Source of the DNA: Planctomycetota bacterium
GTDB lineage: Bacteria > Planctomycetota > UBA1135 > GCA-002686595
Assembly (NCBI GenBank): GCA_022446815.1
Contig: JAKVCD010000001.1
Coordinates: forward strand, 170,997 to 234,996
Direction of reading: 5' to 3'
Length of the DNA: 64,000 nucleotides
Shown here: positions 1 through 64,000 of the stretch, piece by piece
Layout of the letters: each line of letters begins with the position of its first letter
Numbering within the stretch: the stretch's first letter is position 1
The notes under the pieces: model-generated
What the model was told of the DNA's origin: nothing
The model's input: only the letters and a program-made list of their open reading frames with translations
The model's database searches: none
Program-made: the position numbers and the translations under genes

Positions 1-2365
<2,365 letters not shown>

Positions 2366-2369
<4 letters not shown>

Positions 2370-3469
2370 GCTCTATCTGCCTCGCTTCCTTTCTGCTCCG
2401 TGACTTCGGAGTGATCTCGTCGTCCTGCAGCGCACGGCTCGGGGCGCGGGCCAAGGCCCGGCCACTCGTGCGAAGCTGGTGTGCGCGCCCCGTGCTCGCA
2501 GTACCAGCGCGTGAAGGCGCGGGTCGGGACGCTCTCGAAGAAGTGGGCGTCGACCTCGACGCCCGCTGGTCTATCTATCCAAACTCGGGTCGGGTCACCC
2601 GCAGGGGCCGCTGCGCCAGCCCCGCTGGGGTGGCAGGCGTCGGTTGTCGCCAAAAGCTCCAGAGGGATCTCTTGCTCTAGACAGAGCTCTATGACGCCAG
2701 AGACCCCGAGCTGAGTGATCGTTCGCTCTGAACCGATGGACTCTGTCGCGACCCATACGCGGTCCGCAGCGCGCGCGGCCTCGCTGAGGCCGGCGTCTAA
2801 GGTGAGGCGCGCGCGGACGCCCGCTGTCGATGCAACCCTCGCCATCTCACGCCCAGAGAGGCTCGGCCTCCCCTCAGCGATGAGGAGCTCCGGCGCGAGC
2901 CCCGCTCGGAAAGCAGCCCGGACGCACTCGACGAGCTCTGGAGAGCAGCCGAAGACCAAGATCGTCTCCCCGGGCTGCAGCTCGCGCAGCGCATGAGGGG
3001 CGACCGCGCGCGGGGGGATGACTCGCGGTGAGTTACAGAGGGGCGTCAGGTGTTCTCTCGAGTTGCGAAGAGATCCATCCGCCTCGAGCCAGAGGCCCAT
3101 CTCCTCGGCGAGCGGAGTGCGGGGACTGCGCTGCTCTGGCCGCGCTGCAGCCCAAGCTAAGGCGCCGCGAAGCTGATCGATCCAGGTCGCGAAGACCCCC
3201 CTCCAGCCGTGCGCTTCCTCAAGCGGCCTCAGACCTTCCTCTAAGGCCACTTCGGCCTCCTCAAAGCCCCAGTCGATCTGTTGCGAGAAGACCCATTGCT
3301 GGGCGCGCTCAGAGACCTCACAGATGAGCTCTGCTGCCGGGGTGCCGGTGTCTGTGAGCAGCTCACCGAGTTGGGCGCTAAGGGGACCGGAGACCCCGAT
3401 AGCTCCCTCAGGGAGGGCCTGAGTGCCTGCTCGGTCGCGGTGGATGGTGTACGTGACGCGTGACGTCAT
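2366..3469 (-). CDS. eIF2B/MtnA-family (translation initiation factor 2B-like) protein
   Basis: This 367-residue protein contains, from about residue 165 to 345, the Rossmann-like core of the family that includes eIF2B alpha/beta/delta, methylthioribose-1-phosphate isomerase and ribose-1,5-bisphosphate isomerase. Visible family features are [32 protein letters not shown] and [16 protein letters not shown]. The N-terminal half is helical and not recognised. The bacterial members studied are sugar-phosphate isomerases, but I do not see the full MtnA catalytic signature, so the substrate is unknown. The final 35 residues are charged and probably disordered. It ends in a 4-base overlap with gyrA, so the two are probably co-transcribed and coupled. 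The family call is fairly firm; the function is open. Confidence 0.7.
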
Positions 3470-3613
3470 GGGCGGTGACTGCGGTCGCCTAGCGCAGCGA
3501 GCGGGCTGCCCAAGAGGGCGCCCCGCCAGAGCTCCTAGGGGCCAGCGAGCCGCCCATTATCGCCCCTCTAGCCGAGGGTTTCCACTCAGCCGCCCCTATA
3601 AAAGAGGTAAAGC

Positions 3614-4414
3614 CTAGGAGCCCGCCGCCGCTCTGAGGGTGAGAGGCCCTAGATCCTCAACAGGGCCGCTCAGCCGAGCCTCGCCAGCAGGACCTTGGTC
3701 GACCTCCAACTGGCCACCCGTGAGGCTCAAGGTGATGGGGAAGGGGTGCCCGAGCCCCTCATGGAGCGCGTGGGCAGCCGCAGCCGCGCCAGTCCCGCAG
3801 GACTCGGTCTCCCCGACGCCGCGCTCGTAGACCCGCAGCCGCCAGCCAGACCCCTCTTGGGCGACGTATCCCACGTTGACGCCCCCTTTGAAGAGCGGGT
3901 GCTCCTGAAGCGCCCTCCCCCGCTCCGTGAACCCAGGCTGCTCTACGTCTTCGACCAGGAAGACACAGTGTGGGTTCCCGACATCTCCCCGCCAGGCGGC
4001 CCGCTCTCTCTCCAGCAGCAGCAGCTCTCCTCCTAGCGCCTCAATATGCACCGGGCCCAGGTCAGTGGTCAGCCGCGCTGCGCCCTCTGCTGTGACCGGG
4101 CCCCGTACCCAGCGAGGGCCTGTCTCAGCCAAGATGAGGACCTCCTCGGACCCTGACTCCACGAGCATGAGCCAGCCAGCGCACCGCAGGCCGTTCCCGC
4201 ACGCCGCGGCCAAGGAGCCGTCCGCATTCCAAACGCTGAGCCGGACGCCCGCTTCGGCTTCTTGGATCACGAGGAGTCCATCCGCGGATCGGCCAGCCTG
4301 ATCGCGAGCCGCCTCGCACCAAGTTGTGACCTCCTCGCCTCTTGGGGCCGCTTTTGCTCTCGCGTCAAAGAGCACAAAGAGGTTGCCTGCGCCCTTCACG
4401 AGGCGAGCCCCCAT
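3614..4414 (-). CDS. dapF: diaminopimelate epimerase
   Basis: DapF interconverts LL- and meso-diaminopimelate in the cytoplasm, the last step before use in lysine and peptidoglycan synthesis. The 266-residue length is normal. Both catalytic cysteines are visible: ACGNGLRC near residue 75 and ESCGTGAAA near residue 210. The conserved start GAGNLFVLFD and GNPHCVFLV are also present. The start ATG overlaps the stop of the preceding RNase HIII gene as TGATG, so the two genes are read as one coupled unit. A meso-DAP route implies DAP-type peptidoglycan or at least lysine synthesis. There is no oddity in the motifs. Confidence 0.96.
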   Translation of the reverse strand: MGARLVKGAGNLFVLFDARAKAAPRGEEVTTWCEAARDQAGRSADGLLVIQEAEAGVRLSVWNADGSLAAACGNGLRCAGWLMLVESGSEEVLILAETGPRWVRGPVTAEGAARLTTDLGPVHIEALGGELLLLERERAAWRGDVGNPHCVFLVEDVEQPGFTERGRALQEHPLFKGGVNVGYVAQEGSGWRLRVYERGVGETESCGTGAAAAAHALHEGLGHPFPITLSLTGGQLEVDQGPAGEARLSGPVEDLGPLTLRAAAGS

Positions 4415-5340
4415 CAGCGCGCGCCTCCGACGCGGGTAGCGTTCTTGAAGTGGACCTTCGCGACCTCGGCGAGCCGGTCTTCCCCAAAGGAGCGAACAAA
4501 CTCTCGAGCAGCCTGGTCCGCCGGCGCGCCTGCGCCTTTGCGCAGCTCAACCCCCCACTCCTGTGAGAGCTCATCGAGGCCAAGGAGGAAAGCTTCACGC
4601 GCGATGATGCTCGCGGCAGCGACGCTGAGCTCCTCTTCGCCCTTCGTTCGCTGCAGGAGGGAGATCTCCATCCCTCTGAGCCGACCCTCCATCAGCTCCT
4701 CCCGGGCGAACTTATCGATGATGACGTGATCTCTGGGCTTCGTGATGGCGCGGATCGCCTCTGCGTGCATGTCAGCGAGGAGCTCATTCAGGTTCCCAGC
4801 CGCCCGCCAGCGCGGGTTGTAGTCCACGGGGTCTAGACGCACGACACGATGCTCGAGCCGCTCCCTCAGGAAGGCGCCGAGCGCCAAGGCCTTCTTGTCG
4901 TCGAGCGCCTTCGAGTCCATAACGCCTGCATCGAGGAGCTCTGTCGCCTCCTCTGGCGTCATCCGCGCCGCGCATACGACCAGCGGGCCGAGGAAGTCGC
5001 CCTTGCCGCACTCGTCGCTCCCCACCGTGACGCTGTCAGGTGCGATCGGTTGCGGCGCCACCGCGCTCTTCTTGGCCTTGGTCTTGCTCGCTAGAGCTGC
5101 GGCCTCTGGGGCGTAGCGCTCGGCAAAGAGCGCAGGGGCTGCGCCCTGCACGACGAGCTTGCCCGAGGTGTAGAGGGTGACGACGACACCGTCTCCCTTG
5201 GCGCTGAAGCGCGCATGAGGGACGCTTCGAAACTCGAACTGCGCGGGGTCGAGCCTACCCTCGATGAGGGCGGCGTGCTCCTGGCGCACCTTGTAGACGA
5301 GGGTCTCTTGTGCCACGCGAGGATTGTAGCGGCGCATCAC
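4414..5340 (-). CDS. rnhC: ribonuclease HIII
   Basis: RNase HIII cleaves the RNA strand of RNA-DNA hybrids. The 308-residue protein has an N-terminal TBP-like substrate-binding region (about 10-95), then the catalytic domain starting at VGSDECGKGDFLGPLVV, with further acidic residues in GVMDSKALDD and DHVIIDKFA. The DE(C)GKGD form is typical of HIII rather than HII. The gene heads a leftward unit with dapF (TGATG overlap). The listed start is the first of two adjacent ATGs; an in-frame GTG at VAQETLVYK, nine codons later, is also possible and would leave more space from the divergent Rieske gene. RNase HIII is known from Firmicutes and from the PVC group, which fits a planctomycete. Confidence 0.93.
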   Translation of the reverse strand: MMRRYNPRVAQETLVYKVRQEHAALIEGRLDPAQFEFRSVPHARFSAKGDGVVVTLYTSGKLVVQGAAPALFAERYAPEAAALASKTKAKKSAVAPQPIAPDSVTVGSDECGKGDFLGPLVVCAARMTPEEATELLDAGVMDSKALDDKKALALGAFLRERLEHRVVRLDPVDYNPRWRAAGNLNELLADMHAEAIRAITKPRDHVIIDKFAREELMEGRLRGMEISLLQRTKGEEELSVAAASIIAREAFLLGLDELSQEWGVELRKGAGAPADQAAREFVRSFGEDRLAEVAKVHFKNATRVGGAR

Positions 5341-5357
5341 GGACTACAATCATTCGC

Positions 5358-5690
5358 ATGAGCTCCGAGTCCGAATACGTGACAGGTCTCTCCCGCGAGG
5401 CGCTGGATCCCGAGCGTGGTACCCCCATTGATACACCCTGGGGTATGTACTCCTTACACCTCGTGGGTGATGAGGTCGTCTGCGTACAGGCCTTCTGCCC
5501 ACACATGGACGGCCCGCTCTTCGAGGGCACTCGCGCGGGGAGCAGGCTGGTCTGCCCATGGCACAGCTGGATCTATGACCTCAGCTCCTGCGAACGAGTC
5601 GACTCAGGCGACGAAGAGGGGCGCTGCCTAGACCACCTCCTGGTCATCGAAGGAGTTGACGGAGCGCTTGCGCTCCGAAAGGCTGACTGA
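5358..5690 (+). CDS. Rieske [2Fe-2S] ferredoxin-like protein
   Basis: This small soluble protein of 110 residues carries both halves of a Rieske cluster site: CPHMDGPL (Cys-X-His) near residue 50 and CPWHSWIYD (Cys-X2-His) near residue 70. These bind a [2Fe-2S] cluster with two Cys and two His. Proteins of this size act as electron carriers for oxygenases or other redox enzymes. No membrane segment or signal peptide is present, so it is probably cytoplasmic. The ATG at 5358 was chosen over upstream in-frame codons because those overlap the divergent RNase HIII start. It stands alone between rnhC and the cystathionine beta-synthase gene, so its partner is unknown. Confidence 0.9.
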   Translation: MSSESEYVTGLSREALDPERGTPIDTPWGMYSLHLVGDEVVCVQAFCPHMDGPLFEGTRAGSRLVCPWHSWIYDLSSCERVDSGDEEGRCLDHLLVIEGVDGALALRKAD

Positions 5691-5835
5691 GAGCTTGCGG
5701 GTGGCTCCAAGCTGTAGCCCATGCGTCCCCACGCCCCCTCCTTGCACGACCTCACACTTATGAGCCCACCTCCGCTCCGAACGCCATAGAATCGATCTCT
5801 CTCTCCACCCCCCTTACGAAACCCCTCTGATCCCC

Positions 5836-7194
5836 GTGCCTAAGATCCTCGACTCCATCCTCGACGCAGTCGGCTGCACGCCGATGGTTCGCTTGAACAA
5901 GATCGGGCGTGACACCGGTTGTGAGCTCCTCGCCAAGTGTGAGTACCTGAACCCAGGTGGCTCCGTGAAAGATCGCATCGGCCGCCGCATGGTCCTCGAG
6001 GCCGCGAAGTCTGGTCGCATCGCTCCTGGTGACACGCTGATCGAACCGACTAGCGGCAACACGGGGATCGGAATGGCAATGGCTGCGGCGACCCTCGGCT
6101 ATCGCATGGTGATCACCATGCCCGAGAAGATGAGCCGCGAGAAGCAGGTCGTGCTCGAGGCCCTCGGAGCTGAGATCGTTCGCACCCCCACCGAAGCCGC
6201 TTGGGACGCGCCCGAGAGTCACATTGGCGTGGCAAACCAACTGAAAGAGATCATCCCCAACGCGCACATCCTCGACCAATACTCGAACCCGGACAACCCG
6301 AACGCGCACATAGAGGGGACGGCGCGCGAGATCCTTGAGCAAACAGACGGCGAGCTCGACTACATGGTGATGACCGCTGGCACAGGCGGAACGCTCACAG
6401 GCATCGCGCGCGCCCTCAAGGAGGCCAACCCCAACATCAAGGTGGTCGGAGTGGACCCTGTCGGCTCGATCCTCGCAGGCCCTGCCGAGGTTGGCTCTTA
6501 TAAGGTCGAAGGCATCGGCTATGACTTCATCCCGGAGGTCTTGGACCGCGAACTCGTAGATGAGTGGTTTAAGAGTGAGGACGGCCCCTCCTTCCGCATG
6601 TCGCGGCGCCTCATCCGCCAAGAGGGGCTGCTCGTCGGGGGGAGCTCCGGCTCGGCCGTATGGGCGGCGCACGAGCTCGCCAAGCGCGAGGGGCCTGACA
6701 AGCGCATCGTCACGATCCTCCCGGACTCTGTTCGCAACTACATGACCAAGTTCCTTGATGAGGCTTGGATGAAAGAGAACGGCTTCGCCGAGGCCGGCTG
6801 GGAGTCGACCGACCTTGGCAGCATGCTTCTACGTCTACCCAAGCGCGAGCTCCTCTCGGCGACGAGCGGGGAGAGCGTCGAGGTTGCGGTCGGGCGCATG
6901 AAAGACAACGGAATCAGCCAGCTCCCCATCCTCGATGAGGGCAAGCTCGTCGGGATCGTCACCGAGCAAGACCTCCTCGGTAAGCTCGTCGAAGATCGGG
7001 CGACGCTCTCAAGCGCTGTAGCAGAGGTCATGTTCCGCACTGTGAATACGGTCCATCGTGATCAGGACGCCGGCTGCCTGCTCGACGTCTTCTCAAGGAA
7101 CGAGATCGCCCTTGTCGTCAACGACGACGGGGGCCTGGTGGGACTCATCACCAAGATGGACTTGGTCGACTTCCTCGCGGCGAAGCCCTCCTGA
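5836..7194 (+). CDS. cystathionine beta-synthase with C-terminal CBS pair
   Basis: This PLP enzyme joins serine and homocysteine to cystathionine in reverse transsulfuration. The 452-residue protein has a fold-type II PLP domain (1-320), with the lysine in GGSVKDRIGRR, the substrate/PLP loop EPTSGNTGIGMA and the cofactor-phosphate loop TAGTGGTLTG. Two CBS motifs follow (about 335-450), as in eukaryotic CBS, where they sense S-adenosylmethionine. There is no N-terminal heme domain. The start is GTG at 5836. Plain cysteine synthases are shorter (about 310 residues) and lack the CBS pair, so CBS is the better call. It could supply cysteine to the bacillithiol and desulfurase genes elsewhere in the window. 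It converges with the next gene, leaving 3 bp. Confidence 0.9.
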   Translation: MPKILDSILDAVGCTPMVRLNKIGRDTGCELLAKCEYLNPGGSVKDRIGRRMVLEAAKSGRIAPGDTLIEPTSGNTGIGMAMAAATLGYRMVITMPEKMSREKQVVLEALGAEIVRTPTEAAWDAPESHIGVANQLKEIIPNAHILDQYSNPDNPNAHIEGTAREILEQTDGELDYMVMTAGTGGTLTGIARALKEANPNIKVVGVDPVGSILAGPAEVGSYKVEGIGYDFIPEVLDRELVDEWFKSEDGPSFRMSRRLIRQEGLLVGGSSGSAVWAAHELAKREGPDKRIVTILPDSVRNYMTKFLDEAWMKENGFAEAGWESTDLGSMLLRLPKRELLSATSGESVEVAVGRMKDNGISQLPILDEGKLVGIVTEQDLLGKLVEDRATLSSAVAEVMFRTVNTVHRDQDAGCLLDVFSRNEIALVVNDDGGLVGLITKMDLVDFLAAKPS

Positions 7195-7197
7195 GCG

Positions 7198-7593
7198 CTA
7201 GGCCGTCTTCAGGCGCTCGAGCGCTTGCACGCAGCCAACGATGGTCACGACGCCAGAGATCATCGTGAGCATCCCTGAGTTCAACATGGAGAGCGCGCTC
7301 AAGACGACGAGGACCCAGATCCACGTCTTGTCCATCTCCCAGGCTCTCCACCCTGCGTAGAGCGTGAGGAGCTGGAACAGCGTGAAGAGGCCGACGACGA
7401 AGCAGCCGAGGCTATAGACGATGCCGAGGCCGAGCGGGTCGACCCCCTCCTCCACCATCGTCACGCCCCCAATTACACCAAGGAAGGTCGCTCCCCCAAA
7501 GATGCAGAAGAGCGCAAGGGCCGAGGTGGCCACTGAGAGGAGGATGCCTACGCTCAGCGTCGCCGGGCGCTCAATGTTCTCTTGGGTCGTCAT
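7198..7593 (-). CDS. small membrane protein of unknown function
   Basis: The 131-residue protein has three to four hydrophobic segments: about 14-45, 55-85 and 92-125. Short polar stretches separate them, with an acidic N-terminus (TTQENIERP) and a basic C-terminus (ALERLKTA). No family signature is recognised. The gene is isolated, faces the cystathionine beta-synthase gene tail to tail, and its upstream region (7594-7740) is shared with the divergent TRAP transporter operon. Coding status is supported by membrane-protein composition and a clean ATG start. Confidence 0.7.
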   Translation of the reverse strand: MTTQENIERPATLSVGILLSVATSALALFCIFGGATFLGVIGGVTMVEEGVDPLGLGIVYSLGCFVVGLFTLFQLLTLYAGWRAWEMDKTWIWVLVVLSALSMLNSGMLTMISGVVTIVGCVQALERLKTA

Positions 7594-7740
7594 CTTCTAG
7601 CTCTCCTTTGCTCCTCTCCTTTGCTCTGCGTGCTCAATACGCGCCCTCCTCACGACCATTCTCTCTAATTCGCGAAGCTTTGTTTCGATAGACAGATGCC
7701 TTTCTCGAAGCAGACAACAGATCGCTAGGCTCAGGGACCC

Positions 7741-8322
7741 ATGGACGCAGCGCTCCGTCTCTCCAAACTCATCGACTCCCTGAATAGGGTGATCGCTCGC
7801 GCTATGGGCTGGGCCCTTTTCCTCATGGTGCTCGTGGGCGCATACAACGCGATCGCGCGCTCTCTAGAGAAGGAGCTCGGGCTCTCGCTCTCTTCGAACG
7901 CTTACATCGAGGCGCAGTGGTATCTCTTCAGCCTCGTCTTCCTCTTAGGGGCCCCTTACGCGCTGCGCTCGAACGCGCATGTGCGGGTTGACGTCCTCTA
8001 TGGTGAGCACCCTGCGCGCGGAAAGGCCTGGACCGACCTCATTGGCGGCGTGCTGTTTCTCATCCCCTTCTGCCTCTTCGCGATCTGGATCAGCTGGGAC
8101 TTCGTCAGCAACTCGATCGCTGTCGGTGAGCTCTCACCGGACCCAGGGGGTCTCCCGCGCTGGCCGCTCAAACTCGTCGTGCCGATCTCGTTCGCGCTGC
8201 TCTGCTTGCAAGGAGCCTCCGAGGTCGTGAAACGTGCGGCCTTCTTGTGTGGCAGGAGCGCGGACGAGATCGGGCTAGAAGAGCCCTCTCTAGTAGATCG
8301 CAGCACAGGGGGAGAGTCATGA
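7741..8322 (+). CDS. dctQ: TRAP transporter small permease (DctQ type)
   Basis: This is the four-helix small membrane subunit of a tripartite ATP-independent periplasmic transporter, which imports organic acids using an ion gradient. Hydrophobic helices lie at about 18-40, 58-80, 98-120 and 138-158. The conserved EAQWYLFSLVFLLGAPYALR and HVRVDVLY motifs of DctQ are present. At 193 residues it is slightly longer than usual, with a polar tail. The stop overlaps the ATG of dctM (ATGA at 8319-8322). The binding protein is encoded separately, about 1.6 kb beyond dctM on the other strand. Confidence 0.93.
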   Translation: MDAALRLSKLIDSLNRVIARAMGWALFLMVLVGAYNAIARSLEKELGLSLSSNAYIEAQWYLFSLVFLLGAPYALRSNAHVRVDVLYGEHPARGKAWTDLIGGVLFLIPFCLFAIWISWDFVSNSIAVGELSPDPGGLPRWPLKLVVPISFALLCLQGASEVVKRAAFLCGRSADEIGLEEPSLVDRSTGGES

Positions 8323-9665
8323 GTGCAGACCTCCTCGGGCCGCTCATGTTTGTGGTCGTCTTCCTGCTGATCTTCCTCGGGTACCCAGTCGCCTTCTCCC
8401 TAGGCGGTGCTGCGCTGATCTTCGCGGTCATCGGAACGGAGGCTGGATACTTCGGGTGGGACTACATGGCCCTGTTCCCCGAGCGGGTCTTCGGGGTGAT
8501 GTCTAACCAGGTCCTGCTCGCCGTGCCCTTCTTCATCTTTATGGGCACGATGCTCGAGCGCTCTCGACTCGCCGAAGACCTCCTCCGCACTATCGGTCTC
8601 TTGTTCGGCCCTGTCCGGGGCGGCTTGGCCCTCGCGGTCGTCTTCGTCGGCGCGCTCTTGGCCGCGGCCACAGGAGTCGTCGGCGCCTCTGTTGTTGCAA
8701 TGGGCATGATCTCCCTGCCGATCATGAGGCGCTATGGGTACTCCGAGCCCCTCGCGACGGGCACGATCGCAGCCAGCGGGACCCTCGGGCAGATCATCCC
8801 GCCATCGATCGTGCTCGTCGTCCTCGGTGATCAGCTCGGCGTCAGCGTCGGCAAACTCTTCCTCGGCGCCCTCACCCCTGGGGTGGGCTTAGCACTTCTC
8901 TTTGCGCTCTACCTCATGACCCTCGCGCGGCTCCGGCCAGAGCTCGCACCTGCGCTGCCCGCTCAAGAGCGTGAGGCTGTACAAGACCTCCGGCGCCAAG
9001 TCCTTTTAGTCCTCATCCCGCCGCTCTTCCTCATCCTCGTCGTCCTAGGGAGCATCTTCGCAGGCGTCGCGACGCCCACGGAGGCGGGCGCTCTCGGCGC
9101 AGTGGGTGCGATGCTCCTCGCAAAAATGCACGGTCGCCTCAGTCGGCAGACACACGGAGAGACAATGCACGAGACCTTGCGGTTGACCTGCATGGTCGTG
9201 TTCCTGCTCGTTGGGTCTACTGCCTTCGCGCTCGTCTTCCGTGGGCTCAACGGCGACGTCTGGATTGAAGAGCTCCTCACCAATCTCCCTGGGGGGCTGA
9301 TCGGCTTCCTCATCGTCGCGAACCTGGCGGTCTTCCTCCTCGGTTTCTTCATCGACTTCTTTGAGATCGCGTTCATTCTCCTCCCTCTGCTAGCGCCTGC
9401 TGCGCGACTGCTCTGTGGAGAGCACTTCCCAGACGCCACCGGCGACGAGTACATGATCTGGTTCGGTGTAATGATCGCGATGAACCTCCAGACCTCTTTC
9501 CTCACGCCACCCTTCGGCTTCAGCCTCTTTTACTTGCGCGGAGTGACCCCGAGGGAGATCCCGACCACTGCGATATATAAGGGCGCGATCCCATTCATCT
9601 TCATTCAGCTCGTAGCCTTGGCCGTGGTCGCAGCATTCCCCGAGGTCGTCACCTACCTCCTTTGA
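8319..9665 (+). CDS. dctM: TRAP transporter large permease (DctM type)
   Basis: DctM is the transport channel of the TRAP system. The protein, 448 residues from the ATG at 8319, has about twelve hydrophobic segments and the family signatures LAVPFFIFMGTML, GVVGASVVAMGMISLPIM and GTLGQIIPPSIVLVVLGDQ. Near the C-terminus it has the QTSFLTPPFGFSLFYLRGV segment. The chosen start overlaps dctQ by four bases, which is typical of coupled subunits; longer in-frame extensions into dctQ are not needed. The following sulfatase-like lipoprotein begins 23 bp downstream, so it may share the transcript. Confidence 0.95.
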   Translation: MSADLLGPLMFVVVFLLIFLGYPVAFSLGGAALIFAVIGTEAGYFGWDYMALFPERVFGVMSNQVLLAVPFFIFMGTMLERSRLAEDLLRTIGLLFGPVRGGLALAVVFVGALLAAATGVVGASVVAMGMISLPIMRRYGYSEPLATGTIAASGTLGQIIPPSIVLVVLGDQLGVSVGKLFLGALTPGVGLALLFALYLMTLARLRPELAPALPAQEREAVQDLRRQVLLVLIPPLFLILVVLGSIFAGVATPTEAGALGAVGAMLLAKMHGRLSRQTHGETMHETLRLTCMVVFLLVGSTAFALVFRGLNGDVWIEELLTNLPGGLIGFLIVANLAVFLLGFFIDFFEIAFILLPLLAPAARLLCGEHFPDATGDEYMIWFGVMIAMNLQTSFLTPPFGFSLFYLRGVTPREIPTTAIYKGAIPFIFIQLVALAVVAAFPEVVTYLL

Positions 9666-9688
9666 GCACTTGGAGATATGTTGGACCA

Positions 9689-11206
9689 ATGAAGTCCCAC
9701 TTCGTTATCGCAGCCTTAGGCCTCCTGCTCCTCGCTAGCTGCGGCGGCTCGACGCCCAAGAAAAATGTCGTAGTCATCGTCATTGACACGCTGCGCGCTG
9801 ACCGGATGTCTCTCCATGGTTGCGAGCGGAACACAACTCCCGCCATTGACGAGTGGGCCAAGGAGGGCGTCATCTTCGACAGGGCGAACTCCGCCTCCTC
9901 TTGGACGGTCCCCTCGATGGGGATGCTGCTCACCGGTCGCTACAGGCAGGGCAGCGGCAAGACCTTCACGAGTAATCAGCGCTTGTTGAGCCAGGTGCTC
10001 CAGGCCGCTGGTTACCGCACGATCGGCATCGTCGCGAACCCTGTCTTGAACAGCCTGCAAGGCTTCGACGCAGGCTACGAGCAGTACGAGTTGACCGAAG
10101 GGAGCTATGAGGCCGCGCTCACTGAGCGGCGCTGGGGTTGGCCGAGCAACGTCGTCGTGGACAAGGGCATCCGCTGGATGCGCGAATTCCGCGACGAGCG
10201 CCCCTTCATGCTCTACCTCCATCTGATGGACCCCCACTACCCCTACGCACCACAAAAAGGTGTCCCCTTCTCCTGGAAGGATGACCTCTCTAAAGAGCGC
10301 CGCGACCACTACGAGGGGAACCTCTCTAAGGCAGACAAAGGCGCGATAGATGACGAACTCTATAAGCGCATGGAGCAGCAGCTCGCTGCCTATGACACAG
10401 AGATCTTAGAGACGGACCAGGAGCTTGAGCGCCTGTTCACCTACCTCAAAGAGTCTGGCTTGAGCGAAGACACCCTAGTCGTCCTGACGAGCGATCACGG
10501 CGAGGGCTTATGGGAGCACTCCTCCAAAGATGGTTGGGTAAACGAGGGCAGCTTCACTCAGAGCATCGTCCCGGAGCTCTACCGTGGCCATGGCGAGCAG
10601 CTCTACGGAGAGCTCGTCCACGTGCCCCTCGTCTTCGTCGGTCCTGGCGTCCCAAAGGACCTGCGCGACACGCGCACTGTCAGCCTCGTTGACGTCGTCC
10701 CGACGATCCTCTCCCTCGTCGACATCGCCTCGCCAACAGAGCTACACGGGATCCCGCTCTTTGGTGACCCGACGCTCGACGCACGAGACGAGGTGTTCTC
10801 CCACTGCGCTCGCGGAACCTCCGTGACCGTGGACGGTCGCTGGAAGCTCCACCTCCCTGAAGATCGCATCGCGGAGCGGGGCGGAATGACAGCGCTCTTC
10901 GACCTCAATGGTGACCCCGGGGAGAACTCCCCGATCGATGACCCCGCCTTGACGCGTGAGCTCACGGCGCGCATCCGCGCGTGGAAGGAGCGCTACGGTG
11001 AGGTTGGCGACAAGATGTCGATCGATGAGCAGCGCAAGCTCCTCTTACAGATGGGCTATGTAGGACTCGCCAATGAGCTGGACGAGGACACGACCCAGGA
11101 GGAGATCCGCGACCTCATGAAGGAGGGCCGTAGAAAGAAGGCGCGCGCGGAGGCGAAGATCCTAAACGAGGCCGCCAAAAGAGAGGGCGCCACAGCGGGC
11201 GACTGA
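9689..11206 (+). CDS. sulfatase-family lipoprotein (alkaline phosphatase superfamily)
   Basis: The protein of about 505 residues from the ATG at 9689 begins with a lipoprotein signal ending in the lipobox LLASCGG, so it is probably membrane-anchored outside the cytoplasm. Metal-ligand motifs of the sulfatase fold are clear: IDTLRADRMS, TSDHGEGLWEH and the central SWTVPSMGMLLTG. At the nucleophile position the sequence reads T-V-P-S-M instead of the C/S-x-P-S-R of true sulfatases. The formylglycine precursor is therefore replaced by Thr and the catalytic Arg by Met. This suggests a phosphodiesterase, phosphotransferase or related activity rather than sulfate-ester hydrolysis. The C-terminal 100 residues are helical and charged. 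It follows dctM closely and converges with dctP. Confidence 0.85.
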   Translation: MKSHFVIAALGLLLLASCGGSTPKKNVVVIVIDTLRADRMSLHGCERNTTPAIDEWAKEGVIFDRANSASSWTVPSMGMLLTGRYRQGSGKTFTSNQRLLSQVLQAAGYRTIGIVANPVLNSLQGFDAGYEQYELTEGSYEAALTERRWGWPSNVVVDKGIRWMREFRDERPFMLYLHLMDPHYPYAPQKGVPFSWKDDLSKERRDHYEGNLSKADKGAIDDELYKRMEQQLAAYDTEILETDQELERLFTYLKESGLSEDTLVVLTSDHGEGLWEHSSKDGWVNEGSFTQSIVPELYRGHGEQLYGELVHVPLVFVGPGVPKDLRDTRTVSLVDVVPTILSLVDIASPTELHGIPLFGDPTLDARDEVFSHCARGTSVTVDGRWKLHLPEDRIAERGGMTALFDLNGDPGENSPIDDPALTRELTARIRAWKERYGEVGDKMSIDEQRKLLLQMGYVGLANELDEDTTQEEIRDLMKEGRRKKARAEAKILNEAAKREGATAGD

Positions 11207-11209
11207 ACC

Positions 11210-11227
11210 TGAGCCCGAGTGGGCTCA
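11210..11227. terminator. short hairpin between convergent genes
   Basis: TGAGCCC at 11210-11216 pairs with GGGCTCA at 11221-11227 around a GAGT loop. It lies immediately after the sulfatase-like gene and overlaps the stop codon region of the convergent dctP gene, so it could stop transcription from both sides. There is no T-tract on either strand, so this is a tentative call. Confidence 0.3.
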
Positions 11228-12373
11228 AGACCAGGCGAAGCGCGCGTATGTGAGCTCCCCTGTCGCGAACCAGTCAAAGGAGCTCGATCGAAAGCTCTTC
11301 CACTCTTCATAGATGCGAGCGTACGTCGCGTCTTTGGAGGCCTCTTCCTCTAAGAGTTCGACTGACGCTGCACGTGACGCGTTGAGGATCTCGTCGGAGA
11401 AGGGCCTCAGCTGGACGCCCGCGGCCAAGAGCGCCTTCAGCGCGGGCGGGTTCTTCGCGTCGTAGCGCTCCTGCATCGTCGCCGCCGCCTGCTGTCCGGC
11501 AGCCCGCAAGATGCCTTGGTATGTCCCAGGGAGCGCGTCCCAAGCCGCTTGGTTCACGAGGAAGGAGAGCGAGGGGCCTGGCTCCCACCACCCCGGGTAG
11601 TAGTAGTTTTTGGCGACCTCGTAGAAGCCGAGCTTCTTGTCGTCATAGGGGCCCACCCACTCCGTCGCGTCGATGGCCCCGCGCTCGAGCGCTTGATAGA
11701 TGTCTCCTCCGGCGAGCACCTGCACGGAGACACCCAGGCGATCCATCACCTTCCCGCCAAGCCCTGGGATGCGCATCTTCAAACCCTTCAGATCCCCTGA
11801 GGTGTTGATCTGGTCGCGAAACCAGCCGCCCATCTGAACGCCCGTGTTCCCTCCGGGGAAGGAGACGATCCCGAAGTCGGAGTAAAGCTCCTGGATCAGC
11901 TCAAGCCCGCCGCCCTCGTTGAGCCAAGCGTTCTGTTGGCGCGGCGTGAAGCCGAAGGGGACACACGTGTCGAACGCGAGCGCAGGGTTCTTACCGATGT
12001 AGTAGTAGCTCCCCGTCTGCCCGATCTCAGCGGAGCCCTTCTGAACTGAGTCCATGACCTGCAGGCCGGGGACAAGCTCCCCAGCCTCGTAGACCCGAAT
12101 GTTGAAGGCGCCATCCGTCATCGCGGACACCTGCTCGCTCAACACTTCGCCTCCGCCGTAGATCGTGTCGAGAGAGCTCGGAAAGCTCGAAGCGAGCCGC
12201 CACTCGACGCGCTTGGTCGTGTGGACCGCAGGGCCAGCACTCTCAGCCCCGCGCCTCGCTGTGAGCGATGCTGCGCCGACAAGGCCAGCAGCAGAGCCCG
12301 CGATCGCCCCGGTCAAGAAGGCCCTGCGGCCTCGGTCTTGTCCGCCCTCTCCCTTGTCGCTGGTCTCAGTCAT
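11225..12373 (-). CDS. dctP: TRAP transporter substrate-binding protein (DctP/TakP type), Tat-exported
   Basis: This is the periplasmic solute receptor of the TRAP system. The 382-residue protein starts with a twin-arginine signal, DRGRRAFLTG, followed by a hydrophobic segment to about residue 40. The mature part has typical DctP features: VEWRLASSFPSSLDTIYGG, LKGLKMRIPGLGGKVMDRLG and GAIDATEWVGPYDD. The last resembles the TakP group, which binds alpha-keto acids, so a keto or carboxylic acid ligand is plausible but not proven. It is the last gene of a leftward run and lies on the strand opposite its permeases dctQM. A TatA/B gene is at 57.6 kb. Confidence 0.9.
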   Translation of the reverse strand: MTETSDKGEGGQDRGRRAFLTGAIAGSAAGLVGAASLTARRGAESAGPAVHTTKRVEWRLASSFPSSLDTIYGGGEVLSEQVSAMTDGAFNIRVYEAGELVPGLQVMDSVQKGSAEIGQTGSYYYIGKNPALAFDTCVPFGFTPRQQNAWLNEGGGLELIQELYSDFGIVSFPGGNTGVQMGGWFRDQINTSGDLKGLKMRIPGLGGKVMDRLGVSVQVLAGGDIYQALERGAIDATEWVGPYDDKKLGFYEVAKNYYYPGWWEPGPSLSFLVNQAAWDALPGTYQGILRAAGQQAAATMQERYDAKNPPALKALLAAGVQLRPFSDEILNASRAASVELLEEEASKDATYARIYEEWKSFRSSSFDWFATGELTYARFAWS

Positions 12374-12406
12374 CGCTCGCCCAGCCTACGGGCAGCGCGC
12401 GCTCGC

Positions 12407-13276
12407 TCAAGTCGCTGCCTTCAGGTGCTGATCTAGGAAGGCGCGCGTGCCCGCCCAGACCTCTTCAAAGTCAGGGTGCGTGTCTTCCATGGGGTGTCTT
12501 ATGCCAAAGGTGTGCCCGCCTCCTTCCAGTCGCAGCGTCTGAGCGCCCTCGCCATAGGCCTCGGAGAGGATCGACAGGGACTCAAACTCCACCGCTTCAT
12601 CAGCTGTTCCGTGCACGAAGAGAGCTGGCGCTGCGATTCGCGACGTCGCAGCGGGGATATCAAAGCGCTCGACGTTGGCCTCATAGTCCAAGAGCCCATC
12701 TAACTTGATCTGAAAGACTTGCCCCGTGCGCGCGTTGGACACCTCGAGCACGCCCGTCTCTCGCCACCGCTCGATCGTCTCATCGTCAAAGCGGCGCGCC
12801 GACGGGATCGCTGCCCACGCGACGACAGCGCGGAGGTCTCCGGCCTCAGCGGCGTGTATCAAGACCTCTCCCCCTCCTCGGGAGTGTCCGAGGATCGCAG
12901 CACGAGTTGCGTCGACGCCAGGGAAGGAGCCTGCCTCGACCGCCGCGCGGACACGCTCGATGTCTTCGATATCCTTAGAGTAGGTGCTCCGCTCGAAGGC
13001 CTCGACCTCGGTGAAGCTCTCGAGGTCTTCGCCGACCCCGCTCGAAGAGGTGTTGAAGAAGACGCCCGCGTAGCCAGCAGCCGCTAAGCGCGCGCCGAGC
13101 TCTGGAAAGAAGCCCCAGTTCATGAAGCCCTTGAAGCCATGAACAACGATCACGTGGGGACAGGGCTTCTCCGCGTTGGCGCCTGCCGGTGTGTCCACCC
13201 TCCCGCGGATCACTCGCGCGGGATCTTCTGGATGAGCGATCGTGAAGCTCTTTGATGTGTAGTCGTGAATCTCCAT
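12407..13276 (-). CDS. alpha/beta hydrolase (dienelactone hydrolase-like)
   Basis: This cytoplasmic serine hydrolase of about 290 residues shows the nucleophile elbow GHSRGGG near residue 120, the acid in HGTADEAVEF and the His in GGGHTFGIRHP. HGFKGFMNWGFFPELGARLA near residue 45 forms the oxyanion region. The ATG at 13276 (MEIHDYTSK) was chosen because longer in-frame extensions overlap the preceding DUF374 gene, and this start leaves a 7-bp gap. No signal peptide is visible. The substrate cannot be read from the sequence; esterase or peptidase-like activity is possible. It lies between the DUF374 acyltransferase gene and dctP in one leftward run. Confidence 0.85.
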   Translation of the reverse strand: MEIHDYTSKSFTIAHPEDPARVIRGRVDTPAGANAEKPCPHVIVVHGFKGFMNWGFFPELGARLAAAGYAGVFFNTSSSGVGEDLESFTEVEAFERSTYSKDIEDIERVRAAVEAGSFPGVDATRAAILGHSRGGGEVLIHAAEAGDLRAVVAWAAIPSARRFDDETIERWRETGVLEVSNARTGQVFQIKLDGLLDYEANVERFDIPAATSRIAAPALFVHGTADEAVEFESLSILSEAYGEGAQTLRLEGGGHTFGIRHPMEDTHPDFEEVWAGTRAFLDQHLKAAT

Positions 13277-13283
13277 CCCAGCC

Positions 13284-13997
13284 TCAGGCGAGGTCCGCCC
13301 CAGCAGGCCAGTCCACCGGACACCCGAGGTGATCAAAGCCCGATCGCTCTGCCGCCAAGGTCCGCTCCCTCACGAGGTCCGTCGCCGCATCTTGTGCTGC
13401 CTCGTCCGCGTCGCGTGGGACCGCGACCGGTTCGCCATAGACGATGCAAACTCGAGCGAAGGGCTTCGGGATAGTGAAGTTGTCCCAGCTGTCTGCGTGC
13501 CAAGCCCGATCGCATGCGAAGCCGAGAGGCACGATCTCTCGCCCGGTCGCGCGGGCCATGAAGGCCAGGCCTGGGTTCATCGAGTGCATTGGGCCCCGCG
13601 GGCCATCTGGCGTGATGAAGAGCACCGCGCCTGCACCCAAGACCCGCAGCATCTCTCGCAGAGCACGTGCGCCGCCCCTGCTAGAAGAGCCGCGGATCAC
13701 GAAGTAGCCGTTCGCCTCTAAAAGCTTCTCAGAGACATCGCCATCGCCAGAGGGCGACACCAGGACGTGCCAGCCGCGATGCGCGTGTATGGGCAGAGCA
13801 ACGATCATCCGCCCGTGCCACATCGAGAGGAAACAGCCCGGCCCAGACTGGACTGAAGTGTCTAAGCGCTCGCCGCCGATGACCTCAACCCTCCAAGTCT
13901 TAGAGAGGATCGAGAGCACCGCGCGCCCCAGCCAGCCGGCGGTCCCCTTCCCAAAGGAGCGGAGCCACCGCTTACGCCTTCTCCCAGACGCGCCCAA
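13284..13997 (-). CDS. DUF374 / lysophospholipid acyltransferase-like protein
   Basis: The 237-residue protein belongs to the DUF374 group related to lipid A acyltransferases and PlsC-type enzymes. The N-terminus is basic (GRRRKRWLR) and followed by a hydrophobic segment, consistent with a membrane-associated enzyme. Family motifs are LSMWHGRM near residue 58, RGSSSRGGARALREML and TPDGPRGP near residue 130, the last being the most diagnostic. DUF374 proteins occur widely in Gram-negative bacteria and may acylate envelope lipids, though the exact reaction is not established. It sits 20 bp after the stop of the 738-residue exported protein. Confidence 0.85.
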   Translation of the reverse strand: MGASGRRRKRWLRSFGKGTAGWLGRAVLSILSKTWRVEVIGGERLDTSVQSGPGCFLSMWHGRMIVALPIHAHRGWHVLVSPSGDGDVSEKLLEANGYFVIRGSSSRGGARALREMLRVLGAGAVLFITPDGPRGPMHSMNPGLAFMARATGREIVPLGFACDRAWHADSWDNFTIPKPFARVCIVYGEPVAVPRDADEAAQDAATDLVRERTLAAERSGFDHLGCPVDWPAGADLA

Positions 13998-14017
13998 GTT
14001 CAGCGATGTCCCCGAGC

Positions 14018-16234
14018 TCAGGGAGCGGGGATGTCGTCTCCCTCGCCGTTGTCGTTGGACCCGTCGGGCCCTGCGCTCCAGAGGCGATAGGCTACGCCGC
14101 CAGGCTCAACCAAGTAGTGGAGCGCCTTGCCCCAGCCATCTGTGGGCAGAGAGTCCGCGTTGAGGAAGCCCTTGGGGTAGGTCGGCGTCGGCGCCAAGAG
14201 CTCTGCGAGGGTCGCCGGGAAGCTCCCCTTGTCGCTCTTGTAGATGACGAGGCCGAGCTTCACTTGTTGCAAGCTCGCGCGCGTGTCCTCTCGTTGTATG
14301 AGGTCTGCGGGGGGCTCTGCCACCGGCTGCTCCGCATCGACGACTGGTGTGGACGGATCGATCGGGTCCTCCGCGTCCAAAGACCTCGGGCCCCTGCCGC
14401 CCCCGCCCAGTCCGCCAGCCTGCATGCTAAAGGCCGCACCTGCCACGAGGCCGGACAATCCAACTCCCGTCTCAAAGCCGACGGGGGAGCGCTTGAGCGT
14501 ATAAGTCCCCGTGTCCCCGGGTCGGCTCCAGACGAAGGTCGGGCTGAAGTACTGGGTGACCGTCGCTGTCTCCGGCAGCTCGTCGACGTCGAAAGGCATC
14601 GCCCCGGAGTCTGCGAGCAGCGGTAGGAAGGCGGTCAAGGTGTCGTAGATCCCACCCAAAAGCTCCGGCCAGTTCAGATGGCCGAAGTAGGAGACGCCCG
14701 GAGGGCACGGCGGACCATTAGCGGCGAGCGGGTGAGCCTCTGTGAGCTCCTCTTCCTTGAGCAGGCGACGGACCTCGCGCTTCACATATGAAGACGAGAT
14801 CCCGAAGACCGCGCGGTCGGGGAGGATCGCGACTGTGAAGGCGGGGTTCATCATCCCCATAGAGCCAAGGCTCCCGAAGGGGCCCCCTGCGTCCATCGCT
14901 GCGCTCTCATCGCCAACCTGCTTCAGGCTAAAGACAGGAACCTTGCGATACGGGCGATCTTCGACCTCCACAAACTCCGCGCCCTGGTTCTTGAGGAACC
15001 CCGCGAAGGTCGTCCAAGTCTCGATGTACTTCGCCGAGTCCTCTAGCTCTACCACTGCGTGGAAGCGCGGGATAGTCGCGCCGCTGATCGGCAACATGTA
15101 GAAGGCGACGCCGCCAGCGAGCGGTGCGAGCAGGTCCTCTAAGCTCGCGCCGACGGTGTACTGCATCTCTGTAGCGATCACGTCCGCTGGTATCTCGATC
15201 ATCGCCGAGATGAGCTCGTGACCGTTCGAAGCGACAGCTGCTGGGTCCATCCTTGTCGCCCAAACACCGATCGCCTCTGGGTTGACGAACTTGAGGAAGT
15301 CATCGGACAGAGGCATGGGCGCAGCCGACTCTTTGGCCCCGAGGTCCATCGTCTCGAAGACGTACTCGCCGTCGACAATGCGACAGCTGCCGTGCTTCTC
15401 TGAGGCGCCAAAGGGGAGCACGCCACTGAAGAGGAGCTCAATGAAGGGCAGGCTCAGGTCTGGCGCGGGGAGGCCGGCATCACGCGCAGAGAGGCCGTAC
15501 CAGGGGTCACCTATTAAGTTGTGGTGATAGACGAGATACGGGATCCCGCCCTCCTCCTTCATCGCGCCGGCCCCGCGTGACCAATTCTCTGCGCCCTCGA
15601 GGCTCGGTCCTCCGCTGAGCCGCGCGACCAGTCCTGGCGCGCCTGTTTTACCTAGACCGACCGCGACGTAGCTCCCCCACTGCGCAGTCCACAGGCTGGT
15701 TTGGCTGTCTCCAGGATCGACCTCGAAGTCCGTCACCTTCAAGGCGCCTGCAGCCGTCTGGTGCACCTCCTCGCCCACGGTGACGAGCTGACTGGTCGCT
15801 GCGGACGCCATCGTCATGAGCCCTGTAGCCCGCTCCTCAGAGGAGAACTCCAAGACCGCCATGAGCTCGTGCTCTGCGAGGATCGCGATAAGCTCGTCTG
15901 GGGCGTCGAAGAGCAGCGTCGGCGCAGCCTCAAACTCATCTAAGCCTGCGACGCTAAGGGAGGCCGCGGCGGCGCTCTCCCATAAGAGGTCTAGAGCGTC
16001 TTGCGGAAGCTCGAGCGCGTCAGCCGCTAAAGAAGGCAGGCTTGAGAGCTCAACTTCCTCCCCAAGCAGCTTCGTCACCGCTGGGTCTCTTACCAACCGC
16101 GGCAGCCCGACGCTCTCGGTCGCTGTGAGCGCTCCTTGCAGGTCCGGAGCAGAGATGTAGAGGTCGGTGTCTTGTGGGTGGAGGGCGGCGTGGTCGCCTG
16201 CGGCGGCGACGACAGCGAGGAGTTGAATGATCAC
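14018..16234 (-). CDS. exported protein of unknown function with C-terminal GspG-like pseudopilin domain
   Basis: This 738-residue protein starts with a short hydrophobic leader (MIIQLLAVVAAAG) and contains a long N-terminal part (about 20-600) rich in alternating beta/alpha segments, which I do not recognise with certainty. It resembles large planctomycete proteins that track per-object scores, such as DUF3352-like ones. Near residues 600-625 there is a hydrophobic, Gly-rich stretch (GLSGLVAGAAFSMQAGGLGG). The last 90 residues, from RASLQQVKLGLVIYKSDKG through PTDGWGKALHYLVEPGG to SAGPDGSNDN, match the globular domain of the type II secretion major pseudopilin GspG, including its Ca-binding-type end. 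No N-methylation helix precedes that domain. The fusion is unusual. Confidence 0.65.
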   Translation of the reverse strand: MIIQLLAVVAAAGDHAALHPQDTDLYISAPDLQGALTATESVGLPRLVRDPAVTKLLGEEVELSSLPSLAADALELPQDALDLLWESAAAASLSVAGLDEFEAAPTLLFDAPDELIAILAEHELMAVLEFSSEERATGLMTMASAATSQLVTVGEEVHQTAAGALKVTDFEVDPGDSQTSLWTAQWGSYVAVGLGKTGAPGLVARLSGGPSLEGAENWSRGAGAMKEEGGIPYLVYHHNLIGDPWYGLSARDAGLPAPDLSLPFIELLFSGVLPFGASEKHGSCRIVDGEYVFETMDLGAKESAAPMPLSDDFLKFVNPEAIGVWATRMDPAAVASNGHELISAMIEIPADVIATEMQYTVGASLEDLLAPLAGGVAFYMLPISGATIPRFHAVVELEDSAKYIETWTTFAGFLKNQGAEFVEVEDRPYRKVPVFSLKQVGDESAAMDAGGPFGSLGSMGMMNPAFTVAILPDRAVFGISSSYVKREVRRLLKEEELTEAHPLAANGPPCPPGVSYFGHLNWPELLGGIYDTLTAFLPLLADSGAMPFDVDELPETATVTQYFSPTFVWSRPGDTGTYTLKRSPVGFETGVGLSGLVAGAAFSMQAGGLGGGGRGPRSLDAEDPIDPSTPVVDAEQPVAEPPADLIQREDTRASLQQVKLGLVIYKSDKGSFPATLAELLAPTPTYPKGFLNADSLPTDGWGKALHYLVEPGGVAYRLWSAGPDGSNDNGEGDDIPAP

Positions 16235-16279
16235 TGGGTTCCTGGGTTGTCTTGTCTCGAGGTGAAGCCGAGCGTCGAC

Positions 16280-17773
16280 CTATAGGCCGGCAAACTTACG
16301 GAGCTCTTGCTCGTGTTTGATGATGCTCTTCTCGATGGACTTGATCGTCGCACTGACACTCTCGCCCTTCTTGAACTTCTGCTTCAACTCAAAGTGCTTC
16401 TCTTTGAGCTCGTCGATCTCGCCGTCGAGGAGGAATGCGATGAGCAGGCCGCGCTCGTTGAGCAGCTTCGCGCTGTCTGGATTGTCGACGCTCACCTCGT
16501 CCGTGAAGATCTTTTTGATCGGGCGCAGACCGCCTTTGTTGATGATGTTTGAAGCAGACCAGGTCCTCCACTTCTCAGCGTCTCCACCTTTGCGAATGCT
16601 GCTATCCAAGAGCCAGCGCTCCGCGTAGCTGCAGATGCCCTCCCTGAACCACGCAGGCAAGCGCTTCTCTTTGTGGTGGTCAGCTAAGAACTTCTGAGGA
16701 TTAAAGCCCGTTGGGTTCTTGAGGACCTTCTCGATCGCCTTGGGGCTAGGGTCGAGCTGCTCAAGGATCCCGATCGCGGCTGCGTGCCTCGCAGAGAAAG
16801 GGCCGAAGGCGCCGTCGCTTACCTCAGGGTTCCAGTAGCCAACGCCCGCGCCCATATGAACGCCCTGCTCGGGATCGATCCAAAGCTCGGCCATGAAGGC
16901 GTGGTGTACCGATGACTTGCCGGTGATCTCAACGGGCGGGCGACCTCTCGTGTCATTGCCCGCGGCATAGGAGCCGTACTGCTTAGCGTCTCTGAGCATC
17001 GCCACGTTGACCGGTGTCGTCGGCGCAGTTCCGAGGACGCGCTTCACCTCCCGCAGGGCGATGTGCATCTCTGTGAGCGCCTTCTCTGCGACCTCGCGGT
17101 CGCAGGTTGAGTGCAGCAAGAAGACCGGGTCAGGAATCGTCCACCAAGAGGAGAGCTTGGCGTGATAAGCGTTCGCCTTCTCCGTCTCGAGCCATTCATC
17201 TCCACACTTCCAAAGACCAGCTTCGATCTTGCCTGCGTTGTCTGGATGCACCCACTGCGTGTCTTGTTTTATCCACCCGGCGAGGATCTTCTCTCGCTCC
17301 TCCTTGTTCACCCACTTGCCGCTCTCGTCCTTCACGAGCCCCTTCTTCAGAAAAGGGAGATCTTCCTCTGGCACCCACTCGTCCTTGTACCTCACGAGGC
17401 CCTTCTCCTTGGCCATGCGCTCTTCTTCCTCTTTCTTGTAGCGCTCGAGCTTGCGCTCGCTGGTGAACCACTGGCCGTCATAGAAGACGTGACCTAGGTA
17501 CTCGTGGGCCTCCTTATGGCTCTCGTCGTACTTAACTACCGCCCTCGCGCATGACTTGGCCTCCTTTTCCATGCCGTACGCCTCACACCAAAGGTGAAGC
17601 TCCCAGAGCTTGACAGGATCTTTGCCAGCCTCTTCTCGGCGCTCCTTGTAGATCACCTCCGGGTCATCGTCTTGTGCAAAGACCCCTGCGACGGTCCCCG
17701 CGCTGGTCCCAGCGAAGCTCGGGAAGGAAAAGGCAATCAGCAGAGTGACTGTTGTGGCGATGAATTGGGTCAT
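16280..17773 (-). CDS. exported W-repeat protein with degenerate zincin-like region
   Basis: The protein has about 497 residues from the ATG at 17773, chosen because it gives a clean signal peptide (TQFIATTVTLLIAFSFPSFAG). Residues 85-205 contain five imperfect repeats of about 20 residues, each with a Gly-Leu/Trp start and a central Trp: WFTSE, EWVPEE, KWVNKE, QWVHPD and EWLETE. The C-terminal half ends in a pattern recalling MA-clan metallopeptidases, with LPAWFREGICSYAERW. Where HExxH is expected there is only RHAAAIGILEQ, so it may be a non-catalytic relative. The tail is a Lys/Glu-rich coiled coil. Function unknown. It lies 45 bp upstream of the pseudopilin-fusion gene, probably in the same unit. 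Confidence 0.75.
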   Translation of the reverse strand: MTQFIATTVTLLIAFSFPSFAGTSAGTVAGVFAQDDDPEVIYKERREEAGKDPVKLWELHLWCEAYGMEKEAKSCARAVVKYDESHKEAHEYLGHVFYDGQWFTSERKLERYKKEEEERMAKEKGLVRYKDEWVPEEDLPFLKKGLVKDESGKWVNKEEREKILAGWIKQDTQWVHPDNAGKIEAGLWKCGDEWLETEKANAYHAKLSSWWTIPDPVFLLHSTCDREVAEKALTEMHIALREVKRVLGTAPTTPVNVAMLRDAKQYGSYAAGNDTRGRPPVEITGKSSVHHAFMAELWIDPEQGVHMGAGVGYWNPEVSDGAFGPFSARHAAAIGILEQLDPSPKAIEKVLKNPTGFNPQKFLADHHKEKRLPAWFREGICSYAERWLLDSSIRKGGDAEKWRTWSASNIINKGGLRPIKKIFTDEVSVDNPDSAKLLNERGLLIAFLLDGEIDELKEKHFELKQKFKKGESVSATIKSIEKSIIKHEQELRKFAGL

Positions 17774-18107
17774 GGCAGCGATTTTGCGATGTGATTCAAA
17801 GGGGTTGCGCTCTCGGCCAGGAGCACAGTGAGCATGGTATCCCCAGAACGCCCTCACATGGGCGTCTCGCTCCGTAACACACCTTGTCGTACCTCTCGCA
17901 GATCCATAAAATTCCCGGCCCTCAAGAGCATCAACTGCTGAGGCTCTGCCTGCCGATAACCCATATAGAGCGCCCGCCTAGCAGAGGGCCCACAGTCAAA
18001 CAGCAAAACACCCATCCTAGCTACCGTCGCCGCAGATAAAGCGATCCAAGACCACAGCCGGCCACTGAGGCCAAACGTGAAGTTAGGCTGAACATAACAG
18101 GAATATA
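17774..18107. other. intergenic region between divergent exported-protein and cyclophilin genes
   Basis: This 334-bp spacer separates two divergently read genes and must hold both promoters. It is less GC-rich than the flanks, especially over 18000-18107. An AGGA sequence eight bases before the cyclophilin ATG is a plausible ribosome binding site. I see no RNA gene, repeat or clear promoter. Confidence 0.5.
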
Positions 18108-19130
18108 ATGGTAGATCACAAGCAAGCTACAGAGGTCACTATCGCATCTACGGCGGACGAATCAGGATTCTCCGCTTGGGTGATGAAATGGTGGAAGGTT
18201 GGCGTTGCGGGCTTGCTCGTGGGCTCTGCAACCCTGATCGCCTCCTACTACCAAGAAAACACGGAGCGGGCTGAGGGCTACGCAACCTGGGAAGTCTTGG
18301 GGGCCGCGATCCCTGTCGCCAACCCCATGGGCTTCATGGCAGCAGACCCGGAGGAGCTGGCAGCGGTGGCCGAAACCGAAGCCGAAGCCCTAGCTGGCCC
18401 TTGGGCTCGCTACCTAGAGGCGCACGCTCGAGACATCGGGGGAGACAAAGAGGCTGCGGCCAAAGCGGTAGGCCAGCTACAAGACGATCACCCTAGCCAC
18501 ATATTGAACGACCTGCGCTTCAACTTTGCTGGCAACCCAACACCCCAGACAATCGCGGAGCGAATGGCTGGATCCATGCAAAGCGAATCAGCGTGGGAGG
18601 CGGCACACCCTGCCCTCTTCACTAACCCCGACCCCGCCTCGGATGGGCCGAAGGTCAAGATGGTCACCACAGAAGGGCCCATCACGATCGCCCTCTACCC
18701 CGAGGCAGCTCCAAAACACGTCGAAAATTTTGTAAAGCTCTGCAGTGAAGGCTTTTACGACAACACCAAGTTCCACCGAGTGATCTCCGGCTTTATGATC
18801 CAGGGTGGTGACCCGAACAGCAAAGATGCGGATGCAACCATCTGGGGCCAGGGTGGACCAGGCTACAAGATCGACGCTGAAGAGAATGACTTGAAGCACT
18901 TCAGCGGCTACCTTTCCGCGGCAAAGACCGCTGGAGACACACAGAGCTCTGGTAGCCAATTTTTCATCACGACGGGTGCTCCCCACCACCTCGATGGCGT
19001 ACACGTCATCTATGGCAAGGTCATAGAAGGGATGGACGCCGTTGGCATCATCGAAGCGGGTGTGATTGCGACTGGCACCAGCGATCGCCCGGAGACCCCG
19101 GCCACCGTCCTATCAACTGAGATTCTCTGA
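18108..19130 (+). CDS. membrane-anchored cyclophilin-type peptidyl-prolyl isomerase
   Basis: This enzyme catalyses cis-trans isomerisation of X-Pro bonds. The 340-residue protein has a short cytoplasmic N-terminus, one membrane helix at about residues 27-47 (WWKVGVAGLLVGSATLIASY) and an extracytoplasmic helical spacer (50-175). A cyclophilin domain follows (about 180-340). The domain has KFHRVISGFMIQGGDP, which includes the catalytic Arg, and SSGSQFFITTGAPHHLDG. The topology places the isomerase outside the cytoplasm. The gene is followed by a parS-like palindrome and a strong intrinsic terminator. Base composition is more AT-rich than in most other genes of the window. Confidence 0.92.
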   Translation: MVDHKQATEVTIASTADESGFSAWVMKWWKVGVAGLLVGSATLIASYYQENTERAEGYATWEVLGAAIPVANPMGFMAADPEELAAVAETEAEALAGPWARYLEAHARDIGGDKEAAAKAVGQLQDDHPSHILNDLRFNFAGNPTPQTIAERMAGSMQSESAWEAAHPALFTNPDPASDGPKVKMVTTEGPITIALYPEAAPKHVENFVKLCSEGFYDNTKFHRVISGFMIQGGDPNSKDADATIWGQGGPGYKIDAEENDLKHFSGYLSAAKTAGDTQSSGSQFFITTGAPHHLDGVHVIYGKVIEGMDAVGIIEAGVIATGTSDRPETPATVLSTEIL

Positions 19131-19143
19131 AGTCTCCCAGTCT

Positions 19144-19161
19144 GGGTTCCACGTGGAACCC
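19144..19161. other. parS: parS-like centromere site 1
   Basis: An 18-bp perfect palindrome with the core GTTCCACGTGGAAC. This core matches the known chromosomal parS consensus (GTTYCACGTGRAAC), and the CC/GG form is that of Pseudomonas parS. It lies between the cyclophilin stop and its terminator, 352 bp beyond the end of parB. Confidence 0.82.
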
Positions 19162-19225
19162 TGGCTAAGGCCCATAGGCCTTGCACTCTGTTAAGGGCCT
19201 CAGACCCCCTTGGCCGGCGCAAAAC

Positions 19226-19266
19226 AGCCCCGCAGCCCCACTCGTTGGGCTGGCGGGGCTTTTTTT
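19226..19266 (+). terminator. rho-independent terminator after the cyclophilin gene
   Basis: AGCCCCGCAGCCC (19226-19238) pairs with GGGCT-G-GCGGGGCT (19247-19260) around a CACTCGTT loop, giving a 13-bp stem with one bulged G. It is followed directly by a run of seven T residues. The T-run is on the plus strand, so it ends transcription coming from the cyclophilin gene. Confidence 0.92.
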
Positions 19267-19468
19267 ACAGCTGAGGGCTGGCGCCCGTCGGAACCAAGGT
19301 TGAGATGAGCGACATCCCCTAGTGCCTAGTTCAACTCATCGTACGGCGGTCTGAGCTCGTGAGGGCAGGCTAGGCAAGCTAAGGCTGGGGAGCCCTAATC
19401 AGAATCGAGACAACGGCTTGCCGTCGAGTACGACAGCGAAGCCCAGTCGCTCTGCCTGAATACAAAAC

Positions 19469-19490
19469 GAGGGTTCCACGTGGAACCCTC
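19469..19490. other. parS: parS-like centromere site 2
   Basis: A 22-bp perfect palindrome built on the same core as site 1, GTTCCACGTGGAAC, extended by GAGG/CCTC arms. It lies 22 bp beyond the end of parB. Two near-identical palindromes this close to parB make a chance occurrence very unlikely. Confidence 0.87.
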
Positions 19491-19512
19491 GCCTAGAACA
19501 AAGCTAGAAGCT

Positions 19513-20406
19513 CTAAATCATGCCGCGGGGTGCGATCGTATTGAGAACCCGATCCAGCTCCTCTGTGTCGTGATAGCTAATCGTGATCTTGCCCCCGCCA
19601 TCGCCGCGGTGATGAATGACCGACTGAGTCCCGAGCCGCTCGCGAAGCCGACCTTCAGCATCTTGAACCCACCCATGTTGCTTCGGGTTAGCGCGAGATG
19701 CCTCTTTCTTCGGCGAGGCGACAGCACTGACGGTGCCACCGACCTGTGCGCTGCGTTCTGTCTGCCGCACTGACCAGCCCTCACGAATCACCTTCTCCAT
19801 GAGGGTCAGTTGGGCTCGATCCCCGGCCACACCAGCGATAGCGCGAGCATGCCCCATGCTGAGCAGTCGCTGAATCAGCGCATCTTGGACTTCTGCGGGC
19901 AAGTCCAAAAGTCTGAGGTGGTTCGTGATAGTAGACCGCTTGAGGCCAACACGCTCAGCCACTTGATCCTGGGTAAGGCCAAGGCGCTGCATCATGTCTT
20001 GAAAACCCTTAGCGCGCTCAATGGGATCTAAATCCTCACGTTGCAGGTTTTCAACCATGGCCCACTCGAGAGAGGCCTGATCGCTCACATCATCATGAAT
20101 CGCAGCGGGAATGGTCTGTAGGCCAGCCATCTTGGCCGCCTTCAGCCTGCGCTCACCGGAGATCAGCTCAAACCCGTCCCCTGCGCGCCTGACAGCGATA
20201 GGCTGAATGACTCCATGGAGCTTGATGCTGTCTCGCAAGCTCTCTAAGGCAGCCTCATCGAAGCGAAGCCTAGGCTGTTGAGAGTTCGGCTTTATAGCGG
20301 AGGTGGCCAGCTCTGTTGACGCCTGTGAAGCTTCACCAGCCTGGACATTTTCAGCGGAGGGGCTACCCAATAAGGATCCAAGGCCCCTTCCTAATCGACG
20401 TTCCAT
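19513..20406 (-). CDS. parB: chromosome partitioning protein ParB (Spo0J/Noc family)
   Basis: ParB is the CTP-dependent clamp that loads at parS and guides origin segregation with ParA. The 297-residue protein opens with RRLGRGLGSLLG, has the CTP-binding motifs QPIAVRRAGDG and ISGERRLKAAKMAG (about 75-105) and the ENLQREDLDPIERAKGFQ segment. The helix-turn-helix parS reader follows (LTQDQVAERVGLKRSTITNHLRLLDLP, given here only as its position, about 140-165). A C-terminal dimerisation segment ends the protein. Two parS-like palindromes lie just downstream. parA is not adjacent but about 14 kb away, an unusual separation. The gene is leftward and monocistronic as far as can be seen. Confidence 0.96.
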   Translation of the reverse strand: MERRLGRGLGSLLGSPSAENVQAGEASQASTELATSAIKPNSQQPRLRFDEAALESLRDSIKLHGVIQPIAVRRAGDGFELISGERRLKAAKMAGLQTIPAAIHDDVSDQASLEWAMVENLQREDLDPIERAKGFQDMMQRLGLTQDQVAERVGLKRSTITNHLRLLDLPAEVQDALIQRLLSMGHARAIAGVAGDRAQLTLMEKVIREGWSVRQTERSAQVGGTVSAVASPKKEASRANPKQHGWVQDAEGRLRERLGTQSVIHHRGDGGGKITISYHDTEELDRVLNTIAPRGMI

Positions 20407-20717
20407 AGTTCTTTTCTCGGTGTGGATTGCAGAAGGCTCACGCAGGCAAAAGGCCTAACGAGATCGGAGTCTACAGAGCCAGAATGGCAAACTCCAAAAG
20501 CATCTCTCATGCAACCAGGGCCTGTGCAAACAGCACACATGAGAGGGAGCCCGAGCCAGCATCGGCGCTAAAGAGCGGGCGCACCCAGGGCGCCCCCTAT
20601 ATAAGTTATTGTCATTTAATGATTTACCGAGCAGCCGGATCGGTTTGCGCGAAGGGAAACGCCACAGTAGCTCCTTCGCAGGTGGACTCTAGGAGCCGGG
20701 ACAGGTAGAACGCTCGC
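20407..20717. other. intergenic region upstream of parB
   Basis: This 311-bp spacer lies between the divergent parB gene and a membrane-protein gene. It contains an AT-rich patch at about 20597-20630 (including TATATAAGTTATTG), the best candidate for a promoter or bending element here. I see no parS copy, RNA gene or convincing small gene. Confidence 0.45.
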
Positions 20718-21371
20718 GTGCTTTTGATCCTGAAGAGCCTCGCAACACAAGAGCTGAAGCGCCCGACGCTATGGCTTGGAATCGGCGCCGCCTTGCTGGC
20801 CTGGCCCATCGCCGTAGAGCTCTCACCCCTATCAACCACCCTAGGGGCCAGCAGCGCTAAATCTCTCGCATACAACATTGCATATCTGGTTGCGATCCTT
20901 GGAGCTCTCGTGGGGGCATCTCGAATGGACGCTTTGGACTGGTTGTTCAGCAGGTCAACCGAAACTCAGCGTGTTGGAGCCTGGCTAGCATGGACCACCC
21001 TGTGCTCTTTTACGCCCACCGCTATAAGCCTTAGCCCGCTAGCTCTCCTCCAAGGCGTAGGAGCAGCGCTTCCATTGGCCTCATTCTTCCTGATTTCGGC
21101 GCATCTAGCGGCGACGATGATCTTCCTCGCCGCTCTCGGTTTCTCTGGAAGGGAGCGTTCGCTCCTAGTAGTCCTCCTCGCTATTGGCCTTCAGGCGACC
21201 CTGGCGGGGGTGACCGGCCCGGCAACCATCATCGCCAGAGTTGTAGATCCGGCATCAGGAGAGGCGCCAGGCTTGCTTGGGCCCACCGGCGCTGGCATTC
21301 AAGTGGCGTCCATCTACCTATTAATTTCTCTTTCGGCGCTATTCAGCTCTCGTAAGCGGCGAACCATCTAG
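20718..21371 (+). CDS. polytopic membrane protein of unknown function
   Basis: The 217-residue protein has about six hydrophobic segments (roughly 18-35, 48-68, 85-112, 118-142, 148-172 and 190-208) with a basic C-terminus (SSRKRRTI). It starts at GTG with GGGACAGG upstream as a possible ribosome binding site. General resemblance to ABC-2-type permease subunits can be argued from topology alone, but no ATPase is adjacent and no family motif is recognised. It ends 4 bp before the phosphoesterase gene, so the two are probably co-transcribed. Confidence 0.7.
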   Translation: MLLILKSLATQELKRPTLWLGIGAALLAWPIAVELSPLSTTLGASSAKSLAYNIAYLVAILGALVGASRMDALDWLFSRSTETQRVGAWLAWTTLCSFTPTAISLSPLALLQGVGAALPLASFFLISAHLAATMIFLAALGFSGRERSLLVVLLAIGLQATLAGVTGPATIIARVVDPASGEAPGLLGPTGAGIQVASIYLLISLSALFSSRKRRTI

Positions 21372-21375
21372 AGCC

Positions 21376-22110
21376 ATGAAGTACGCAGTCCTCGGAGACA
21401 TCCACTCCAACCTCACCGCGCTTGAAGCGGTGTTGGGAGCGGTCCGCGACAACGAGGTTGACTGCATTTTGAGCGTGGGAGATGTCGTGGGGTACGGGGC
21501 CGCCCCCTCCGACTGCATTCGCCTGCTTCGAGAAAGTGACGCGATCGTCGTGATGGGAAACCACGACGCCGCGGTCGTGGGGGAGCTGGACACCTTCTTT
21601 TTCAATCAACATGCGAAGGCCGCTGTGGAGTGGACGCGCCAGGCGATCAGCGGCGAAGAGATGGCGTGGCTAACCTGCCTCCCTCACACCTGGGAGGATG
21701 AATTCGTCAGCCTCGCGCACGGCTCATACAACAAGCCCGAGGACTTCAACTACGTCCAGACCCCGGCTGATGCGGACGCTTCACTTGAGCTCATCGAGCG
21801 ACCCGTGTGCTTCATCGGCCACACACACGTCCCTGTCTGCATGTTGCGATACGCCGACGACCCGCTGCGGACCGGCTACACGATGGACCCAGAGGTTGAC
21901 CTTAAGGATGCGATCGTCGCCCTAGTGAACGCTGGGAGCGTCGGCCAGCCGCGAGACGACGACCCCCAGACGGGCTATGTCCTGTACGACAGTGACACAC
22001 AAATCGTCACCTTCAGACGCATCCCCTATGACATTGAACGCGAGGTGCACCGCATCCGCTCCGCTGGGCTTCCAAGCGTCTTGGCGGAGCGACTCTATCT
22101 CGGCGTCTGA
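21376..22110 (+). CDS. calcineurin-like metallophosphoesterase (YfcE/ApaH-like)
   Basis: This cytoplasmic binuclear metal phosphoesterase has 244 residues. All core motifs are visible in order: GDIHSN at residue 7, GDVVGYGAAPSDC near 35, GNHDAAVVG near 60, SLAHGSY and GHTHVP near 150. The GDVVGYG-P-C form is common in planctomycete and cyanobacterial proteins of the diadenosine tetraphosphatase-like group, but the substrate is not established. The gene lies 4 bp behind the membrane-protein gene and converges with the HPr-fusion gene. Confidence 0.92.
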   Translation: MKYAVLGDIHSNLTALEAVLGAVRDNEVDCILSVGDVVGYGAAPSDCIRLLRESDAIVVMGNHDAAVVGELDTFFFNQHAKAAVEWTRQAISGEEMAWLTCLPHTWEDEFVSLAHGSYNKPEDFNYVQTPADADASLELIERPVCFIGHTHVPVCMLRYADDPLRTGYTMDPEVDLKDAIVALVNAGSVGQPRDDDPQTGYVLYDSDTQIVTFRRIPYDIEREVHRIRSAGLPSVLAERLYLGV

Positions 22111-22119
22111 CCCGAGAGA

Positions 22120-23424
22120 TCAGCGGCGCAAATAGCTGAGCTCTTCCGGAAGCTCCTCTAGGCCACGCTCGCCAAGCCCCGCCTCGAAGAGGCGCTGGAT
22201 GTCTGCGAGCGGGCGCTCATCCCCGGTGAAGAGATAGCGGCGAGCTCCGGTGTTCGAGCCAACGGTGATCATCATCTCGAGGATGGATCCAGCGTTGCAC
22301 TCGTTGCCTTCGACCTCACAGGTCACCGGCGTCCCGTGGTGCTCGACAATCTTCACGATCAAAGAGACGGGCCGCGCATGAAGGATCAGCTCATCCGGCA
22401 CATCGAGGACGAGCTCTTTTTGGTTTGTGTAAGACGGCAGGAGGCCTTCGGCATACTCGCGACCTAAGTGGATCATACGAACAGCCCACGCCAAGAGGTG
22501 GTCATAGGCGACCTCGATCACGCGGTCGCGATCGACGGCGCGCGCCACCAGCGCGGCAGCATCTTCAGAGCGATCGCTCTCGTGTCGCTCGACGAAGTGC
22601 ACCAAGTCTGTGACCGCCTCAAGCAAGTGGAAGGCTGAAGAGATGTGCCCGCGCATGCGGGGGAGTCGCTCATCACCCTCCTCAAGAACGGTGTTCTTGA
22701 TGTATGTGTCATAAGCAGACTGCAGGTTGTGAACTGAGGCCTCGTAAACACGCGCCCGCTCTTCTGTGCAAACCTCAGAGAGAAATCGTCTCCGCTCTGC
22801 AGCCGAGGTGAGCTCGTTCAAGCAGAGCTCATCGAACAGCGCGCACACGTCGAGGTAGCGTGAGGCGACCGATGCGATGTAGTGCTCTTCGTCTTCCTGG
22901 GTCTCGCCATCTAGGTTGCGAGGCAGCCGCAGCCTCTGGCGATCCGCTGTGTACTCATCGTCAGAGAAGCTCTCTCCAGGGAGGCTGATGCGGTGTCGAG
23001 CGAACTCAGCGAGGAGCTCTTTCATGAGCGCGCGCAGCGCGTCCTCCAAGAAGCTCCTAGCCGCCTCGACCGCCGAAAGGAATCGAGCCTCTTCGTTTGG
23101 CGCCGCCGACAAGTGTGTCCCATAAGAGTCAAAGCGTGACTCCATGTGCCTGACAGCGTGGCCAGCGTGGGCGAGTCCACGAGTGGATGCGACAAGCTCT
23201 CTCAACCCGCGATAGGTGCGGTTGTGGCTCGCGCCGTGGTCATCTAGGAAAGACTCGAAGACCTCGGACTCCACCGCGAGTTGATAGAAGTGCCTGCGCG
23301 TCCAGCCGCGCTTGTCCTTGCCAAGGAGGGCGTTGGACAGCCTCGCGAGGCGCTCTGCCTGATTCGCGGCGAGAGGCCTGAAGTCCTCTTCGCTGAGGAT
23401 CTCGTCGATAGATGTTTGGCTCAT
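22120..23424 (-). CDS. HPr phosphocarrier domain fused to a long unknown N-terminal region
   Basis: The protein has 434 residues from the ATG at 23424. Residues 1-335 are acidic, helical and unrecognised. The last 95 residues form an HPr-like domain. The phosphorylation-site motif LHARPVS (His at the position of HPr His15) is at 22372-22382, and CNAGSILEMMITVGSN contains the Ser equivalent to HPr Ser46. HPr normally passes phosphate from enzyme I to sugar permeases or is controlled by HPr kinase. No other PTS gene is in the window, so a regulatory role is more likely. A longer in-frame start exists up to 23694 but would run across the divergent sigma-factor gene and has unlikely composition, so it was not used. 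Confidence 0.8.
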   Translation of the reverse strand: MSQTSIDEILSEEDFRPLAANQAERLARLSNALLGKDKRGWTRRHFYQLAVESEVFESFLDDHGASHNRTYRGLRELVASTRGLAHAGHAVRHMESRFDSYGTHLSAAPNEEARFLSAVEAARSFLEDALRALMKELLAEFARHRISLPGESFSDDEYTADRQRLRLPRNLDGETQEDEEHYIASVASRYLDVCALFDELCLNELTSAAERRRFLSEVCTEERARVYEASVHNLQSAYDTYIKNTVLEEGDERLPRMRGHISSAFHLLEAVTDLVHFVERHESDRSEDAAALVARAVDRDRVIEVAYDHLLAWAVRMIHLGREYAEGLLPSYTNQKELVLDVPDELILHARPVSLIVKIVEHHGTPVTCEVEGNECNAGSILEMMITVGSNTGARRYLFTGDERPLADIQRLFEAGLGERGLEELPEELSYLRR

Positions 23425-23473
23425 GGGCGGTGGGGAGGCGCGGGGCGAGCGCCCGAGAGCACTAAGGTAACAG

Positions 23474-23516
23474 GCCCCGCAACCCCCTTGTGGGGCACCA
23501 GAAGCAAACTTCTGGT
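23474..23516 (+). promoter_or_regulatory. two tandem hairpins in the leader of the sigma-factor gene
   Basis: GCCCCGC (23474-23480) can pair with GTGGGGC (23490-23496). It is directly followed by a perfect 8-bp hairpin, ACCAGAAG-CAAA-CTTCTGGT (23497-23516). They lie 41 bases before the sigma-factor ATG in the divergent spacer. There is no T-run, so a structured leader or protein-binding element is more likely than a simple terminator. Confidence 0.45.
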
Positions 23517-23556
23517 CTGTCTCAAGACCCAGGCCCCTGCGCGTCGATTCGTGTCT

Positions 23557-24468
23557 ATGAGGTCGCCCCCCCGGTGGCCTGACACCCAGTCCATCCCCAC
23601 ACGCGCCACAAAGGAGTCCGCCATTTCTTCCGAACGCTGCCTGGAGACCTACCTCCAAGAGATCAATGAGGTCCCCCTCCTCACACCCGAACAAGAGCGC
23701 GAGCTAGGCGCAAAGATCCGACAAGGCGACATGGAGGCGCGAGAGCAGATGATCCGCGCGAACCTCCGCCTGGTCGTGTCGGTCGCCAAGATGTACACAG
23801 ACCGCGGGCTCTCTCTCCCCGACCTGATCGCTGAAGGGAACGTTGGCCTCTTGAAGGCCGCTGAGAAGTTCGACCCCGCTGCTGGCTGCCGCTTCTCCAC
23901 CTATGGCACCTGGTGGATCAAGCAGTCGATCCGTCGGGCGCTCACGAACACAGTGAAGGCCGTGCGCGTCCCTAGCTACATGACGGAGATCATCAGCAAG
24001 TGGCGCTCGGTGAGCCAAGAGCTCGGCTACCGCCTGGGTCGCCTGCCGAACGTTGAGGAGGTCGCGGAAGAGCTCGGCGTCCCGAAGAAGAACTGGCCGC
24101 TCTTGAAGCGCACCATTCAGATCTCAGGCCTCGGCGCACACATCTCTCTCGATGTGCTTTCCACGCACCAAGAGACCGTCGAAGACCCCGACGGGGAGTC
24201 CCCCGAAGAGGAGATGATGACGCTCGACCTGCTGCGCCGCCTGAGCGAACTCTTGGACACGATGGACGACCGAGAGGCCGCCATCCTCCGACTTCGGTAT
24301 GGCTTGGATGACGACACCGAGCCTATGACTCTGCGCTCAATTGGGGAGGTCGTCGGTCTCACCCGCGAGCGCGTAAGACAGATAGAGCGCGAAGCCCTCC
24401 GAAAGCTCTACGATGTCATGAGTGGAGACAAGCCGGACAACATCGCGGGAGAGGCAGACTGCGCCTGA
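23557..24468 (+). CDS. sigma-70 family RNA polymerase sigma factor (RpoD/group 2 type)
   Basis: The sigma factor has about 303 residues from the ATG at 23557. It directs RNA polymerase to promoters. Region 1.2 is LETYLQEINEVPLLTPEQE, region 2 contains NLRLVVSVAKMYTDRGL and FSTYGTWWIKQSIRRAL, and region 3 follows. Region 4 has DREAAILRLRYGLDD and GLTRERVRQIEREALRKL. Region 1.1 is absent and the protein is short, which fits a group 2 factor or a small primary factor; the window alone cannot decide. In-frame codons reach back to 23281 but would overlap the divergent HPr-fusion gene. The end overlaps the hemW start by 47 bases. Confidence 0.93.
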   Translation: MRSPPRWPDTQSIPTRATKESAISSERCLETYLQEINEVPLLTPEQERELGAKIRQGDMEAREQMIRANLRLVVSVAKMYTDRGLSLPDLIAEGNVGLLKAAEKFDPAAGCRFSTYGTWWIKQSIRRALTNTVKAVRVPSYMTEIISKWRSVSQELGYRLGRLPNVEEVAEELGVPKKNWPLLKRTIQISGLGAHISLDVLSTHQETVEDPDGESPEEEMMTLDLLRRLSELLDTMDDREAAILRLRYGLDDDTEPMTLRSIGEVVGLTRERVRQIEREALRKLYDVMSGDKPDNIAGEADCA

Positions 24469-25639
24469 CATCCAGCGGCCGTGGGAGATCCCCGCGGCCG
24501 ATGGGACCCCCCTCTATGTCCACGTCCCGTTCTGCGAGGCGAAGTGCCCCTACTGTGACTTCTTCTCTGTCGCGGGCGAGGGCCAGGACATCGAGGGCTC
24601 TCTCGAAGCTCTGATCTCAGAGGTGGAGCGGCGCGGGCCGCGCAGCCCACGGACGGTCTTTGTCGGTGGCGGCACCCCGAGCTGGCTCTCCATAGATCAG
24701 CTCGAGCGCCTCTTCGGCGCTATGCAGTCGCGGACTGGCTACCGCGACAGCGCCCAAGAGGTCACCGTCGAGTGCAACCCAGAGAGTCTGGACGAAGAGA
24801 AGGCCCGTGCTCTCGTCGAGCTTGGCGCGACGAGGCTCTCGATAGGCTTCCAAAGCTTGCGCCCGGAGACCCTAGAGCTCTTTGGCAGGGTCCACGGCGT
24901 AGACGACAGCTTCGCCGCCTTTCAGGCGGCTAGGGCCGCTGGGGTGGCCGCGGTCTCCGTGGACCTGATCTTCGGGGCAGAGGGGCAAACCGTGGGAGAG
25001 TGGCGTGAAGACCTCACGCGCGTGCTAGACCTGAAGCCAGAGCACCTCTCCTGCTATGGACTCACATTTGAAGAGGGGACTCTGTTCACACGCTGGCTTG
25101 AAGAGGGCCGCATTGAGCGCATCCCAGAAGAGGAAGAGCTCGAGCTCTTTCGCGCGACCCGCGAGCTCACCTCCACGCGCGGCTATCACGCCTATGAGGT
25201 ATCTAACTTCTGTTTATCTGGCCATGAATGTCACCACAACCTCAACTACTGGCGCAACGGCCCCTATGTGGGGATTGGGCCCGGAGCTGCTAGCTATGTC
25301 TCAGGTACGCGCTTTGGCAACCCTCGTTCCCTAGAGGCCTGGCGCAGAGGCGCCAAGGGGGGTGAGGCCTCGCTGCCTTGGAGCGAAACACTCAATCCCT
25401 CCCACCGGCTTGCAGAGACGTGGTGGCTGGGGCTCCGCCTAGCTGAAGGGCTCGACGCTTCTGCCGCCCGCGAGCACTGTGGAGTCTCAGCCAGCGAAGA
25501 CCTCTGCCTCCCTGAGGCGAGGCAGCTGGCGGAGGAGGGCCTACTCGTGGAAAGAGGGGGCCGCTGGAGGCTCACCGGGGAAGGGCTTGAGCTCGCCGAC
25601 GCGGTCTCGGGAAGGCTTCTAGCTACCGGCCTAGCTTAG
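24422..25639 (+). CDS. hemW: HemW-like radical SAM protein
   Basis: HemW is a radical SAM protein related to coproporphyrinogen III dehydrogenase that binds heme and acts as a heme chaperone. The protein has up to 405 residues. YVHVPFCEAKCPYCDFFSV has the C-x3-C-x2-C cluster motif with Phe after the third position, as in HemW rather than HemN. Further family motifs are FVGGGTPSWLS, RLSIGFQSL and VSVDLIFGAEGQT. The only usable start in this frame before the motif is the GTG at 24422, inside the sigma-factor gene, so a 47-base overlap is implied; the true start may differ slightly. Confidence 0.9.
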   Translation: METSRTTSRERQTAPDIQRPWEIPAADGTPLYVHVPFCEAKCPYCDFFSVAGEGQDIEGSLEALISEVERRGPRSPRTVFVGGGTPSWLSIDQLERLFGAMQSRTGYRDSAQEVTVECNPESLDEEKARALVELGATRLSIGFQSLRPETLELFGRVHGVDDSFAAFQAARAAGVAAVSVDLIFGAEGQTVGEWREDLTRVLDLKPEHLSCYGLTFEEGTLFTRWLEEGRIERIPEEEELELFRATRELTSTRGYHAYEVSNFCLSGHECHHNLNYWRNGPYVGIGPGAASYVSGTRFGNPRSLEAWRRGAKGGEASLPWSETLNPSHRLAETWWLGLRLAEGLDASAAREHCGVSASEDLCLPEARQLAEEGLLVERGGRWRLTGEGLELADAVSGRLLATGLA

Positions 25640-25653
25640 CCACCCCGTTTAGA

Positions 25654-25693
25654 GAGAGCCCTGTAGCCCCGAAACCGGGAGGAAAGGGCTCTC
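25654..25693 (+). promoter_or_regulatory. two-tier hairpin between hemW and the PilZ gene
   Basis: GAGAGCCCT (25654-25662) pairs with AGGGCTCTC (25685-25693). Inside it CCCG (25668-25671) pairs with CGGG (25676-25679), leaving an asymmetric internal loop. There is no T-run. It lies 15 bp after the hemW stop and 42 bp before the likely PilZ start, so it may be a terminator or a leader structure. Confidence 0.4.
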
Positions 25694-25735
25694 AGGGCTC
25701 GGGGTGTGGGCCATAGATGGTCGAAAACTCTGTTA

Positions 25736-26416
25736 ATGAATTCCTCCCGTAGAGCCGTCGTGAGCCTCCTTGGAAGCGGGTCCAAGGCCCGAGGCGTCCT
25801 CACAAAGATCCGACCAGCGCTCGGGACAGCTGAGGTCCACTTCCGGATCTCCGCAGATCCCCGACTTCAGATTGGCTCTGAGCTTCGCCTCGAGATCCGG
25901 CGCACCGCTGACCAGACCGCTCATCAGACCGAGGCTCGCGTCCTCTCTTGCGACTTGAAGCCCGACCGGGCCGTGTACTTCTTCAGGCTCCCCTCCGGCG
26001 TCGCGAGCGTCCTCGGCATGCTCTTCAATCAACGAGAGGCTGTGCGCGTCGTGCCCGCCCCAGGCGAGCCTGTTCGCGTGCAGGTGCGCCTCGAAGACGG
26101 CGGGCGCACGATCCCTGCCGTCGTCGACGACATCTCTCAGACGGGGCTTGGCGTCCTCTTCGGCGTGAACCAAGAGAACCGGCTCCTGAGCTGCGGCGAC
26201 CGCCTAAACCTCCTGCTTGAGCTCCCAGACCTAGAGCCCATGGAGGTGGTGGGGGACCCCCGCCACCGCAGGCTCATGGGGGCCTCTATCCGCTACGGCA
26301 TCCCCTTCATCCCCGAGGCCACTGAGGGCTTCGAGGACAAGCGGCTCGAGATCTACCGCTACGTCCACCGGAGACAGATCGAAATGATCGAGGCGCTCCG
26401 GGCGATGCCCGCCTGA
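25736..26416 (+). CDS. PilZ-domain protein (probable cyclic di-GMP receptor)
   Basis: The protein has about 226 residues from the ATG at 25736; an in-frame GTG at 25706 is an alternative. The C-terminal half (about 95-225) has PilZ features: NQREAVRVVP supplies an RxxxR-type motif, and VDDISQTGLGVLFG supplies D-x-S-x-x-G. Together these usually bind cyclic di-GMP. The N-terminal part resembles a YcgR-N-like beta domain. Such proteins link cyclic di-GMP to motility, secretion or surface behaviour, but no partner gene is adjacent. A hairpin lies upstream. Confidence 0.85.
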   Translation: MNSSRRAVVSLLGSGSKARGVLTKIRPALGTAEVHFRISADPRLQIGSELRLEIRRTADQTAHQTEARVLSCDLKPDRAVYFFRLPSGVASVLGMLFNQREAVRVVPAPGEPVRVQVRLEDGGRTIPAVVDDISQTGLGVLFGVNQENRLLSCGDRLNLLLELPDLEPMEVVGDPRHRRLMGASIRYGIPFIPEATEGFEDKRLEIYRYVHRRQIEMIEALRAMPA

Positions 26417-26468
26417 CCTCGGCTATTATCCTCCTTGCGCGTGCCCGCCGCCCGGGCCCGCGAGAGCT

Positions 26469-27389
26469 ATGGCCGCCAAGGAGAGATCAACCAAGCCCAA
26501 GCGCAACTTCTTCCTGCGCGGGATCGTCGCGCTCCTGCCGGCGATGCTCACGATCTTCGTGTTCGTGTTCATCGTCCAGTTCGCTGAGCGCTACGTGACG
26601 GGCCCGATCAACTCATTCATTTACTCCGCGCTCGAGCGCAACGCAGCTGGCTGGGCTGTGCTAGAGGCCCTCGACATCAACCCGGAGAGTGACGAGTTCC
26701 TCGATATGGACTCGCTGCCGCCAAGGCTCCAAGAGTTACGAGAGCGAGACGGGCTCGAGAGCGCGACCTTCCGCGACGCTTTGACTGAACATCGCGCTGG
26801 GGGTTACGGGCTGCTCTACCAGCTCGATGAGCTTGGCATTCACGGAGAGAAGCTCCGAGACGCCGTGAAGGGCGCTGTGCACCCGATCGTCGGCGTCGCC
26901 GTCGCGCTCTTGCTGCTCATCGCGCTTGGATACCTAGCCTCTGGCTTCCTCGGTCGACGAGTCGTCGCTGGAGTCGACAGCGTCCTCTCGCAGGTCCCTG
27001 TTGTTCGCTCCGTCTATCCCTACGCGAAACAGTTCGTCGAGTACTTCCTCTCGGACTCTGAGCTTGAGTTCGACACGGTGGTGGCTGCCCCGTACCCGGG
27101 GCCCGGCGTATGGTGTTTAGCCTTCGTCACGAGCCCTGGACTGAAGACTGTTCATGAGAAGCTCGGCGGGCGCTATGTCGCGTGCTTTGTCCCCACCTCT
27201 CCGATGCCCGCGACCGGATACACCGTCTTCATCGAGGCCTCCCGCCTCATCCCGCTCCCCATCACTGTTGACGAGGCGCTCCGCACCACGATCTCTGCGG
27301 GAGTTTTGATCCCACAGCACGAGTCTGTGACAGAGCTAACCCAGAGCCTCGCCTCGATCCTTGGCAGACCTCTGGAGGTTGAAGAGTGA
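26469..27389 (+). CDS. DUF502 family membrane protein
   Basis: The 306-residue integral membrane protein has two main hydrophobic regions: about 15-38 (GIVALLPAMLTIFVFVFIVQF) and about 138-165 (VGVAVALLLLIALGYLASGFL). After the second come the DUF502 signatures, including SVLSQVPVVRSVYPYAKQ, the SPGL-TVHEKLGG region and FVPTSPMPATGYTVFI. The insertion between the helices (40-135) is longer than in many relatives. Function is not established. The stop overlaps the GTG start of pyrF (GTGA), indicating coupling. Confidence 0.9.
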   Translation: MAAKERSTKPKRNFFLRGIVALLPAMLTIFVFVFIVQFAERYVTGPINSFIYSALERNAAGWAVLEALDINPESDEFLDMDSLPPRLQELRERDGLESATFRDALTEHRAGGYGLLYQLDELGIHGEKLRDAVKGAVHPIVGVAVALLLLIALGYLASGFLGRRVVAGVDSVLSQVPVVRSVYPYAKQFVEYFLSDSELEFDTVVAAPYPGPGVWCLAFVTSPGLKTVHEKLGGRYVACFVPTSPMPATGYTVFIEASRLIPLPITVDEALRTTISAGVLIPQHESVTELTQSLASILGRPLEVEE

Positions 27390-28279
27390 ACTTCGCTGAT
27401 CGGCTCGACGCGCAGGTGCGCGAGAAGGGCTCCCCTTGCCTGCTTGGACTAGACCCTCACTTAGCCTTGCTCCCTGAGGAGTTCTCTGTCGCCGCCGACC
27501 CCTCCGCTCCGCGCGGAGACCGCGCCGGCGCAGTCGCCGACTTCCTCTGCGAGCTCACGGACCTCTGCGCTGATCGAGTCGCGGTCGTGAAGCCACAGTC
27601 CGCCTTCTTCGAGCTCCTCGGCGCAGACGGAGGGATCGCATGGGAGCGCGTGGTCAGCCACGCGCACTCGAGGGGGCTCCTCGTCATCGGAGATGTGAAG
27701 AGAGGGGACATCGCGTCCACTGCCGCCGCCTACGCCACGGCCTTCCTCGAAGGATCCGGCGACCCGGAGGACCCTGCGCTCTGCGACGCCATCACGGTCA
27801 ACCCCTTCTTGGGCTCAGATACCCTAGACCCCTTCCTTGAGGTCGCGCGCCGCACGAACAAGGGGCTCTATGTCCTCGTCCGAACCTCAAACCCTGGCTC
27901 GGACGACCTCCAGGAGCACGGCGACCCGCCCCTCGTCCACAAGCTCTGCGAGCACGTCACCCGTTGGGGCGAAGAGACGGTGGGAGAGTGTGGCCTCTCC
28001 TCAGTGGGCGCGGTCGTCGGCGCGACACACGCTGAGGCCCTCGCTGAGCTGCGCGGCCGCTTGCCGCATGCCCCCCTGCTCTTGCCCGGCTTTGGGGCCC
28101 AAGGCGCCGGCCCTCAAGATGTGAAGCCCGGCTTCACAGACGGCCTCTCTGGCGCTGTCGTTAACTCTTCGCGCGGCATCGCCTTTGCATACCGCAAAGC
28201 TGAGATGAGCGATTGGCGCGCGGCGTCCGACAGGGCTATGGACGAGATGCTCGAGGGGCTCCGCGGCGCCCTCACTTGA
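27386..28279 (+). CDS. pyrF: orotidine 5'-phosphate decarboxylase
   Basis: PyrF converts OMP to UMP, the last step of pyrimidine nucleotide synthesis. The 297-residue length and the motif VIGDVKRGDIASTAAAYA, carrying the Asp-Lys-Asp catalytic set, indicate the longer type 2 (mycobacterial-like) form. Other conserved parts are LLGLDPHLALLP, VAVVKPQSAFFELLG, ITVNPFLGSDTLDP and LLPGFGAQGA. The start is GTG, overlapping the DUF502 gene stop. It converges with and overlaps the glycosyltransferase gene by 8 bp. Confidence 0.96.
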   Translation: MNFADRLDAQVREKGSPCLLGLDPHLALLPEEFSVAADPSAPRGDRAGAVADFLCELTDLCADRVAVVKPQSAFFELLGADGGIAWERVVSHAHSRGLLVIGDVKRGDIASTAAAYATAFLEGSGDPEDPALCDAITVNPFLGSDTLDPFLEVARRTNKGLYVLVRTSNPGSDDLQEHGDPPLVHKLCEHVTRWGEETVGECGLSSVGAVVGATHAEALAELRGRLPHAPLLLPGFGAQGAGPQDVKPGFTDGLSGAVVNSSRGIAFAYRKAEMSDWRAASDRAMDEMLEGLRGALT

Positions 28280-29543
28280 GCGCGCCTCGAGCCTGAGCGC
28301 TCGCCACCGCGAGCTCATACTCCTCCATGAACTCGGCGGTGAGCCGGTCGATGGTGAAGTGCTCCTTGAGGAGTTGATGGCCAGCCTCTCCCATCTCGCT
28401 TCGAAGCGCTGGATCCCGCAGCAAGCGCGCGATGCGGTCCGCGAAGCTCTCGACGTCATAGGGGTTCGCGACGAAGCCATTCACCTCGTCCCGAACGACC
28501 TCGGGACAGCCGCCAAAGCTCGTCGCAACGACCGGCCTTTTGAACTCCATCGCCTCAAGGTTCATCATCCCGAAGGTCTCGAAGCAGGTGGACGGTGTGA
28601 GCATGACGTCGGTCGCGGCCATCGCGCAGAGCAGCTCCTCGCCATCTAGCCAACCCGGCGTGACGATGAGGTCATCTACTCCCGCCGCGCGAGCAGAGGC
28701 TTCGAAAGGCGCGTAGGCCTCCTCTTTCCCTAGCGCGAGCATCCGCAGTGCAGGGAACTCTCTACGCAGGATGGCGAGCATCTTAAAGACCTGCCGTACG
28801 CCCTTCAGCTCGTGCAGTCGCCCTCCAATGGCGACGATGAGCTTCTCTTCAAGGCCGTGCCGCTCCCGGAATCCCGAGACTTGCTCCTCGCTAGGGATCT
28901 CTGCCTGTAAGCGGATCGCGTTGTTCACCGTCCGGTCGACTCGGATGTCGTTGGCCCGGATCGCCACGGCCTGCTCATCAGTGACCACCGTGAAGCGGTC
29001 TACCGTCTCGGCCAAGACCTCGCGGATCGCCTTGTTCCTACCTGGCCGATATCGAAGCCGCTGACAGGGGATGCATTTAGACCAGTGCGCCTTGTAGTCA
29101 CGCCGCTCCCATCCGTGCTCTTCGCCTCCATGGAAGCAGTCGAGCTTCTGGTAGCAGAAGGTCATCGAGTCGTGCGCGGTGAAGACGACCCCCGCGCCAA
29201 CGCGGCGCGCCTCCCTGAGCGCCTCATATGAGAGGTGCATGTGGATGAGGTGGTTATGCACCACGTCAGGCTTCCAAGCCTCGAGCACCGGGCGAAGCTC
29301 TCTGATCACAGGCTGGTTGTTGAGCGAGATCCACGCACGCCACCGCGCGGAGTAGTCGGAGTGAATGAGGAACACCTCGGTGCCCTCAACCTCGCGCCAG
29401 CCCGCCTCGCCCTTGTCCGTCGTCGTGGAGACAATCGCCGTCTCATGACCGAGCGCCCGCAAGCTCTCGGCGTGCTGGTACATCTGTCTGATCGAGGACC
29501 CGATCCTGGGGTCCCAAAGGTCGATGAGGAAGAGGACTCTCAT
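28272..29543 (-). CDS. GT4-family glycosyltransferase
   Basis: The GT-B fold glycosyltransferase has about 423 residues from the ATG at 29543 (MRVLFLIDLWDPRIGSS); an upstream ATG at 29564 would add seven residues. It transfers a sugar from a nucleotide donor. The acceptor domain contains VVHNHLIHMHLSYEALREAR and TAHDSMTFCYQKLDC. The donor domain contains VAIGGRLHELKGVRQ and the E-x7-E motif in CFETFGMMNLEAMEFKRPVV. Four Cys lie at about residues 130-165 (CFHGGEE and CIPCQRLR), a possible metal-binding insertion seen in some GT4 enzymes. Likely role: envelope polysaccharide or glycan synthesis. The 8-bp overlap with pyrF is tail to tail. Confidence 0.88.
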   Translation of the reverse strand: MRVLFLIDLWDPRIGSSIRQMYQHAESLRALGHETAIVSTTTDKGEAGWREVEGTEVFLIHSDYSARWRAWISLNNQPVIRELRPVLEAWKPDVVHNHLIHMHLSYEALREARRVGAGVVFTAHDSMTFCYQKLDCFHGGEEHGWERRDYKAHWSKCIPCQRLRYRPGRNKAIREVLAETVDRFTVVTDEQAVAIRANDIRVDRTVNNAIRLQAEIPSEEQVSGFRERHGLEEKLIVAIGGRLHELKGVRQVFKMLAILRREFPALRMLALGKEEAYAPFEASARAAGVDDLIVTPGWLDGEELLCAMAATDVMLTPSTCFETFGMMNLEAMEFKRPVVATSFGGCPEVVRDEVNGFVANPYDVESFADRIARLLRDPALRSEMGEAGHQLLKEHFTIDRLTAEFMEEYELAVASAQARGALK

Positions 29544-29617
29544 GTCGCAGGAGTTCTCCTCCATTGTCTGGCTCTGGCAGCCAGCCTCAAGCGTCCCGGC
29601 GGGTTCCCTGATCTTGG

Positions 29618-29993
29618 CTAGCGGATCTCACGCGAGAGAACGACAGACTGTGAGGGCGCTGGGCACGTGCCGCGCTGCGCCGCTTGGATGTAGAGGCGCT
29701 GCCCTTGGGCGCCGCCCGCGGGGGTGAAGCTCCCGCTCGCGACCCCTTGGGCGTTAGCGGCGCCGACATAGATGAGGTCGTCCCGAGGGTTGCTGGAGAC
29801 CTCTAAACCAAGGTCTAGGCACCAACCGAGGCGATAGCCCTGGCTGCCACATGTCCGGCGAGTCCCAGCCAACGATCGGCTGACGCAAAACGCAGACCTT
29901 CTCCGCGCGCAGGCGGTAGCCGATCGGGTCCACCACGACGTGGAGGTCGCCCGCTGTGACCAAAAGGAGCGTGAGTGTGCCGAGGAAGATCAT
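29618..29993 (-). pseudogene. frameshifted small exported-protein remnant
   Basis: Two reading frames on the minus strand together look like one short exported protein. The upstream part, starting at 29993, is a signal-like segment MIFLGTLTLLLVTAGD followed by about 35 plausible residues to near 29845. A single-base shift then enters the frame that ends at 29618, with NPRDDLIYVGAANAQGV and GQRLYIQAAQRGTCPAPS. That second part resembles the C-terminal repeat ends of planctomycete secreted proteins. Either the gene is broken, or the sequence has an indel error near 29840-29850. It lies 50 bp behind the PDZ/toroid gene on the same strand. Confidence 0.45.
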
Positions 29994-30043
29994 GAGGGGC
30001 TCTCTCTAATGTATTCCGAGCCGCAGATTTGGGTTTTGAAGGC

Positions 30044-31447
30044 TCAGTCTTCCCTGCGTTGGAGCCAGTGGCGCTCTCTTGAGCCGCACATGACGAGCTT
30101 CGCCTCGCCTGTCGCGAGCATCGCTCCGCAGATCGCCGCCGCGACGTGGCGCTTGCGCAGGTAGCTGTCGCCTCCGTTGTTTCGCTTAGAGCCCAAGTAG
30201 TTCGCGGAGAGATCTGGCTGCCGCATGAGGTTCAAGTACCAGCCCCATCCATCCATGTGTCCACGCCAAGCCTGTTCGTCGAAACAGCGCAGCGCGCAGG
30301 TCCCGTAGATCATCCCTATAGAGCCGACCGCATGGGCCTCGCGCAGCCTCGTTGAGTGCTTAGCCAGCCAGCCAGCCATACGCGCGCGCAGCTCGGGCTC
30401 TTCGTCACGCACAAAGAGCGCGAGCGCCGCAGAGGCTGTGCGCGCCGACGCGTCTGCATATCCAGTCTCGAGCGTCCAATACCTCACACCTCCGCCTTCT
30501 CCTGTTGAGAGGCGAATCTCTTTGAGGCTCTTATCCCAGGCCCCCTCATCGATCTCGCACCCCGCTCGCTCGGCTAAGGCCCACGCAAGCTGGGCTTGGG
30601 TGTTGATGATGTTTAACCCTTTACCGCCGTAGCCAACCGTGCCTGCGTGCCCGAAGCGACCGTCCTCGGTCATGCGCTTGGTGAGCGCATCAACGCAGCG
30701 CTGGATGGACGGGAGATAGCCCTCATCGCCGGTCGCGATGACGTACTCAGAGAGGTATATCGCCGTGACGCAGATAGCCCAGTTGTCGAGGCCGCCCCCG
30801 TGCGGCGCGAGCTCATCGTCTAAGAACGCCTTACCGTCTGGCTGCGCTAAGAACTCGGCCGCCTTCTTGAGCGCGTCGAGGTGAGCCGGGTCTCCGCGGC
30901 CGAGGATCGCAATCGCGCAAAGAGCGGAGACATAGCGATCCGCCGAGATCCCTGTCGTCGCGCGCCAGCGGCCGTCAGCCGACTGAGAAGCGAGGAGCTG
31001 GGCACACACGCCGTCATAGAAGGAGCGCGACTTAACGCAATCCGCAGGGAAGCTCTCCGCATAGGCGCCGATCCTCGGGATGCGGACGGCCAACGTGAGC
31101 TCCTCCTCGCCGCGCCGAACACCCAGGCTGAGCGCGCCGTCATCGCTAGACTCCGCACGCTCGATCGCGTCTCCCAGCTCCTCTTCGGGCCCCGCCCCCC
31201 CCGCGTCGATGTTCTTCGTGTGCGCCGGGAACTCTTCCCCGTCTACGGCAAAGAGGCGGTCGCCCACTAAGAGCCCAGCGCGCGCTGCAGGGGAGCCCTC
31301 TTTGACCGCGGTCACCTCCGCTTCGATCTCCCCGTGCCGCACGCGCGCTGCGCCACCGAGTGGCCCTAAGGGGATGTCCTGAACATTCCCGGCCTTGTCG
31401 TCCGCTGAGCAGACCGTGAGAGCCACCAAGAGGAGCGTTGTTTTCAT
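30044..31447 (-). CDS. exported PDZ-domain protein with alpha/alpha toroid (prenyltransferase/terpene-cyclase-like) region
   Basis: The 467-residue protein has a short N-terminal signal-like stretch (MKTTLLLVALTVCSA). A PDZ domain follows at about 25-125, with KEGSPAARAGLLVGDRLFAV as the carboxylate-binding loop. From about residue 140 on, helical repeats such as LLASQSADGRWRA, GLDNWAICVTAIYLSEYV and NIINTQAQLAWALAERAG form the QW-like pattern of alpha/alpha toroids seen in squalene-hopene cyclases and prenyltransferases. The DxDD catalytic motif of terpene cyclases is not seen, so it is probably a structural relative. Its role is unknown. Related PDZ-toroid proteins are common in planctomycetes. 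Confidence 0.7.
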   Translation of the reverse strand: MKTTLLLVALTVCSADDKAGNVQDIPLGPLGGAARVRHGEIEAEVTAVKEGSPAARAGLLVGDRLFAVDGEEFPAHTKNIDAGGAGPEEELGDAIERAESSDDGALSLGVRRGEEELTLAVRIPRIGAYAESFPADCVKSRSFYDGVCAQLLASQSADGRWRATTGISADRYVSALCAIAILGRGDPAHLDALKKAAEFLAQPDGKAFLDDELAPHGGGLDNWAICVTAIYLSEYVIATGDEGYLPSIQRCVDALTKRMTEDGRFGHAGTVGYGGKGLNIINTQAQLAWALAERAGCEIDEGAWDKSLKEIRLSTGEGGGVRYWTLETGYADASARTASAALALFVRDEEPELRARMAGWLAKHSTRLREAHAVGSIGMIYGTCALRCFDEQAWRGHMDGWGWYLNLMRQPDLSANYLGSKRNNGGDSYLRKRHVAAAICGAMLATGEAKLVMCGSRERHWLQRRED

Positions 31448-31568
31448 GTGAACGATTCTAAGCGAGCGGGCTCAGCCTTTAAGACAGGCCCAAGTGGAGG
31501 GCGCCGTGCGAGGCTCTCTACGCGCCCACCGCTGGGCGCCGCCTTCGCTTCGGATACGATGGGGGTTC

Positions 31569-33197
31569 ATGGGCGCCACTACCCAGCTTGAATTTTTGCC
31601 CGCCGACATCGTCGGCCTCTCACCCCTCGCGCGCGCGGCGCTGGGGGGGGAGATCTCTGTGCCCGGAGTGAAGGTAGCACGTGCCGCCGCAGAGGTAGAG
31701 CAGCCGGCGGAGCGCTTTGACCCAGAAGCGCGCGCCTCCCTGGCCGAGCGTCTCGAGGAGGCCCTCAGCTGCATCTCGCCTCCGGTCGCCGCTCTCGAGT
31801 CTGTCCGCGCCCTGCGGGGGCCTGGCGTGAGCGTCGTCATGACTGGGCAGCAGCCCGGCCTAGCTTGCGGCCCACTTTACTCCCTGTGGAAAGGGCTGCA
31901 GGCGGTCGTGACCGCCCGTCGCCTCTCGAGCGAGTGGGGCCTTCCTGTGGTCCCGATGTTTTGGAACCACGCTGACGATCACGACATCGCCGAGGTCCAC
32001 CACACCTGGCTCGTGAACCGCAATCTCGACCTCCAAAAGGTCGGCCTCGCTGGGATGTCGAGCGGGAGACAGCCCTTCTCGCGCATCGAGCTCAGCGAGG
32101 AGAAGAACAAGCTCGCAGCCTTCGCCGGCCTCATGCGAGAGGTTCACGGAGACCACCTCTATATAGAGGAGGCTATAGAGGCTCTGGCGCCTCGCGACGG
32201 CGAGAGTCTCGCGCGGGCCTTCACCCGCGGAATGACCGCTCTCCTTGGACATCACGGCCTCGTCGTCTTCGAGCCTGACTGGCTCAGAGAAGACCTCTCC
32301 GCAGCCCTCGCGCGGCTCGTCGGCGATGACGCCCCTGGCGCGCTCGCCCTCGGAGAGGCAGACCTCAAGGCCGCCGGGCACGAGGTGCCTCTCCCCTCGG
32401 CGGAGGCCGCCTTGGTCTACCGAGTAGATGAGGGCGGTCGCCGGCCCCTGCGCCCAGGGGGCGAGGGATACCAATTCGACGGAGAGAGCGGTTCTCGCAC
32501 CGCTGCCGAGCTGGCCGCAGAGATCGTCCAAGAGCCAGAGGCTTACTCCGCCGGCGCGCTGCTCCGCCCGCTGGTTCAAGACATCACCTTGCCTGTCTGC
32601 GCCTACATCGGAGGCTGGGGTGAGCTCGGCTACCAGGCTCAGCTTGGTCAATTGAGGCTGCAAGCTGGGGCGCCGACGACTGCCTTCTTACCGCGGCTTT
32701 CGATCAGCCTCACCAACCCCGAGATCCGCGCCTCCCTAGAGACCCTCGAGTGCGGCGTGGGCGACGTCCTCGCTGCGCAGGGAGAGTGGAGCTCGGCTGA
32801 AGAGGAGGCGCCGCAGCCTGAGGTGCTCGAATCTCTTCGCGCTTTAGCGGAGCGCTCCCGAGCCGAACTGCTCGACCAGCGCGGCCCTCTCTCTCAGCTT
32901 GATCCTCGACTCGCGGGCGGGCTCGACCGAGCGGCAGGTCAGGTAAAAGACGCGATTGAGAAGGTCGTAAAGAAGGCCGAGCGGGTTCACGCTAACCAAA
33001 CTGGTCGCGGTCGCCGCCACGAGCGCAGAGTGAACCACGCCCTCTCTCCGCGCGGCATCCCGCAAGAGCGCGCTCTCGGCCCGCTGCCCTTCGTCGCCAA
33101 GTTCGGCTTCGAGTGGGTCGGGGCGCTCGCAGAAGAGCTCGACCCCTTCTCTCCGGAGCATATCCACTGTGCCCTGGGAGAGTCTCCTGAGGCCTGA
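31569..33197 (+). CDS. bshC: bacillithiol synthase, cysteine-adding enzyme BshC
   Basis: BshC adds cysteine to glucosaminyl-malate, the last step of bacillithiol synthesis. The 542-residue length fits. Diagnostic segments are VVMTGQQPGLACGPLYSLWKG (about residue 85), PMFWNHADDHDIAEVHH (about residue 125) and, near the C-terminus, HALSPRGIPQERALG. The ATG at 31569 was chosen because it gives the usual N-terminus; in-frame codons back to 31494 have improbable composition. It heads the run bshC-bshB1-parA-bshA-cysteine desulfurase. All three Bsh genes are present, so the thiol is probably made. Confidence 0.93.
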   Translation: MGATTQLEFLPADIVGLSPLARAALGGEISVPGVKVARAAAEVEQPAERFDPEARASLAERLEEALSCISPPVAALESVRALRGPGVSVVMTGQQPGLACGPLYSLWKGLQAVVTARRLSSEWGLPVVPMFWNHADDHDIAEVHHTWLVNRNLDLQKVGLAGMSSGRQPFSRIELSEEKNKLAAFAGLMREVHGDHLYIEEAIEALAPRDGESLARAFTRGMTALLGHHGLVVFEPDWLREDLSAALARLVGDDAPGALALGEADLKAAGHEVPLPSAEAALVYRVDEGGRRPLRPGGEGYQFDGESGSRTAAELAAEIVQEPEAYSAGALLRPLVQDITLPVCAYIGGWGELGYQAQLGQLRLQAGAPTTAFLPRLSISLTNPEIRASLETLECGVGDVLAAQGEWSSAEEEAPQPEVLESLRALAERSRAELLDQRGPLSQLDPRLAGGLDRAAGQVKDAIEKVVKKAERVHANQTGRGRRHERRVNHALSPRGIPQERALGPLPFVAKFGFEWVGALAEELDPFSPEHIHCALGESPEA

Positions 33198-33234
33198 TCA
33201 CCACCACCTCCGCTAGAGCGGTTAGGCTCAAGGT

Positions 33235-33945
33235 ATGAAGCTCGACTGTTTAGTCATCGCGGCCCACCCCGACGACGCCGAGATCTCTGTAGGCGGGACG
33301 CTCTTGAAGCTGGCGCAAGCAGGCAAGCAGATCGGGGTCGTCGACGTGACGAGGGGAGAGCTCGGAACTCGCGGTACATCAGAGGACCGCGCGCGAGAAG
33401 CCGCTGCAGCGAGCGAGCTGCTCGGGCTGGCCGTGCGCCACAACCTCGACGCGGGAGACGGCCGCGTCGTGGTCACTGCTGCCCTGCGTGAGCGCCTCGC
33501 CGCGATCATTCGAGAGCACGCCCCAGAGCTGGTGCTCTGCCACCACACAGATGACCTGCACCCGGATCACGCTGCCTCTGGCCAACTGGCACGGGACGCT
33601 TGGTATCTCGCTGGGCTCGGGCGGCTCGCTGAAGAGGTTGGAGGCGCGCCCGCGCACCGCCCCGAGCGGCTCTATGAGTTCCCAGGTCATGTCCCCTTCG
33701 ACCCAACCTTTGTCGTGGACATCGAGCCCGTCTGGGAACAAAAGGTCGCCCTGGTTCAAGCTTACGCCTCTCAGCTCGCCCCCAGAGACGCCTCTGATGA
33801 GGGCGCGCACTTCCTATTCGGTGCCGACATCATCCAGCGTATGGAGACTAAGGCCCGCTTCTTCGGGGAGCGAGCAGGCATGAAGTTGGGGGAGCCCCTC
33901 CTCCACAAGGGCCCCCTCCCCGCCTTTGACCCGCTGCTGGGCTGA
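33235..33945 (+). CDS. bshB1: GlcNAc-malate deacetylase BshB1 (PIG-L family)
   Basis: This zinc deacetylase removes acetyl from N-acetylglucosaminyl-malate in bacillithiol synthesis. The 236-residue protein has the PIG-L zinc motif AAHPDDAEISVGG near residue 10 and the second zinc ligand in HTDDLHPDHAASG near residue 105. TRGELGTRGTSEDRAREA is characteristic of BshB1. It starts 38 bp after bshC and is followed by parA after a 147-bp spacer. Relatives act in mycothiol synthesis (MshB), but the neighbouring bshC and bshA decide the assignment. Confidence 0.94.
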   Translation: MKLDCLVIAAHPDDAEISVGGTLLKLAQAGKQIGVVDVTRGELGTRGTSEDRAREAAAASELLGLAVRHNLDAGDGRVVVTAALRERLAAIIREHAPELVLCHHTDDLHPDHAASGQLARDAWYLAGLGRLAEEVGGAPAHRPERLYEFPGHVPFDPTFVVDIEPVWEQKVALVQAYASQLAPRDASDEGAHFLFGADIIQRMETKARFFGERAGMKLGEPLLHKGPLPAFDPLLG

Positions 33946-34092
33946 GCGCCCGGCGCGGAATGAGGGCCGTTCGCGCGACTCTTCTCAGCCTTTCTCGCTA
34001 AAATGCTCGCGGCGGCCGGCCCTAATCCCGACCCTTCGCCGGGTCGTGCGCGCGTGCTCCACACACCGTAAAGGCCGGCCCGCCACCTCTCC

Positions 34093-35070
34093 ATGCGCTG
34101 CATCGCCGTCATCAACCAGAAAGGGGGGGTCGGAAAGACCACCACCACAGCCAACCTCGGCGCCGCCCTCGCTGAGCAGGGCCGCCGGGTCGTGGTCGTC
34201 GACCTAGACGCCCAAGGGAACCTCACAACCCACCTCGGGCTCGAGGCTCCTTGTGGCTCACCCTCCATATACACAGTCCTCTTAGGCCAGAGCTCCTTCG
34301 CTGAGGCGCTGCGCGAGACGAGCACACCACGTCTCTCGGTCGTCCCCAGCAACATCGACCTCTCGGGCGCAGAGCTCGAGCTCGCTAGCGCGATTGGGCG
34401 CGAGACCCTCCTCCAAGACGCGATCAAGGCGTGGCGTGGCGAGGGCGAAGCTCCCGCCGACTACGTCCTCTTTGACTGTCCCCCCAGCCTCGGACTCTTA
34501 AGCATCAACGGCCTCGCGGCCGCGCAAGAGGTCCAGCTTGTCGTACAGACGGAGTTCTTGGCCCTCCAAGGCATGAGCAAGCTCGTAGATGTCGTCCAAC
34601 TGATCAGGCGGCGCATGAACCCTGAGCTCGCGATCTCTGGGATCATCCCCTGTCTCTATGACTCACGTCTACGCCTCGCTCGCGAGGTCTTGGCTGAGAT
34701 CCGCCGGTACTTCCCCGGGGAGGTCTTTAAGACAGCGGTCCGCGCGAACGTCAAGTTGGCCGAGTCGCCCAGCTTTGGGCAGCACGTCCTCGAATACGCG
34801 CCCAGCTCCAACGGCGCCATGGACTATCGCAAGCTCGCTTGTGAAGTGATCGCGCAAGAGTCCAGAGACTCCGAGCTCTCCGAGCTCCCTCCCGCGAGGT
34901 CACTAGAAGAGCTCGCGAAAGAGGCCCGAGCGGCCGCCGCCAAAGAATCCGTCGTTGAATTGACGCCTACGCCCCCTGCCGAGGGCGAAGAGGCTGGCTC
35001 CGCTGTTCGAGCGGAAGACCTGCCGCCCCTGCCGACCGAGGCCTTCAAGGCGCCCGCAGAGGCGGAGTGA
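34093..35070 (+). CDS. parA: chromosome partitioning ATPase ParA (Soj family)
   Basis: ParA is the nucleoid-binding ATPase that moves ParB-parS complexes. The 325-residue protein has the deviant Walker A motif NQKGGVGKTTTTANLG at residue 8, the switch DLDAQGNLTTHLG, the Walker B region VLFDCPPSLGLLSING and the EFLALQGM segment. This is the full Soj-type set without an N-terminal DNA-binding domain. The C-terminal 60 residues are acidic, Ala/Pro-rich and probably disordered. Unusually it lies 14 kb from parB, inserted between bshB1 and bshA. The bshA start follows its stop by 4 bp, suggesting co-transcription. Confidence 0.95.
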   Translation: MRCIAVINQKGGVGKTTTTANLGAALAEQGRRVVVVDLDAQGNLTTHLGLEAPCGSPSIYTVLLGQSSFAEALRETSTPRLSVVPSNIDLSGAELELASAIGRETLLQDAIKAWRGEGEAPADYVLFDCPPSLGLLSINGLAAAQEVQLVVQTEFLALQGMSKLVDVVQLIRRRMNPELAISGIIPCLYDSRLRLAREVLAEIRRYFPGEVFKTAVRANVKLAESPSFGQHVLEYAPSSNGAMDYRKLACEVIAQESRDSELSELPPARSLEELAKEARAAAAKESVVELTPTPPAEGEEAGSAVRAEDLPPLPTEAFKAPAEAE

Positions 35071-35073
35071 GCC

Positions 35074-36252
35074 ATGGTGACCCCTGACGGTGAGCTAAAC
35101 ACCGGCTCCCTGGGGATCGGCGTCCTCTGTCACCCCACCTATGGCGGCTCGGGGGTTGTTGCGAGCGAGCTCGCCCTTGCGCTCGCTGACCGTGGACACC
35201 GCATCCACCTCTTCAGCTACGCCGTCCCGCCCCGCCTCGCGCGCTCCTCAGGGGCTGTGGAGGTTCACGTCGCGCAAGGCGCGCCCTATCCGCTCTTTGA
35301 AGCCCCGCCCCATGACCTCGCGATCACATCCGCGGTCTTGAATGTGCACGAGGCTGAGGGCTTGGACGTTGTCCATGCGCACTACGCCCTCCCGCACGCG
35401 ATGAGCGCTGTTCTAGCCGGGCACGCGGCGCCCGGGGTTCGGCCAGGGCCCTCCCCGCGAGTGGTCACGACGCTGCACGGGACGGATATCACCCTGGTCG
35501 GGCGGCAGCCGAGCTATCGACCCCTCTTGCGCTACGCCCTCGAGGCGAGCCACGCAGTGACCGCCGTCAGCGAAGACCTCGCAATGCGCAGCATGGAAGC
35601 CTTCTACCCTCGGCCGGATGGCGGTCGCCCCGAGGTCGTCGTCGTGCCGAACTTCGTGAACTCCGTTGAGTTTTGTCCTGCGACGACAGCCCGCCAAGAA
35701 GGGCCTCCGCGGGCGATTCATGTCTCCAACTTCCGCCCTGTGAAACGAGTCCCTTGGCTCGTCGAAGCCTTCATTGAGGCGACCGCGGGGACCGATGCGC
35801 GCCTCGTCTTGATCGGCGACGGCCCAGACCGAGACCTCTCTGTTTCCCGCGCGCGTGAGCTCGGGGCCTCAGAGCGAATCTCCTTCCTCGGCCAGCGCGA
35901 CGTCCTCCCCAGCCTCCTTACGGACGCCGACGTCTTCCTCCTCGCGAGCACGGAAGAGTCCTTCGGGCTCTCCGCGCTCGAGGCCATGTCTTGCGGGGTG
36001 CCGGTCGTCGCCCCGCGTGTTGGAGGCATTCCGGAAGTCGTGAGGGATGGAGTCACGGGCTGGCTCTCGCCGCCCGATAGTCGGGGCGCCTACATCGCGG
36101 CCATTCAAGAGGCCCTGAACAACCCTGTCGCCCGCGCTAAACGCGGCCAAGCGGCCCGCGAGGACGCCGTAGATCGCTTCTCTCTCGACAGCGTCGTCGC
36201 GAGCTACGAAGGCCTCTACGCGCGCCTCCTCGAAGAGGGCGCGGACTCGTGA
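35074..36252 (+). CDS. bshA: bacillithiol synthesis glycosyltransferase BshA
   Basis: BshA transfers GlcNAc from UDP-GlcNAc to L-malate, the first committed step of bacillithiol synthesis. The 392-residue GT4 enzyme shows the BshA N-terminal pattern GVLCHPTYGGSGVVASELA, VVHAHYALPHAMSAVLA and TTLHGTDITLVG. The donor-site segments are VSNFRPVKRVPWLVEAF and STEESFGLSALEAMSCGVP. It follows parA by 4 bp and overlaps the next gene as GTGA, so parA, bshA and the desulfurase gene form a tight unit. Confidence 0.94.
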   Translation: MVTPDGELNTGSLGIGVLCHPTYGGSGVVASELALALADRGHRIHLFSYAVPPRLARSSGAVEVHVAQGAPYPLFEAPPHDLAITSAVLNVHEAEGLDVVHAHYALPHAMSAVLAGHAAPGVRPGPSPRVVTTLHGTDITLVGRQPSYRPLLRYALEASHAVTAVSEDLAMRSMEAFYPRPDGGRPEVVVVPNFVNSVEFCPATTARQEGPPRAIHVSNFRPVKRVPWLVEAFIEATAGTDARLVLIGDGPDRDLSVSRARELGASERISFLGQRDVLPSLLTDADVFLLASTEESFGLSALEAMSCGVPVVAPRVGGIPEVVRDGVTGWLSPPDSRGAYIAAIQEALNNPVARAKRGQAAREDAVDRFSLDSVVASYEGLYARLLEEGADS

Positions 36253-37388
36253 GCAGGGTTCATCTCGACCACAACGCCACGACCCCTCTGAGGCCAGAGG
36301 CTCGGGAAGAGCTCCTGCGCGCTCTGGACGCTCTCGGCGGAAACCCCTCTAGCGTCCACACGTCCGGAAGGGCCGCCCGCGCAGAGCTAGACGAGGCTCG
36401 AGAGCGCATAGCGGCCGCCTTAGGAGTTGATGCTGACGAGCTGATCTTCACCTCAGGCGGGACTGAGGCAAACAACGCGGCCCTCTTTGGCACGGCACCC
36501 CAGGACGGAGCGATCTTGGTCAGCGCGGCGGAGCACTCGTCTGTCCGAGAGGCCGCTGACGCGCTGGAAGCGTCCGGACGCGAGCTCCGCGTGCTAGGCG
36601 TAGACGCTGAAGGGCGCCTCGACGTTGAGGGCCTCGAGATGGCACTCCAAGACGGTCCTGCCGGCCTAGTCTCATGTGTTGGCGCTAATAATGAGGTCGG
36701 GTCCGTCGCGCCATTCGCGAAGATCCGCGGAGCGATCGAGGCCCTGCCAAGAGAGCGGCAGCCTGTATGGCACGCAGACTGTGTCCAGATGCTGGGGAAG
36801 GTCCCTGTGAGCCCTAGGGGCCTCGGGCTGAGCCTCGCCTCTTTCTCCGCCCACAAAGTGGGCGGACCCTTGGGTGTCGGCATCCTCTGGTGCGCCAAGG
36901 AGCAGCCTTTCAGCGCTCGGATGGTGGGGGGCGGGCAAGAGAGCGGCCTCCGCTCTGGCACCGAGAATCTGCCCGCGATCGCCGCGGCGGCGGTCGCAAT
37001 CGAGCTCGCAGTCGCAGAGCTGCAAGACTATGCAGCCCGCACCCGAACCCTCACTGAGGAGCTCTGGAGGGGGGTTCTCGCCCATGTCCCCGGGGCAGAG
37101 CTCGTCGGCCCCGCCCTAGATGAGAGCGAGCGCCTGCCGAACACGCTCTGCGCCCTCCTGCCCGGGGAAGACGGGCGAGTCCTCGTGCCACGCCTAGACC
37201 TCGCCGGGCTCGAGGTCAGCGCGGGGAGCGCCTGTTCATCCGGCTCCATCGAGCCCTCCCCTGTCCTTTTGGCCCTCGGGCACGACGAGAAGGCCGCGCG
37301 CGCAGCCCTCAGGTTCTCCTTAGGGCGGACGACAACCCCTGAGGAGGTGCGCGCCGCCATCCAGGCCGTGGGGACAACGTGTGGATAG
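36249..37388 (+). CDS. cysteine desulfurase (NifS/IscS class)
   Basis: This PLP enzyme mobilises sulfur from cysteine for Fe-S clusters, thiolated tRNA or other sulfur transfer. The 379-residue protein starts at GTG overlapping bshA. It contains DHNATTPLRPEA, FTSGGTEANNAAL, the PLP lysine in SFSAHKVGGPLGVG and the catalytic-Cys loop SAGSACSSGSIEPS. No scaffold or carrier gene (IscU, SufE) is adjacent. Its tight coupling to bshA links cysteine use with bacillithiol metabolism. The very end of the gene carries a DnaA-box-like 9-mer (37380-37388). Confidence 0.94.
   Translation: MSRVHLDHNATTPLRPEAREELLRALDALGGNPSSVHTSGRAARAELDEARERIAAALGVDADELIFTSGGTEANNAALFGTAPQDGAILVSAAEHSSVREAADALEASGRELRVLGVDAEGRLDVEGLEMALQDGPAGLVSCVGANNEVGSVAPFAKIRGAIEALPRERQPVWHADCVQMLGKVPVSPRGLGLSLASFSAHKVGGPLGVGILWCAKEQPFSARMVGGGQESGLRSGTENLPAIAAAAVAIELAVAELQDYAARTRTLTEELWRGVLAHVPGAELVGPALDESERLPNTLCALLPGEDGRVLVPRLDLAGLEVSAGSACSSGSIEPSPVLLALGHDEKAARAALRFSLGRTTTPEEVRAAIQAVGTTCG
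37380..37388 (-). promoter_or_regulatory. DnaA-box-like 9-mer upstream of dnaA
   Basis: TGTGGATAG, read on the minus strand as CTATCCACA, differs from the consensus TTATCCACA at one base. It overlaps the stop of the desulfurase gene, 231 bp before dnaA, and could serve in autoregulation of dnaA or as an outlying origin box. Confidence 0.45.
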
Positions 37389-37619
37389 CTGCCCCCCCTG
37401 GTTCGATCCCGTAATTTTTCCGGCGCCCATGTGAAGAGTTCTGGCGTCCATCGTTGACGGCGTCCAAGAAGCGGGAATAATGGCGCCCCCGCAAGCCACC
37501 CAGCCTCGTCCCCAAAGGCCTGGGAGGGCAGCGCTCCCCACATAGAACAGCTCTCTGGCTTCCCAGAGGCGGCGGGGGCGCCGCTTCGGCGAACGGGGCC
37601 AAAGAAGAGAGAAGAGCCG

Positions 37620-39161
37620 ATGCGAGAAGCAGATCAGTCCCCAAACACCGCCGAGCGAGCGCCGCTGCAGGGTGTAGGTCGCGAGGCTGCCGCGGCGGAA
37701 GGCGCCACAGAGCCCGCCGACGTATCAGGCCGGCCCCTTCAAAGCGCTGCAGAGCTCGCGCCCACCTGGGACGCGATTTGCGCGGAGATTCGAAGCCGGA
37801 TTCAGCCCGAGCTCTTCGAGACATGGTTCCGCCGTGCGGCCCTAGCGGAGCTGCGCGAAGACTCGGTCGCTGTCGCGGTCCAGAACGCGTTCGCCCGAGA
37901 CTGGCTAGAGCGCTACCACCGCAGCGTCATCGAGGAGTCGGTCCGCGCCTCCCTCGGCCGACATGCGAGCGTTGAGCTGCGAGTAGACCCAGAGCTCGCC
38001 TTGCCCCCGCGAGAGCCCGAAGAGGAGGAGCCTGTAGCCGAGCGAAGCGCCCCCGCAGAACTCGTTCAGCAGGGCGCGGCCCCGACCGGACGCGGGCCGC
38101 TGGACATCTCAAACGCCCTTGTACGAGGGTCTGACGTGGGTTTAAACGCGAAGTACACATTCGATAACTTCGTTGTGGGGCCGTGCAATCGCTTCGCGCA
38201 CGCAGCCTCCGTCGGGGCCGCGGAGTCCCCTGGGGCGGCTTACAACCCCCTCTTCCTGCACGGGAACGTGGGGCTGGGAAAGACCCATCTGCTCCAGTCC
38301 CTCTGCTTCTCACTGCTCGAGAACTGGGAAGGTGTTCGCATCCTCTACCTCTCTTGCGAGACCTTCGTAAACCACTTCATCGGCGCGCTTGAGAACGGAG
38401 ACCTGCAAGCCTTCCGCAACAAGTACCGGAACGTGGACGTGCTGGTCGTGGACGACATCCACCTCTTGGCAAACAAGGAGCGCACGCAGGAGGAGTTTTT
38501 CCACACCTTCAACACGCTCTACAACGCGGGAAAGCAGATCGTGCTCTCGTCGGACTCTCCGCCGAAAGACATTCCAACCCTTCAAGAGCGGCTCGTAAGC
38601 CGTTTCAAGTGGGGCCTAGTGACAGAGCTCGAGGCGCCCTGTTACGAGACGCGGGTCGCCATCTTGAAGCGCAAAGCACGCGAACGCGGCCGGGAGCTCC
38701 CCGCTGACGTTGCAGGCCTCTTGGCGGAGCGCATCGACAACAACATTCGAGAGCTCGAAGGCGCCGTCACGAAGCTCTTCGGATACGCAGACCTCTCCGG
38801 CGAGCCCGTCTCCGCTGAGCTGGCCCACGTCGCCCTCAGAGACATCTTCTCCGTCCGGCGCGGTGGCCCGACCCTCGATGACGTCGTCTCTGTCGTCACC
38901 GAAGAGTTCTCCGTGAAGCTCTCCGACCTGCAGTCCCGACGCCGAACTGCCACGATCGCCTTCCCGAGACAGGTCGCGATGTACTTAGCTCGGAGGGTCA
39001 CCCGACACTCCCTAGAGGAGGTCGGGGGCTTCTTCGGCGGGCGCGACCACTCAACGGTCCTCTACGCAGTGACCAAAATCTCCGGCCTGCTCGAGCGCGA
39101 CCAGGGGACCGTTGACACTCTCTCCAGGCTCCTAGAGCGCCTTGGCGAGCGCCCCCTCTGA
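37620..39161 (+). CDS. dnaA: chromosomal replication initiator DnaA
   Basis: DnaA binds origin boxes and opens oriC. The 513-residue protein has an extended N-terminus (1-40), domain I with LFETWFRRAALAEL (about 60-75) and an acidic linker (about 120-165). The AAA+ domain contains the Walker A motif GNVGLGKTHLL (about 216) and Walker B VLVVDDIHLLANKE. The C-terminal DNA-binding domain has the signature FFGGRDHSTVLYAVTKI. The gene begins the rightward run dnaA-(oriC candidate)-dnaN-dciA-like-gyrB. The 231-bp upstream spacer contains one DnaA-box-like sequence. Confidence 0.97.
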   Translation: MREADQSPNTAERAPLQGVGREAAAAEGATEPADVSGRPLQSAAELAPTWDAICAEIRSRIQPELFETWFRRAALAELREDSVAVAVQNAFARDWLERYHRSVIEESVRASLGRHASVELRVDPELALPPREPEEEEPVAERSAPAELVQQGAAPTGRGPLDISNALVRGSDVGLNAKYTFDNFVVGPCNRFAHAASVGAAESPGAAYNPLFLHGNVGLGKTHLLQSLCFSLLENWEGVRILYLSCETFVNHFIGALENGDLQAFRNKYRNVDVLVVDDIHLLANKERTQEEFFHTFNTLYNAGKQIVLSSDSPPKDIPTLQERLVSRFKWGLVTELEAPCYETRVAILKRKARERGRELPADVAGLLAERIDNNIRELEGAVTKLFGYADLSGEPVSAELAHVALRDIFSVRRGGPTLDDVVSVVTEEFSVKLSDLQSRRRTATIAFPRQVAMYLARRVTRHSLEEVGGFFGGRDHSTVLYAVTKISGLLERDQGTVDTLSRLLERLGERPL

Positions 39162-39724
39162 GCCCGCTGCGAGACGCGAGAAGGAGCGCTTAAAAGCGCC
39201 TGTTTTTGTGCGTTCCGCGCCGTTTCGCGCGTTTCGCCAGCCCGCGAAATCGCGTAGAATAGGGCCCTCCCATGAGGCGCCTCTAGGGGTGCGCAAGGGA
39301 AGGAGGTTCGGCCTCTCCCGGCTCGTCTTTGGGCTGTGGAGGGAGCGTGGAAAGGTGCGGTAAAGCCGTGGGAAAACCCGCGGAGACCCCGTGCTCTAGC
39401 GCCCCCTCTTCGTGGAGAACCGTGCAGCTTTCCACGCGCCCCGAGAGCTCACTGATGCCGCTCTGGAGAGCTGTGGACAAGTCCGCGACTCTCCACCCCT
39501 CTTCCACAAAGAAATCTCACTTGTCCTCTCTCTGTGAATGAACGCAACCTCCTGCTTGTGAGAGCTTTGCGAAAGTTCACCCCCACGTTCTCCACAAGAT
39601 CGGCACCCCCTTATTACTGTGAAGATTCTTTCTCTATAGAGAGTTTGAGAGTTCTCCCCATCACGCCAAAGCAACGATCACTTCCGACCACACCCGCGCA
39701 ACACAACAACTAGGACTCAACAGC
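39162..39724. other. oriC: candidate replication origin oriC (dnaA-dnaN spacer)
   Basis: This 563-bp non-coding stretch holds a cluster of DnaA-box-like 9-mers. On the minus strand are TGTGGAGGG 39335-39343, CGTGGAAAG 39346-39354, CGTGGAGAA 39411-39419 and TGTGGACAA 39472-39480. The last reads TTGTCCACA, the form used in GC-rich actinobacteria. On the plus strand are CTTTCCACG 39428-39436, TCTTCCACA 39500-39508 and TTCTCCACA 39588-39596. They are followed by a local AT-rich segment at 39611-39650 that could be the unwinding element. The dnaA-dnaN position, nearby parS/parB and gyrB all agree with an origin. Function is inferred. Confidence 0.7.
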
Positions 39725-40828
39725 ATGAAGGTACTCTGCAACCGCGAAAAACTACGTGAAGGCCTCGCCGTGGCGAACGGCGTCATACCGGCCAAGAGCA
39801 CAAAGCCCGTCCTCGAGAACGTCTGCCTCGTTGCCACGGACTCAGGCCTAGAGCTCCTGGGAACAGACCTCGAGGTGTCTCTCCGCTACACCATCTCAGA
39901 CGTCGAAGTCTCGGACCCAGGGACCGCGGTCATCCCCGCGCGCGTCGCGCTCGACTTCATCAGGGACCTCTCGAGCGAGACTGTAACGCTCCAGCTTGGT
40001 GATGACGAAAACATCACCATCCAAGGTGGAGATGACAGCTGTGAGCTCGTGACGGTAGACCCCGATGAGTACCCGGTCATCAGCCGCTTCGACACAGAGG
40101 GAGCCTTCTCAATTCAGGGGGGCAGCCTCACTCGACTTGTCGGACAGACGGCCTTCGCTGCGGCGCGTGAAGGCGGCCGCTATGCGATGCACGGAATCCT
40201 CACGGAGGTCCACGGCGGTGAACTGCGCATGGTCGCGACGGATGGCCGTCGCCTGGCCCTCGCCTCGACCCCTGTCGATGTAAAGCAGGACTCAAAAGAG
40301 CCCGCGATCATCCCCACCAAAGGGACCCAACTCTTCTGCCGAGTTATCTCAGATCCTCTCGATCAGGTGTCCTTGCAGTTTGGGTCGAACCAGGTCGGCA
40401 TGAAGACACCTAACGCAGAGGTCTTCGCTCGTCTGATCGATGGGGAGTACCCGCGTTACAGCGCGGTCATTCCTGAAGAGACGAAGAACCACGTCGAAGT
40501 GAACGCAGAGATGTTCAGCCGGAAGATCAGGCTTGTCTCGAACGTTACAGGCGACGACGCTCGCGCGGTCCGGCTCAACATCAAGAAGGGTGAAGTTGAG
40601 TTCTTTGGGCGGTCTGCAGGCAGGGGCGAAGCTCACGCTCAGATGGAGGCGGCCTTTAAGGGCAGTAAGACAGAGATCGCCTTCAATCCTGACTACGTGC
40701 TTGAGGGCCTTAAGAACTGTGAGGCTGATCTCGTGACCCTTGAGTTCAGCGACCGCACGAGCCCGGGCAAGTTCCGCCTAGGAGAGAACTACATCTACGT
40801 GGTCATGCCGATCACTGTGGAGGCCTGA
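39725..40828 (+). CDS. dnaN: DNA polymerase III beta subunit (sliding clamp)
   Basis: DnaN forms the ring that tethers replicative polymerase to DNA. At 367 residues it matches the usual length. Characteristic parts include the N-terminal MKVLCNREKLREGL, ILTEVHGGELRMVATDGRRLA around residue 150-170, DGEYPRYSAVIPEE in the middle domain and the C-terminal YIYVVMPITV. It starts downstream of the candidate origin and is followed after 28 bp by the DUF721 gene. Confidence 0.97.
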   Translation: MKVLCNREKLREGLAVANGVIPAKSTKPVLENVCLVATDSGLELLGTDLEVSLRYTISDVEVSDPGTAVIPARVALDFIRDLSSETVTLQLGDDENITIQGGDDSCELVTVDPDEYPVISRFDTEGAFSIQGGSLTRLVGQTAFAAAREGGRYAMHGILTEVHGGELRMVATDGRRLALASTPVDVKQDSKEPAIIPTKGTQLFCRVISDPLDQVSLQFGSNQVGMKTPNAEVFARLIDGEYPRYSAVIPEETKNHVEVNAEMFSRKIRLVSNVTGDDARAVRLNIKKGEVEFFGRSAGRGEAHAQMEAAFKGSKTEIAFNPDYVLEGLKNCEADLVTLEFSDRTSPGKFRLGENYIYVVMPITVEA

Positions 40829-40856
40829 TCGCGCTCAGAGCGAGCAGGTCAAAGAA

Positions 40857-43633
<2,777 letters not shown>

Positions 43634-43706
43634 CCCGTCAAAAGGGGCCCTTCGCCGGAAAATGTCGGACTGCCCTCTTCTTCTGAGGGGGGAGGCGCCG
43701 ATAGCT

Positions 43707-44318
43707 ATGAGGGCGCAGACAGGGCTGCGCCAGGCCGCGCGGGGGCGCGGCATGCTCCGAACTGTGCGCAGGAAACACACCAAGAAGCTCTCGGACGCTG
43801 AGCTCGCGAGGCGGCTCGAAGAGAGCGGGCTCATCGAACAAGCGGTCCTAGACGCGCTCGTCGCCCGCGGGGTCGACGATGGCATGCTCTGCGAGGCGAT
43901 CGTCGAGTCCGGCTTGGTAGGAGACTGGGAGCTGTCGCGCTGGGCGTGCCGCTGGTTCGGCCGACCCTTCCTCCCAATTGAGGCGTGCACTCCAACGCCG
44001 GCTGCGGCCGGCGGCCTTGACGGCGCCCGCCTCATCCGCAGGGGGCTCGTCCCTCTGTGGCGGAGCGCAGGTGGGCTGGTCGTCTCGATGCCAGGCATCA
44101 CCTCAGAGGGAGCCCTGAGGGAGGTCTCCGAAGACGCGGGCTGTCCTATTTACGCCGTGATCGGGAGCGTGCGCGGAAACAGGCGCTGGCTCGAAGAGAA
44201 CCTCGCGCCAGCTCCGCTCAGCGAGTCAGACCCACGAGAAGAGGACTCATGGGGGCACCTCTTTGATGTGAGCGACGCGCAGGCAAGAGACGCCTTTGGT
44301 CGCGGCCCGCGGAGCTAG
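43707..44318 (+). CDS. stand-alone GspE/PilB N-terminal (MshEN-like) domain protein
   Basis: The protein has about 203 residues from the ATG at 43707, which has a GGGGGGAGG ribosome-binding-like sequence 11 bases upstream; starts at 43662 and 43752 are also in frame. Residues 25-165 resemble the N-terminal domain of type II secretion/type IV pilus ATPases, with paired helical motifs (LARRLEESGLIEQAVLDAL) and GRPFLPIEA. The G-V-x-P-L-x-R-x-x-G-x-L-V-V pattern appears in RRGLVPLWRSAGGLVV. MshEN domains of this type can bind cyclic di-GMP. The ATPase domain is missing, and no secretion genes are adjacent. It converges with the SDR gene with a 4-bp overlap. Confidence 0.65.
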   Translation: MRAQTGLRQAARGRGMLRTVRRKHTKKLSDAELARRLEESGLIEQAVLDALVARGVDDGMLCEAIVESGLVGDWELSRWACRWFGRPFLPIEACTPTPAAAGGLDGARLIRRGLVPLWRSAGGLVVSMPGITSEGALREVSEDAGCPIYAVIGSVRGNRRWLEENLAPAPLSESDPREEDSWGHLFDVSDAQARDAFGRGPRS

Positions 44319-45106
44319 CGCTTAGGCGCACTCCATCCACCGCCGACCCGCTTGACCAAGAGGCGGTCGGCGACGCGCGGAGCTATGGCGGAGAGGACGC
44401 CAAGCCAGTGCCACTTCTTTCGCAGAGTCAGCTCCGGTTTCGGGGCGCGGTCGAGGGCGAGCACGTGGGCGGCGACCTCCGCGGGAGCCGCTGCGTGGCT
44501 CATGTCAGGATCGGGCAACTCTGAGGGGTTGGGCTGCGAGCCAAAGAAGCCTGTCGCGGTGAGCGCGGGACTCAGGGTGCACACCGCGATCTCCTCTTCA
44601 GACCACTCAACCCGAAGCGACTCACCGATCGACGTGACAGCTGCTTTGCTCGCACAGTAAGCCGCTTGGCCGGGGACGCCGCGGCGACCGACCACGCTAG
44701 AGAGGTTCACGACGACAGGCGAGACGCCCTTGCGCAAGAGGGGAAGCGCGCCCTGGCAGGCTAAGAGGAGGCCGCGAACGTTCGCAGCGAAGACCTGCTC
44801 AAGGAGCGAGGGATCAAGCTCTTCGACTCGAGCTCTATAGCCCATGCCCGCGTTGTTCACCAAGAGGTCTAGGCCGCCGAAGGCCTCTTCTAGCTTCAGA
44901 AGTGCGGAGGCGATCTCCTCAGCTTGCGTGAGGTCGCAAGGGAGCACGAGGTGACCTTCGCCCTCGAGCTCCGCGCAGAGGGCGTCAAGCCGTTCCCTCC
45001 GTCGCGCCAAGAGCCCGACGCGATACCCCTCCGTGGCGAGCAATCGCGCTGTGGCCGCTCCAATACCAGAGGACGCTCCAGTGACGAGGGCTCGGCGAAC
45101 GACCAT
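44315..45106 (-). CDS. short-chain dehydrogenase/reductase
   Basis: This NAD(P)-dependent oxidoreductase of 263 residues has a classic SDR fold: cofactor loop TGASSGIGAATARLL at residues 9-23, DLLVNNAGMGYRARV near 80 and the catalytic Ser in VNLSSVVGRRGVPG. The Tyr-Lys pair is in AAYCASKAAV near 150. The substrate is unknown; the type with a basic C-terminal tail (LLVKRVGGGWSAPKR) often acts on lipids or diverse carbonyls. It starts 6 bp after the end of the anchored-protein gene, so it belongs to the same leftward unit. Confidence 0.92.
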   Translation of the reverse strand: MVVRRALVTGASSGIGAATARLLATEGYRVGLLARRRERLDALCAELEGEGHLVLPCDLTQAEEIASALLKLEEAFGGLDLLVNNAGMGYRARVEELDPSLLEQVFAANVRGLLLACQGALPLLRKGVSPVVVNLSSVVGRRGVPGQAAYCASKAAVTSIGESLRVEWSEEEIAVCTLSPALTATGFFGSQPNPSELPDPDMSHAAAPAEVAAHVLALDRAPKPELTLRKKWHWLGVLSAIAPRVADRLLVKRVGGGWSAPKR

Positions 45107-45112
45107 CTCTCC

Positions 45113-45673
45113 TTAGCGACCTGTGGTCTTGTGGAGGGCGATGATCTTCTGCATCCAGCGAGACCGCTCTTTCTTGATCTTCTCCACTTGTCGATCGCGA
45201 TCCGTGTATTGACCCTCGATCTCCATCTCCCACATAGCGGTGTCTTCAAAGGCTTGGTTGAAGGAGGCGTGCGCCTGCTTGCGCAGGTCACGCGCAGCAG
45301 AGGCGTTGCCTTCGGAGTCAGCCTTTCGAGCGGCGACAAGCTGCTGATCCCCTTGGGCAGCGAGCAGGCGAGCAGCGGCAAAGACCGACGAGCTCTCAGC
45401 CAATCCCGCCGGAGCGTTGTCTACCCAGCGTAGACCTGAACGCTTTGTTGGGTCGGGCGCCTCCTCTTTGAGGTCTGCGAAGGGGACGTAAGCGGGTGCA
45501 GGCTCCGGCTCTGGCGCGGGCTGAACAGAGATGGCCTGGGTGCCAAAGTAGGCGAGGCCTATCAACGCAGCGACCCCGAGGGCCGGGCCCACGGGGAAGC
45601 CGGTGTTACTGCTGCGAGAGCTCCGGGGCCGGCGCTCTTCTTGGTCTTCGCTGTGTCGTCTTCTGGCAGGCAT
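45113..45673 (-). CDS. membrane-anchored protein of unknown function
   Basis: The 186-residue protein has a basic, Ser/Arg-rich N-terminus (1-25), one membrane helix at about 28-47 (VGPALGVAALIGLAYFGTQA) and a Pro/Glu-rich linker. The extracytoplasmic helical part (75-186) is rich in Ala, Gln and charged residues, with EMEIEGQYTDRDRQVEKIKK near the end. The helical part could form a coiled coil. No known domain was recognised. It lies between the DUF3050 and SDR genes on the same strand. Confidence 0.7.
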   Translation of the reverse strand: MPARRRHSEDQEERRPRSSRSSNTGFPVGPALGVAALIGLAYFGTQAISVQPAPEPEPAPAYVPFADLKEEAPDPTKRSGLRWVDNAPAGLAESSSVFAAARLLAAQGDQQLVAARKADSEGNASAARDLRKQAHASFNQAFEDTAMWEMEIEGQYTDRDRQVEKIKKERSRWMQKIIALHKTTGR

Positions 45674-45732
45674 CGCCTGCAGAGGATACGGCGCGAGGAC
45701 GAAGACGCGAAGAGTGGCCCCGTTTCTGCAGC

Positions 45733-46584
45733 TCAGGCGCTCTTACGCATGGGCGCTTGGCCCAAGGCTTCGATCGCTTCGAGCGCACTGTCCCAAAGCC
45801 TGATGCGGCTCTCGATGTGGCCCCTCGCTGCGGCTTCGGCCTCCGCCCACTTCTCCTCGTCGTCACCGCAGAGCAGGTCGATCATCTCGAAGGCCATCGG
45901 GCCGTGCTCGTCGGCGTCGACCGCGATGTGCCGGTCGAGGTAGTAGATGAACCGGTCATAGCCTGCGAGGTCTGACTCTTGAACCGTGTCCAGGATCTCT
46001 TGGAACATGAGCGGAACTACGTCTTCACGCCCGAAGGTGAACGCCGCAGCGATCGCGGGGATCGATCGAGACGCGAGGATTCCGCAGGTGTCCAAAGAGA
46101 AGGCGCGCGCCCCTTCAGGGGGGCCAGCGAGCTCGAGTGCAGCGGCTACGCTCTCTCCGCGTTGCAGGGCTTCAATGAAGGCATGAACGCTCTCCGCGTC
46201 CGCTCCGCACTGGTCCATGGCATCAAGGTAGAGCTCAAAGTGTGCCGAGTAGCCTCCTTGCCCGTCCTCGTCTGTCTCCTCTGCCACGACGATCTCATTC
46301 ACGAGGCGACGGAGCTTTCGGTCACCCTTCGGGTACCAAGGGACCTCAACGCAGCTCAGGTTCACCTGCAGGCCCTTGAGCAGGCACATGAAGTCCCAGA
46401 CGGCCCAGATGTGGAAGGACATGAACACGTGCATGCTCTCAACGCTGTCTACTCGAGCGTAGACAGGGTGAGAGATGAGCGCTTGTCGGGCGTCTTCGAT
46501 GTTGTCTTGAAGTTGGCGAACTCGGGGCGGTGTACGATCTTCCGCCTCCGAGCGGTTTCTGTCAGCGAGCCAAAAGCTAGTCAT
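45733..46584 (-). CDS. DUF3050 family protein (heme-oxygenase-like fold)
   Basis: The protein has about 283 residues from the ATG at 46584; longer in-frame extensions overlap rsmB and look spurious. It shows the DUF3050 pattern: SFHIWAVWDFMCLLKGLQ, LVNEIVVAEETDEDG, YSAHFELYLDAM and YYLDRHIAVDADEHGPMA. As I recall, DUF3050 belongs to the heme-oxygenase/TENA-like superfamily. The spaced Glu and His residues (in VVAEETD, SAHFELY and DRHIAVDADEH) could act as di-iron ligands, as in heme-oxygenase-like di-metal oxidases. The reaction is unknown. It lies 59 bp before the anchored-protein gene in the same orientation. Confidence 0.82.
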   Translation of the reverse strand: MTSFWLADRNRSEAEDRTPPRVRQLQDNIEDARQALISHPVYARVDSVESMHVFMSFHIWAVWDFMCLLKGLQVNLSCVEVPWYPKGDRKLRRLVNEIVVAEETDEDGQGGYSAHFELYLDAMDQCGADAESVHAFIEALQRGESVAAALELAGPPEGARAFSLDTCGILASRSIPAIAAAFTFGREDVVPLMFQEILDTVQESDLAGYDRFIYYLDRHIAVDADEHGPMAFEMIDLLCGDDEEKWAEAEAAARGHIESRIRLWDSALEAIEALGQAPMRKSA

Positions 46585-46781
46585 TGTTCTTCTCAGTGCT
46601 TGGTGGTTGAAGAGCGCGCCGAGCCTGGCCGGCCCGAACCTACGAACGCTTGAGCAGCGAAGGGCTGAGAGCCGAAGCCCGATGTCGCAAAAAAGAGCAG
46701 CGACGCGCTTCTTTGGGCTGAGGGGGCCTCTCCTCGAGAGGAGCTGCACCGATGGACCGACCAGCCGACAGAAAAAGCCGA

Positions 46782-48104
46782 TCAGTTCGCGGGGGCGATC
46801 AGGCGCGCCGCATAGCCGCCGTCCACAGGACCCCGCTCTCCGCCGGGAAGAGCGAGGGACTCTTGGTCCAGGCTCCAACCGCTGTGCGTCTCTAGGAATT
46901 GAGAGACGCGGCGCTCGTTCTCGCCGGGCTCAAGAGAGCAGGTTGACCAGATGAGGCGGCCCCCTGGGCGGACGGCGAGGGCCGCTCGCTCAATAAGCCC
47001 CGCTTGGACCTCTTCCAGTGAGTGTTTTGAGGCCGGTCCCCAGCGCCACCGTGCCCCTGGGCGCGCACCCAAGACCCCCGTGTTGGAGCAGGGGGCGTCC
47101 ACGAGCACAGCATCGAAGGGCCCGACGGGGGCGGGGCCTTCCGGGTCCAGAAGCACAGTCTCAATTTGGTCGGCGTGGCCTAGGCGTTCAGCGCCCTCTT
47201 GAAGGAGCGCGAGGCGTGACTCAGAGACGTCGCAAGCGGTGACCCTTGCCCCGCTCTCTGCGAGGACAGCCGTCTTCCCTCCAGGGGCTGCGCAGAGGTC
47301 GAGGATGGACTCTCCCTCAGAGGCGCCGACGAGCAGCGCCGCGCGCAACGCGGCCTCCCCTTGAACGGCGACGCGACCGCTCAAGAAGGCCTCCGAGTTG
47401 ATGAGCGCGCCGGTCTGATCTGCAGGCAGGAGAATGATCCGATCGTGCTCACCGGGTAGCGGCTCACAGCCCGCGGCCTCGAGCTCTTCGAAGAGGCTAG
47501 GCCGGGCGCCCTCAGCGACTCGCACTGAGAGCGGAGGCTCTTGTAAGTACCAGCGCGCAACCCGGAAGGCTTCCTCCTCGCCCCAGCGATCAGCCCAGCC
47601 CTTGAGGAGCTTCGCTGGGACGCTGAGGGCGTCCTCGGCCCAGAGGTAGCGATGCTCACCAGGGTCCCGGAAGACTGGCTCACGCAGCCTCCAAGGAGAC
47701 CCAACGACGTCGTGTCTCGGGAGGCCGACGTGGCCCTCTTGCCGCAAGCGCAGCGCCGAGCGGAGTACGCCATTCGCGTACTTGCCCTTAGAGAGGCCTA
47801 GGGTTCTTGAGACCGCATCGACAGTCTCGTTCACCGCAGCGTGGTCAGGGATGCGGTCGAGGAAGAACAGCTGCGCGAGCCCTAGGCGGAGATGGCACGC
47901 GAGGTCTGGCTTCGGCTTCCCCTTTGTCAGTCGCGCAAGGATCGCCCGCAAGGTCGCGCGCCTGCGCACCTCTGTGCCGACCAGGCGGCGCAAGAGCCCA
48001 GCGTCACGCGGCTCGAGCCCCGCGCGAGCCGCCGCGGCCGAGACCTCGCGCAGCGGCGCGTTACTCCCAGAGCGCAGGACTTGCCAGGCGGTCATTCGAG
48101 GCAT
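46782..48104 (-). CDS. rsmB: 16S rRNA (cytosine-967-C5)-methyltransferase RsmB-like
   Basis: RsmB methylates C967 of 16S rRNA using SAM. The 440-residue protein has an N-terminal NusB-like RNA-binding domain (1-135, with DHAAVNETVDAV) and a Rossmann methyltransferase domain. The latter contains the SAM loop LDLCAAPGGKTAVLAE, the DAPCSNTGVL motif with a catalytic Cys, and the second Cys in WSTCSLEPGENE. The start lies inside the end of fmt (13-bp overlap), typical of the common fmt-rsmB pair. Confidence 0.93.
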   Translation of the reverse strand: MPRMTAWQVLRSGSNAPLREVSAAAARAGLEPRDAGLLRRLVGTEVRRRATLRAILARLTKGKPKPDLACHLRLGLAQLFFLDRIPDHAAVNETVDAVSRTLGLSKGKYANGVLRSALRLRQEGHVGLPRHDVVGSPWRLREPVFRDPGEHRYLWAEDALSVPAKLLKGWADRWGEEEAFRVARWYLQEPPLSVRVAEGARPSLFEELEAAGCEPLPGEHDRIILLPADQTGALINSEAFLSGRVAVQGEAALRAALLVGASEGESILDLCAAPGGKTAVLAESGARVTACDVSESRLALLQEGAERLGHADQIETVLLDPEGPAPVGPFDAVLVDAPCSNTGVLGARPGARWRWGPASKHSLEEVQAGLIERAALAVRPGGRLIWSTCSLEPGENERRVSQFLETHSGWSLDQESLALPGGERGPVDGGYAARLIAPAN

Positions 48105-49072
48105 GACTCTCCCTCGAGGCGCGCCGCGCCCTCTATCCTCGCCCCGCGGAGGAAGTCAGCGACGTCCATCGGTCGTTTGCCCGCGGGCTGAACCTGCAAG
48201 AGCTCAGCAGCTCCCCGCGCCAAGGCCAGGAAGAGGCGCTCTCCATTTACGCGCAAGGCCCCAGTCTTGGCGTCCTCCCAGCGCGCGCCGTCCGCGACCT
48301 TCGCGGCCTGGAGAGTTAGGGTGAGCGCTGGCTCCCCTTCGCGGCAAAGTTCTGCGCGCGCGCCAGGCCACGGAGTCATCGCCCTCACGTGGCGCACAAA
48401 CTGGAGTGAGTCCATCTCTCCGAGGCATGGACGCCCATCCTCTTTTTTCATGCGACGGGTCATCGTCACGCGCGACTCATCTTGCGGCGTGAAGACCGGC
48501 TCTCCTGATGCGAGCTCATCCACGGCGGCGACCGCAGCCTCACCAGCGAGCCGCGCTAGCCTGTCATGGAGCGCCCCAGCGGTCTCCTCGGCCTCGATGG
48601 CGACCTCCCGCTCCAAGAGGACGTCGCCTGCGTCGAGGGTGAGCACCATGCGCTGGACGCTCACCCCGGTCGTCTCGTCGCCGGCGAGGATCGCCGCCTG
48701 TATAGGGGAGGAGCCTCGATGGCGGGGGAGGAGAGAGGCGTGGACGTTCAGCGGCGCGATCGCGGGCGTCGCTAAGACCTCCTCATCCAAGAGCTCGCCA
48801 TAGCTCGCGACCACGAGGACATCAGGCTGAAGCGCTCGGAGTGCAGCAGCGAACTCGCCGCCGCGGGTGGACTCAGGCTGGAGGAGTGGGACCGCGTGCT
48901 CATCTGCGAGCAAGGCGACCTCCCCCCGCTCGACAGAGCGCCCCCGCCCGCGAGGGCGATCTGGGCGCGTCACGACAGCGATTAGGTCGTGCTCCGCCTC
49001 TACGAGGGCAGAGAGCACTGGGGTGCCGAAGGGCGGCGACCCCAAAAAGACGACGCGGAGGCGTTCGCTCAC
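48092..49072 (-). CDS. fmt: methionyl-tRNA formyltransferase
   Basis: Fmt formylates initiator Met-tRNA using 10-formyltetrahydrofolate. The 326-residue protein has an N-terminal formyltransferase domain with VVFLGSPPFGTPVLSAL and the signature LNVHASLLPRHRGSSPIQAAIL (residues about 108-130, including Asn, His and the downstream Asp of the catalytic set). A C-terminal tRNA-binding domain has VRAMTPWPGARA. It lies 16 bp after trxA and overlaps rsmB by 13 bp. No peptide deformylase gene is adjacent. Confidence 0.96.
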   Translation of the reverse strand: MSERLRVVFLGSPPFGTPVLSALVEAEHDLIAVVTRPDRPRGRGRSVERGEVALLADEHAVPLLQPESTRGGEFAAALRALQPDVLVVASYGELLDEEVLATPAIAPLNVHASLLPRHRGSSPIQAAILAGDETTGVSVQRMVLTLDAGDVLLEREVAIEAEETAGALHDRLARLAGEAAVAAVDELASGEPVFTPQDESRVTMTRRMKKEDGRPCLGEMDSLQFVRHVRAMTPWPGARAELCREGEPALTLTLQAAKVADGARWEDAKTGALRVNGERLFLALARGAAELLQVQPAGKRPMDVADFLRGARIEGAARLEGESCLE

Positions 49073-49088
49073 GTCGTCACCGAGACGC

Positions 49089-49412
49089 TTAGAGCGCGCC
49101 GACGACCTCAGCCTTGAAGGCGTCGTAAGGCTTGGCGCCCATCATCGTGTGGACGACCTCGCCGTTCTTGATGAGCAAGAAGGTCGGGATCGACATGACG
49201 CCGTACTTCGCGGCCGTCTCGGTGTTGTTCTGCGTATCGAGTTTTACGACGCGGAGCTCTTCGCCCATCTCTTCAGCGAGCTTGTCGACCGAGGGGCTCA
49301 TCGCCTTGCAGGGGCCGCACCACTCTGCCCAAAAGTCGACAAGTACGGGCTTGTCGCTCTGGAGGACGGTGGTTTCCCAGGTGGTGTCGGTGACGTCGAG
49401 GGCTTGGCTCAT
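49089..49412 (-). CDS. trxA: thioredoxin
   Basis: This is a 107-residue cytoplasmic thioredoxin with the active site FWAEWCGPCKAMSP at residues 28-41, the cis-Pro in MSIPTFLL and the usual C-terminal helix. It reduces disulfides in partner proteins and receives electrons from thioredoxin reductase, which is not in the window. The length and motif spacing are standard. It follows scpA after a 99-bp gap and precedes fmt by 16 bp. Confidence 0.96.
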   Translation of the reverse strand: MSQALDVTDTTWETTVLQSDKPVLVDFWAEWCGPCKAMSPSVDKLAEEMGEELRVVKLDTQNNTETAAKYGVMSIPTFLLIKNGEVVHTMMGAKPYDAFKAEVVGAL

Positions 49413-49511
49413 GGTGATTCGATCTCGGGGCTCGCGGAAAATTTGTCGGTGAAAACTGAGCGCCCGATGATGGGTAACGCGTCAGCGTTCGTCCACAGAG
49501 CGCTCGAGAAA

Positions 49512-50408
49512 TCAGACCTCGTGAGGCAGGTCTTCCACAGGCTCTTCGCCCGCCGGCGAAGCGGCGAGCTCGGGGCTCTCGCCCCCCGCGGGCGCCTCAG
49601 CGCCCTCGGCCTCTTCGTCATCAAATCGAACCGCGTCGAGCAGGCTCGAGACGTCCCCTTCCAGGCCCTCGCGCACGCGAACGATAGGGTCGTCGAGGGC
49701 GTCTTCAGGCCCTGCCCCTACCGCTACGACGCCGAGCTTGATGAGCTCTAGGAGCGCGCAGAAGGAGCCAACCATCGCCTCCTTGGTGGGCTCTTCGCCA
49801 CAAAGGGCCCTCACGCAAGCTGAGAGGGGGGAGTCTCCGGACTCTTTGATCCACCCGGCGAGCTCTCGCACGAACCAGCGCATGGGGCGCGGGTCGGAGG
49901 TGATCTCATGGGGGCGGTCGGCGAGGGTCTCGCGCAAGAGCCGGCTGAAGGTAGAGAGCAAGTCCCAGGGGGTCAGCTCTCCCAGATCGAGGGTCACCTC
50001 AACCTCGCCAGCCTTCTCGCTGACCTCGTCGAAGGAGCCGCGCCCGTGGGCGCGCATGCGCTCCCGGCGGGCGGCGTCGAGGTTGTCGGAGGCCTCCTTG
50101 AAGTGCCGGTACTCGATCAGGCGCTGCACGAGCTCGTCGCGCGGGTCTAGTTCGTCCGCGAGGTCTACCTCTTCTCGGGGGAGGAGCGAGCGGGACTTGA
50201 TCGAGAGGAGGGTGGCAGCCAAGACCAGGAACTCGCCTGCGACCTCGATGTCGAGGTCTTTCAGGTGCTCGAGATACTCCATGTAGCCTTCGACCACAGA
50301 GGAGATCTCGACGTCTTGGATCTCAACCTCTTGCTCACGCACGAGGTGCAGCAAGAGATCCATGGGGCCATGGAAGACGCGCTCAAGGCGGACAGTGAAG
50401 CGCTCCAT
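49512..50408 (-). CDS. scpA: segregation and condensation protein ScpA
   Basis: ScpA is the kleisin that bridges SMC heads in bacterial condensin. The 298-residue protein has the N-terminal kleisin motif VFHGPMDLLLHLVREQEVEI and the LVLAATLLSIKSRSLLP helix near residue 65. A winged-helix C-terminal region (MVGSFCALLELIKLGVV) is followed by an acidic disordered tail of about 60 residues, ending EEPVEDLPHEV. The usual partner gene scpB is not adjacent here. It follows the site-2 protease gene by 5 bp. Confidence 0.94.
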   Translation of the reverse strand: MERFTVRLERVFHGPMDLLLHLVREQEVEIQDVEISSVVEGYMEYLEHLKDLDIEVAGEFLVLAATLLSIKSRSLLPREEVDLADELDPRDELVQRLIEYRHFKEASDNLDAARRERMRAHGRGSFDEVSEKAGEVEVTLDLGELTPWDLLSTFSRLLRETLADRPHEITSDPRPMRWFVRELAGWIKESGDSPLSACVRALCGEEPTKEAMVGSFCALLELIKLGVVAVGAGPEDALDDPIVRVREGLEGDVSSLLDAVRFDDEEAEGAEAPAGGESPELAASPAGEEPVEDLPHEV

Positions 50409-50413
50409 AGCGG

Positions 50414-51100
50414 CTACCAGACGCCCCCGGTGAGGCCATCGATGAAGGTGTACGAGAGATCGATGCCAGCCATGATCGGCCGGCCGAGCACGCCAGAGAG
50501 AAGGAGGACAAAGATGAGCAGCATCGAGTAGCGGTCCAGGGCTTGGAAGGAGGTCCGCAAGCTAGAGGGCAAGAGGTAGGCCAAGACACGCGAGCCATCG
50601 AGAGGCGGCACCGGGATCATGTTGAAGACTGCGAGCAGCAGGTTGAACTGCACAGACATGATCAGGACTTGCGGCGCCAGCTGCCCCATAGACATGCCGC
50701 CGGTGTAGACCAAGATCTTCGTCGCGAGGAGAAGGACGATCGCGATGAGGATGTTTGAGATCGGGCCAGCTAGCGCGACGAGCATCATGTCTCGCGCGGG
50801 TTGGCGCAGACGGCTGTAGAGCACCGGAACAGGCTTCGCGCCCCCGAAGATGAAGCCGGAGCCTGAGAGGATGAGGACCGCCGGCAGGAGGATCGTCATC
50901 AACGGGTCGATGTGGGGGATGGGGTTGAGCGTCAGTCGCCCCATGTCCTTGGCGGTTGAGTCCCCACAGAGGTTCGCGACCCAGGCGTGGGCGGCCTCAT
51001 GGATGCCGAGGGAGAGGATCAGGAAGGCGACGACAAAGGCGCCAGTCTGAAAGTCCATCCCAGGCGCCACCAAGGAGGAAGAGATCAAGGAGAGGGTCAT
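50414..51100 (-). CDS. site-2 protease family membrane metalloprotease (M50)
   Basis: The 228-residue integral membrane protein has about five helices. The zinc site is HEAAHAW (HExxH) at about residue 34, and the second motif is NMIPVPPLDGSRVLAYLLP (N-P-x-x-P-L-D-G-type) near residue 160. GPISNILIAIVLLLATK lies between. This is the small M50 type, without PDZ or CBS domains, common next to scpA in many bacteria. Its substrate is unknown. It starts the leftward run with scpA. Confidence 0.92.
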   Translation of the reverse strand: MTLSLISSSLVAPGMDFQTGAFVVAFLILSLGIHEAAHAWVANLCGDSTAKDMGRLTLNPIPHIDPLMTILLPAVLILSGSGFIFGGAKPVPVLYSRLRQPARDMMLVALAGPISNILIAIVLLLATKILVYTGGMSMGQLAPQVLIMSVQFNLLLAVFNMIPVPPLDGSRVLAYLLPSSLRTSFQALDRYSMLLIFVLLLSGVLGRPIMAGIDLSYTFIDGLTGGVW

Positions 51101-51242
51101 GAGTGCCTTATGGGCCGCCCGCTGTCGGCCCGCTAGAGTCGCTTGATAGCAAAGGGGGACGAGAGGGACAACCGCGCGAGGCTTCTAGGCCACGATCGCG
51201 CTAGAATCGCGCCATGCGCCCCGCCCCGGCGCGAGGAGTCCA

Positions 51243-52259
51243 ATGAAGACTGAGCCCACCGTGACGAGCCCCCAAGACACTGACCCGAACATGGCCCCGC
51301 GCCTCGAGCGCGCGCGCGAGGTCGTGCGCCTTGAGGCGCAAACGATCGCCGGATTGGAGGAGCGCCTAGACGACCGCTTCTCTGCGGCCTGCGAGGAGGT
51401 CCTCAAGTGCAAGGGCCACGTCGTCGTCTCTGGGATGGGGAAGGCTGGCCTCGTCGGGCAGAAGATCTCCGCGACCCTGGCCTCCACCGGCACGCCCTCG
51501 ATCTTCCTCCACCCTGGCGAGGCTCTGCATGGAGACCTCGGTCGCATCCGCTCAGAAGACGTCGTGCTCGCCATGTCGAACTCTGGAGAGACGGACGAGC
51601 TGAACGCCCTCGTTCCTGTCGCGAGGCGCATCGGCGCGAAGGTCATCGCGCTCACGGGCAACGGTGAGTCCACCCTCGCTCAGCTCGCCGACGCGGTGCT
51701 CGACTACGGCGCGGTGGAGGAGGCCTGCCCGATGAAGCTCGCGCCGACGGCCTCGACCACGGCGATGCTCGCCCTCGGCGACGCCCTCGCGATGGTCGTC
51801 CTCTCGGAGCGCGGCTTCGACCGAGAGGACTACGCCCTCTACCACCCCTCCGGCTCTCTCGGCAGACGCCTCATGAAGATCTCTGAGGTGATGCGCTCTG
51901 GCGACGAGCTCCCGCTCGTGCGCCCAGACGCAACGGTCTCAGAGGTCCTCATCTCGATGACGCAGACCCCTGGCCGCCCGGGCGCCGCGCTCGTCGTCGA
52001 GGAGGGAGAGGTCCTCGTCGGGATCTTCACAGATGGTGATCTACGCCGGCTACTCCAAGAGGGTCAGCGTGAAGTCCTCGACGGACCGGTAGGCGACGTC
52101 ATGGGGCGTGACCCTAAGAGCGTAGACCCCGAGCAGCTGGTCGAAGAGGCGAAGCGCCTGATGCAAGAGAGCAAGGTCGACCAGGTGCCCGTGGTAGACG
52201 AGGCCGGCAGAGCTGTTGGGCTCCTTGATGTCCAAGACCTGCTCGAGATCAGGATTTAA
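51243..52259 (+). CDS. kdsD: arabinose-5-phosphate isomerase
   Basis: KdsD converts ribulose-5-phosphate to arabinose-5-phosphate, the first step of Kdo synthesis for lipopolysaccharide. The 338-residue protein has a SIS domain (about 35-200) with VVVSGMGKAGLVGQKISATL, SNSGETDELNAL and PTASTTAMLALGDALA. Two CBS motifs follow (about 215-335). The sequence YHPSGSLGRRL is characteristic. An AGGAG lies just before the ATG. kdsC starts 24 bp downstream, so the two Kdo genes form the front of the unit leading to the LptD-like gene. Confidence 0.96.
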   Translation: MKTEPTVTSPQDTDPNMAPRLERAREVVRLEAQTIAGLEERLDDRFSAACEEVLKCKGHVVVSGMGKAGLVGQKISATLASTGTPSIFLHPGEALHGDLGRIRSEDVVLAMSNSGETDELNALVPVARRIGAKVIALTGNGESTLAQLADAVLDYGAVEEACPMKLAPTASTTAMLALGDALAMVVLSERGFDREDYALYHPSGSLGRRLMKISEVMRSGDELPLVRPDATVSEVLISMTQTPGRPGAALVVEEGEVLVGIFTDGDLRRLLQEGQREVLDGPVGDVMGRDPKSVDPEQLVEEAKRLMQESKVDQVPVVDEAGRAVGLLDVQDLLEIRI

Positions 52260-52283
52260 CCTGCCCCGAGGGGGGCCCAAGAG

Positions 52284-52817
52284 ATGAGCGAAGCGTCCGA
52301 GACAGCAGACGAAGACCTCAGCCGCCGACTCGCGAAGATTCGGTTGGCGGTCTTCGACGTTGACGGGACCCTCACGGACGGACGCGTCATCTACGCGGGC
52401 GCAGCAGAGCAGCAGTCTTTCTCTGTGAAGGATGGCTACGCGCTCGCGCGCCTAAAGCACGCCGACATCGCTCAGGTGTGGATCACCGGCAGAGGCTGCG
52501 AGGCGACAGAGCGTCGCGCTCGAGAGCTCGGCGTCACCGAGCTGCTCCTTAAGGTTCGCGACAAAACAGCAGCCCTCGCTGAGGTGCAGGCGCGGCTGGG
52601 GTTGTCTAAGGAAGAGACCCTGGTGATGGGTGACGACATCCCCGACCTCGAGATGCGAGCGGGGGCAGAGCTGTTCGCCGCGCCGCGAGACGCCGCACCA
52701 GAGGTCGTCGAGCGCGCCGACATCCTCTCTGTGTTTGACGGGGGCGTAGGCGCGGCTCGAGAGGTCTGTCGCCTGCTCCTGTTGGCGCAAGGCGCGTGGC
52801 CAGGGAGCGAGGGCTAG
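52284..52817 (+). CDS. kdsC: Kdo-8-phosphate phosphatase
   Basis: KdsC is a HAD-family phosphatase that releases Kdo from Kdo-8-phosphate. The 177-residue protein is of the small C0 type, with the nucleophile motif VFDVDGTLTDGRVIY at about residue 24-38, a VWITGRG motif II, a Lys-containing segment (LLKVRDKTAAL) and the acidic motif VMGDDIPDLEM. It is followed almost immediately (stop 52815-52817, GTG at 52820) by the large OstA/LptD-like gene, repeating the kdsD-kdsC-lpt gene order of Proteobacteria. Confidence 0.96.
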   Translation: MSEASETADEDLSRRLAKIRLAVFDVDGTLTDGRVIYAGAAEQQSFSVKDGYALARLKHADIAQVWITGRGCEATERRARELGVTELLLKVRDKTAALAEVQARLGLSKEETLVMGDDIPDLEMRAGAELFAAPRDAAPEVVERADILSVFDGGVGAAREVCRLLLLAQGAWPGSEG

Positions 52818-52819
52818 CT

Positions 52820-55800
52820 GTGAACCTGCGCAAGCCCCTCCTGTTCACGGCGGTGTTCGGAGTCGGCCTGACGGTCCTTTGGTTCGCCAGGGAGGATCCG
52901 AGCGAGCAGGCAGAGAGGTCGCCGCAGCCCGTTGAGCTGCCGCGTCAAGCCCCCTTGGGAGACGGCGCTGAAGCAGCGGTCTCATTTGGTGGTCGGCTGG
53001 AGTACACGCAGTTCGCAGCCGAGGAACGGGAGGGCCGCCGGCCCAAGCTCTTTCGCTTGATCGCAGCGAAAGTTGAGGCAGTACAAGGCGACGTCTATGA
53101 CGTCGAGGGGCTCTTTGTTGAGCTCTTCGAGCCGGACACACAGGCCGTGCGCGCGACGCTCCGCTCGCCGCGATCGCGCATGCCGATACGCCTCCGGGCA
53201 GGCCGACAAGAGTTTGGCGAAGAGGATGAGGTGACGCTCACCGCGGTCGACGCTGAGGTTTTTGACGGACTTCCGCTCGTGCCCGCGCGCTTCGAAGCGA
53301 GCGCGCTCACGGTCTCTCTGGGCGATGCGCTCTACACAACGCCAGAGCGCGTGACCCTGCGGAGTCCAGACCGTGGCCCGGGCGCGCTCGCCACGGGGAG
53401 CGAGTTCACCCTAGACCAGCGAGCCGGGCTCATTCGCTTCGGGCAGAAAGGAGAGATCACCTTCTCGCTAGAGGAGGGCGCGCCGACCTCACTCAAGGCG
53501 ACAGGCGCCGGAGCGCTGAGCGTGGAACGCGTCTCCGACGATGGGACTGTGCGGGTCCTCGTAGAGGGGGGCGCGCGCCTTGAGACGGACCAAGGTGGGG
53601 GCGCGATACTCACCGCCCAGCGGGTGGAGCTTGTGGGGGCTCCGGGGCCGAACGGCGCGATCCTCGCCCGCTCTGCCTCAGCGAGCGGCGACGTGGTCAT
53701 CGACGGCTGGGGTGGTCGCTTCGGCGGCGCGCGCGCGCGCCTAGAGTTCGATGAGAGGGGTCAGCTCAACGAGACACACTTGGAAGGCGAGCCGAGCGCC
53801 CGCGTGCCTCTTGCGGTTGAGGGTGGCGAGGCGGTTGAGGTGACCTTGGAGGCCACGGACTCTGTGCGGCTCCTCGCTGACGCGGGCTTCTCCGTAAGCG
53901 GGCCGTGCACCGTCCGGGTCCAAGACAGAGACTTCGTCTTGGAGTGTGACGGGGCGCTCTTAGGAACCGGACGACAGCAGGGCGGCTTCGGGTGGCTCTC
54001 TGCATCTGGGGGCGTGCGAGCGCGACTTGGGCAAACGGACTATCAAGGAGAGGATCTCGAGCTCCGCAGCTTTGCGAGCTCGGATGGCGAGGCGGAGTGG
54101 ACCGCGCGAGCGAGGGATGGAGCCGTCCTGACCGGAGCCCTCGAGGGCCCGGAGGGTCCGGCTTACCGCGCAGAGGTTGGCGGAGCCTTAGAGCTCGCGA
54201 CACGTGGCGAGGAGCTCTTCATTCGCCGCGCGGAAGACGTAGACCTGAGCGTAGAGGGCCCAGAGGCGCTGCAGCTCTACGCTGGAAGCCTCGAAGACGC
54301 CTCGCTCGCTGCGCGGACCTTCCAGGCGGGCGGCGGGGTTCGATACTCAGACGGGCAGCTCCGCGCAGAGGCGGCTGAGGCCTTCTTAGAGGCGGGCGGC
54401 CTCTCCACCCTCCGTGGTGATGAGGTTGCCCCGGTGCGCGTGGAGCTCGCAGCGAGCGGCCCGCTCCAAGGCGGGGAGGTCATCGCGCACCTCGTCCGCT
54501 TTGGGCCAGGAAACCTGATCGCTGATGGAGATGTCTCCGCGGAGTTCCAGCAGAGCTCGGGGACGCTGAGCCTAGAGGCTGCGCTGCTCGAGGCCTCCTT
54601 CCAGGCGAGCGCGGACGGCGCGCCGGTTGAGGGCCCAGTGTTGATGTCCCTGAGAGGGGTAGAGCGCTGCCGCCTCGTCTCGCCGAGCGAGACGACGTCA
54701 TGGAGCGCGGAGCTCACGAGCCTGTCACTCATCGCTCGCACGCCAGAGGAGGGTGAAGGAGCTAGCCTTGAGCTCAGAGGCGCCCTCGCAGCGGGGGCCG
54801 TGCTGCTCGAGCGGCAGACTAAGCGAGCGTCCTTCGCCGCCTCTGGTGAGCGCCTCGAGCTGGGCGCAGATGGGAGCGCGAACCTCGCCGGCTCAGACGA
54901 GGGCTTTGTGCGTGTCTCGGGGAGCTCAAGCGACGGCGAGAGCCTCGGACGAGTCGTTGCGAGGGAGGTGCGTCTGAGCGATGAGCGCATGTCGGCGGTC
55001 GGCGCGACCCTGACCTATCAAGGCGCCGGGGAGGGTGAGGTCCTCATCAAGGCGATCTCCGCAGAGCGCATGGAGCTCTCCCTGGACCGGGCCAGCCTCG
55101 CGGGCGCGGTGCGGGTCGAAGGAGAGACGCGAGGAGAGGGTGCTTGGACCTTGCGCTCCTCACAGGCGCTCCTTGAGGGCGGCAGCGTCACCGCTTGGGA
55201 CGGCTTTGAGTGGAGGGGTGAAGACGACATGAGGGCGACCGGCGACGCGCTGCATGCTGACGCCGAGCGCGTTGAGCTGAGCGGCGCTCCGGCGAAGCTG
55301 CGGCTCGCAGGCCTAGAGTGGGAAGCGAATGAGCTCCGCTTCGACCGTGAGCGCATGCTGCTGGAGGCGGGGAGGGGTCGCGTGCGCTCCGTCAACGAAG
55401 ACTCGATCGAGTTGACCTACGAAGAGATCCGTCCGATAGAGGGACAAGACGCGTCGATCCTCGCTTTGCATAGGCCGCGCTTCATCAGGGGAGAGACAGA
55501 GGCGCGGGCAGAGTGGGCGCTGCTCTGGGTGGATCAGAGCAGCGAACGAGAGGCGCCGCGGGGCGATGGTGAGGGGCCCAACTTGTTCGGCCAGGTTGAC
55601 GCGCAAGGGCTCTCGACGGCGCTCGATGAGGTCTACATCGAAGGTCGCGTTGAGGTCATGGAGGCAGGCGTGCGGCGCGCGGAGGTCGACGCCGTCTACC
55701 TCGACCTCGTCGAGGGCCGCGGCTGGCTCAAGGGCGCGCGCCTGACGCTGCCGGCAGAGGTCGGCGGCGAAGAGACGACCCTCGCTGTGGACGCTGAATG

Positions 55801-57610
55801 GCTCCGACACACTGCGGACGGCTCGCTCACGGCGAACAGCGCGCGGCTCACCACTTGCGACCACGTGACTCCTCACTACTTCATCCGCACCAAAGACCTG
55901 CGCCTGAAGCCCAGCGACGCAGAGGGGGTCCACTGGGACATTTCGATCCGCTCTAATGACCTCGTCTTCGGGGGCGGCCTCTCTCTTCCTTTGCCTGCGA
56001 TCGAGTACGAGGCGGACAAGGCAGGCAGTCCGCTCATCGACCGCTTGATCCTCGGCGACACAGCGCGCTTCGGCACCTTCCTTGAGGCGACGGTGGATGG
56101 CGAGCTTGGGATTATTGAGCGAGCGGCTTCTTTCATCACTCGCACGAGCGCTGAGGACATCTCAGGCGGCATTCAATACCGCGGCTCTTGGTTAGGAGAG
56201 CGCGGCCTGATGTTGGGATTGGGCGCGAACATCGAGGCCGAGGACCGCTTCTGGTTCCGCCTCTATGCAGACGGCTTGGATGACGGCTCAAGGGACAAGG
56301 GCACGATACGCGTCAACCCGAGCGACCGGCCAGACTTCCGAAGCTGGGTGCGCGCCCGGGGAAGGGCAGAGCTCGGCGAGCGCGAGTGGGTCGACATCGC
56401 CTTCAGCCAGCAGAGCGACGCCGGCGTGCAGGCGGAATTCTTTGAGCGCGAGTTCCTCCGCTATGAGGAGCGCGAGAACTACATCCACTGGAGAAAGGTC
56501 CAAGACGAAGACTTCACGGAAGCCCAGGTGAAGCTGCGCGCGGGCGACTTCAGAAACGAGGTGGAGGAGCTTCCGTCGCTCGCCTACTCGCACGGCTTGA
56601 CGCCCCTCTTCGACGTGGGTGAGCGCGCGACCCTCTACCAAGCCAGCGTGGACTTCGGCAGCTACCGGCGGAGAGAGGGGGCCGGCACGATCTCGCCCTT
56701 CGACCCTTTCTTTGACGACGCCCTGGGCACCCGAGGTCTCGTGCGCTTCGACACTCGTCACAGGATCGAGCTCCCGATACGCCTCGCGGATGGCGGCGTG
56801 ACCGCGGTGCCCTTCATGCAGCTCGCAGGCACGCGTTGGAGCGAGGGCGTAGACCCGCTCGACTCGCCACACCGCGGAGCCCTCTCGGCAGGGCTCGCGC
56901 TCTCAACCACCCTGTGGAAGAGAACCGCCTCTGGCGGCATACACACCATCGCGCCCTTCATCTCTCTCTCGAGCGACGTTTGGGCTGAGGCGGGAGACGG
57001 AGACCCCATCCCCCTCGACGCGATCGAAGACCCTCTCCCTGGAGACCACCTCGACCTTGGCGTTCATAGCCGCTGGAGCGACCAGGCGACCGGTGAGGCC
57101 ATCGACCTCTCTGTCTTCGGTCGCTACGCGCGGGACACAGAGACCGTCTTGCCCCTAGAGGTGCTGACGGAGTATCTCGGCCGAGCGGGAGACGTCGCCT
57201 TCGCCTTGCAGCACGACGGCCGCTACGACCTCGAGGCGGGAGAGACGCTCTACTCGCGCTCAGCGATTGGCTTCGAGCCGATAGAGGATCTCTCGTGGGA
57301 GCTCGGCTTCCACCAAGGTAAAGACGCAGCGGGCGAGGAGCTCTTCGAGGCCGCCTCGGTGGGTAGCCGCTGGCGGGTGTCACCGAAGTGGGAGCTGGAG
57401 GCGCGCCAGACCATTTCTCTGATCGACTCGGACGAGCTCGCGAGCCGCCTCGTCTTGCGCCGCTTCACGCACGACCTCATCTTGGACCTAGAGCTCTCAG
57501 AGCGTCTCGGCGAGGGCGGCTCCTCGGTCTCCTTCTCCCTCTCGCCCGTCGTCGGCTGGTCTAGGGATCGCATCGGGGTGTTGGACCACTGGCTCGCCCC
57601 GCGACGCTAA
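52820..57610 (+). CDS. giant OstA/LptD-type outer-membrane protein with N-terminal anchor (LptC-LptA-LptD-like fusion)
   Basis: The protein has about 1,596 residues from the GTG at 52820; an upstream start at 52796 would add eight residues. An N-terminal hydrophobic helix, KPLLFTAVFGVGLTVLWFA (about 5-25), is followed by roughly 1,000 residues of OstA/LptA-like repeated beta segments (patterns such as ALTVSLGDALYTTPERV). An LptD-type transition follows, LTTCDHVTPHYFIRTKDLRL, near residue 1010, then FGGGLSLPLPAIEY. The last 540 residues have the alternating pattern of a beta barrel, with QAEFFEREFLRYEERENYI as in LptD. Only four Cys are present and none lies in the barrel. The neighbours kdsD-kdsC supply Kdo. 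Likely role: lipopolysaccharide transport to the outer membrane. The fusion reading is inference. Confidence 0.75.
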   Translation: MNLRKPLLFTAVFGVGLTVLWFAREDPSEQAERSPQPVELPRQAPLGDGAEAAVSFGGRLEYTQFAAEEREGRRPKLFRLIAAKVEAVQGDVYDVEGLFVELFEPDTQAVRATLRSPRSRMPIRLRAGRQEFGEEDEVTLTAVDAEVFDGLPLVPARFEASALTVSLGDALYTTPERVTLRSPDRGPGALATGSEFTLDQRAGLIRFGQKGEITFSLEEGAPTSLKATGAGALSVERVSDDGTVRVLVEGGARLETDQGGGAILTAQRVELVGAPGPNGAILARSASASGDVVIDGWGGRFGGARARLEFDERGQLNETHLEGEPSARVPLAVEGGEAVEVTLEATDSVRLLADAGFSVSGPCTVRVQDRDFVLECDGALLGTGRQQGGFGWLSASGGVRARLGQTDYQGEDLELRSFASSDGEAEWTARARDGAVLTGALEGPEGPAYRAEVGGALELATRGEELFIRRAEDVDLSVEGPEALQLYAGSLEDASLAARTFQAGGGVRYSDGQLRAEAAEAFLEAGGLSTLRGDEVAPVRVELAASGPLQGGEVIAHLVRFGPGNLIADGDVSAEFQQSSGTLSLEAALLEASFQASADGAPVEGPVLMSLRGVERCRLVSPSETTSWSAELTSLSLIARTPEEGEGASLELRGALAAGAVLLERQTKRASFAASGERLELGADGSANLAGSDEGFVRVSGSSSDGESLGRVVAREVRLSDERMSAVGATLTYQGAGEGEVLIKAISAERMELSLDRASLAGAVRVEGETRGEGAWTLRSSQALLEGGSVTAWDGFEWRGEDDMRATGDALHADAERVELSGAPAKLRLAGLEWEANELRFDRERMLLEAGRGRVRSVNEDSIELTYEEIRPIEGQDASILALHRPRFIRGETEARAEWALLWVDQSSEREAPRGDGEGPNLFGQVDAQGLSTALDEVYIEGRVEVMEAGVRRAEVDAVYLDLVEGRGWLKGARLTLPAEVGGEETTLAVDAEWLRHTADGSLTANSARLTTCDHVTPHYFIRTKDLRLKPSDAEGVHWDISIRSNDLVFGGGLSLPLPAIEYEADKAGSPLIDRLILGDTARFGTFLEATVDGELGIIERAASFITRTSAEDISGGIQYRGSWLGERGLMLGLGANIEAEDRFWFRLYADGLDDGSRDKGTIRVNPSDRPDFRSWVRARGRAELGEREWVDIAFSQQSDAGVQAEFFEREFLRYEERENYIHWRKVQDEDFTEAQVKLRAGDFRNEVEELPSLAYSHGLTPLFDVGERATLYQASVDFGSYRRREGAGTISPFDPFFDDALGTRGLVRFDTRHRIELPIRLADGGVTAVPFMQLAGTRWSEGVDPLDSPHRGALSAGLALSTTLWKRTASGGIHTIAPFISLSSDVWAEAGDGDPIPLDAIEDPLPGDHLDLGVHSRWSDQATGEAIDLSVFGRYARDTETVLPLEVLTEYLGRAGDVAFALQHDGRYDLEAGETLYSRSAIGFEPIEDLSWELGFHQGKDAAGEELFEAASVGSRWRVSPKWELEARQTISLIDSDELASRLVLRRFTHDLILDLELSERLGEGGSSVSFSLSPVVGWSRDRIGVLDHWLAPRR

Positions 57611-57622
57611 GCTCTCTGTCTC

Positions 57623-58075
57623 ATGTTGGCTTTCATCTCAAACCTCCACTTCGCAGAGCTGCTCCTGATCGCGCTCGTGGGGATCATGGTCTTCGGCCGG
57701 AATCTCCCGCGAATCGCGGTGCAGGTCTGGACCCAGCTCACGAAGATGCGCCGCAGCATGAACAAGGTGTGGCGAGAGACGGGCGTCCAAGATGAGATCC
57801 GCCGCATGCAGCGCGAGCTCCGCGAGGCAGAGTACGAGGTGCGTGATGCGGCGCGCCGAGCAATGGAAGCAGAGGAGGCGGCTGAGGCTCAGACAGCATC
57901 CGCTGAGTCCTTCGAGGGGGCAGAGCACGACGAGCACTATCAGGAAGCCGAGACGCCTGATGGTGTGGAAAGCGAAGAGGCTGTTGACGAGCCGGCGGGC
58001 GAGGCCGCCCGACGCGAAGACTCTGCGCCTCACCCAGGCCCGGACCCTTATCCCGGGGACATCGAGAAGGACTGA
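57623..58075 (+). CDS. twin-arginine translocase TatA/TatB family protein
   Basis: The 150-residue protein has an N-terminal membrane helix (ELLLIALVGIMVFGRNLP, about residues 12-29) with the Phe-Gly hinge, an amphipathic helix (LPRIAVQVWTQLTKMRRSMN) and a long acidic, probably disordered tail. A Glu in the helix at residue 12 is more TatB-like, while the length is between TatA and TatB. It forms part of the pore for folded proteins. TatC is not in the window. The Tat-type DctP at 11-12 kb is a possible client. It overlaps the next gene as TGATG. Confidence 0.88.
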   Translation: MLAFISNLHFAELLLIALVGIMVFGRNLPRIAVQVWTQLTKMRRSMNKVWRETGVQDEIRRMQRELREAEYEVRDAARRAMEAEEAAEAQTASAESFEGAEHDEHYQEAETPDGVESEEAVDEPAGEAARREDSAPHPGPDPYPGDIEKD

Positions 58076-58935
58076 TGTACCGCCTCGGGTACAACACGAA
58101 CGGGCTGGCACACCATCGCCTAGATGACGCGCTCGCGCTCTTAGCAGACACGGGCTATGAGGGCGTCGCGCTAACGCTGGACGTCCAACACCTCGACCCC
58201 TTCACCGCGACAGTGACAGATGTCGAGGCGGTGCGGCGGCGCGCGGAAGAGCTCGGGCTCTCCCTCGCCGTGGAGACCGGCGCACGCTACGTGCTCGACC
58301 ATAAGGTGAAGCATGCGCCGAACCTCTTGGATGAAGAGGCCGCCGGACGCGAGCGCCGCGTCGACTTCTATGCGCGCGCCGCGAAGACAGCCGCAGGCCT
58401 GGGCGCGGGAATCATCTCCATCTGGGCAGGCGCCCCCTCGGACGGCGCGACCGCGGAGTCAGCGGACGGCGAGCGCAAAGAGGTGCTTTGGGGGCGGCTG
58501 GTGGAAGGTGTGCGGCAGACCCTCGCGGCCTGCGCCGAGTTCGGTGTGACGCTCTGCTTCGAGCCAGAGCCTGGGATGTTCATCGAGCGCCCTGCTGGCT
58601 TCTTCGAGCTCTTGGAGCGGCTGGGCTCCGACGGAGAGGCCCTGGCGATGACCCTCGATGTGGGGCACCTGCTCTGCACTAACGATCTCCCCGCGGGAGA
58701 CGTGATCCGCTCCTGCGCCGAACACATCCGGCATGTGCACCTCGACGACATCGCAGGTGGCGTGCACGAGCACCGCATGTTTGGCGAGGGCGACCTCGAC
58801 CTCGCTGAGACCCTCCGGGCCCTCCGTGAGATCGGCTTTGAAGGGATGGCCGCCGTCGAGCTCTCGCGCGACAGCCACCGAGGCGCCGCCGCCGCTGAAG
58901 AGGCGATGCGGCACCTGCGAGCGGCGACAGGCTGA
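58075..58935 (+). CDS. sugar phosphate isomerase/epimerase-type TIM barrel
   Basis: The 286-residue protein of the xylose isomerase-like TIM barrel (AP endonuclease 2) family has metal-ligand motifs FEPEPGMFI (about residue 160), TLDVGHLLCTN (about 195), HIRHVHLDDI (about 220) and FEGMAAVELSRDSH (about 260). These enzymes isomerise or epimerise keto sugars, or act as endonucleases; the exact substrate is not readable. No signal peptide is present. It is coupled to the TatA/B gene through TGATG. Confidence 0.85.
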   Translation: MYRLGYNTNGLAHHRLDDALALLADTGYEGVALTLDVQHLDPFTATVTDVEAVRRRAEELGLSLAVETGARYVLDHKVKHAPNLLDEEAAGRERRVDFYARAAKTAAGLGAGIISIWAGAPSDGATAESADGERKEVLWGRLVEGVRQTLAACAEFGVTLCFEPEPGMFIERPAGFFELLERLGSDGEALAMTLDVGHLLCTNDLPAGDVIRSCAEHIRHVHLDDIAGGVHEHRMFGEGDLDLAETLRALREIGFEGMAAVELSRDSHRGAAAAEEAMRHLRAATG

Positions 58936-59090
58936 GCGTCGGCGCCGCTTATCGCAGACCGGCGCGGCTTTGCGGCTGTTGTTGTAGTGGGAACTCGGAG
59001 CGTTCTCTGGGGCTAGCGAGGACGCTCTTGGGGAGGGTCAGCCGAAGAGGATGGTGTGCTTGGGCGGCAGAGCCCCGGCCGACGTCGACC

Positions 59091-59324
59091 ATGCCCGAGA
59101 CCAAAGACATCCGAGAGTGCCCGACCCGGGCAGATGGGAGCGCGACGCTCCTCGCACACCGGGTCTCCAAGGCCAAGTGCCAGAGCCTCCAGCGAGGCAT
59201 GTTCCACAAGTGCTTCTCCTGCGCTTGGCTCAACAGCCGCGTGGCCGCAAACGGCCCGCCGGAGTTCACCCCGCCGGCCCCGAAGCCGGTGGAGCGGAGG
59301 ACTCCTGTGACCCAGCTGCACTAG
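59091..59324 (+). CDS. small conserved-looking Cys-rich protein
   Basis: The 77-residue protein from the ATG at 59091 (MPETKDIRECPTRADG) has a basic central part with Cys at about residues 10, 30, 41 and 44. They include GMFHKCFSCAWLN, a Cys-X2-Cys pair that could bind zinc. The tail is Pro-rich (PPEFTPPAPKPVERRTP). I do not recognise a named family. Coding is supported by the clear Cys/His pattern and codon bias; in-frame codons back to 59028 look spurious. It sits alone upstream of the cytochrome c mosaic gene. Confidence 0.6.
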   Translation: MPETKDIRECPTRADGSATLLAHRVSKAKCQSLQRGMFHKCFSCAWLNSRVAANGPPEFTPPAPKPVERRTPVTQLH

Positions 59325-59356
59325 CGCGGAGGGCTCACCCGTAGAATCTGCGGGTG

Positions 59357-62300
59357 ATGTACACCCTCCTCTTCGCGAGCGCTCTCTCCCTCTGCCCGCC
59401 GCAAGCTGACGCCCCCGAAGGCTGGGCTTGGGAGCTCGGCGACCTCAGAAACATCGAGCCTCGTGAGGACTACCACCTGAGCGTGGAGTTTGAGGCGAGC
59501 ATCCCAACCTCGATCCTCTTGGACGAGCGCTGGGAGGTGGTGATCGGGCCTAGAGGGGGCGAGGGTGAAGAGCTGGCAGGGACTATCAAGGGGGTCAGAG
59601 GCCCCCTCCTCGACGCGGCGCTCTCAGCTGGCGAGCCTCAGTCCATAGACATCTCTTACTGGATGGAGGCGGGCGAGGGCCCGCACCTCACGGTTTGGCT
59701 CAATGATCGGCTAGTGCAAGACAGGGTTCACCTTGGCGAGGCTTCGGGTGAGGTGGGCCTTGGGCCCGGCGAGGAGGAGGGCCGCGGGGTGTACTTGGCA
59801 GAAGAGGGAGAGAGCCGCGCCTGCGACTGGGGCGAGGATTTCACGGCCATCACTACCTTCCGCACGAGGGGCCGCGGAACGATCGTCTCTAAGTGTCCCC
59901 CCGCAGGGCCGTGGGTCCCCGACGCGAAAGCGATCTTCGTCCGTGACGGGATGCTCGTCTACGACATCGGCTGGGTCGGCGCAGTCGTCGGCGATGTCCC
60001 CGTAGACGACGGGGAGTGGCATACCGCCGTCATCACCTCCGAAGGCGGAGAGGTGAACATGTGGGTGGATGGCGAGCACTGCGGAGACAACGATGACTTC
60101 TCAGCGAAGGACCGCGATGAGTTCCGGGTCAAGATCGGCGCAGCCAACACAGACTTCGCGTTCCGCCTTGAGGGAGACGTCGCGTCCGTTCTGTTCTATG
60201 ACTTCGCCATAGACCACAGCGAGGTCGACGAGCCCATCAAGGAGGAGCCCGTGTTTCGCTGGGCAGGGACCGATGCGCTCAATGAGCCCGCATCTGAAGA
60301 GGGAAGGATCCGCCTGCGGACCCAAGGCGGCGCCGCTCGCTTCAGAGAGCTCTCTCTTCTAGAGCTCGGGGCCACCGACCACGCGGGGCTGATCATGACC
60401 CTCGACGAGGGGAGCGCCGCGCGCGGCCGCGAGATCTACGAGGGCCTCTGCGCGAACTGCCACGGACTCGACGGTAAGAAGACCACGAACCCCAACGCCC
60501 GGCCCTTTGCGGTGGGGACGCTAGAGAACGGGAGCGACCCCTACGCCCTGTGGCGGACCCTCACCGACGGCTACAAGGACATGCCGGTGCAGGACTGGCT
60601 GCGGCCGGACCAGCGCTATGACGTCGTCCACTATCTGCGCGAGGAGTTCCTGAAGGACGAGAACCCCAGCCAGTACTACGAGGTTGAAGACGCCTGGCTT
60701 AACGCGCTTCCGAAGGGGATGACGCGCCGGCCCCCCGTCGCGGAGGGCGCCGCGCGTGACTATGGGCCAGCGCTCGCGTCACAGCTCGGCGGAGAGGTGG
60801 GCGCGGCGCTCACGATCCGCTTGGATGAGGACGCCACGATCTCCTACGACCTGCAGATGGCGGAGTCCTCCGGGGCTTGGACCGGCGGCTTCCTCGACCT
60901 CTCGAACACCCAGCACCACAAGCAGCGGGGCGAGGGCAGAGCCACGCCCTCCGGCGAGATGATCCCAGGCCTTGAGGGTTGGGCGTGGGGGCACGACGGG
61001 AGCCTGGACTTTGACCGCGGAGAGCGCTGGCCGCGCGGCCCGCTCCCGCGCAAGTGGCTCCACCATCGCGGCCACTATCTCTACGGAGACGACCTCGTGC
61101 TCTCGTACGAGATCGATGGGCGCGGCGTGCTCGAGCACCCAAGCGTTGACCGATCCGCTGGCTTCCCTGTGATCACACACCGCCTGCATGTCGAGCCGGG
61201 TGAGACAGAGCTCATCCTGAGCTTGGCCGAGACGCCGGGGAGCGGCGCCTCGCTCAGCGAGGCGTCGGGCTTCGACGGTGAGGCTGCGGGCGCGTTCAGC
61301 TGGTCGCTCGCGGTAGCTGGGTGGGGCGGCGAAGGAGAAGACCCGGGGCCCTTCACGGCGTGCGCGGCCATTGGGGGAGGCGCGCTTGAGGTGGACGGAG
61401 CCGGACGCGTCGTCCTCAAGATCCCCGCAGCGGAGTCGCCTCAAGAGTATTGGCTCCTCCGCGCAGGCGGCCGCGACAAGGGCACCCTCGACGGCCTGCG
61501 GCTTCTCTTGACCAACTTTGCCGAGCGCGAACGACCCATCTCTCCTGCGAGCATGACCTCTGGCGGCGAGCTCCGCTGGGGAGAGGTCCTGACGACCAAG
61601 GGCCGCCTCGGCGAGGAGGCGCCCTACGCCCTCGACACCATCGAGGTCCCCTTCGAGAACCCCTGGGGGGCGTGGGTCAGAACGAGCGCCGTGGACTTCT
61701 TTGAGGATGGCCGCGCCGCGGTCTCGACCCTCGGGGGAGATATCTGGATCGTCTCTGGTCTCGACGCAGGCCTCGAAGAGGTCCAGTGGAAGCGCTACGC
61801 CGCGGGGATGTTCGAGCCCCTTGGGCTCGCCGTCGTGGACGGGGAGGTGATCGTCACCTGTCGCGACAGGTTGACCCGATTGCACGACCTCAACGACGAC
61901 GGAGAGGCGGACTTCTACGAGAGCTTCTACGCCGACACGGACGTCTCGACGACCTTCCACGCCTTCAACTTCGACCTGCAAGAGGACGCGAACGGCGACC
62001 TCTTCTTTGTGAAGTCCGGCCAGTACACCGACTCCGACCTCGGCGGCGCGGTGATGCGCGTGACCCCAGCAGGAGAGGCCTTCGTCCACAGCACGGGCTT
62101 CCGCACGCCGAACGGGATGGGGATGTCTCCAGACGGGCGCCCGCTCGTCAGCGACAACCAAGGTAACTGGATCCCCGCCTCGAAGGTGAGCCTCACCAAG
62201 CGCGGCGGCTTCTATGGCGTGTTCCCCGCGATCAACAATGGTGGCGCAGGTGAGCAGACCAGAGAGGACTTCGATCAGCCTGCGATCTGGATGCCCCAGC

Positions 62301-62944
62301 GCTTTGACTCCTCTTGTGGCGGACAGCTGTGGGTTGATGACGAGCGCTTCGGGCCGCTCTCAGGCCGCTACCTCCACACGAGCTTCGGCAAAGGCTGGAT
62401 GTACGGGCTCGAGATCGTGGACGGGGCTGTCCCGCAAGGAGCGGTGTGGCGACTCCCTCTCCAATTTGACGCAGGGATCCAGCGGCTGCGGCTGGGCCCC
62501 CATGATGGAGCGGTCTATGCCGTCGGGCTCTCCGGGTGGCAGGGGCCCAGCGGGGGCAAGGACGGCTGCCTCGAGCGCGTGCGCTGGACCGGCGCGGACG
62601 AGGTCGTCTTGAAGGGCGCGCAGGTTGTACACGACGGCGTCGTGTTGGAGTTCAGCGGGCCTATCAAAGCAGCGGAGGCAGGGGACTTCACAGCCAAGCG
62701 CTGGAACTACAGGTGGTCCCGCGGCTACGGCTCTGCGCACTACTCCCTCATCGAGCCCAACCGCAAAGGCGAAGATTCGCTCGAGGTCCTGTCCGCGACT
62801 GCCGAGGGCGTCCGCGTGCATGTGGTCTTTGAAGACATGCGCGTCGCGCACCAGCTCGCGCTCAGCTACGACCTCGGAGACGGGCTGACAGGAGAGGTGC
62901 TCTTTACCGTCAACGAGGTACCAGAGCCCGAGGCTGGGCGTTGA
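59357..62944 (+). CDS. exported mosaic protein: LamG-like, cytochrome c and sorbosone/glucose-dehydrogenase-type propeller
   Basis: The protein has about 1,195 residues from the ATG at 59357, with a GTG just before it as alternative. It opens with a signal peptide (MYTLLFASALSLCPPQA). Residues 30-330 contain concanavalin/LamG-like sandwiches, including DGEWHTAVITSEGG. A single-heme cytochrome c domain follows at about 350-440: CANCHG near residue 365 and an axial Met in KDMPVQDWL. The next region contains GFLDLSNTQHH. From about 780 to 1,100 a propeller of the glucose/sorbosone dehydrogenase type has FHAFNFDLQEDANGDLFFV and TGFRTPNGMGMSPDG. This architecture is common in planctomycetes and is probably a periplasmic dehydrogenase of unknown substrate. 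Confidence 0.8.
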   Translation: MYTLLFASALSLCPPQADAPEGWAWELGDLRNIEPREDYHLSVEFEASIPTSILLDERWEVVIGPRGGEGEELAGTIKGVRGPLLDAALSAGEPQSIDISYWMEAGEGPHLTVWLNDRLVQDRVHLGEASGEVGLGPGEEEGRGVYLAEEGESRACDWGEDFTAITTFRTRGRGTIVSKCPPAGPWVPDAKAIFVRDGMLVYDIGWVGAVVGDVPVDDGEWHTAVITSEGGEVNMWVDGEHCGDNDDFSAKDRDEFRVKIGAANTDFAFRLEGDVASVLFYDFAIDHSEVDEPIKEEPVFRWAGTDALNEPASEEGRIRLRTQGGAARFRELSLLELGATDHAGLIMTLDEGSAARGREIYEGLCANCHGLDGKKTTNPNARPFAVGTLENGSDPYALWRTLTDGYKDMPVQDWLRPDQRYDVVHYLREEFLKDENPSQYYEVEDAWLNALPKGMTRRPPVAEGAARDYGPALASQLGGEVGAALTIRLDEDATISYDLQMAESSGAWTGGFLDLSNTQHHKQRGEGRATPSGEMIPGLEGWAWGHDGSLDFDRGERWPRGPLPRKWLHHRGHYLYGDDLVLSYEIDGRGVLEHPSVDRSAGFPVITHRLHVEPGETELILSLAETPGSGASLSEASGFDGEAAGAFSWSLAVAGWGGEGEDPGPFTACAAIGGGALEVDGAGRVVLKIPAAESPQEYWLLRAGGRDKGTLDGLRLLLTNFAERERPISPASMTSGGELRWGEVLTTKGRLGEEAPYALDTIEVPFENPWGAWVRTSAVDFFEDGRAAVSTLGGDIWIVSGLDAGLEEVQWKRYAAGMFEPLGLAVVDGEVIVTCRDRLTRLHDLNDDGEADFYESFYADTDVSTTFHAFNFDLQEDANGDLFFVKSGQYTDSDLGGAVMRVTPAGEAFVHSTGFRTPNGMGMSPDGRPLVSDNQGNWIPASKVSLTKRGGFYGVFPAINNGGAGEQTREDFDQPAIWMPQRFDSSCGGQLWVDDERFGPLSGRYLHTSFGKGWMYGLEIVDGAVPQGAVWRLPLQFDAGIQRLRLGPHDGAVYAVGLSGWQGPSGGKDGCLERVRWTGADEVVLKGAQVVHDGVVLEFSGPIKAAEAGDFTAKRWNYRWSRGYGSAHYSLIEPNRKGEDSLEVLSATAEGVRVHVVFEDMRVAHQLALSYDLGDGLTGEVLFTVNEVPEPEAGR

Positions 62945-63016
62945 GGCTGCTTAGGTAGACGGGAGCGCGCCGGGCGCCTACCCTCATGCGCCGAAACGGA
63001 AGAACGAGGAAGACCA

Positions 63017-63724
63017 ATGACCCCCGACGCCCCCACGCAAACGACCGAAGAGCTGCTCAAGATGGACCTCTCCATGGAGGAGGGCGACTGGAAGCCGACC
63101 CCTCATGGCCAGTGCCTCGCAGAGGTCCTCGCAGAGAACAACATTGTCAGGGGCAAGACTGTCCTCGAGTTGGGCGCGGGCACGGCCAACCACACGATCC
63201 TCTTCGCTCGCCAAGGAGCCGCGCACATCGTCGCGACGGAGATCTCAGGGCCCTTCGCGGAGACCACGCGCGTCAACGTGGAGCGAAACGTCCCGGGCGC
63301 GCCCGTCGAGTGCCGCGTGGCCGACTGGCTGTCGACGGAAGGCGAGTACGACGTCGTCGTCACCAACCCTCCGTTCTGCATGAGCGGCAAGCAGAACCGC
63401 CGCTACTACATTGACTCGTTGATCTTGGACGCACACAAGCGCCTCAGGCCAGGCGGCGTGCTCGCCTTCGTCCAGTCCTCGATGGCAGATCTCAAGAAGA
63501 CCCTCCGGCGGCTCGATGAGAACGGCTACGACGCCGAGATCCTCGGCGAGCGCACGGGGCCCTTCCGCGACTACTACTACGAAGTCGAGGGCTTCATGGA
63601 GGAGAGCCGCGCAATCGAAGGCGGCTTTGAGACGCGCGACGGCGTCGACTACGAGACCCTCGCCGTGATCAAGGCGACGCTGCGGCCCTACACGCCGCCG
63701 GCGAGCGCGCACCTGCCTGAGTAG
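63017..63724 (+). CDS. class I SAM-dependent methyltransferase
   Basis: The 235-residue protein has a Rossmann methyltransferase fold: the SAM loop VLELGAGTANHTILFA at about residue 50, ATEISG near 75 and VVVTNPPFCMSG near 115. The NPPF motif is typical of enzymes that methylate exocyclic amino groups of adenine, guanine or glutamine (HemK, RsmC and TrmN6-like). C-terminal part LRPGGVLAFVQSSMADLKK fits the same fold. The substrate is not readable. It is not coupled to its neighbours. Confidence 0.88.
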   Translation: MTPDAPTQTTEELLKMDLSMEEGDWKPTPHGQCLAEVLAENNIVRGKTVLELGAGTANHTILFARQGAAHIVATEISGPFAETTRVNVERNVPGAPVECRVADWLSTEGEYDVVVTNPPFCMSGKQNRRYYIDSLILDAHKRLRPGGVLAFVQSSMADLKKTLRRLDENGYDAEILGERTGPFRDYYYEVEGFMEESRAIEGGFETRDGVDYETLAVIKATLRPYTPPASAHLPE

Positions 63725-63739
63725 GCTTGCGCAGCGAGC

Positions 63740-64000
63740 TCAGCCTCCGGCTGCGGCCGCGACGACCTCGTCCTCAGTCAGGATGCGCGGGCTCTCTTTT
63801 GCTTTAGAGATCACGCGTGCGACGGCGTCGTCTGTGACCTCTACGCCGTGCTTTTGCAGGACCCAAGAGACGTTAGAGCGCCCGCTCATCGGGCCGACTT
63901 GGATGGACTGTTCAAGCCCAAAGAGATCCGCGGGCACGCCAGAGTAGACGCGGTTCGCGAGCCAGGTGTCTCCCTTCGCGAGAGACTTGATGACGGCGGA
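63740..64000 (-). CDS. isopropylmalate/homocitrate synthase-family protein (C-terminal fragment at window edge)
   Basis: Only the last 86 residues lie in the window; the frame is open to base 64000. They include RVYSGVPADLFGLEQ and IQVGPMSGRSNVSWVL, which match the C-terminal part of the catalytic (DRE-TIM) region and linker of the 2-isopropylmalate synthase/homocitrate synthase family. DDAVARVISKAKE and LTEDEVVAAAAG follow. The family condenses acetyl-CoA with a 2-keto acid. The exact substrate cannot be decided from the fragment. No regulatory LeuA domain seems to follow. Confidence 0.72.
   Translation of the reverse strand, partial: SAVIKSLAKGDTWLANRVYSGVPADLFGLEQSIQVGPMSGRSNVSWVLQKHGVEVTDDAVARVISKAKESPRILTEDEVVAAAAGG

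Follow-up and report, generated by a model that had tools for sequence, protein, structure and literature searches.

What does an HPr domain do at the end of a long chain in which no other PTS domain is recognizable, and what might the remainder of that chain contribute? The question is raised by a gene on contig C1 of a Planctomycetota genome, within the stretch of 64,000 nucleotides analysed here (the window). The frame runs from an ATG at 23424 to a TGA at 22120-22122 and encodes 434 amino acids; residue numbers count from this ATG and are one lower than in the P0001 numbering, which includes one extra upstream codon. Comparison with the closest relative, L004 (80% identical), shows 69, 41 and 210 differences at the first, second and third positions of the 434 codons, indicating that the frame is under protein-level selection. 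Judging from sequence profiles and structural models, the best reading of the product is a putative phosphorylation-controlled switch, as the original prediction had it, and the original interpretation as a whole is partly supported. We consider it probable that this Planctomycetota protein acts as a regulator or effector linked to the PTS, and that enzyme I (EI) phosphorylates H349 and thereby controls the N-terminal domain (N-domain). The gene and its product comprise the following features.

22120..23424, (-) strand: gene for the HPr-fusion protein, stop codon included; 434 aa, supported by relatives and by the codon-position pattern
22426..23424, (-) strand: N-domain, residues 1-333; two four-helix bundles predicted by AlphaFold2
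22582..22764, (-) strand: best-conserved core of the N-domain, residues 221-281, by column conservation; Y238, D239 and R258 constant
22177..22422, (-) strand: HPr domain, residues 335-416, by profiles and predicted fold
22378..22380, (-) strand: His349, corresponding to His15, the phospho-acceptor of HPr; present in 88/88 members, codon checked
22285..22287, (-) strand: Ser380, equivalent of Ser46 of HPr; present in 82/88 members, codon checked
22123..22176, (-) strand: C-terminal tail, residues 417-434, extending beyond the third HPr helix; conserved, as judged by alignment columns

As judged by profile matches and by the predicted fold, residues 335-416 constitute a complete HPr domain, in agreement with the C-terminal HPr-like domain originally predicted. 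With the fusion protein alone as the query, both profiles scored below their curated cut-offs (TIGR01003, E of 2.5e-7 and 30.6 bits against 47.9; PF00381 in hmmscan, E of 1.7e-4 and 22.0 bits against 23), and in the genome search, PF00381 gave 24.6 bits for the same domain, marked above the cut-off. Across the family, 38 of the 39 members have a PF00381 match at E up to 1, with a best value of 3e-9, and the 26 sequences that a sequence-profile search of the PDB retrieved under the same limit are HPr-family chains without exception (HPr, Crh and NPr). In the model, built on 8 sequences, four strands and three helices follow one another in the beta-alpha-beta-beta-alpha-beta-alpha order of an HPr fold. 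Superposition on known structures of the HPr family gave Z scores of 9.1 to 11.1 among the matches listed, the best being 3le1_A (Z 11.1, 1.9 A over 82 residues, 23% identity).

Typical HPr is a free protein of about 85-90 residues. The fusion protein shares with the HPr/NPr phosphocarriers (PF00381, TIGR01003) the fold, the acceptor His followed by Arg and Pro, and the Ser before the second helix, but here the HPr part is a C-terminal domain set on a 333-residue helical domain and provided with a conserved tail, and an ordinary HPr is encoded separately in the same genome. Given that the domain is fused within a 434-aa chain, the product is best described as an HPr-domain protein rather than a free phosphocarrier. 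Neither the Pfam matches of the chain itself nor the 25 of 32 Pfam families listed for the 39 members include a second PTS domain (IIA, IIB or EI), so that a role as a sugar-transport component appears unlikely. Multiphosphoryl transfer proteins of the FruB type, as described in PMC2405797, likewise hold HPr within a longer chain; however, the Pfam matches of the fusion show its HPr joined to neither IIA nor EI nor any further PTS domain, and this assignment was rejected.

Both regulatory sites originally pointed out in this domain are present: the His of LHARP is H349 and the Ser of CNAGSILEM is S380. Conservation was assessed in an alignment of 88 distinct members; a smaller set of 39 members reaches down to 24% identity. 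No loss of the His was observed among the relatives, as H349, together with R351 and P352, is constant in all 88 members, including six long variants. These variants (L115-L120; 512-528 aa) carry an insert of approximately 80 residues between HPr helix 2 and strand 4. S380, like parts of helix 2, varies across the alignment, being Ser in 82 of the 88 members, with the exceptions of L114 and five of the six long variants, and in sequence terms the Ser provides weaker evidence than the His for a regulatory HPr role. The tail is as well conserved as the HPr domain itself (mean of 0.67 for residues 417-433 versus 0.62), with G418, E419 and L432 found in 99%, 97% and 100% of the members, respectively.

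This pattern bears on an alternative that we regard as unlikely, namely, a docking module: in one of its states, the HPr domain would attach to EI or to some other partner from the PTS, holding the N-domain there, without itself becoming phosphorylated. The variability of S380 and of helix 2, and the large insert tolerated by the long relatives, would be compatible with such a function, and an HPr signature can persist in a domain that serves for docking alone. However, docking need not preserve the acceptor His, whereas the His, Arg and Pro are invariant even in the long relatives. A phosphorylation-controlled switch accommodates this constancy and remains the preferred reading.

The approximately 335 residues that precede the HPr domain had been described as helical and unrecognized, and this description stands: residues 1-333 are predicted to form helical bundles and no family was recognized. 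Predicted alone from 8 sequences with AlphaFold2 (pLDDT 86.2, pTM 0.87), the N-domain is predicted to consist of two four-helix bundles, with helices within residues 12-143 and 176-332, the grouping being read off the helix list of the model. Among the 25 of 32 Pfam families listed for the 39 members, none accounts for the N-domain, and neither PRD nor CHAD is present; the PDB sequence-profile search matched only HPr-family chains at E up to 1, and Foldseek yielded no match with E under 0.001. The best VIA match of the N-domain is a designed protein (Z 12.7), in a range common for bundles. CHAD domains are also helical bundles, and bundle 2 aligns with 6qva (Z 8.8, 3.8 A, 136 residues) and 6qv5 (Z 7.4, 3.9 A, 130 residues), but only one bundle aligns and the Z scores are within the range common for bundles. 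The lack of a recognized family does not show that the fold is new. An internal duplication giving rise to the two bundles was considered and is unsupported (hhalign probability 0.6%). PRD regulators, such as LicT and LevR, contain helical domains that are functionally governed by PTS phosphorylation, the regulator being a substrate of HPr; the fusion protein resembles them in outline, but here the HPr domain sits within the chain itself.

Conservation within the N-domain is uneven, with a column mean of 0.70 for residues 221-281 versus 0.45 for residues 12-143. Y238, D239 and R258 are invariant in all 88 members (conservation 1.00), H266 is constant in the 39-member set and present in 97% of the larger alignment, and E221, R225, H232, H276 and R280 are conserved at 97-99%. 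In helix 221-241, the 7 positions conserved in at least 90% of the members lean to one side (resultant 0.69, reached in 0.5% of random draws, uncorrected), and the 10 such positions of helix 253-280 gave a resultant of 0.48 (2.7% of random draws, uncorrected); for helix 43-62, the resultant of 0.76 corresponds to 18% of random draws. The location of conserved His, Arg, Tyr and Asp on two neighbouring helices of the model suggests a pocket for a ligand, possibly an anion, or an active site. The putative spatial clustering of these residues is read from helix positions in models derived from 8 sequences.

The search for HPr, EIIA_2 and EI families placed all other matches on contigs C7, C41, C40 and C36 and none on C1, consistent with the earlier remark that the surroundings of the gene contain no PTS enzyme. 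The genome does encode a complete EI of 607 aa and two EIIA-type proteins, all away from the fusion locus. A second match to the EI N-terminal family (G000:C36:104942-105241; L125, L127) lies in a 186-aa frame with no other EI domain, possibly a truncated second EI; in many genomes of the order, the corresponding second match sits in a long frame. The ordinary HPr gene adjoins genes for an EIIA_2 protein, the ribosome-hibernation protein S30AE and RpoN, and the second EIIA_2 match is on contig C41. Because HPr and an EIIA_2-type gene lie beside the S30AE and RpoN genes, the general PTS chain of this genome looks regulatory. Searches for HPr kinase found none in this genome and no full-length one among the 147 genomes of the order, with short matches in 6 of the 147, none listed extending beyond positions 9-59 of 171 and one being over the cut-off. 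B. subtilis has an HPr kinase gene, and both searches were silent in that control too; thus, we do not claim absence of the kinase.

Matches to EI (PF05524) were detected in 146 of the 147 genomes, mostly two in each, and HPr-family matches also in 146, G131 of family f8 being without any. Using one protein query, we found the fusion in 98 of the 147 genomes: 68/78 in family f1, 5/5 in f3 to f6 and 25/26 in f7. It was not found in f2 (0/7), in f8 (0/31), in one f7 genome and in ten f1 genomes, one of which (G063) is a single contig. The family is dispensable; many of the fusion-negative genomes are incomplete. At least two HPr-family matches occur in 87 of the 98 fusion-bearing genomes, compared to a single one in 7/7 f2 and 30/31 f8 genomes, which indicates that the fusion supplements the general HPr as an additional one. 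Beyond the order, a profile search of 392 genomes of the phylum gave matches in 126, of which at least 84 reach into the N-domain (matches listed down to E near 1e-3) and the others cover the HPr part. Six of the seven named relatives are recorded as Planctomycetota or Planctomycetaceae, and L004 is labelled Deltaproteobacteria, perhaps wrongly. A literature search covering few subscription journals gave, among the titles listed, none on this HPr-fusion architecture. The fusion is an uncharacterized family of Planctomycetota.

Two genes neighbour the fusion gene.

23557..24468, (+) strand: divergent sigma-70 family gene with regions 1.2, 2, 3 and 4; chosen start 23557, the mechanical ORF starting at 23281
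21376..22110, (+) strand: calcineurin-like metallophosphoesterase gene, convergent with the fusion gene and separated from it by 9 bases

The divergent pairing with the sigma gene, which the original prediction had highlighted, is conserved in 44 of 47 loci (exceptions L052, L057 and L069). The sigma gene is also present in 14/14 loci of distant full-length members (L102-L114 and L121), often at 1 to 3 kb, and in L114 on the same strand as the fusion. In L121, a WcaJ-type sugar transferase gene lies between the two, and, by eye, the intervening gene of L105, L109, L110, L112 and L113 resembles it. In 36 of the 47 loci, the phosphoesterase gene follows downstream of the fusion at a distance of up to 2.5 kb, encoded on the opposite strand; it was not found nearby in the other 11, misses that include contig ends. 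In three f25 loci (L102, L103 and L104), the two genes are direct neighbours on one strand, and in L103 they occupy one reading frame of 681 aa (L103:5851-7986), which may reflect either a genuine fusion or an indel. Around the six long variants, no sigma gene was found within approximately 6 kb, except for a weak match in L115 (50 bits); no neighbour group is common to more than two of these six loci, ORFs overlapping the gene itself being excluded, and two contain a GH13-type gene. The fusion was not detected at twelve loci of families f2 and f8: at seven of these, the sigma and HemW matches face the phosphoesterase, and the other five are without a sigma match. Synteny extends over the entire surrounding region, with dnaA, parA and parB, so that the sigma pairing is weak evidence on function. 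Near the replication-origin genes, the window also contains bacillithiol genes at 31494-36252, with matches to BshA (381 bits, cut-off 273.7), BshB1 (218.9, cut-off 182.5) and BshC (258.7, just under the cut-off of 265.8).

The phosphoesterase brings up the idea of an HPr-regulated enzyme with its active site in the second bundle, possibly linked to this neighbour, which we hold to be doubtful. The constancy of Y238, D239 and R258, along with the near-invariant His, Arg and Glu residues, would suit an active site, and the recurrent proximity of the phosphoesterase, up to the single frame of L103, would suit a link. Yet, no enzyme family matches the 39 members convincingly among the 25 of 32 Pfam families listed, and the phosphoesterase also lies beside the sigma-HemW pair where no fusion was detected (7 of 12 loci) and was not found in 11 of the 47 fusion loci. 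Compared to a dedicated enzyme, a switch in which the N-domain responds to the phosphorylation state of its own HPr domain remains our favoured reading.

As for the sigma gene, control shared with the fusion had been envisaged. The region between the two genes contains one candidate element for each.

23464..23473, (-) strand: extended -10-like element CTGNTANNNT before the fusion gene; found in 27/48 upstream regions
23522..23548, (+) strand: bipartite promoter-like element TCAAG-N18-CGAT before the sigma gene; found in 43/48 upstream regions at fixed spacing

The 48 upstream regions are those of this genome, of the named contigs L004-L010 and of f1 genomes. On the fusion strand, CTGNTANNNT occurs in 27 of them, versus a mean of 0.7 in mononucleotide shuffles. 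On the sigma strand, TCAAG-N18-CGA[TA] occurs in 43, with none at a spacing of 17 or 19; at other spacings from 8 to 31, there are 2 at 22, 1 at 30 and 1 at 31, and the reverse strand has 1 at 25. The element is missing in L009, L032, L037, L079 and L094, and was not found in most f7 members. The genome has 8 sites, as many as its reversed control, and the window has 1 against 0.62 expected, so that the element is enriched in neither. It is similar to promoters used by alternative sigma factors, although it does not match the FliA consensus exactly; a scan of 22000-23700 with the sigma-70 consensus found no promoter-like site. An inverted repeat at 23497-23516 is perfect here, and one arm differs in L004. 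The sigma element also precedes the sigma gene at 5 of the 7 loci examined from fusion-free genomes (at N18 in L155, L157 and L164, at N17 in L163 and L165); L156, where the contig end cuts the sigma gene, and L160 yielded no result. Given that each gene has its own strand-specific promoter-like element, the two seem to have separate start signals, and with the sigma element persisting where no fusion was detected, both the predicted shared control and an operator shared with the sigma gene are unsupported.

An anti-sigma factor or sigma modulator is a highly improbable reading. The N-domain would then bind the neighbouring sigma factor and HPr would release it, which would unite in one chain what E. 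coli has as two separate proteins: according to PMC8509676, unphosphorylated HPr binds the helical anti-sigma factor Rsd there. The likeness of an HPr acting on a helical protein tied to sigma control and the widespread pairing with the sigma gene speak for it, but the sigma gene is present without the fusion in 7 of the 12 f2 and f8 loci, five of the six long-variant loci show no sigma match within approximately 6 kb and the sixth a weak one, the pairing lies in a syntenic region, and Rsd is not among the structural matches listed for the N-domain (which does not imply exclusion).

Under the preferred reading of a PTS-linked switch, EI would pass PEP-derived phosphate to H349, the HPr domain would contact the N-domain or a partner differently with and without the phosphate, and the activity of the N-domain would thereby track the PEP/pyruvate state reported by a regulatory, RpoN-linked PTS. 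More tentatively, and with the odds somewhat against it, the family might represent a new class of one-chain PTS switch, in which an unrecognized double-bundle sensor or enzyme with a constant His/Arg/Tyr/Asp pocket is governed by EI phosphorylating its own HPr in cis, providing many Planctomycetota with a readout of the PEP state beside the RpoN-linked PTS. A 2008 survey states that organisms with group-R EI, including Planctomycetes, harbour no PTS transporters, some Proteobacteria excepted, and that no functional information on EI-R was available at that time, a role in the sigma-54 regulon being proposed (PMC2405797). The role of the PTS in Planctomycetes, despite the presence of EI and HPr, is little known. 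As a conserved protein with an HPr domain of its own, the fusion is an immediate candidate for one of the outputs of the planctomycete EI-HPr chain, and H349A, one mutation in one gene, offers a testable handle on that output.

Follow-up and report, generated by a model that had tools for sequence, protein, structure and literature searches.

The window (the whole stretch of 64,000 nucleotides analysed here) comes from a draft genome of a Planctomycetota bacterium. On its forward strand lies an operon whose first gene, kdsD (51243–52259), encodes an arabinose-5-phosphate isomerase with SIS and CBS domains, and whose second, kdsC (52284–52817), encodes a KDO-8-phosphate phosphatase. The order is conserved in relatives and in E. 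coli, and kdsC is a conserved neighbour of the gene that follows (52820–57610). The latter lies, as a first, sequence-only reading had stated, directly behind kdsD-kdsC in one uninterrupted frame (52796–57610, forward strand, 1604 aa). An alternative GTG is found at 52796; the likely start, as also read earlier, is the GTG at 52820, which is 2 bases past the kdsC stop and has a ribosome-binding-like site (GAGGG) before it, giving an uninterrupted product of about 1,596 residues. Residue numbers below refer to the 1604-aa frame (minus 8 for a start at 52820). In E. coli, lptC-lptA are found behind kdsD-kdsC, and the proposal that the gene occupies this slot is borne out by its position in the order kdsD-kdsC-lptC-lptA. 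Downstream, and outside the predicted bridge, is a tatA-like gene (57623–58075, forward strand), also a conserved neighbour; tatA keeps this position across much of the order. It is followed by a sugar-isomerase-like gene (57623–58935 for both), and further on (59354–62944) lies the gene for a protein of 1196 residues that looks secreted and contains a haem-binding motif, CANCHG.

The gene is almost certainly an LptC-LptA(n)-LptD fusion. That there is a single frame, in what order its parts follow, and that no separate genes are detectable can be read directly from the sequence; the domain identities are shown by homology. The chain (all parts on the forward strand) begins with a putative transmembrane anchor (PLLFTAVFGVGLTVLWF, 52835–52885), a hydrophobic segment in line with the claimed N-terminal membrane helix and of the same type as the anchors of the separate array proteins of relatives. 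Next come an LptC-type periplasmic domain (approximately residues 58–213, 52967–53434), assigned from Pfam LptC matches in relatives and hhalign comparison to LptC-LptA proteins, and an OstA/LptA-type repeat array of about 650 residues (53435–55393), assigned from family profiles and equal by length to about four LptA. Alignment of the junction places an LptD N-terminal OstA-type domain (approximately 55394–56020), with a TTC...PHY motif that includes Cys1021, before an LptD-type beta-barrel region without cysteine (56021–57607). This fused LptD N-terminal domain begins where separate LptDs start past their signal peptide. The two motifs pointed out earlier, LTTCDHVTPHY and EFFEREFLRYEE, are both present.

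Queried alone against Pfam, NCBIfam and PDB sequences, the window protein gave nothing credible, and family alignments were therefore needed. By this route the segments could be assigned through the profiles of relatives to the LptC, LptA (OstA) and LptD families, as the sequence-only reading had expected. With a threshold of E 10, a profile of 39 LptD halves found only LptD in the PDB, in four sequences (best E 2.1e-5), which agrees with the claim of an LptD-type barrel; Pfam LptD (PF04453) matches 4 of the 39 family members (best 5.7e-8), though not the window copy by itself. Pfam LptC matches 11 of 28 array members (best 1.4e-5), mostly under the curated cut-off, which was reached by one split array (G018) in the genome search; the match falls at residues ∼76–219 where listed, with OstA in the last quarter. 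There is no direct Pfam LptC match in the window copy. PF03968 (LptA/LptD_N) matches 4 of the 28 (best 9.1e-5), above cut-off in one of them (L069).

Proteins from other Planctomycetota supply the connection to LptC and LptA. One, of 664 residues, matches LptC at E 5.7e-19 and OstA at 4.9e-20, the latter in three stretches, and in a profile of 15 such LptC-OstA proteins the first part matches LptC structures (4.2e-9) and the last part LptH/LptA (5.4e-8). The array profile of the window's family and this LptC-LptA profile align from end to end (769 columns, E 3.1e-37), and 23 of the 28 family arrays score E ≤ 1e-5 against the latter (search size set to 100,000); none of the reversed or shuffled controls does. 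The array in the window itself has diverged: neither Pfam nor the LptC-LptA profile matches it directly, and it is linked only through its family. Seven conserved x-x-G-x-V positions (near residues 298, 405, 513, 578, 667, 709 and 770) are compatible with a repeat array. As to length, the earlier estimate of about 1,000 OstA-like residues holds for the presence of the OstA array but not for its size: about 860 residues lie ahead of LptD, and 1,000 includes the LptD N-terminal domain. About 808 residues past the anchor and linker, minus an LptC of 168, would leave room for some four LptA of 158 (E. coli lengths). The chain as a whole has about six OstA domains, compared with the four cited as sufficient to span the periplasm (PMC3944529). 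AlphaFold, run on the window protein and L031 (two near-identical sequences only), gave pLDDT 30–33 and pTM 0.26, and the models were uninformative as to the fold.

The window's genome contains LptB (335 bits against a cut-off of 240), LptF-LptG in tandem, and LpxC. It was held beforehand that separate lptA, lptC and lptD genes elsewhere would refute the fusion; no Pfam match to any of the three, and no second array, was found in this genome, which is 92% complete, so that their absence is not absolute. OstA was above cut-off in none of the 61 genomes searched. These results also bear on the idea that the chain is an AsmA/TamB-like or MCE-like bridge for phospholipid instead of LPS. Long beta-rich periplasmic examples of these exist, and MlaD of Veillonella parvula joins an inner-membrane helix to an outer-membrane barrel (PMC10665443). 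However, significant profile matches were only to LptC, LptA/LptH and LptD, the gene is in the lptC-lptA slot after kdsD-kdsC, and LpxC, LptB, LptF and LptG are encoded in the same genome, leaving a phospholipid bridge with next to no support.

The only cysteines in the window chain are residues 371, 384, 625 and 1021. There is none after residue 1021, which precedes the barrel, and the statement that the barrel half is free of Cys is thus correct. The Cys1021 motif is the counterpart of FTSCLPGSDTW, the motif around Cys173 in E. coli LptD, and the TTC...P motif of the LptD N-terminal OstA domain is conserved across the family. E. coli LptD has cysteines 31, 173, 724 and 725, in contrast to the lone TTC-motif cysteine of the window's LptD half, which does not meet the criterion for E. 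coli-type interdomain disulfides. The lack of these is taken as a variant feature and not as one that defines the family. The single TTC-like motif cysteine (window 55856–55858) is retained in most family members, although the window protein lacks the barrel cysteines with which it would pair in E. coli-type disulfides.

Relatives were sought in 61 genomes (the window's own included), of which 48 had a match, and their neighbourhoods were compared. The gene order is kdsD-kdsC-array-LptD, matching the window. Most genomes of the window's family have one fused gene of ∼1,680–1,920 residues between kdsC and tatA. Continuous fused frames, (near) full-length, were read in 21 other genomes of the family, each a different genus, at a range of 31–44% identity, and further fusions are indicated by long open frames (frame length only). 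In eight family genomes there are instead two genes in the same operon slot, an array of ∼930–1,020 residues and an LptD of ∼780–840, although in one of these (G253) only the LptD frame was seen. Two members of the family (G019, G025) gave no array or LptD match, reflecting either an assembly gap or strong divergence; G019 does have lptF and lptG. Other families of the order have two genes in the slot, mostly overlapping or abutting. At greater distance within the phylum, kdsD-kdsC-array-LptD is preserved in several families, and in others LptD has no array beside it. The LptD profile matches 262 of 292 sampled Planctomycetota genomes, and LptD frames of >1,600 residues are restricted to the window's family. 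Within this sample the fusion, whose phylogenetic spread the first reading had left to be determined, is thus confined to a single family. Frames of 1,300–1,500 residues outside the family were read as candidates for independent fusions and rejected: G058 (in which a signal peptide of its own is present), G060 and G304 have stand-alone LptDs, and the G226 frame is a separate array.

An assembly or frameshift artefact that merged two genes was considered, given the draft genome and the existence of two-gene relatives, but is scarcely conceivable: the same fusion recurs across genera at the identities given above, and one relative (L031) is 82% identical to the window protein from residue 338 to the end, continuous across the junction. 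Moreover, fused and split forms group on the LptD-domain tree (46 rows), where the fused state needs 2 changes against a shuffled mean of 14.9. A single fused clade is neither rejected nor demonstrated (AU p 0.07), and two fusions explain the tree about as well as a single fusion followed by one split. In the split genomes the array and LptD genes often overlap by 1–4 bases (L060:7995–13249, L080:3196–8804, L083:4312–9041, L059:2076–7465). This means that few mutations are needed to separate or join them.

The comparison of fused and split forms also bears on the fate of the N-terminus. Fused proteins and separate arrays share the N-terminal block MKRLLLFLLLFGxGLxVLxW, behind which the sequence is charged or rich in proline, and the anchor of the fused proteins has a 15-residue hydrophobicity of 2.1–3.3. 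Separate LptDs have their own short signal peptide, mostly ending in ...A-Q-E. No second signal was seen at the junction of the fused proteins, where median hydrophobicity is 0.87, compared with 1.81 at the starts of separate LptDs (an assessment by hydrophobicity and motif check, not SignalP). Since the fused proteins keep the array anchor and lack an LptD signal, the anchor is the only export signal remaining. An anchor retained uncleaved in the inner membrane is therefore favoured, but not proven. If the helix were instead cleaved off as a signal peptide, the protein would be an LptD of the outer membrane, much enlarged in its periplasmic domain and docking non-covalently on LptB2FG. A loose A-x-A-like match near the helix in 5 of the 21 fused relatives is consistent with removal. 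Against it, the helix is long and strongly hydrophobic, with a conserved K/R-x-L-L-F...G-x-G-L...V-L-x-W pattern and charged residues behind; it resembles the anchors of separate arrays and not the A-Q-E signal peptides of separate LptDs, and no other LptC was found that could dock on LptB2FG. Removal of the helix is, on balance, improbable.

Unlikely too, if somewhat less so, is that the product is a precursor which periplasmic cleavage, either between array and LptD or after the anchor, turns into the usual separate LptC-LptA and LptD. Close relatives do use both parts as separate proteins, from which it also follows that covalent linkage is not essential, and some fused relatives have a polar insert of 30–40 residues near the junction that is a possible cleavage site. 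On the other hand, the junction has no signal-peptidase-like hydrophobic segment, and no long linker separates the OstA repeats from the LptD N-terminal OstA domain in the window protein and most of its relatives.

The preferred reading is an intact covalent Lpt bridge, which is considered probable; the uncleaved anchor, the intact chain, the span of two membranes and the activity in LPS transport are all inferred. One chain would hold the inner-membrane anchor, the LptC domain, about four LptA equivalents, the LptD N-terminal domain and the LptD barrel. LptB2FG would take LPS out of the inner membrane and hand it to the LptC part, from where it would slide to the LptD barrel through one continuous jellyroll groove, in a bridge pre-assembled with fixed length and 1:n:1 stoichiometry. 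It is reasonably likely that this is a permanently assembled covalent bridge: a single polypeptide, held in the inner membrane at one end and forming an outer-membrane barrel at the other, that combines LptC and LptD with a set number of LptA modules. There is no explanation of how BAM would handle a chain that is still held in the inner membrane, and this counts against an intact bridge. The covalent span has no experimental support, and as post-translational cleavage is invisible in sequence it cannot be excluded. An intact bridge would show that LPS can be transported without a bridge being put together and taken apart, and that tethering of a chain in the inner membrane does not prevent insertion of its barrel.

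According to a review, it is not known how many LptA form the bridge, and four OstA domains have been suggested to span the periplasm (PMC3944529). Bridge dynamics are still a question, and a natural single chain bears on LptA number and stoichiometry. A chain encoded by one gene fixes order, number and stoichiometry, and would offer a direct answer for this lineage as well as a construct for structure determination. The OstA-like part ahead of LptD, ∼870–990 residues in relatives, keeps within a narrow range across the family (∼860–990 aa), like a ruler for the periplasm, and the occurrence of fused and split versions within one family allows matched comparisons for anchor, signal peptide and processing.

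The window chain shares its domain types, and their order from inner to outer membrane, with the E. coli LptB2FGC-A-DE system. There, however, the bridge consists of three separate proteins with non-covalent LptA contacts, and LptD is encoded elsewhere in the E. coli genome, so that the window chain differs in being a single polypeptide. In design it comes nearest to V. parvula MlaD, where a single chain likewise carries both a helix in the inner membrane and a barrel in the outer one and is proposed to span the periplasm (PMC10665443), but MlaD belongs to a phospholipid (MCE) system, is modelled as a hexamer and has a helical spacer, unlike the LPS-type chain described here. The barrel form of MlaD was reported absent from PVC bacteria (PMC10665443). 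LptD was reported in 2012 from every Planctomycetes genome available at that time, in a paper that says nothing of LptA, LptC or fusions (PMC3422733). No description of LptC, LptA and LptD in one chain was found in the open literature (most subscription journals were outside the scope), and in this respect the claim of an undescribed design stands for the complete LptC-LptA(n)-LptD chain. It does not extend to OstA multi-domain fusions, which are already known: a review notes that many Gram-negatives encode proteins in which up to four such domains are joined (PMC3944529). Like the window chain, such proteins, including the LptC-LptA proteins of Planctomycetota, combine several OstA domains with an N-terminal anchor. 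Several other Planctomycetota families have LptC and about three LptA domains in one protein of ∼650–1,190 residues, not fused to LptD; these stop before LptD, whereas the window chain continues into it. They are found apart from or beside LptD (L218:2140–4131, forward strand; L229:3466–6801, reverse strand; also L230, L232, L233, L234, L224 and L226), and most of them have strong Pfam scores for both domains.
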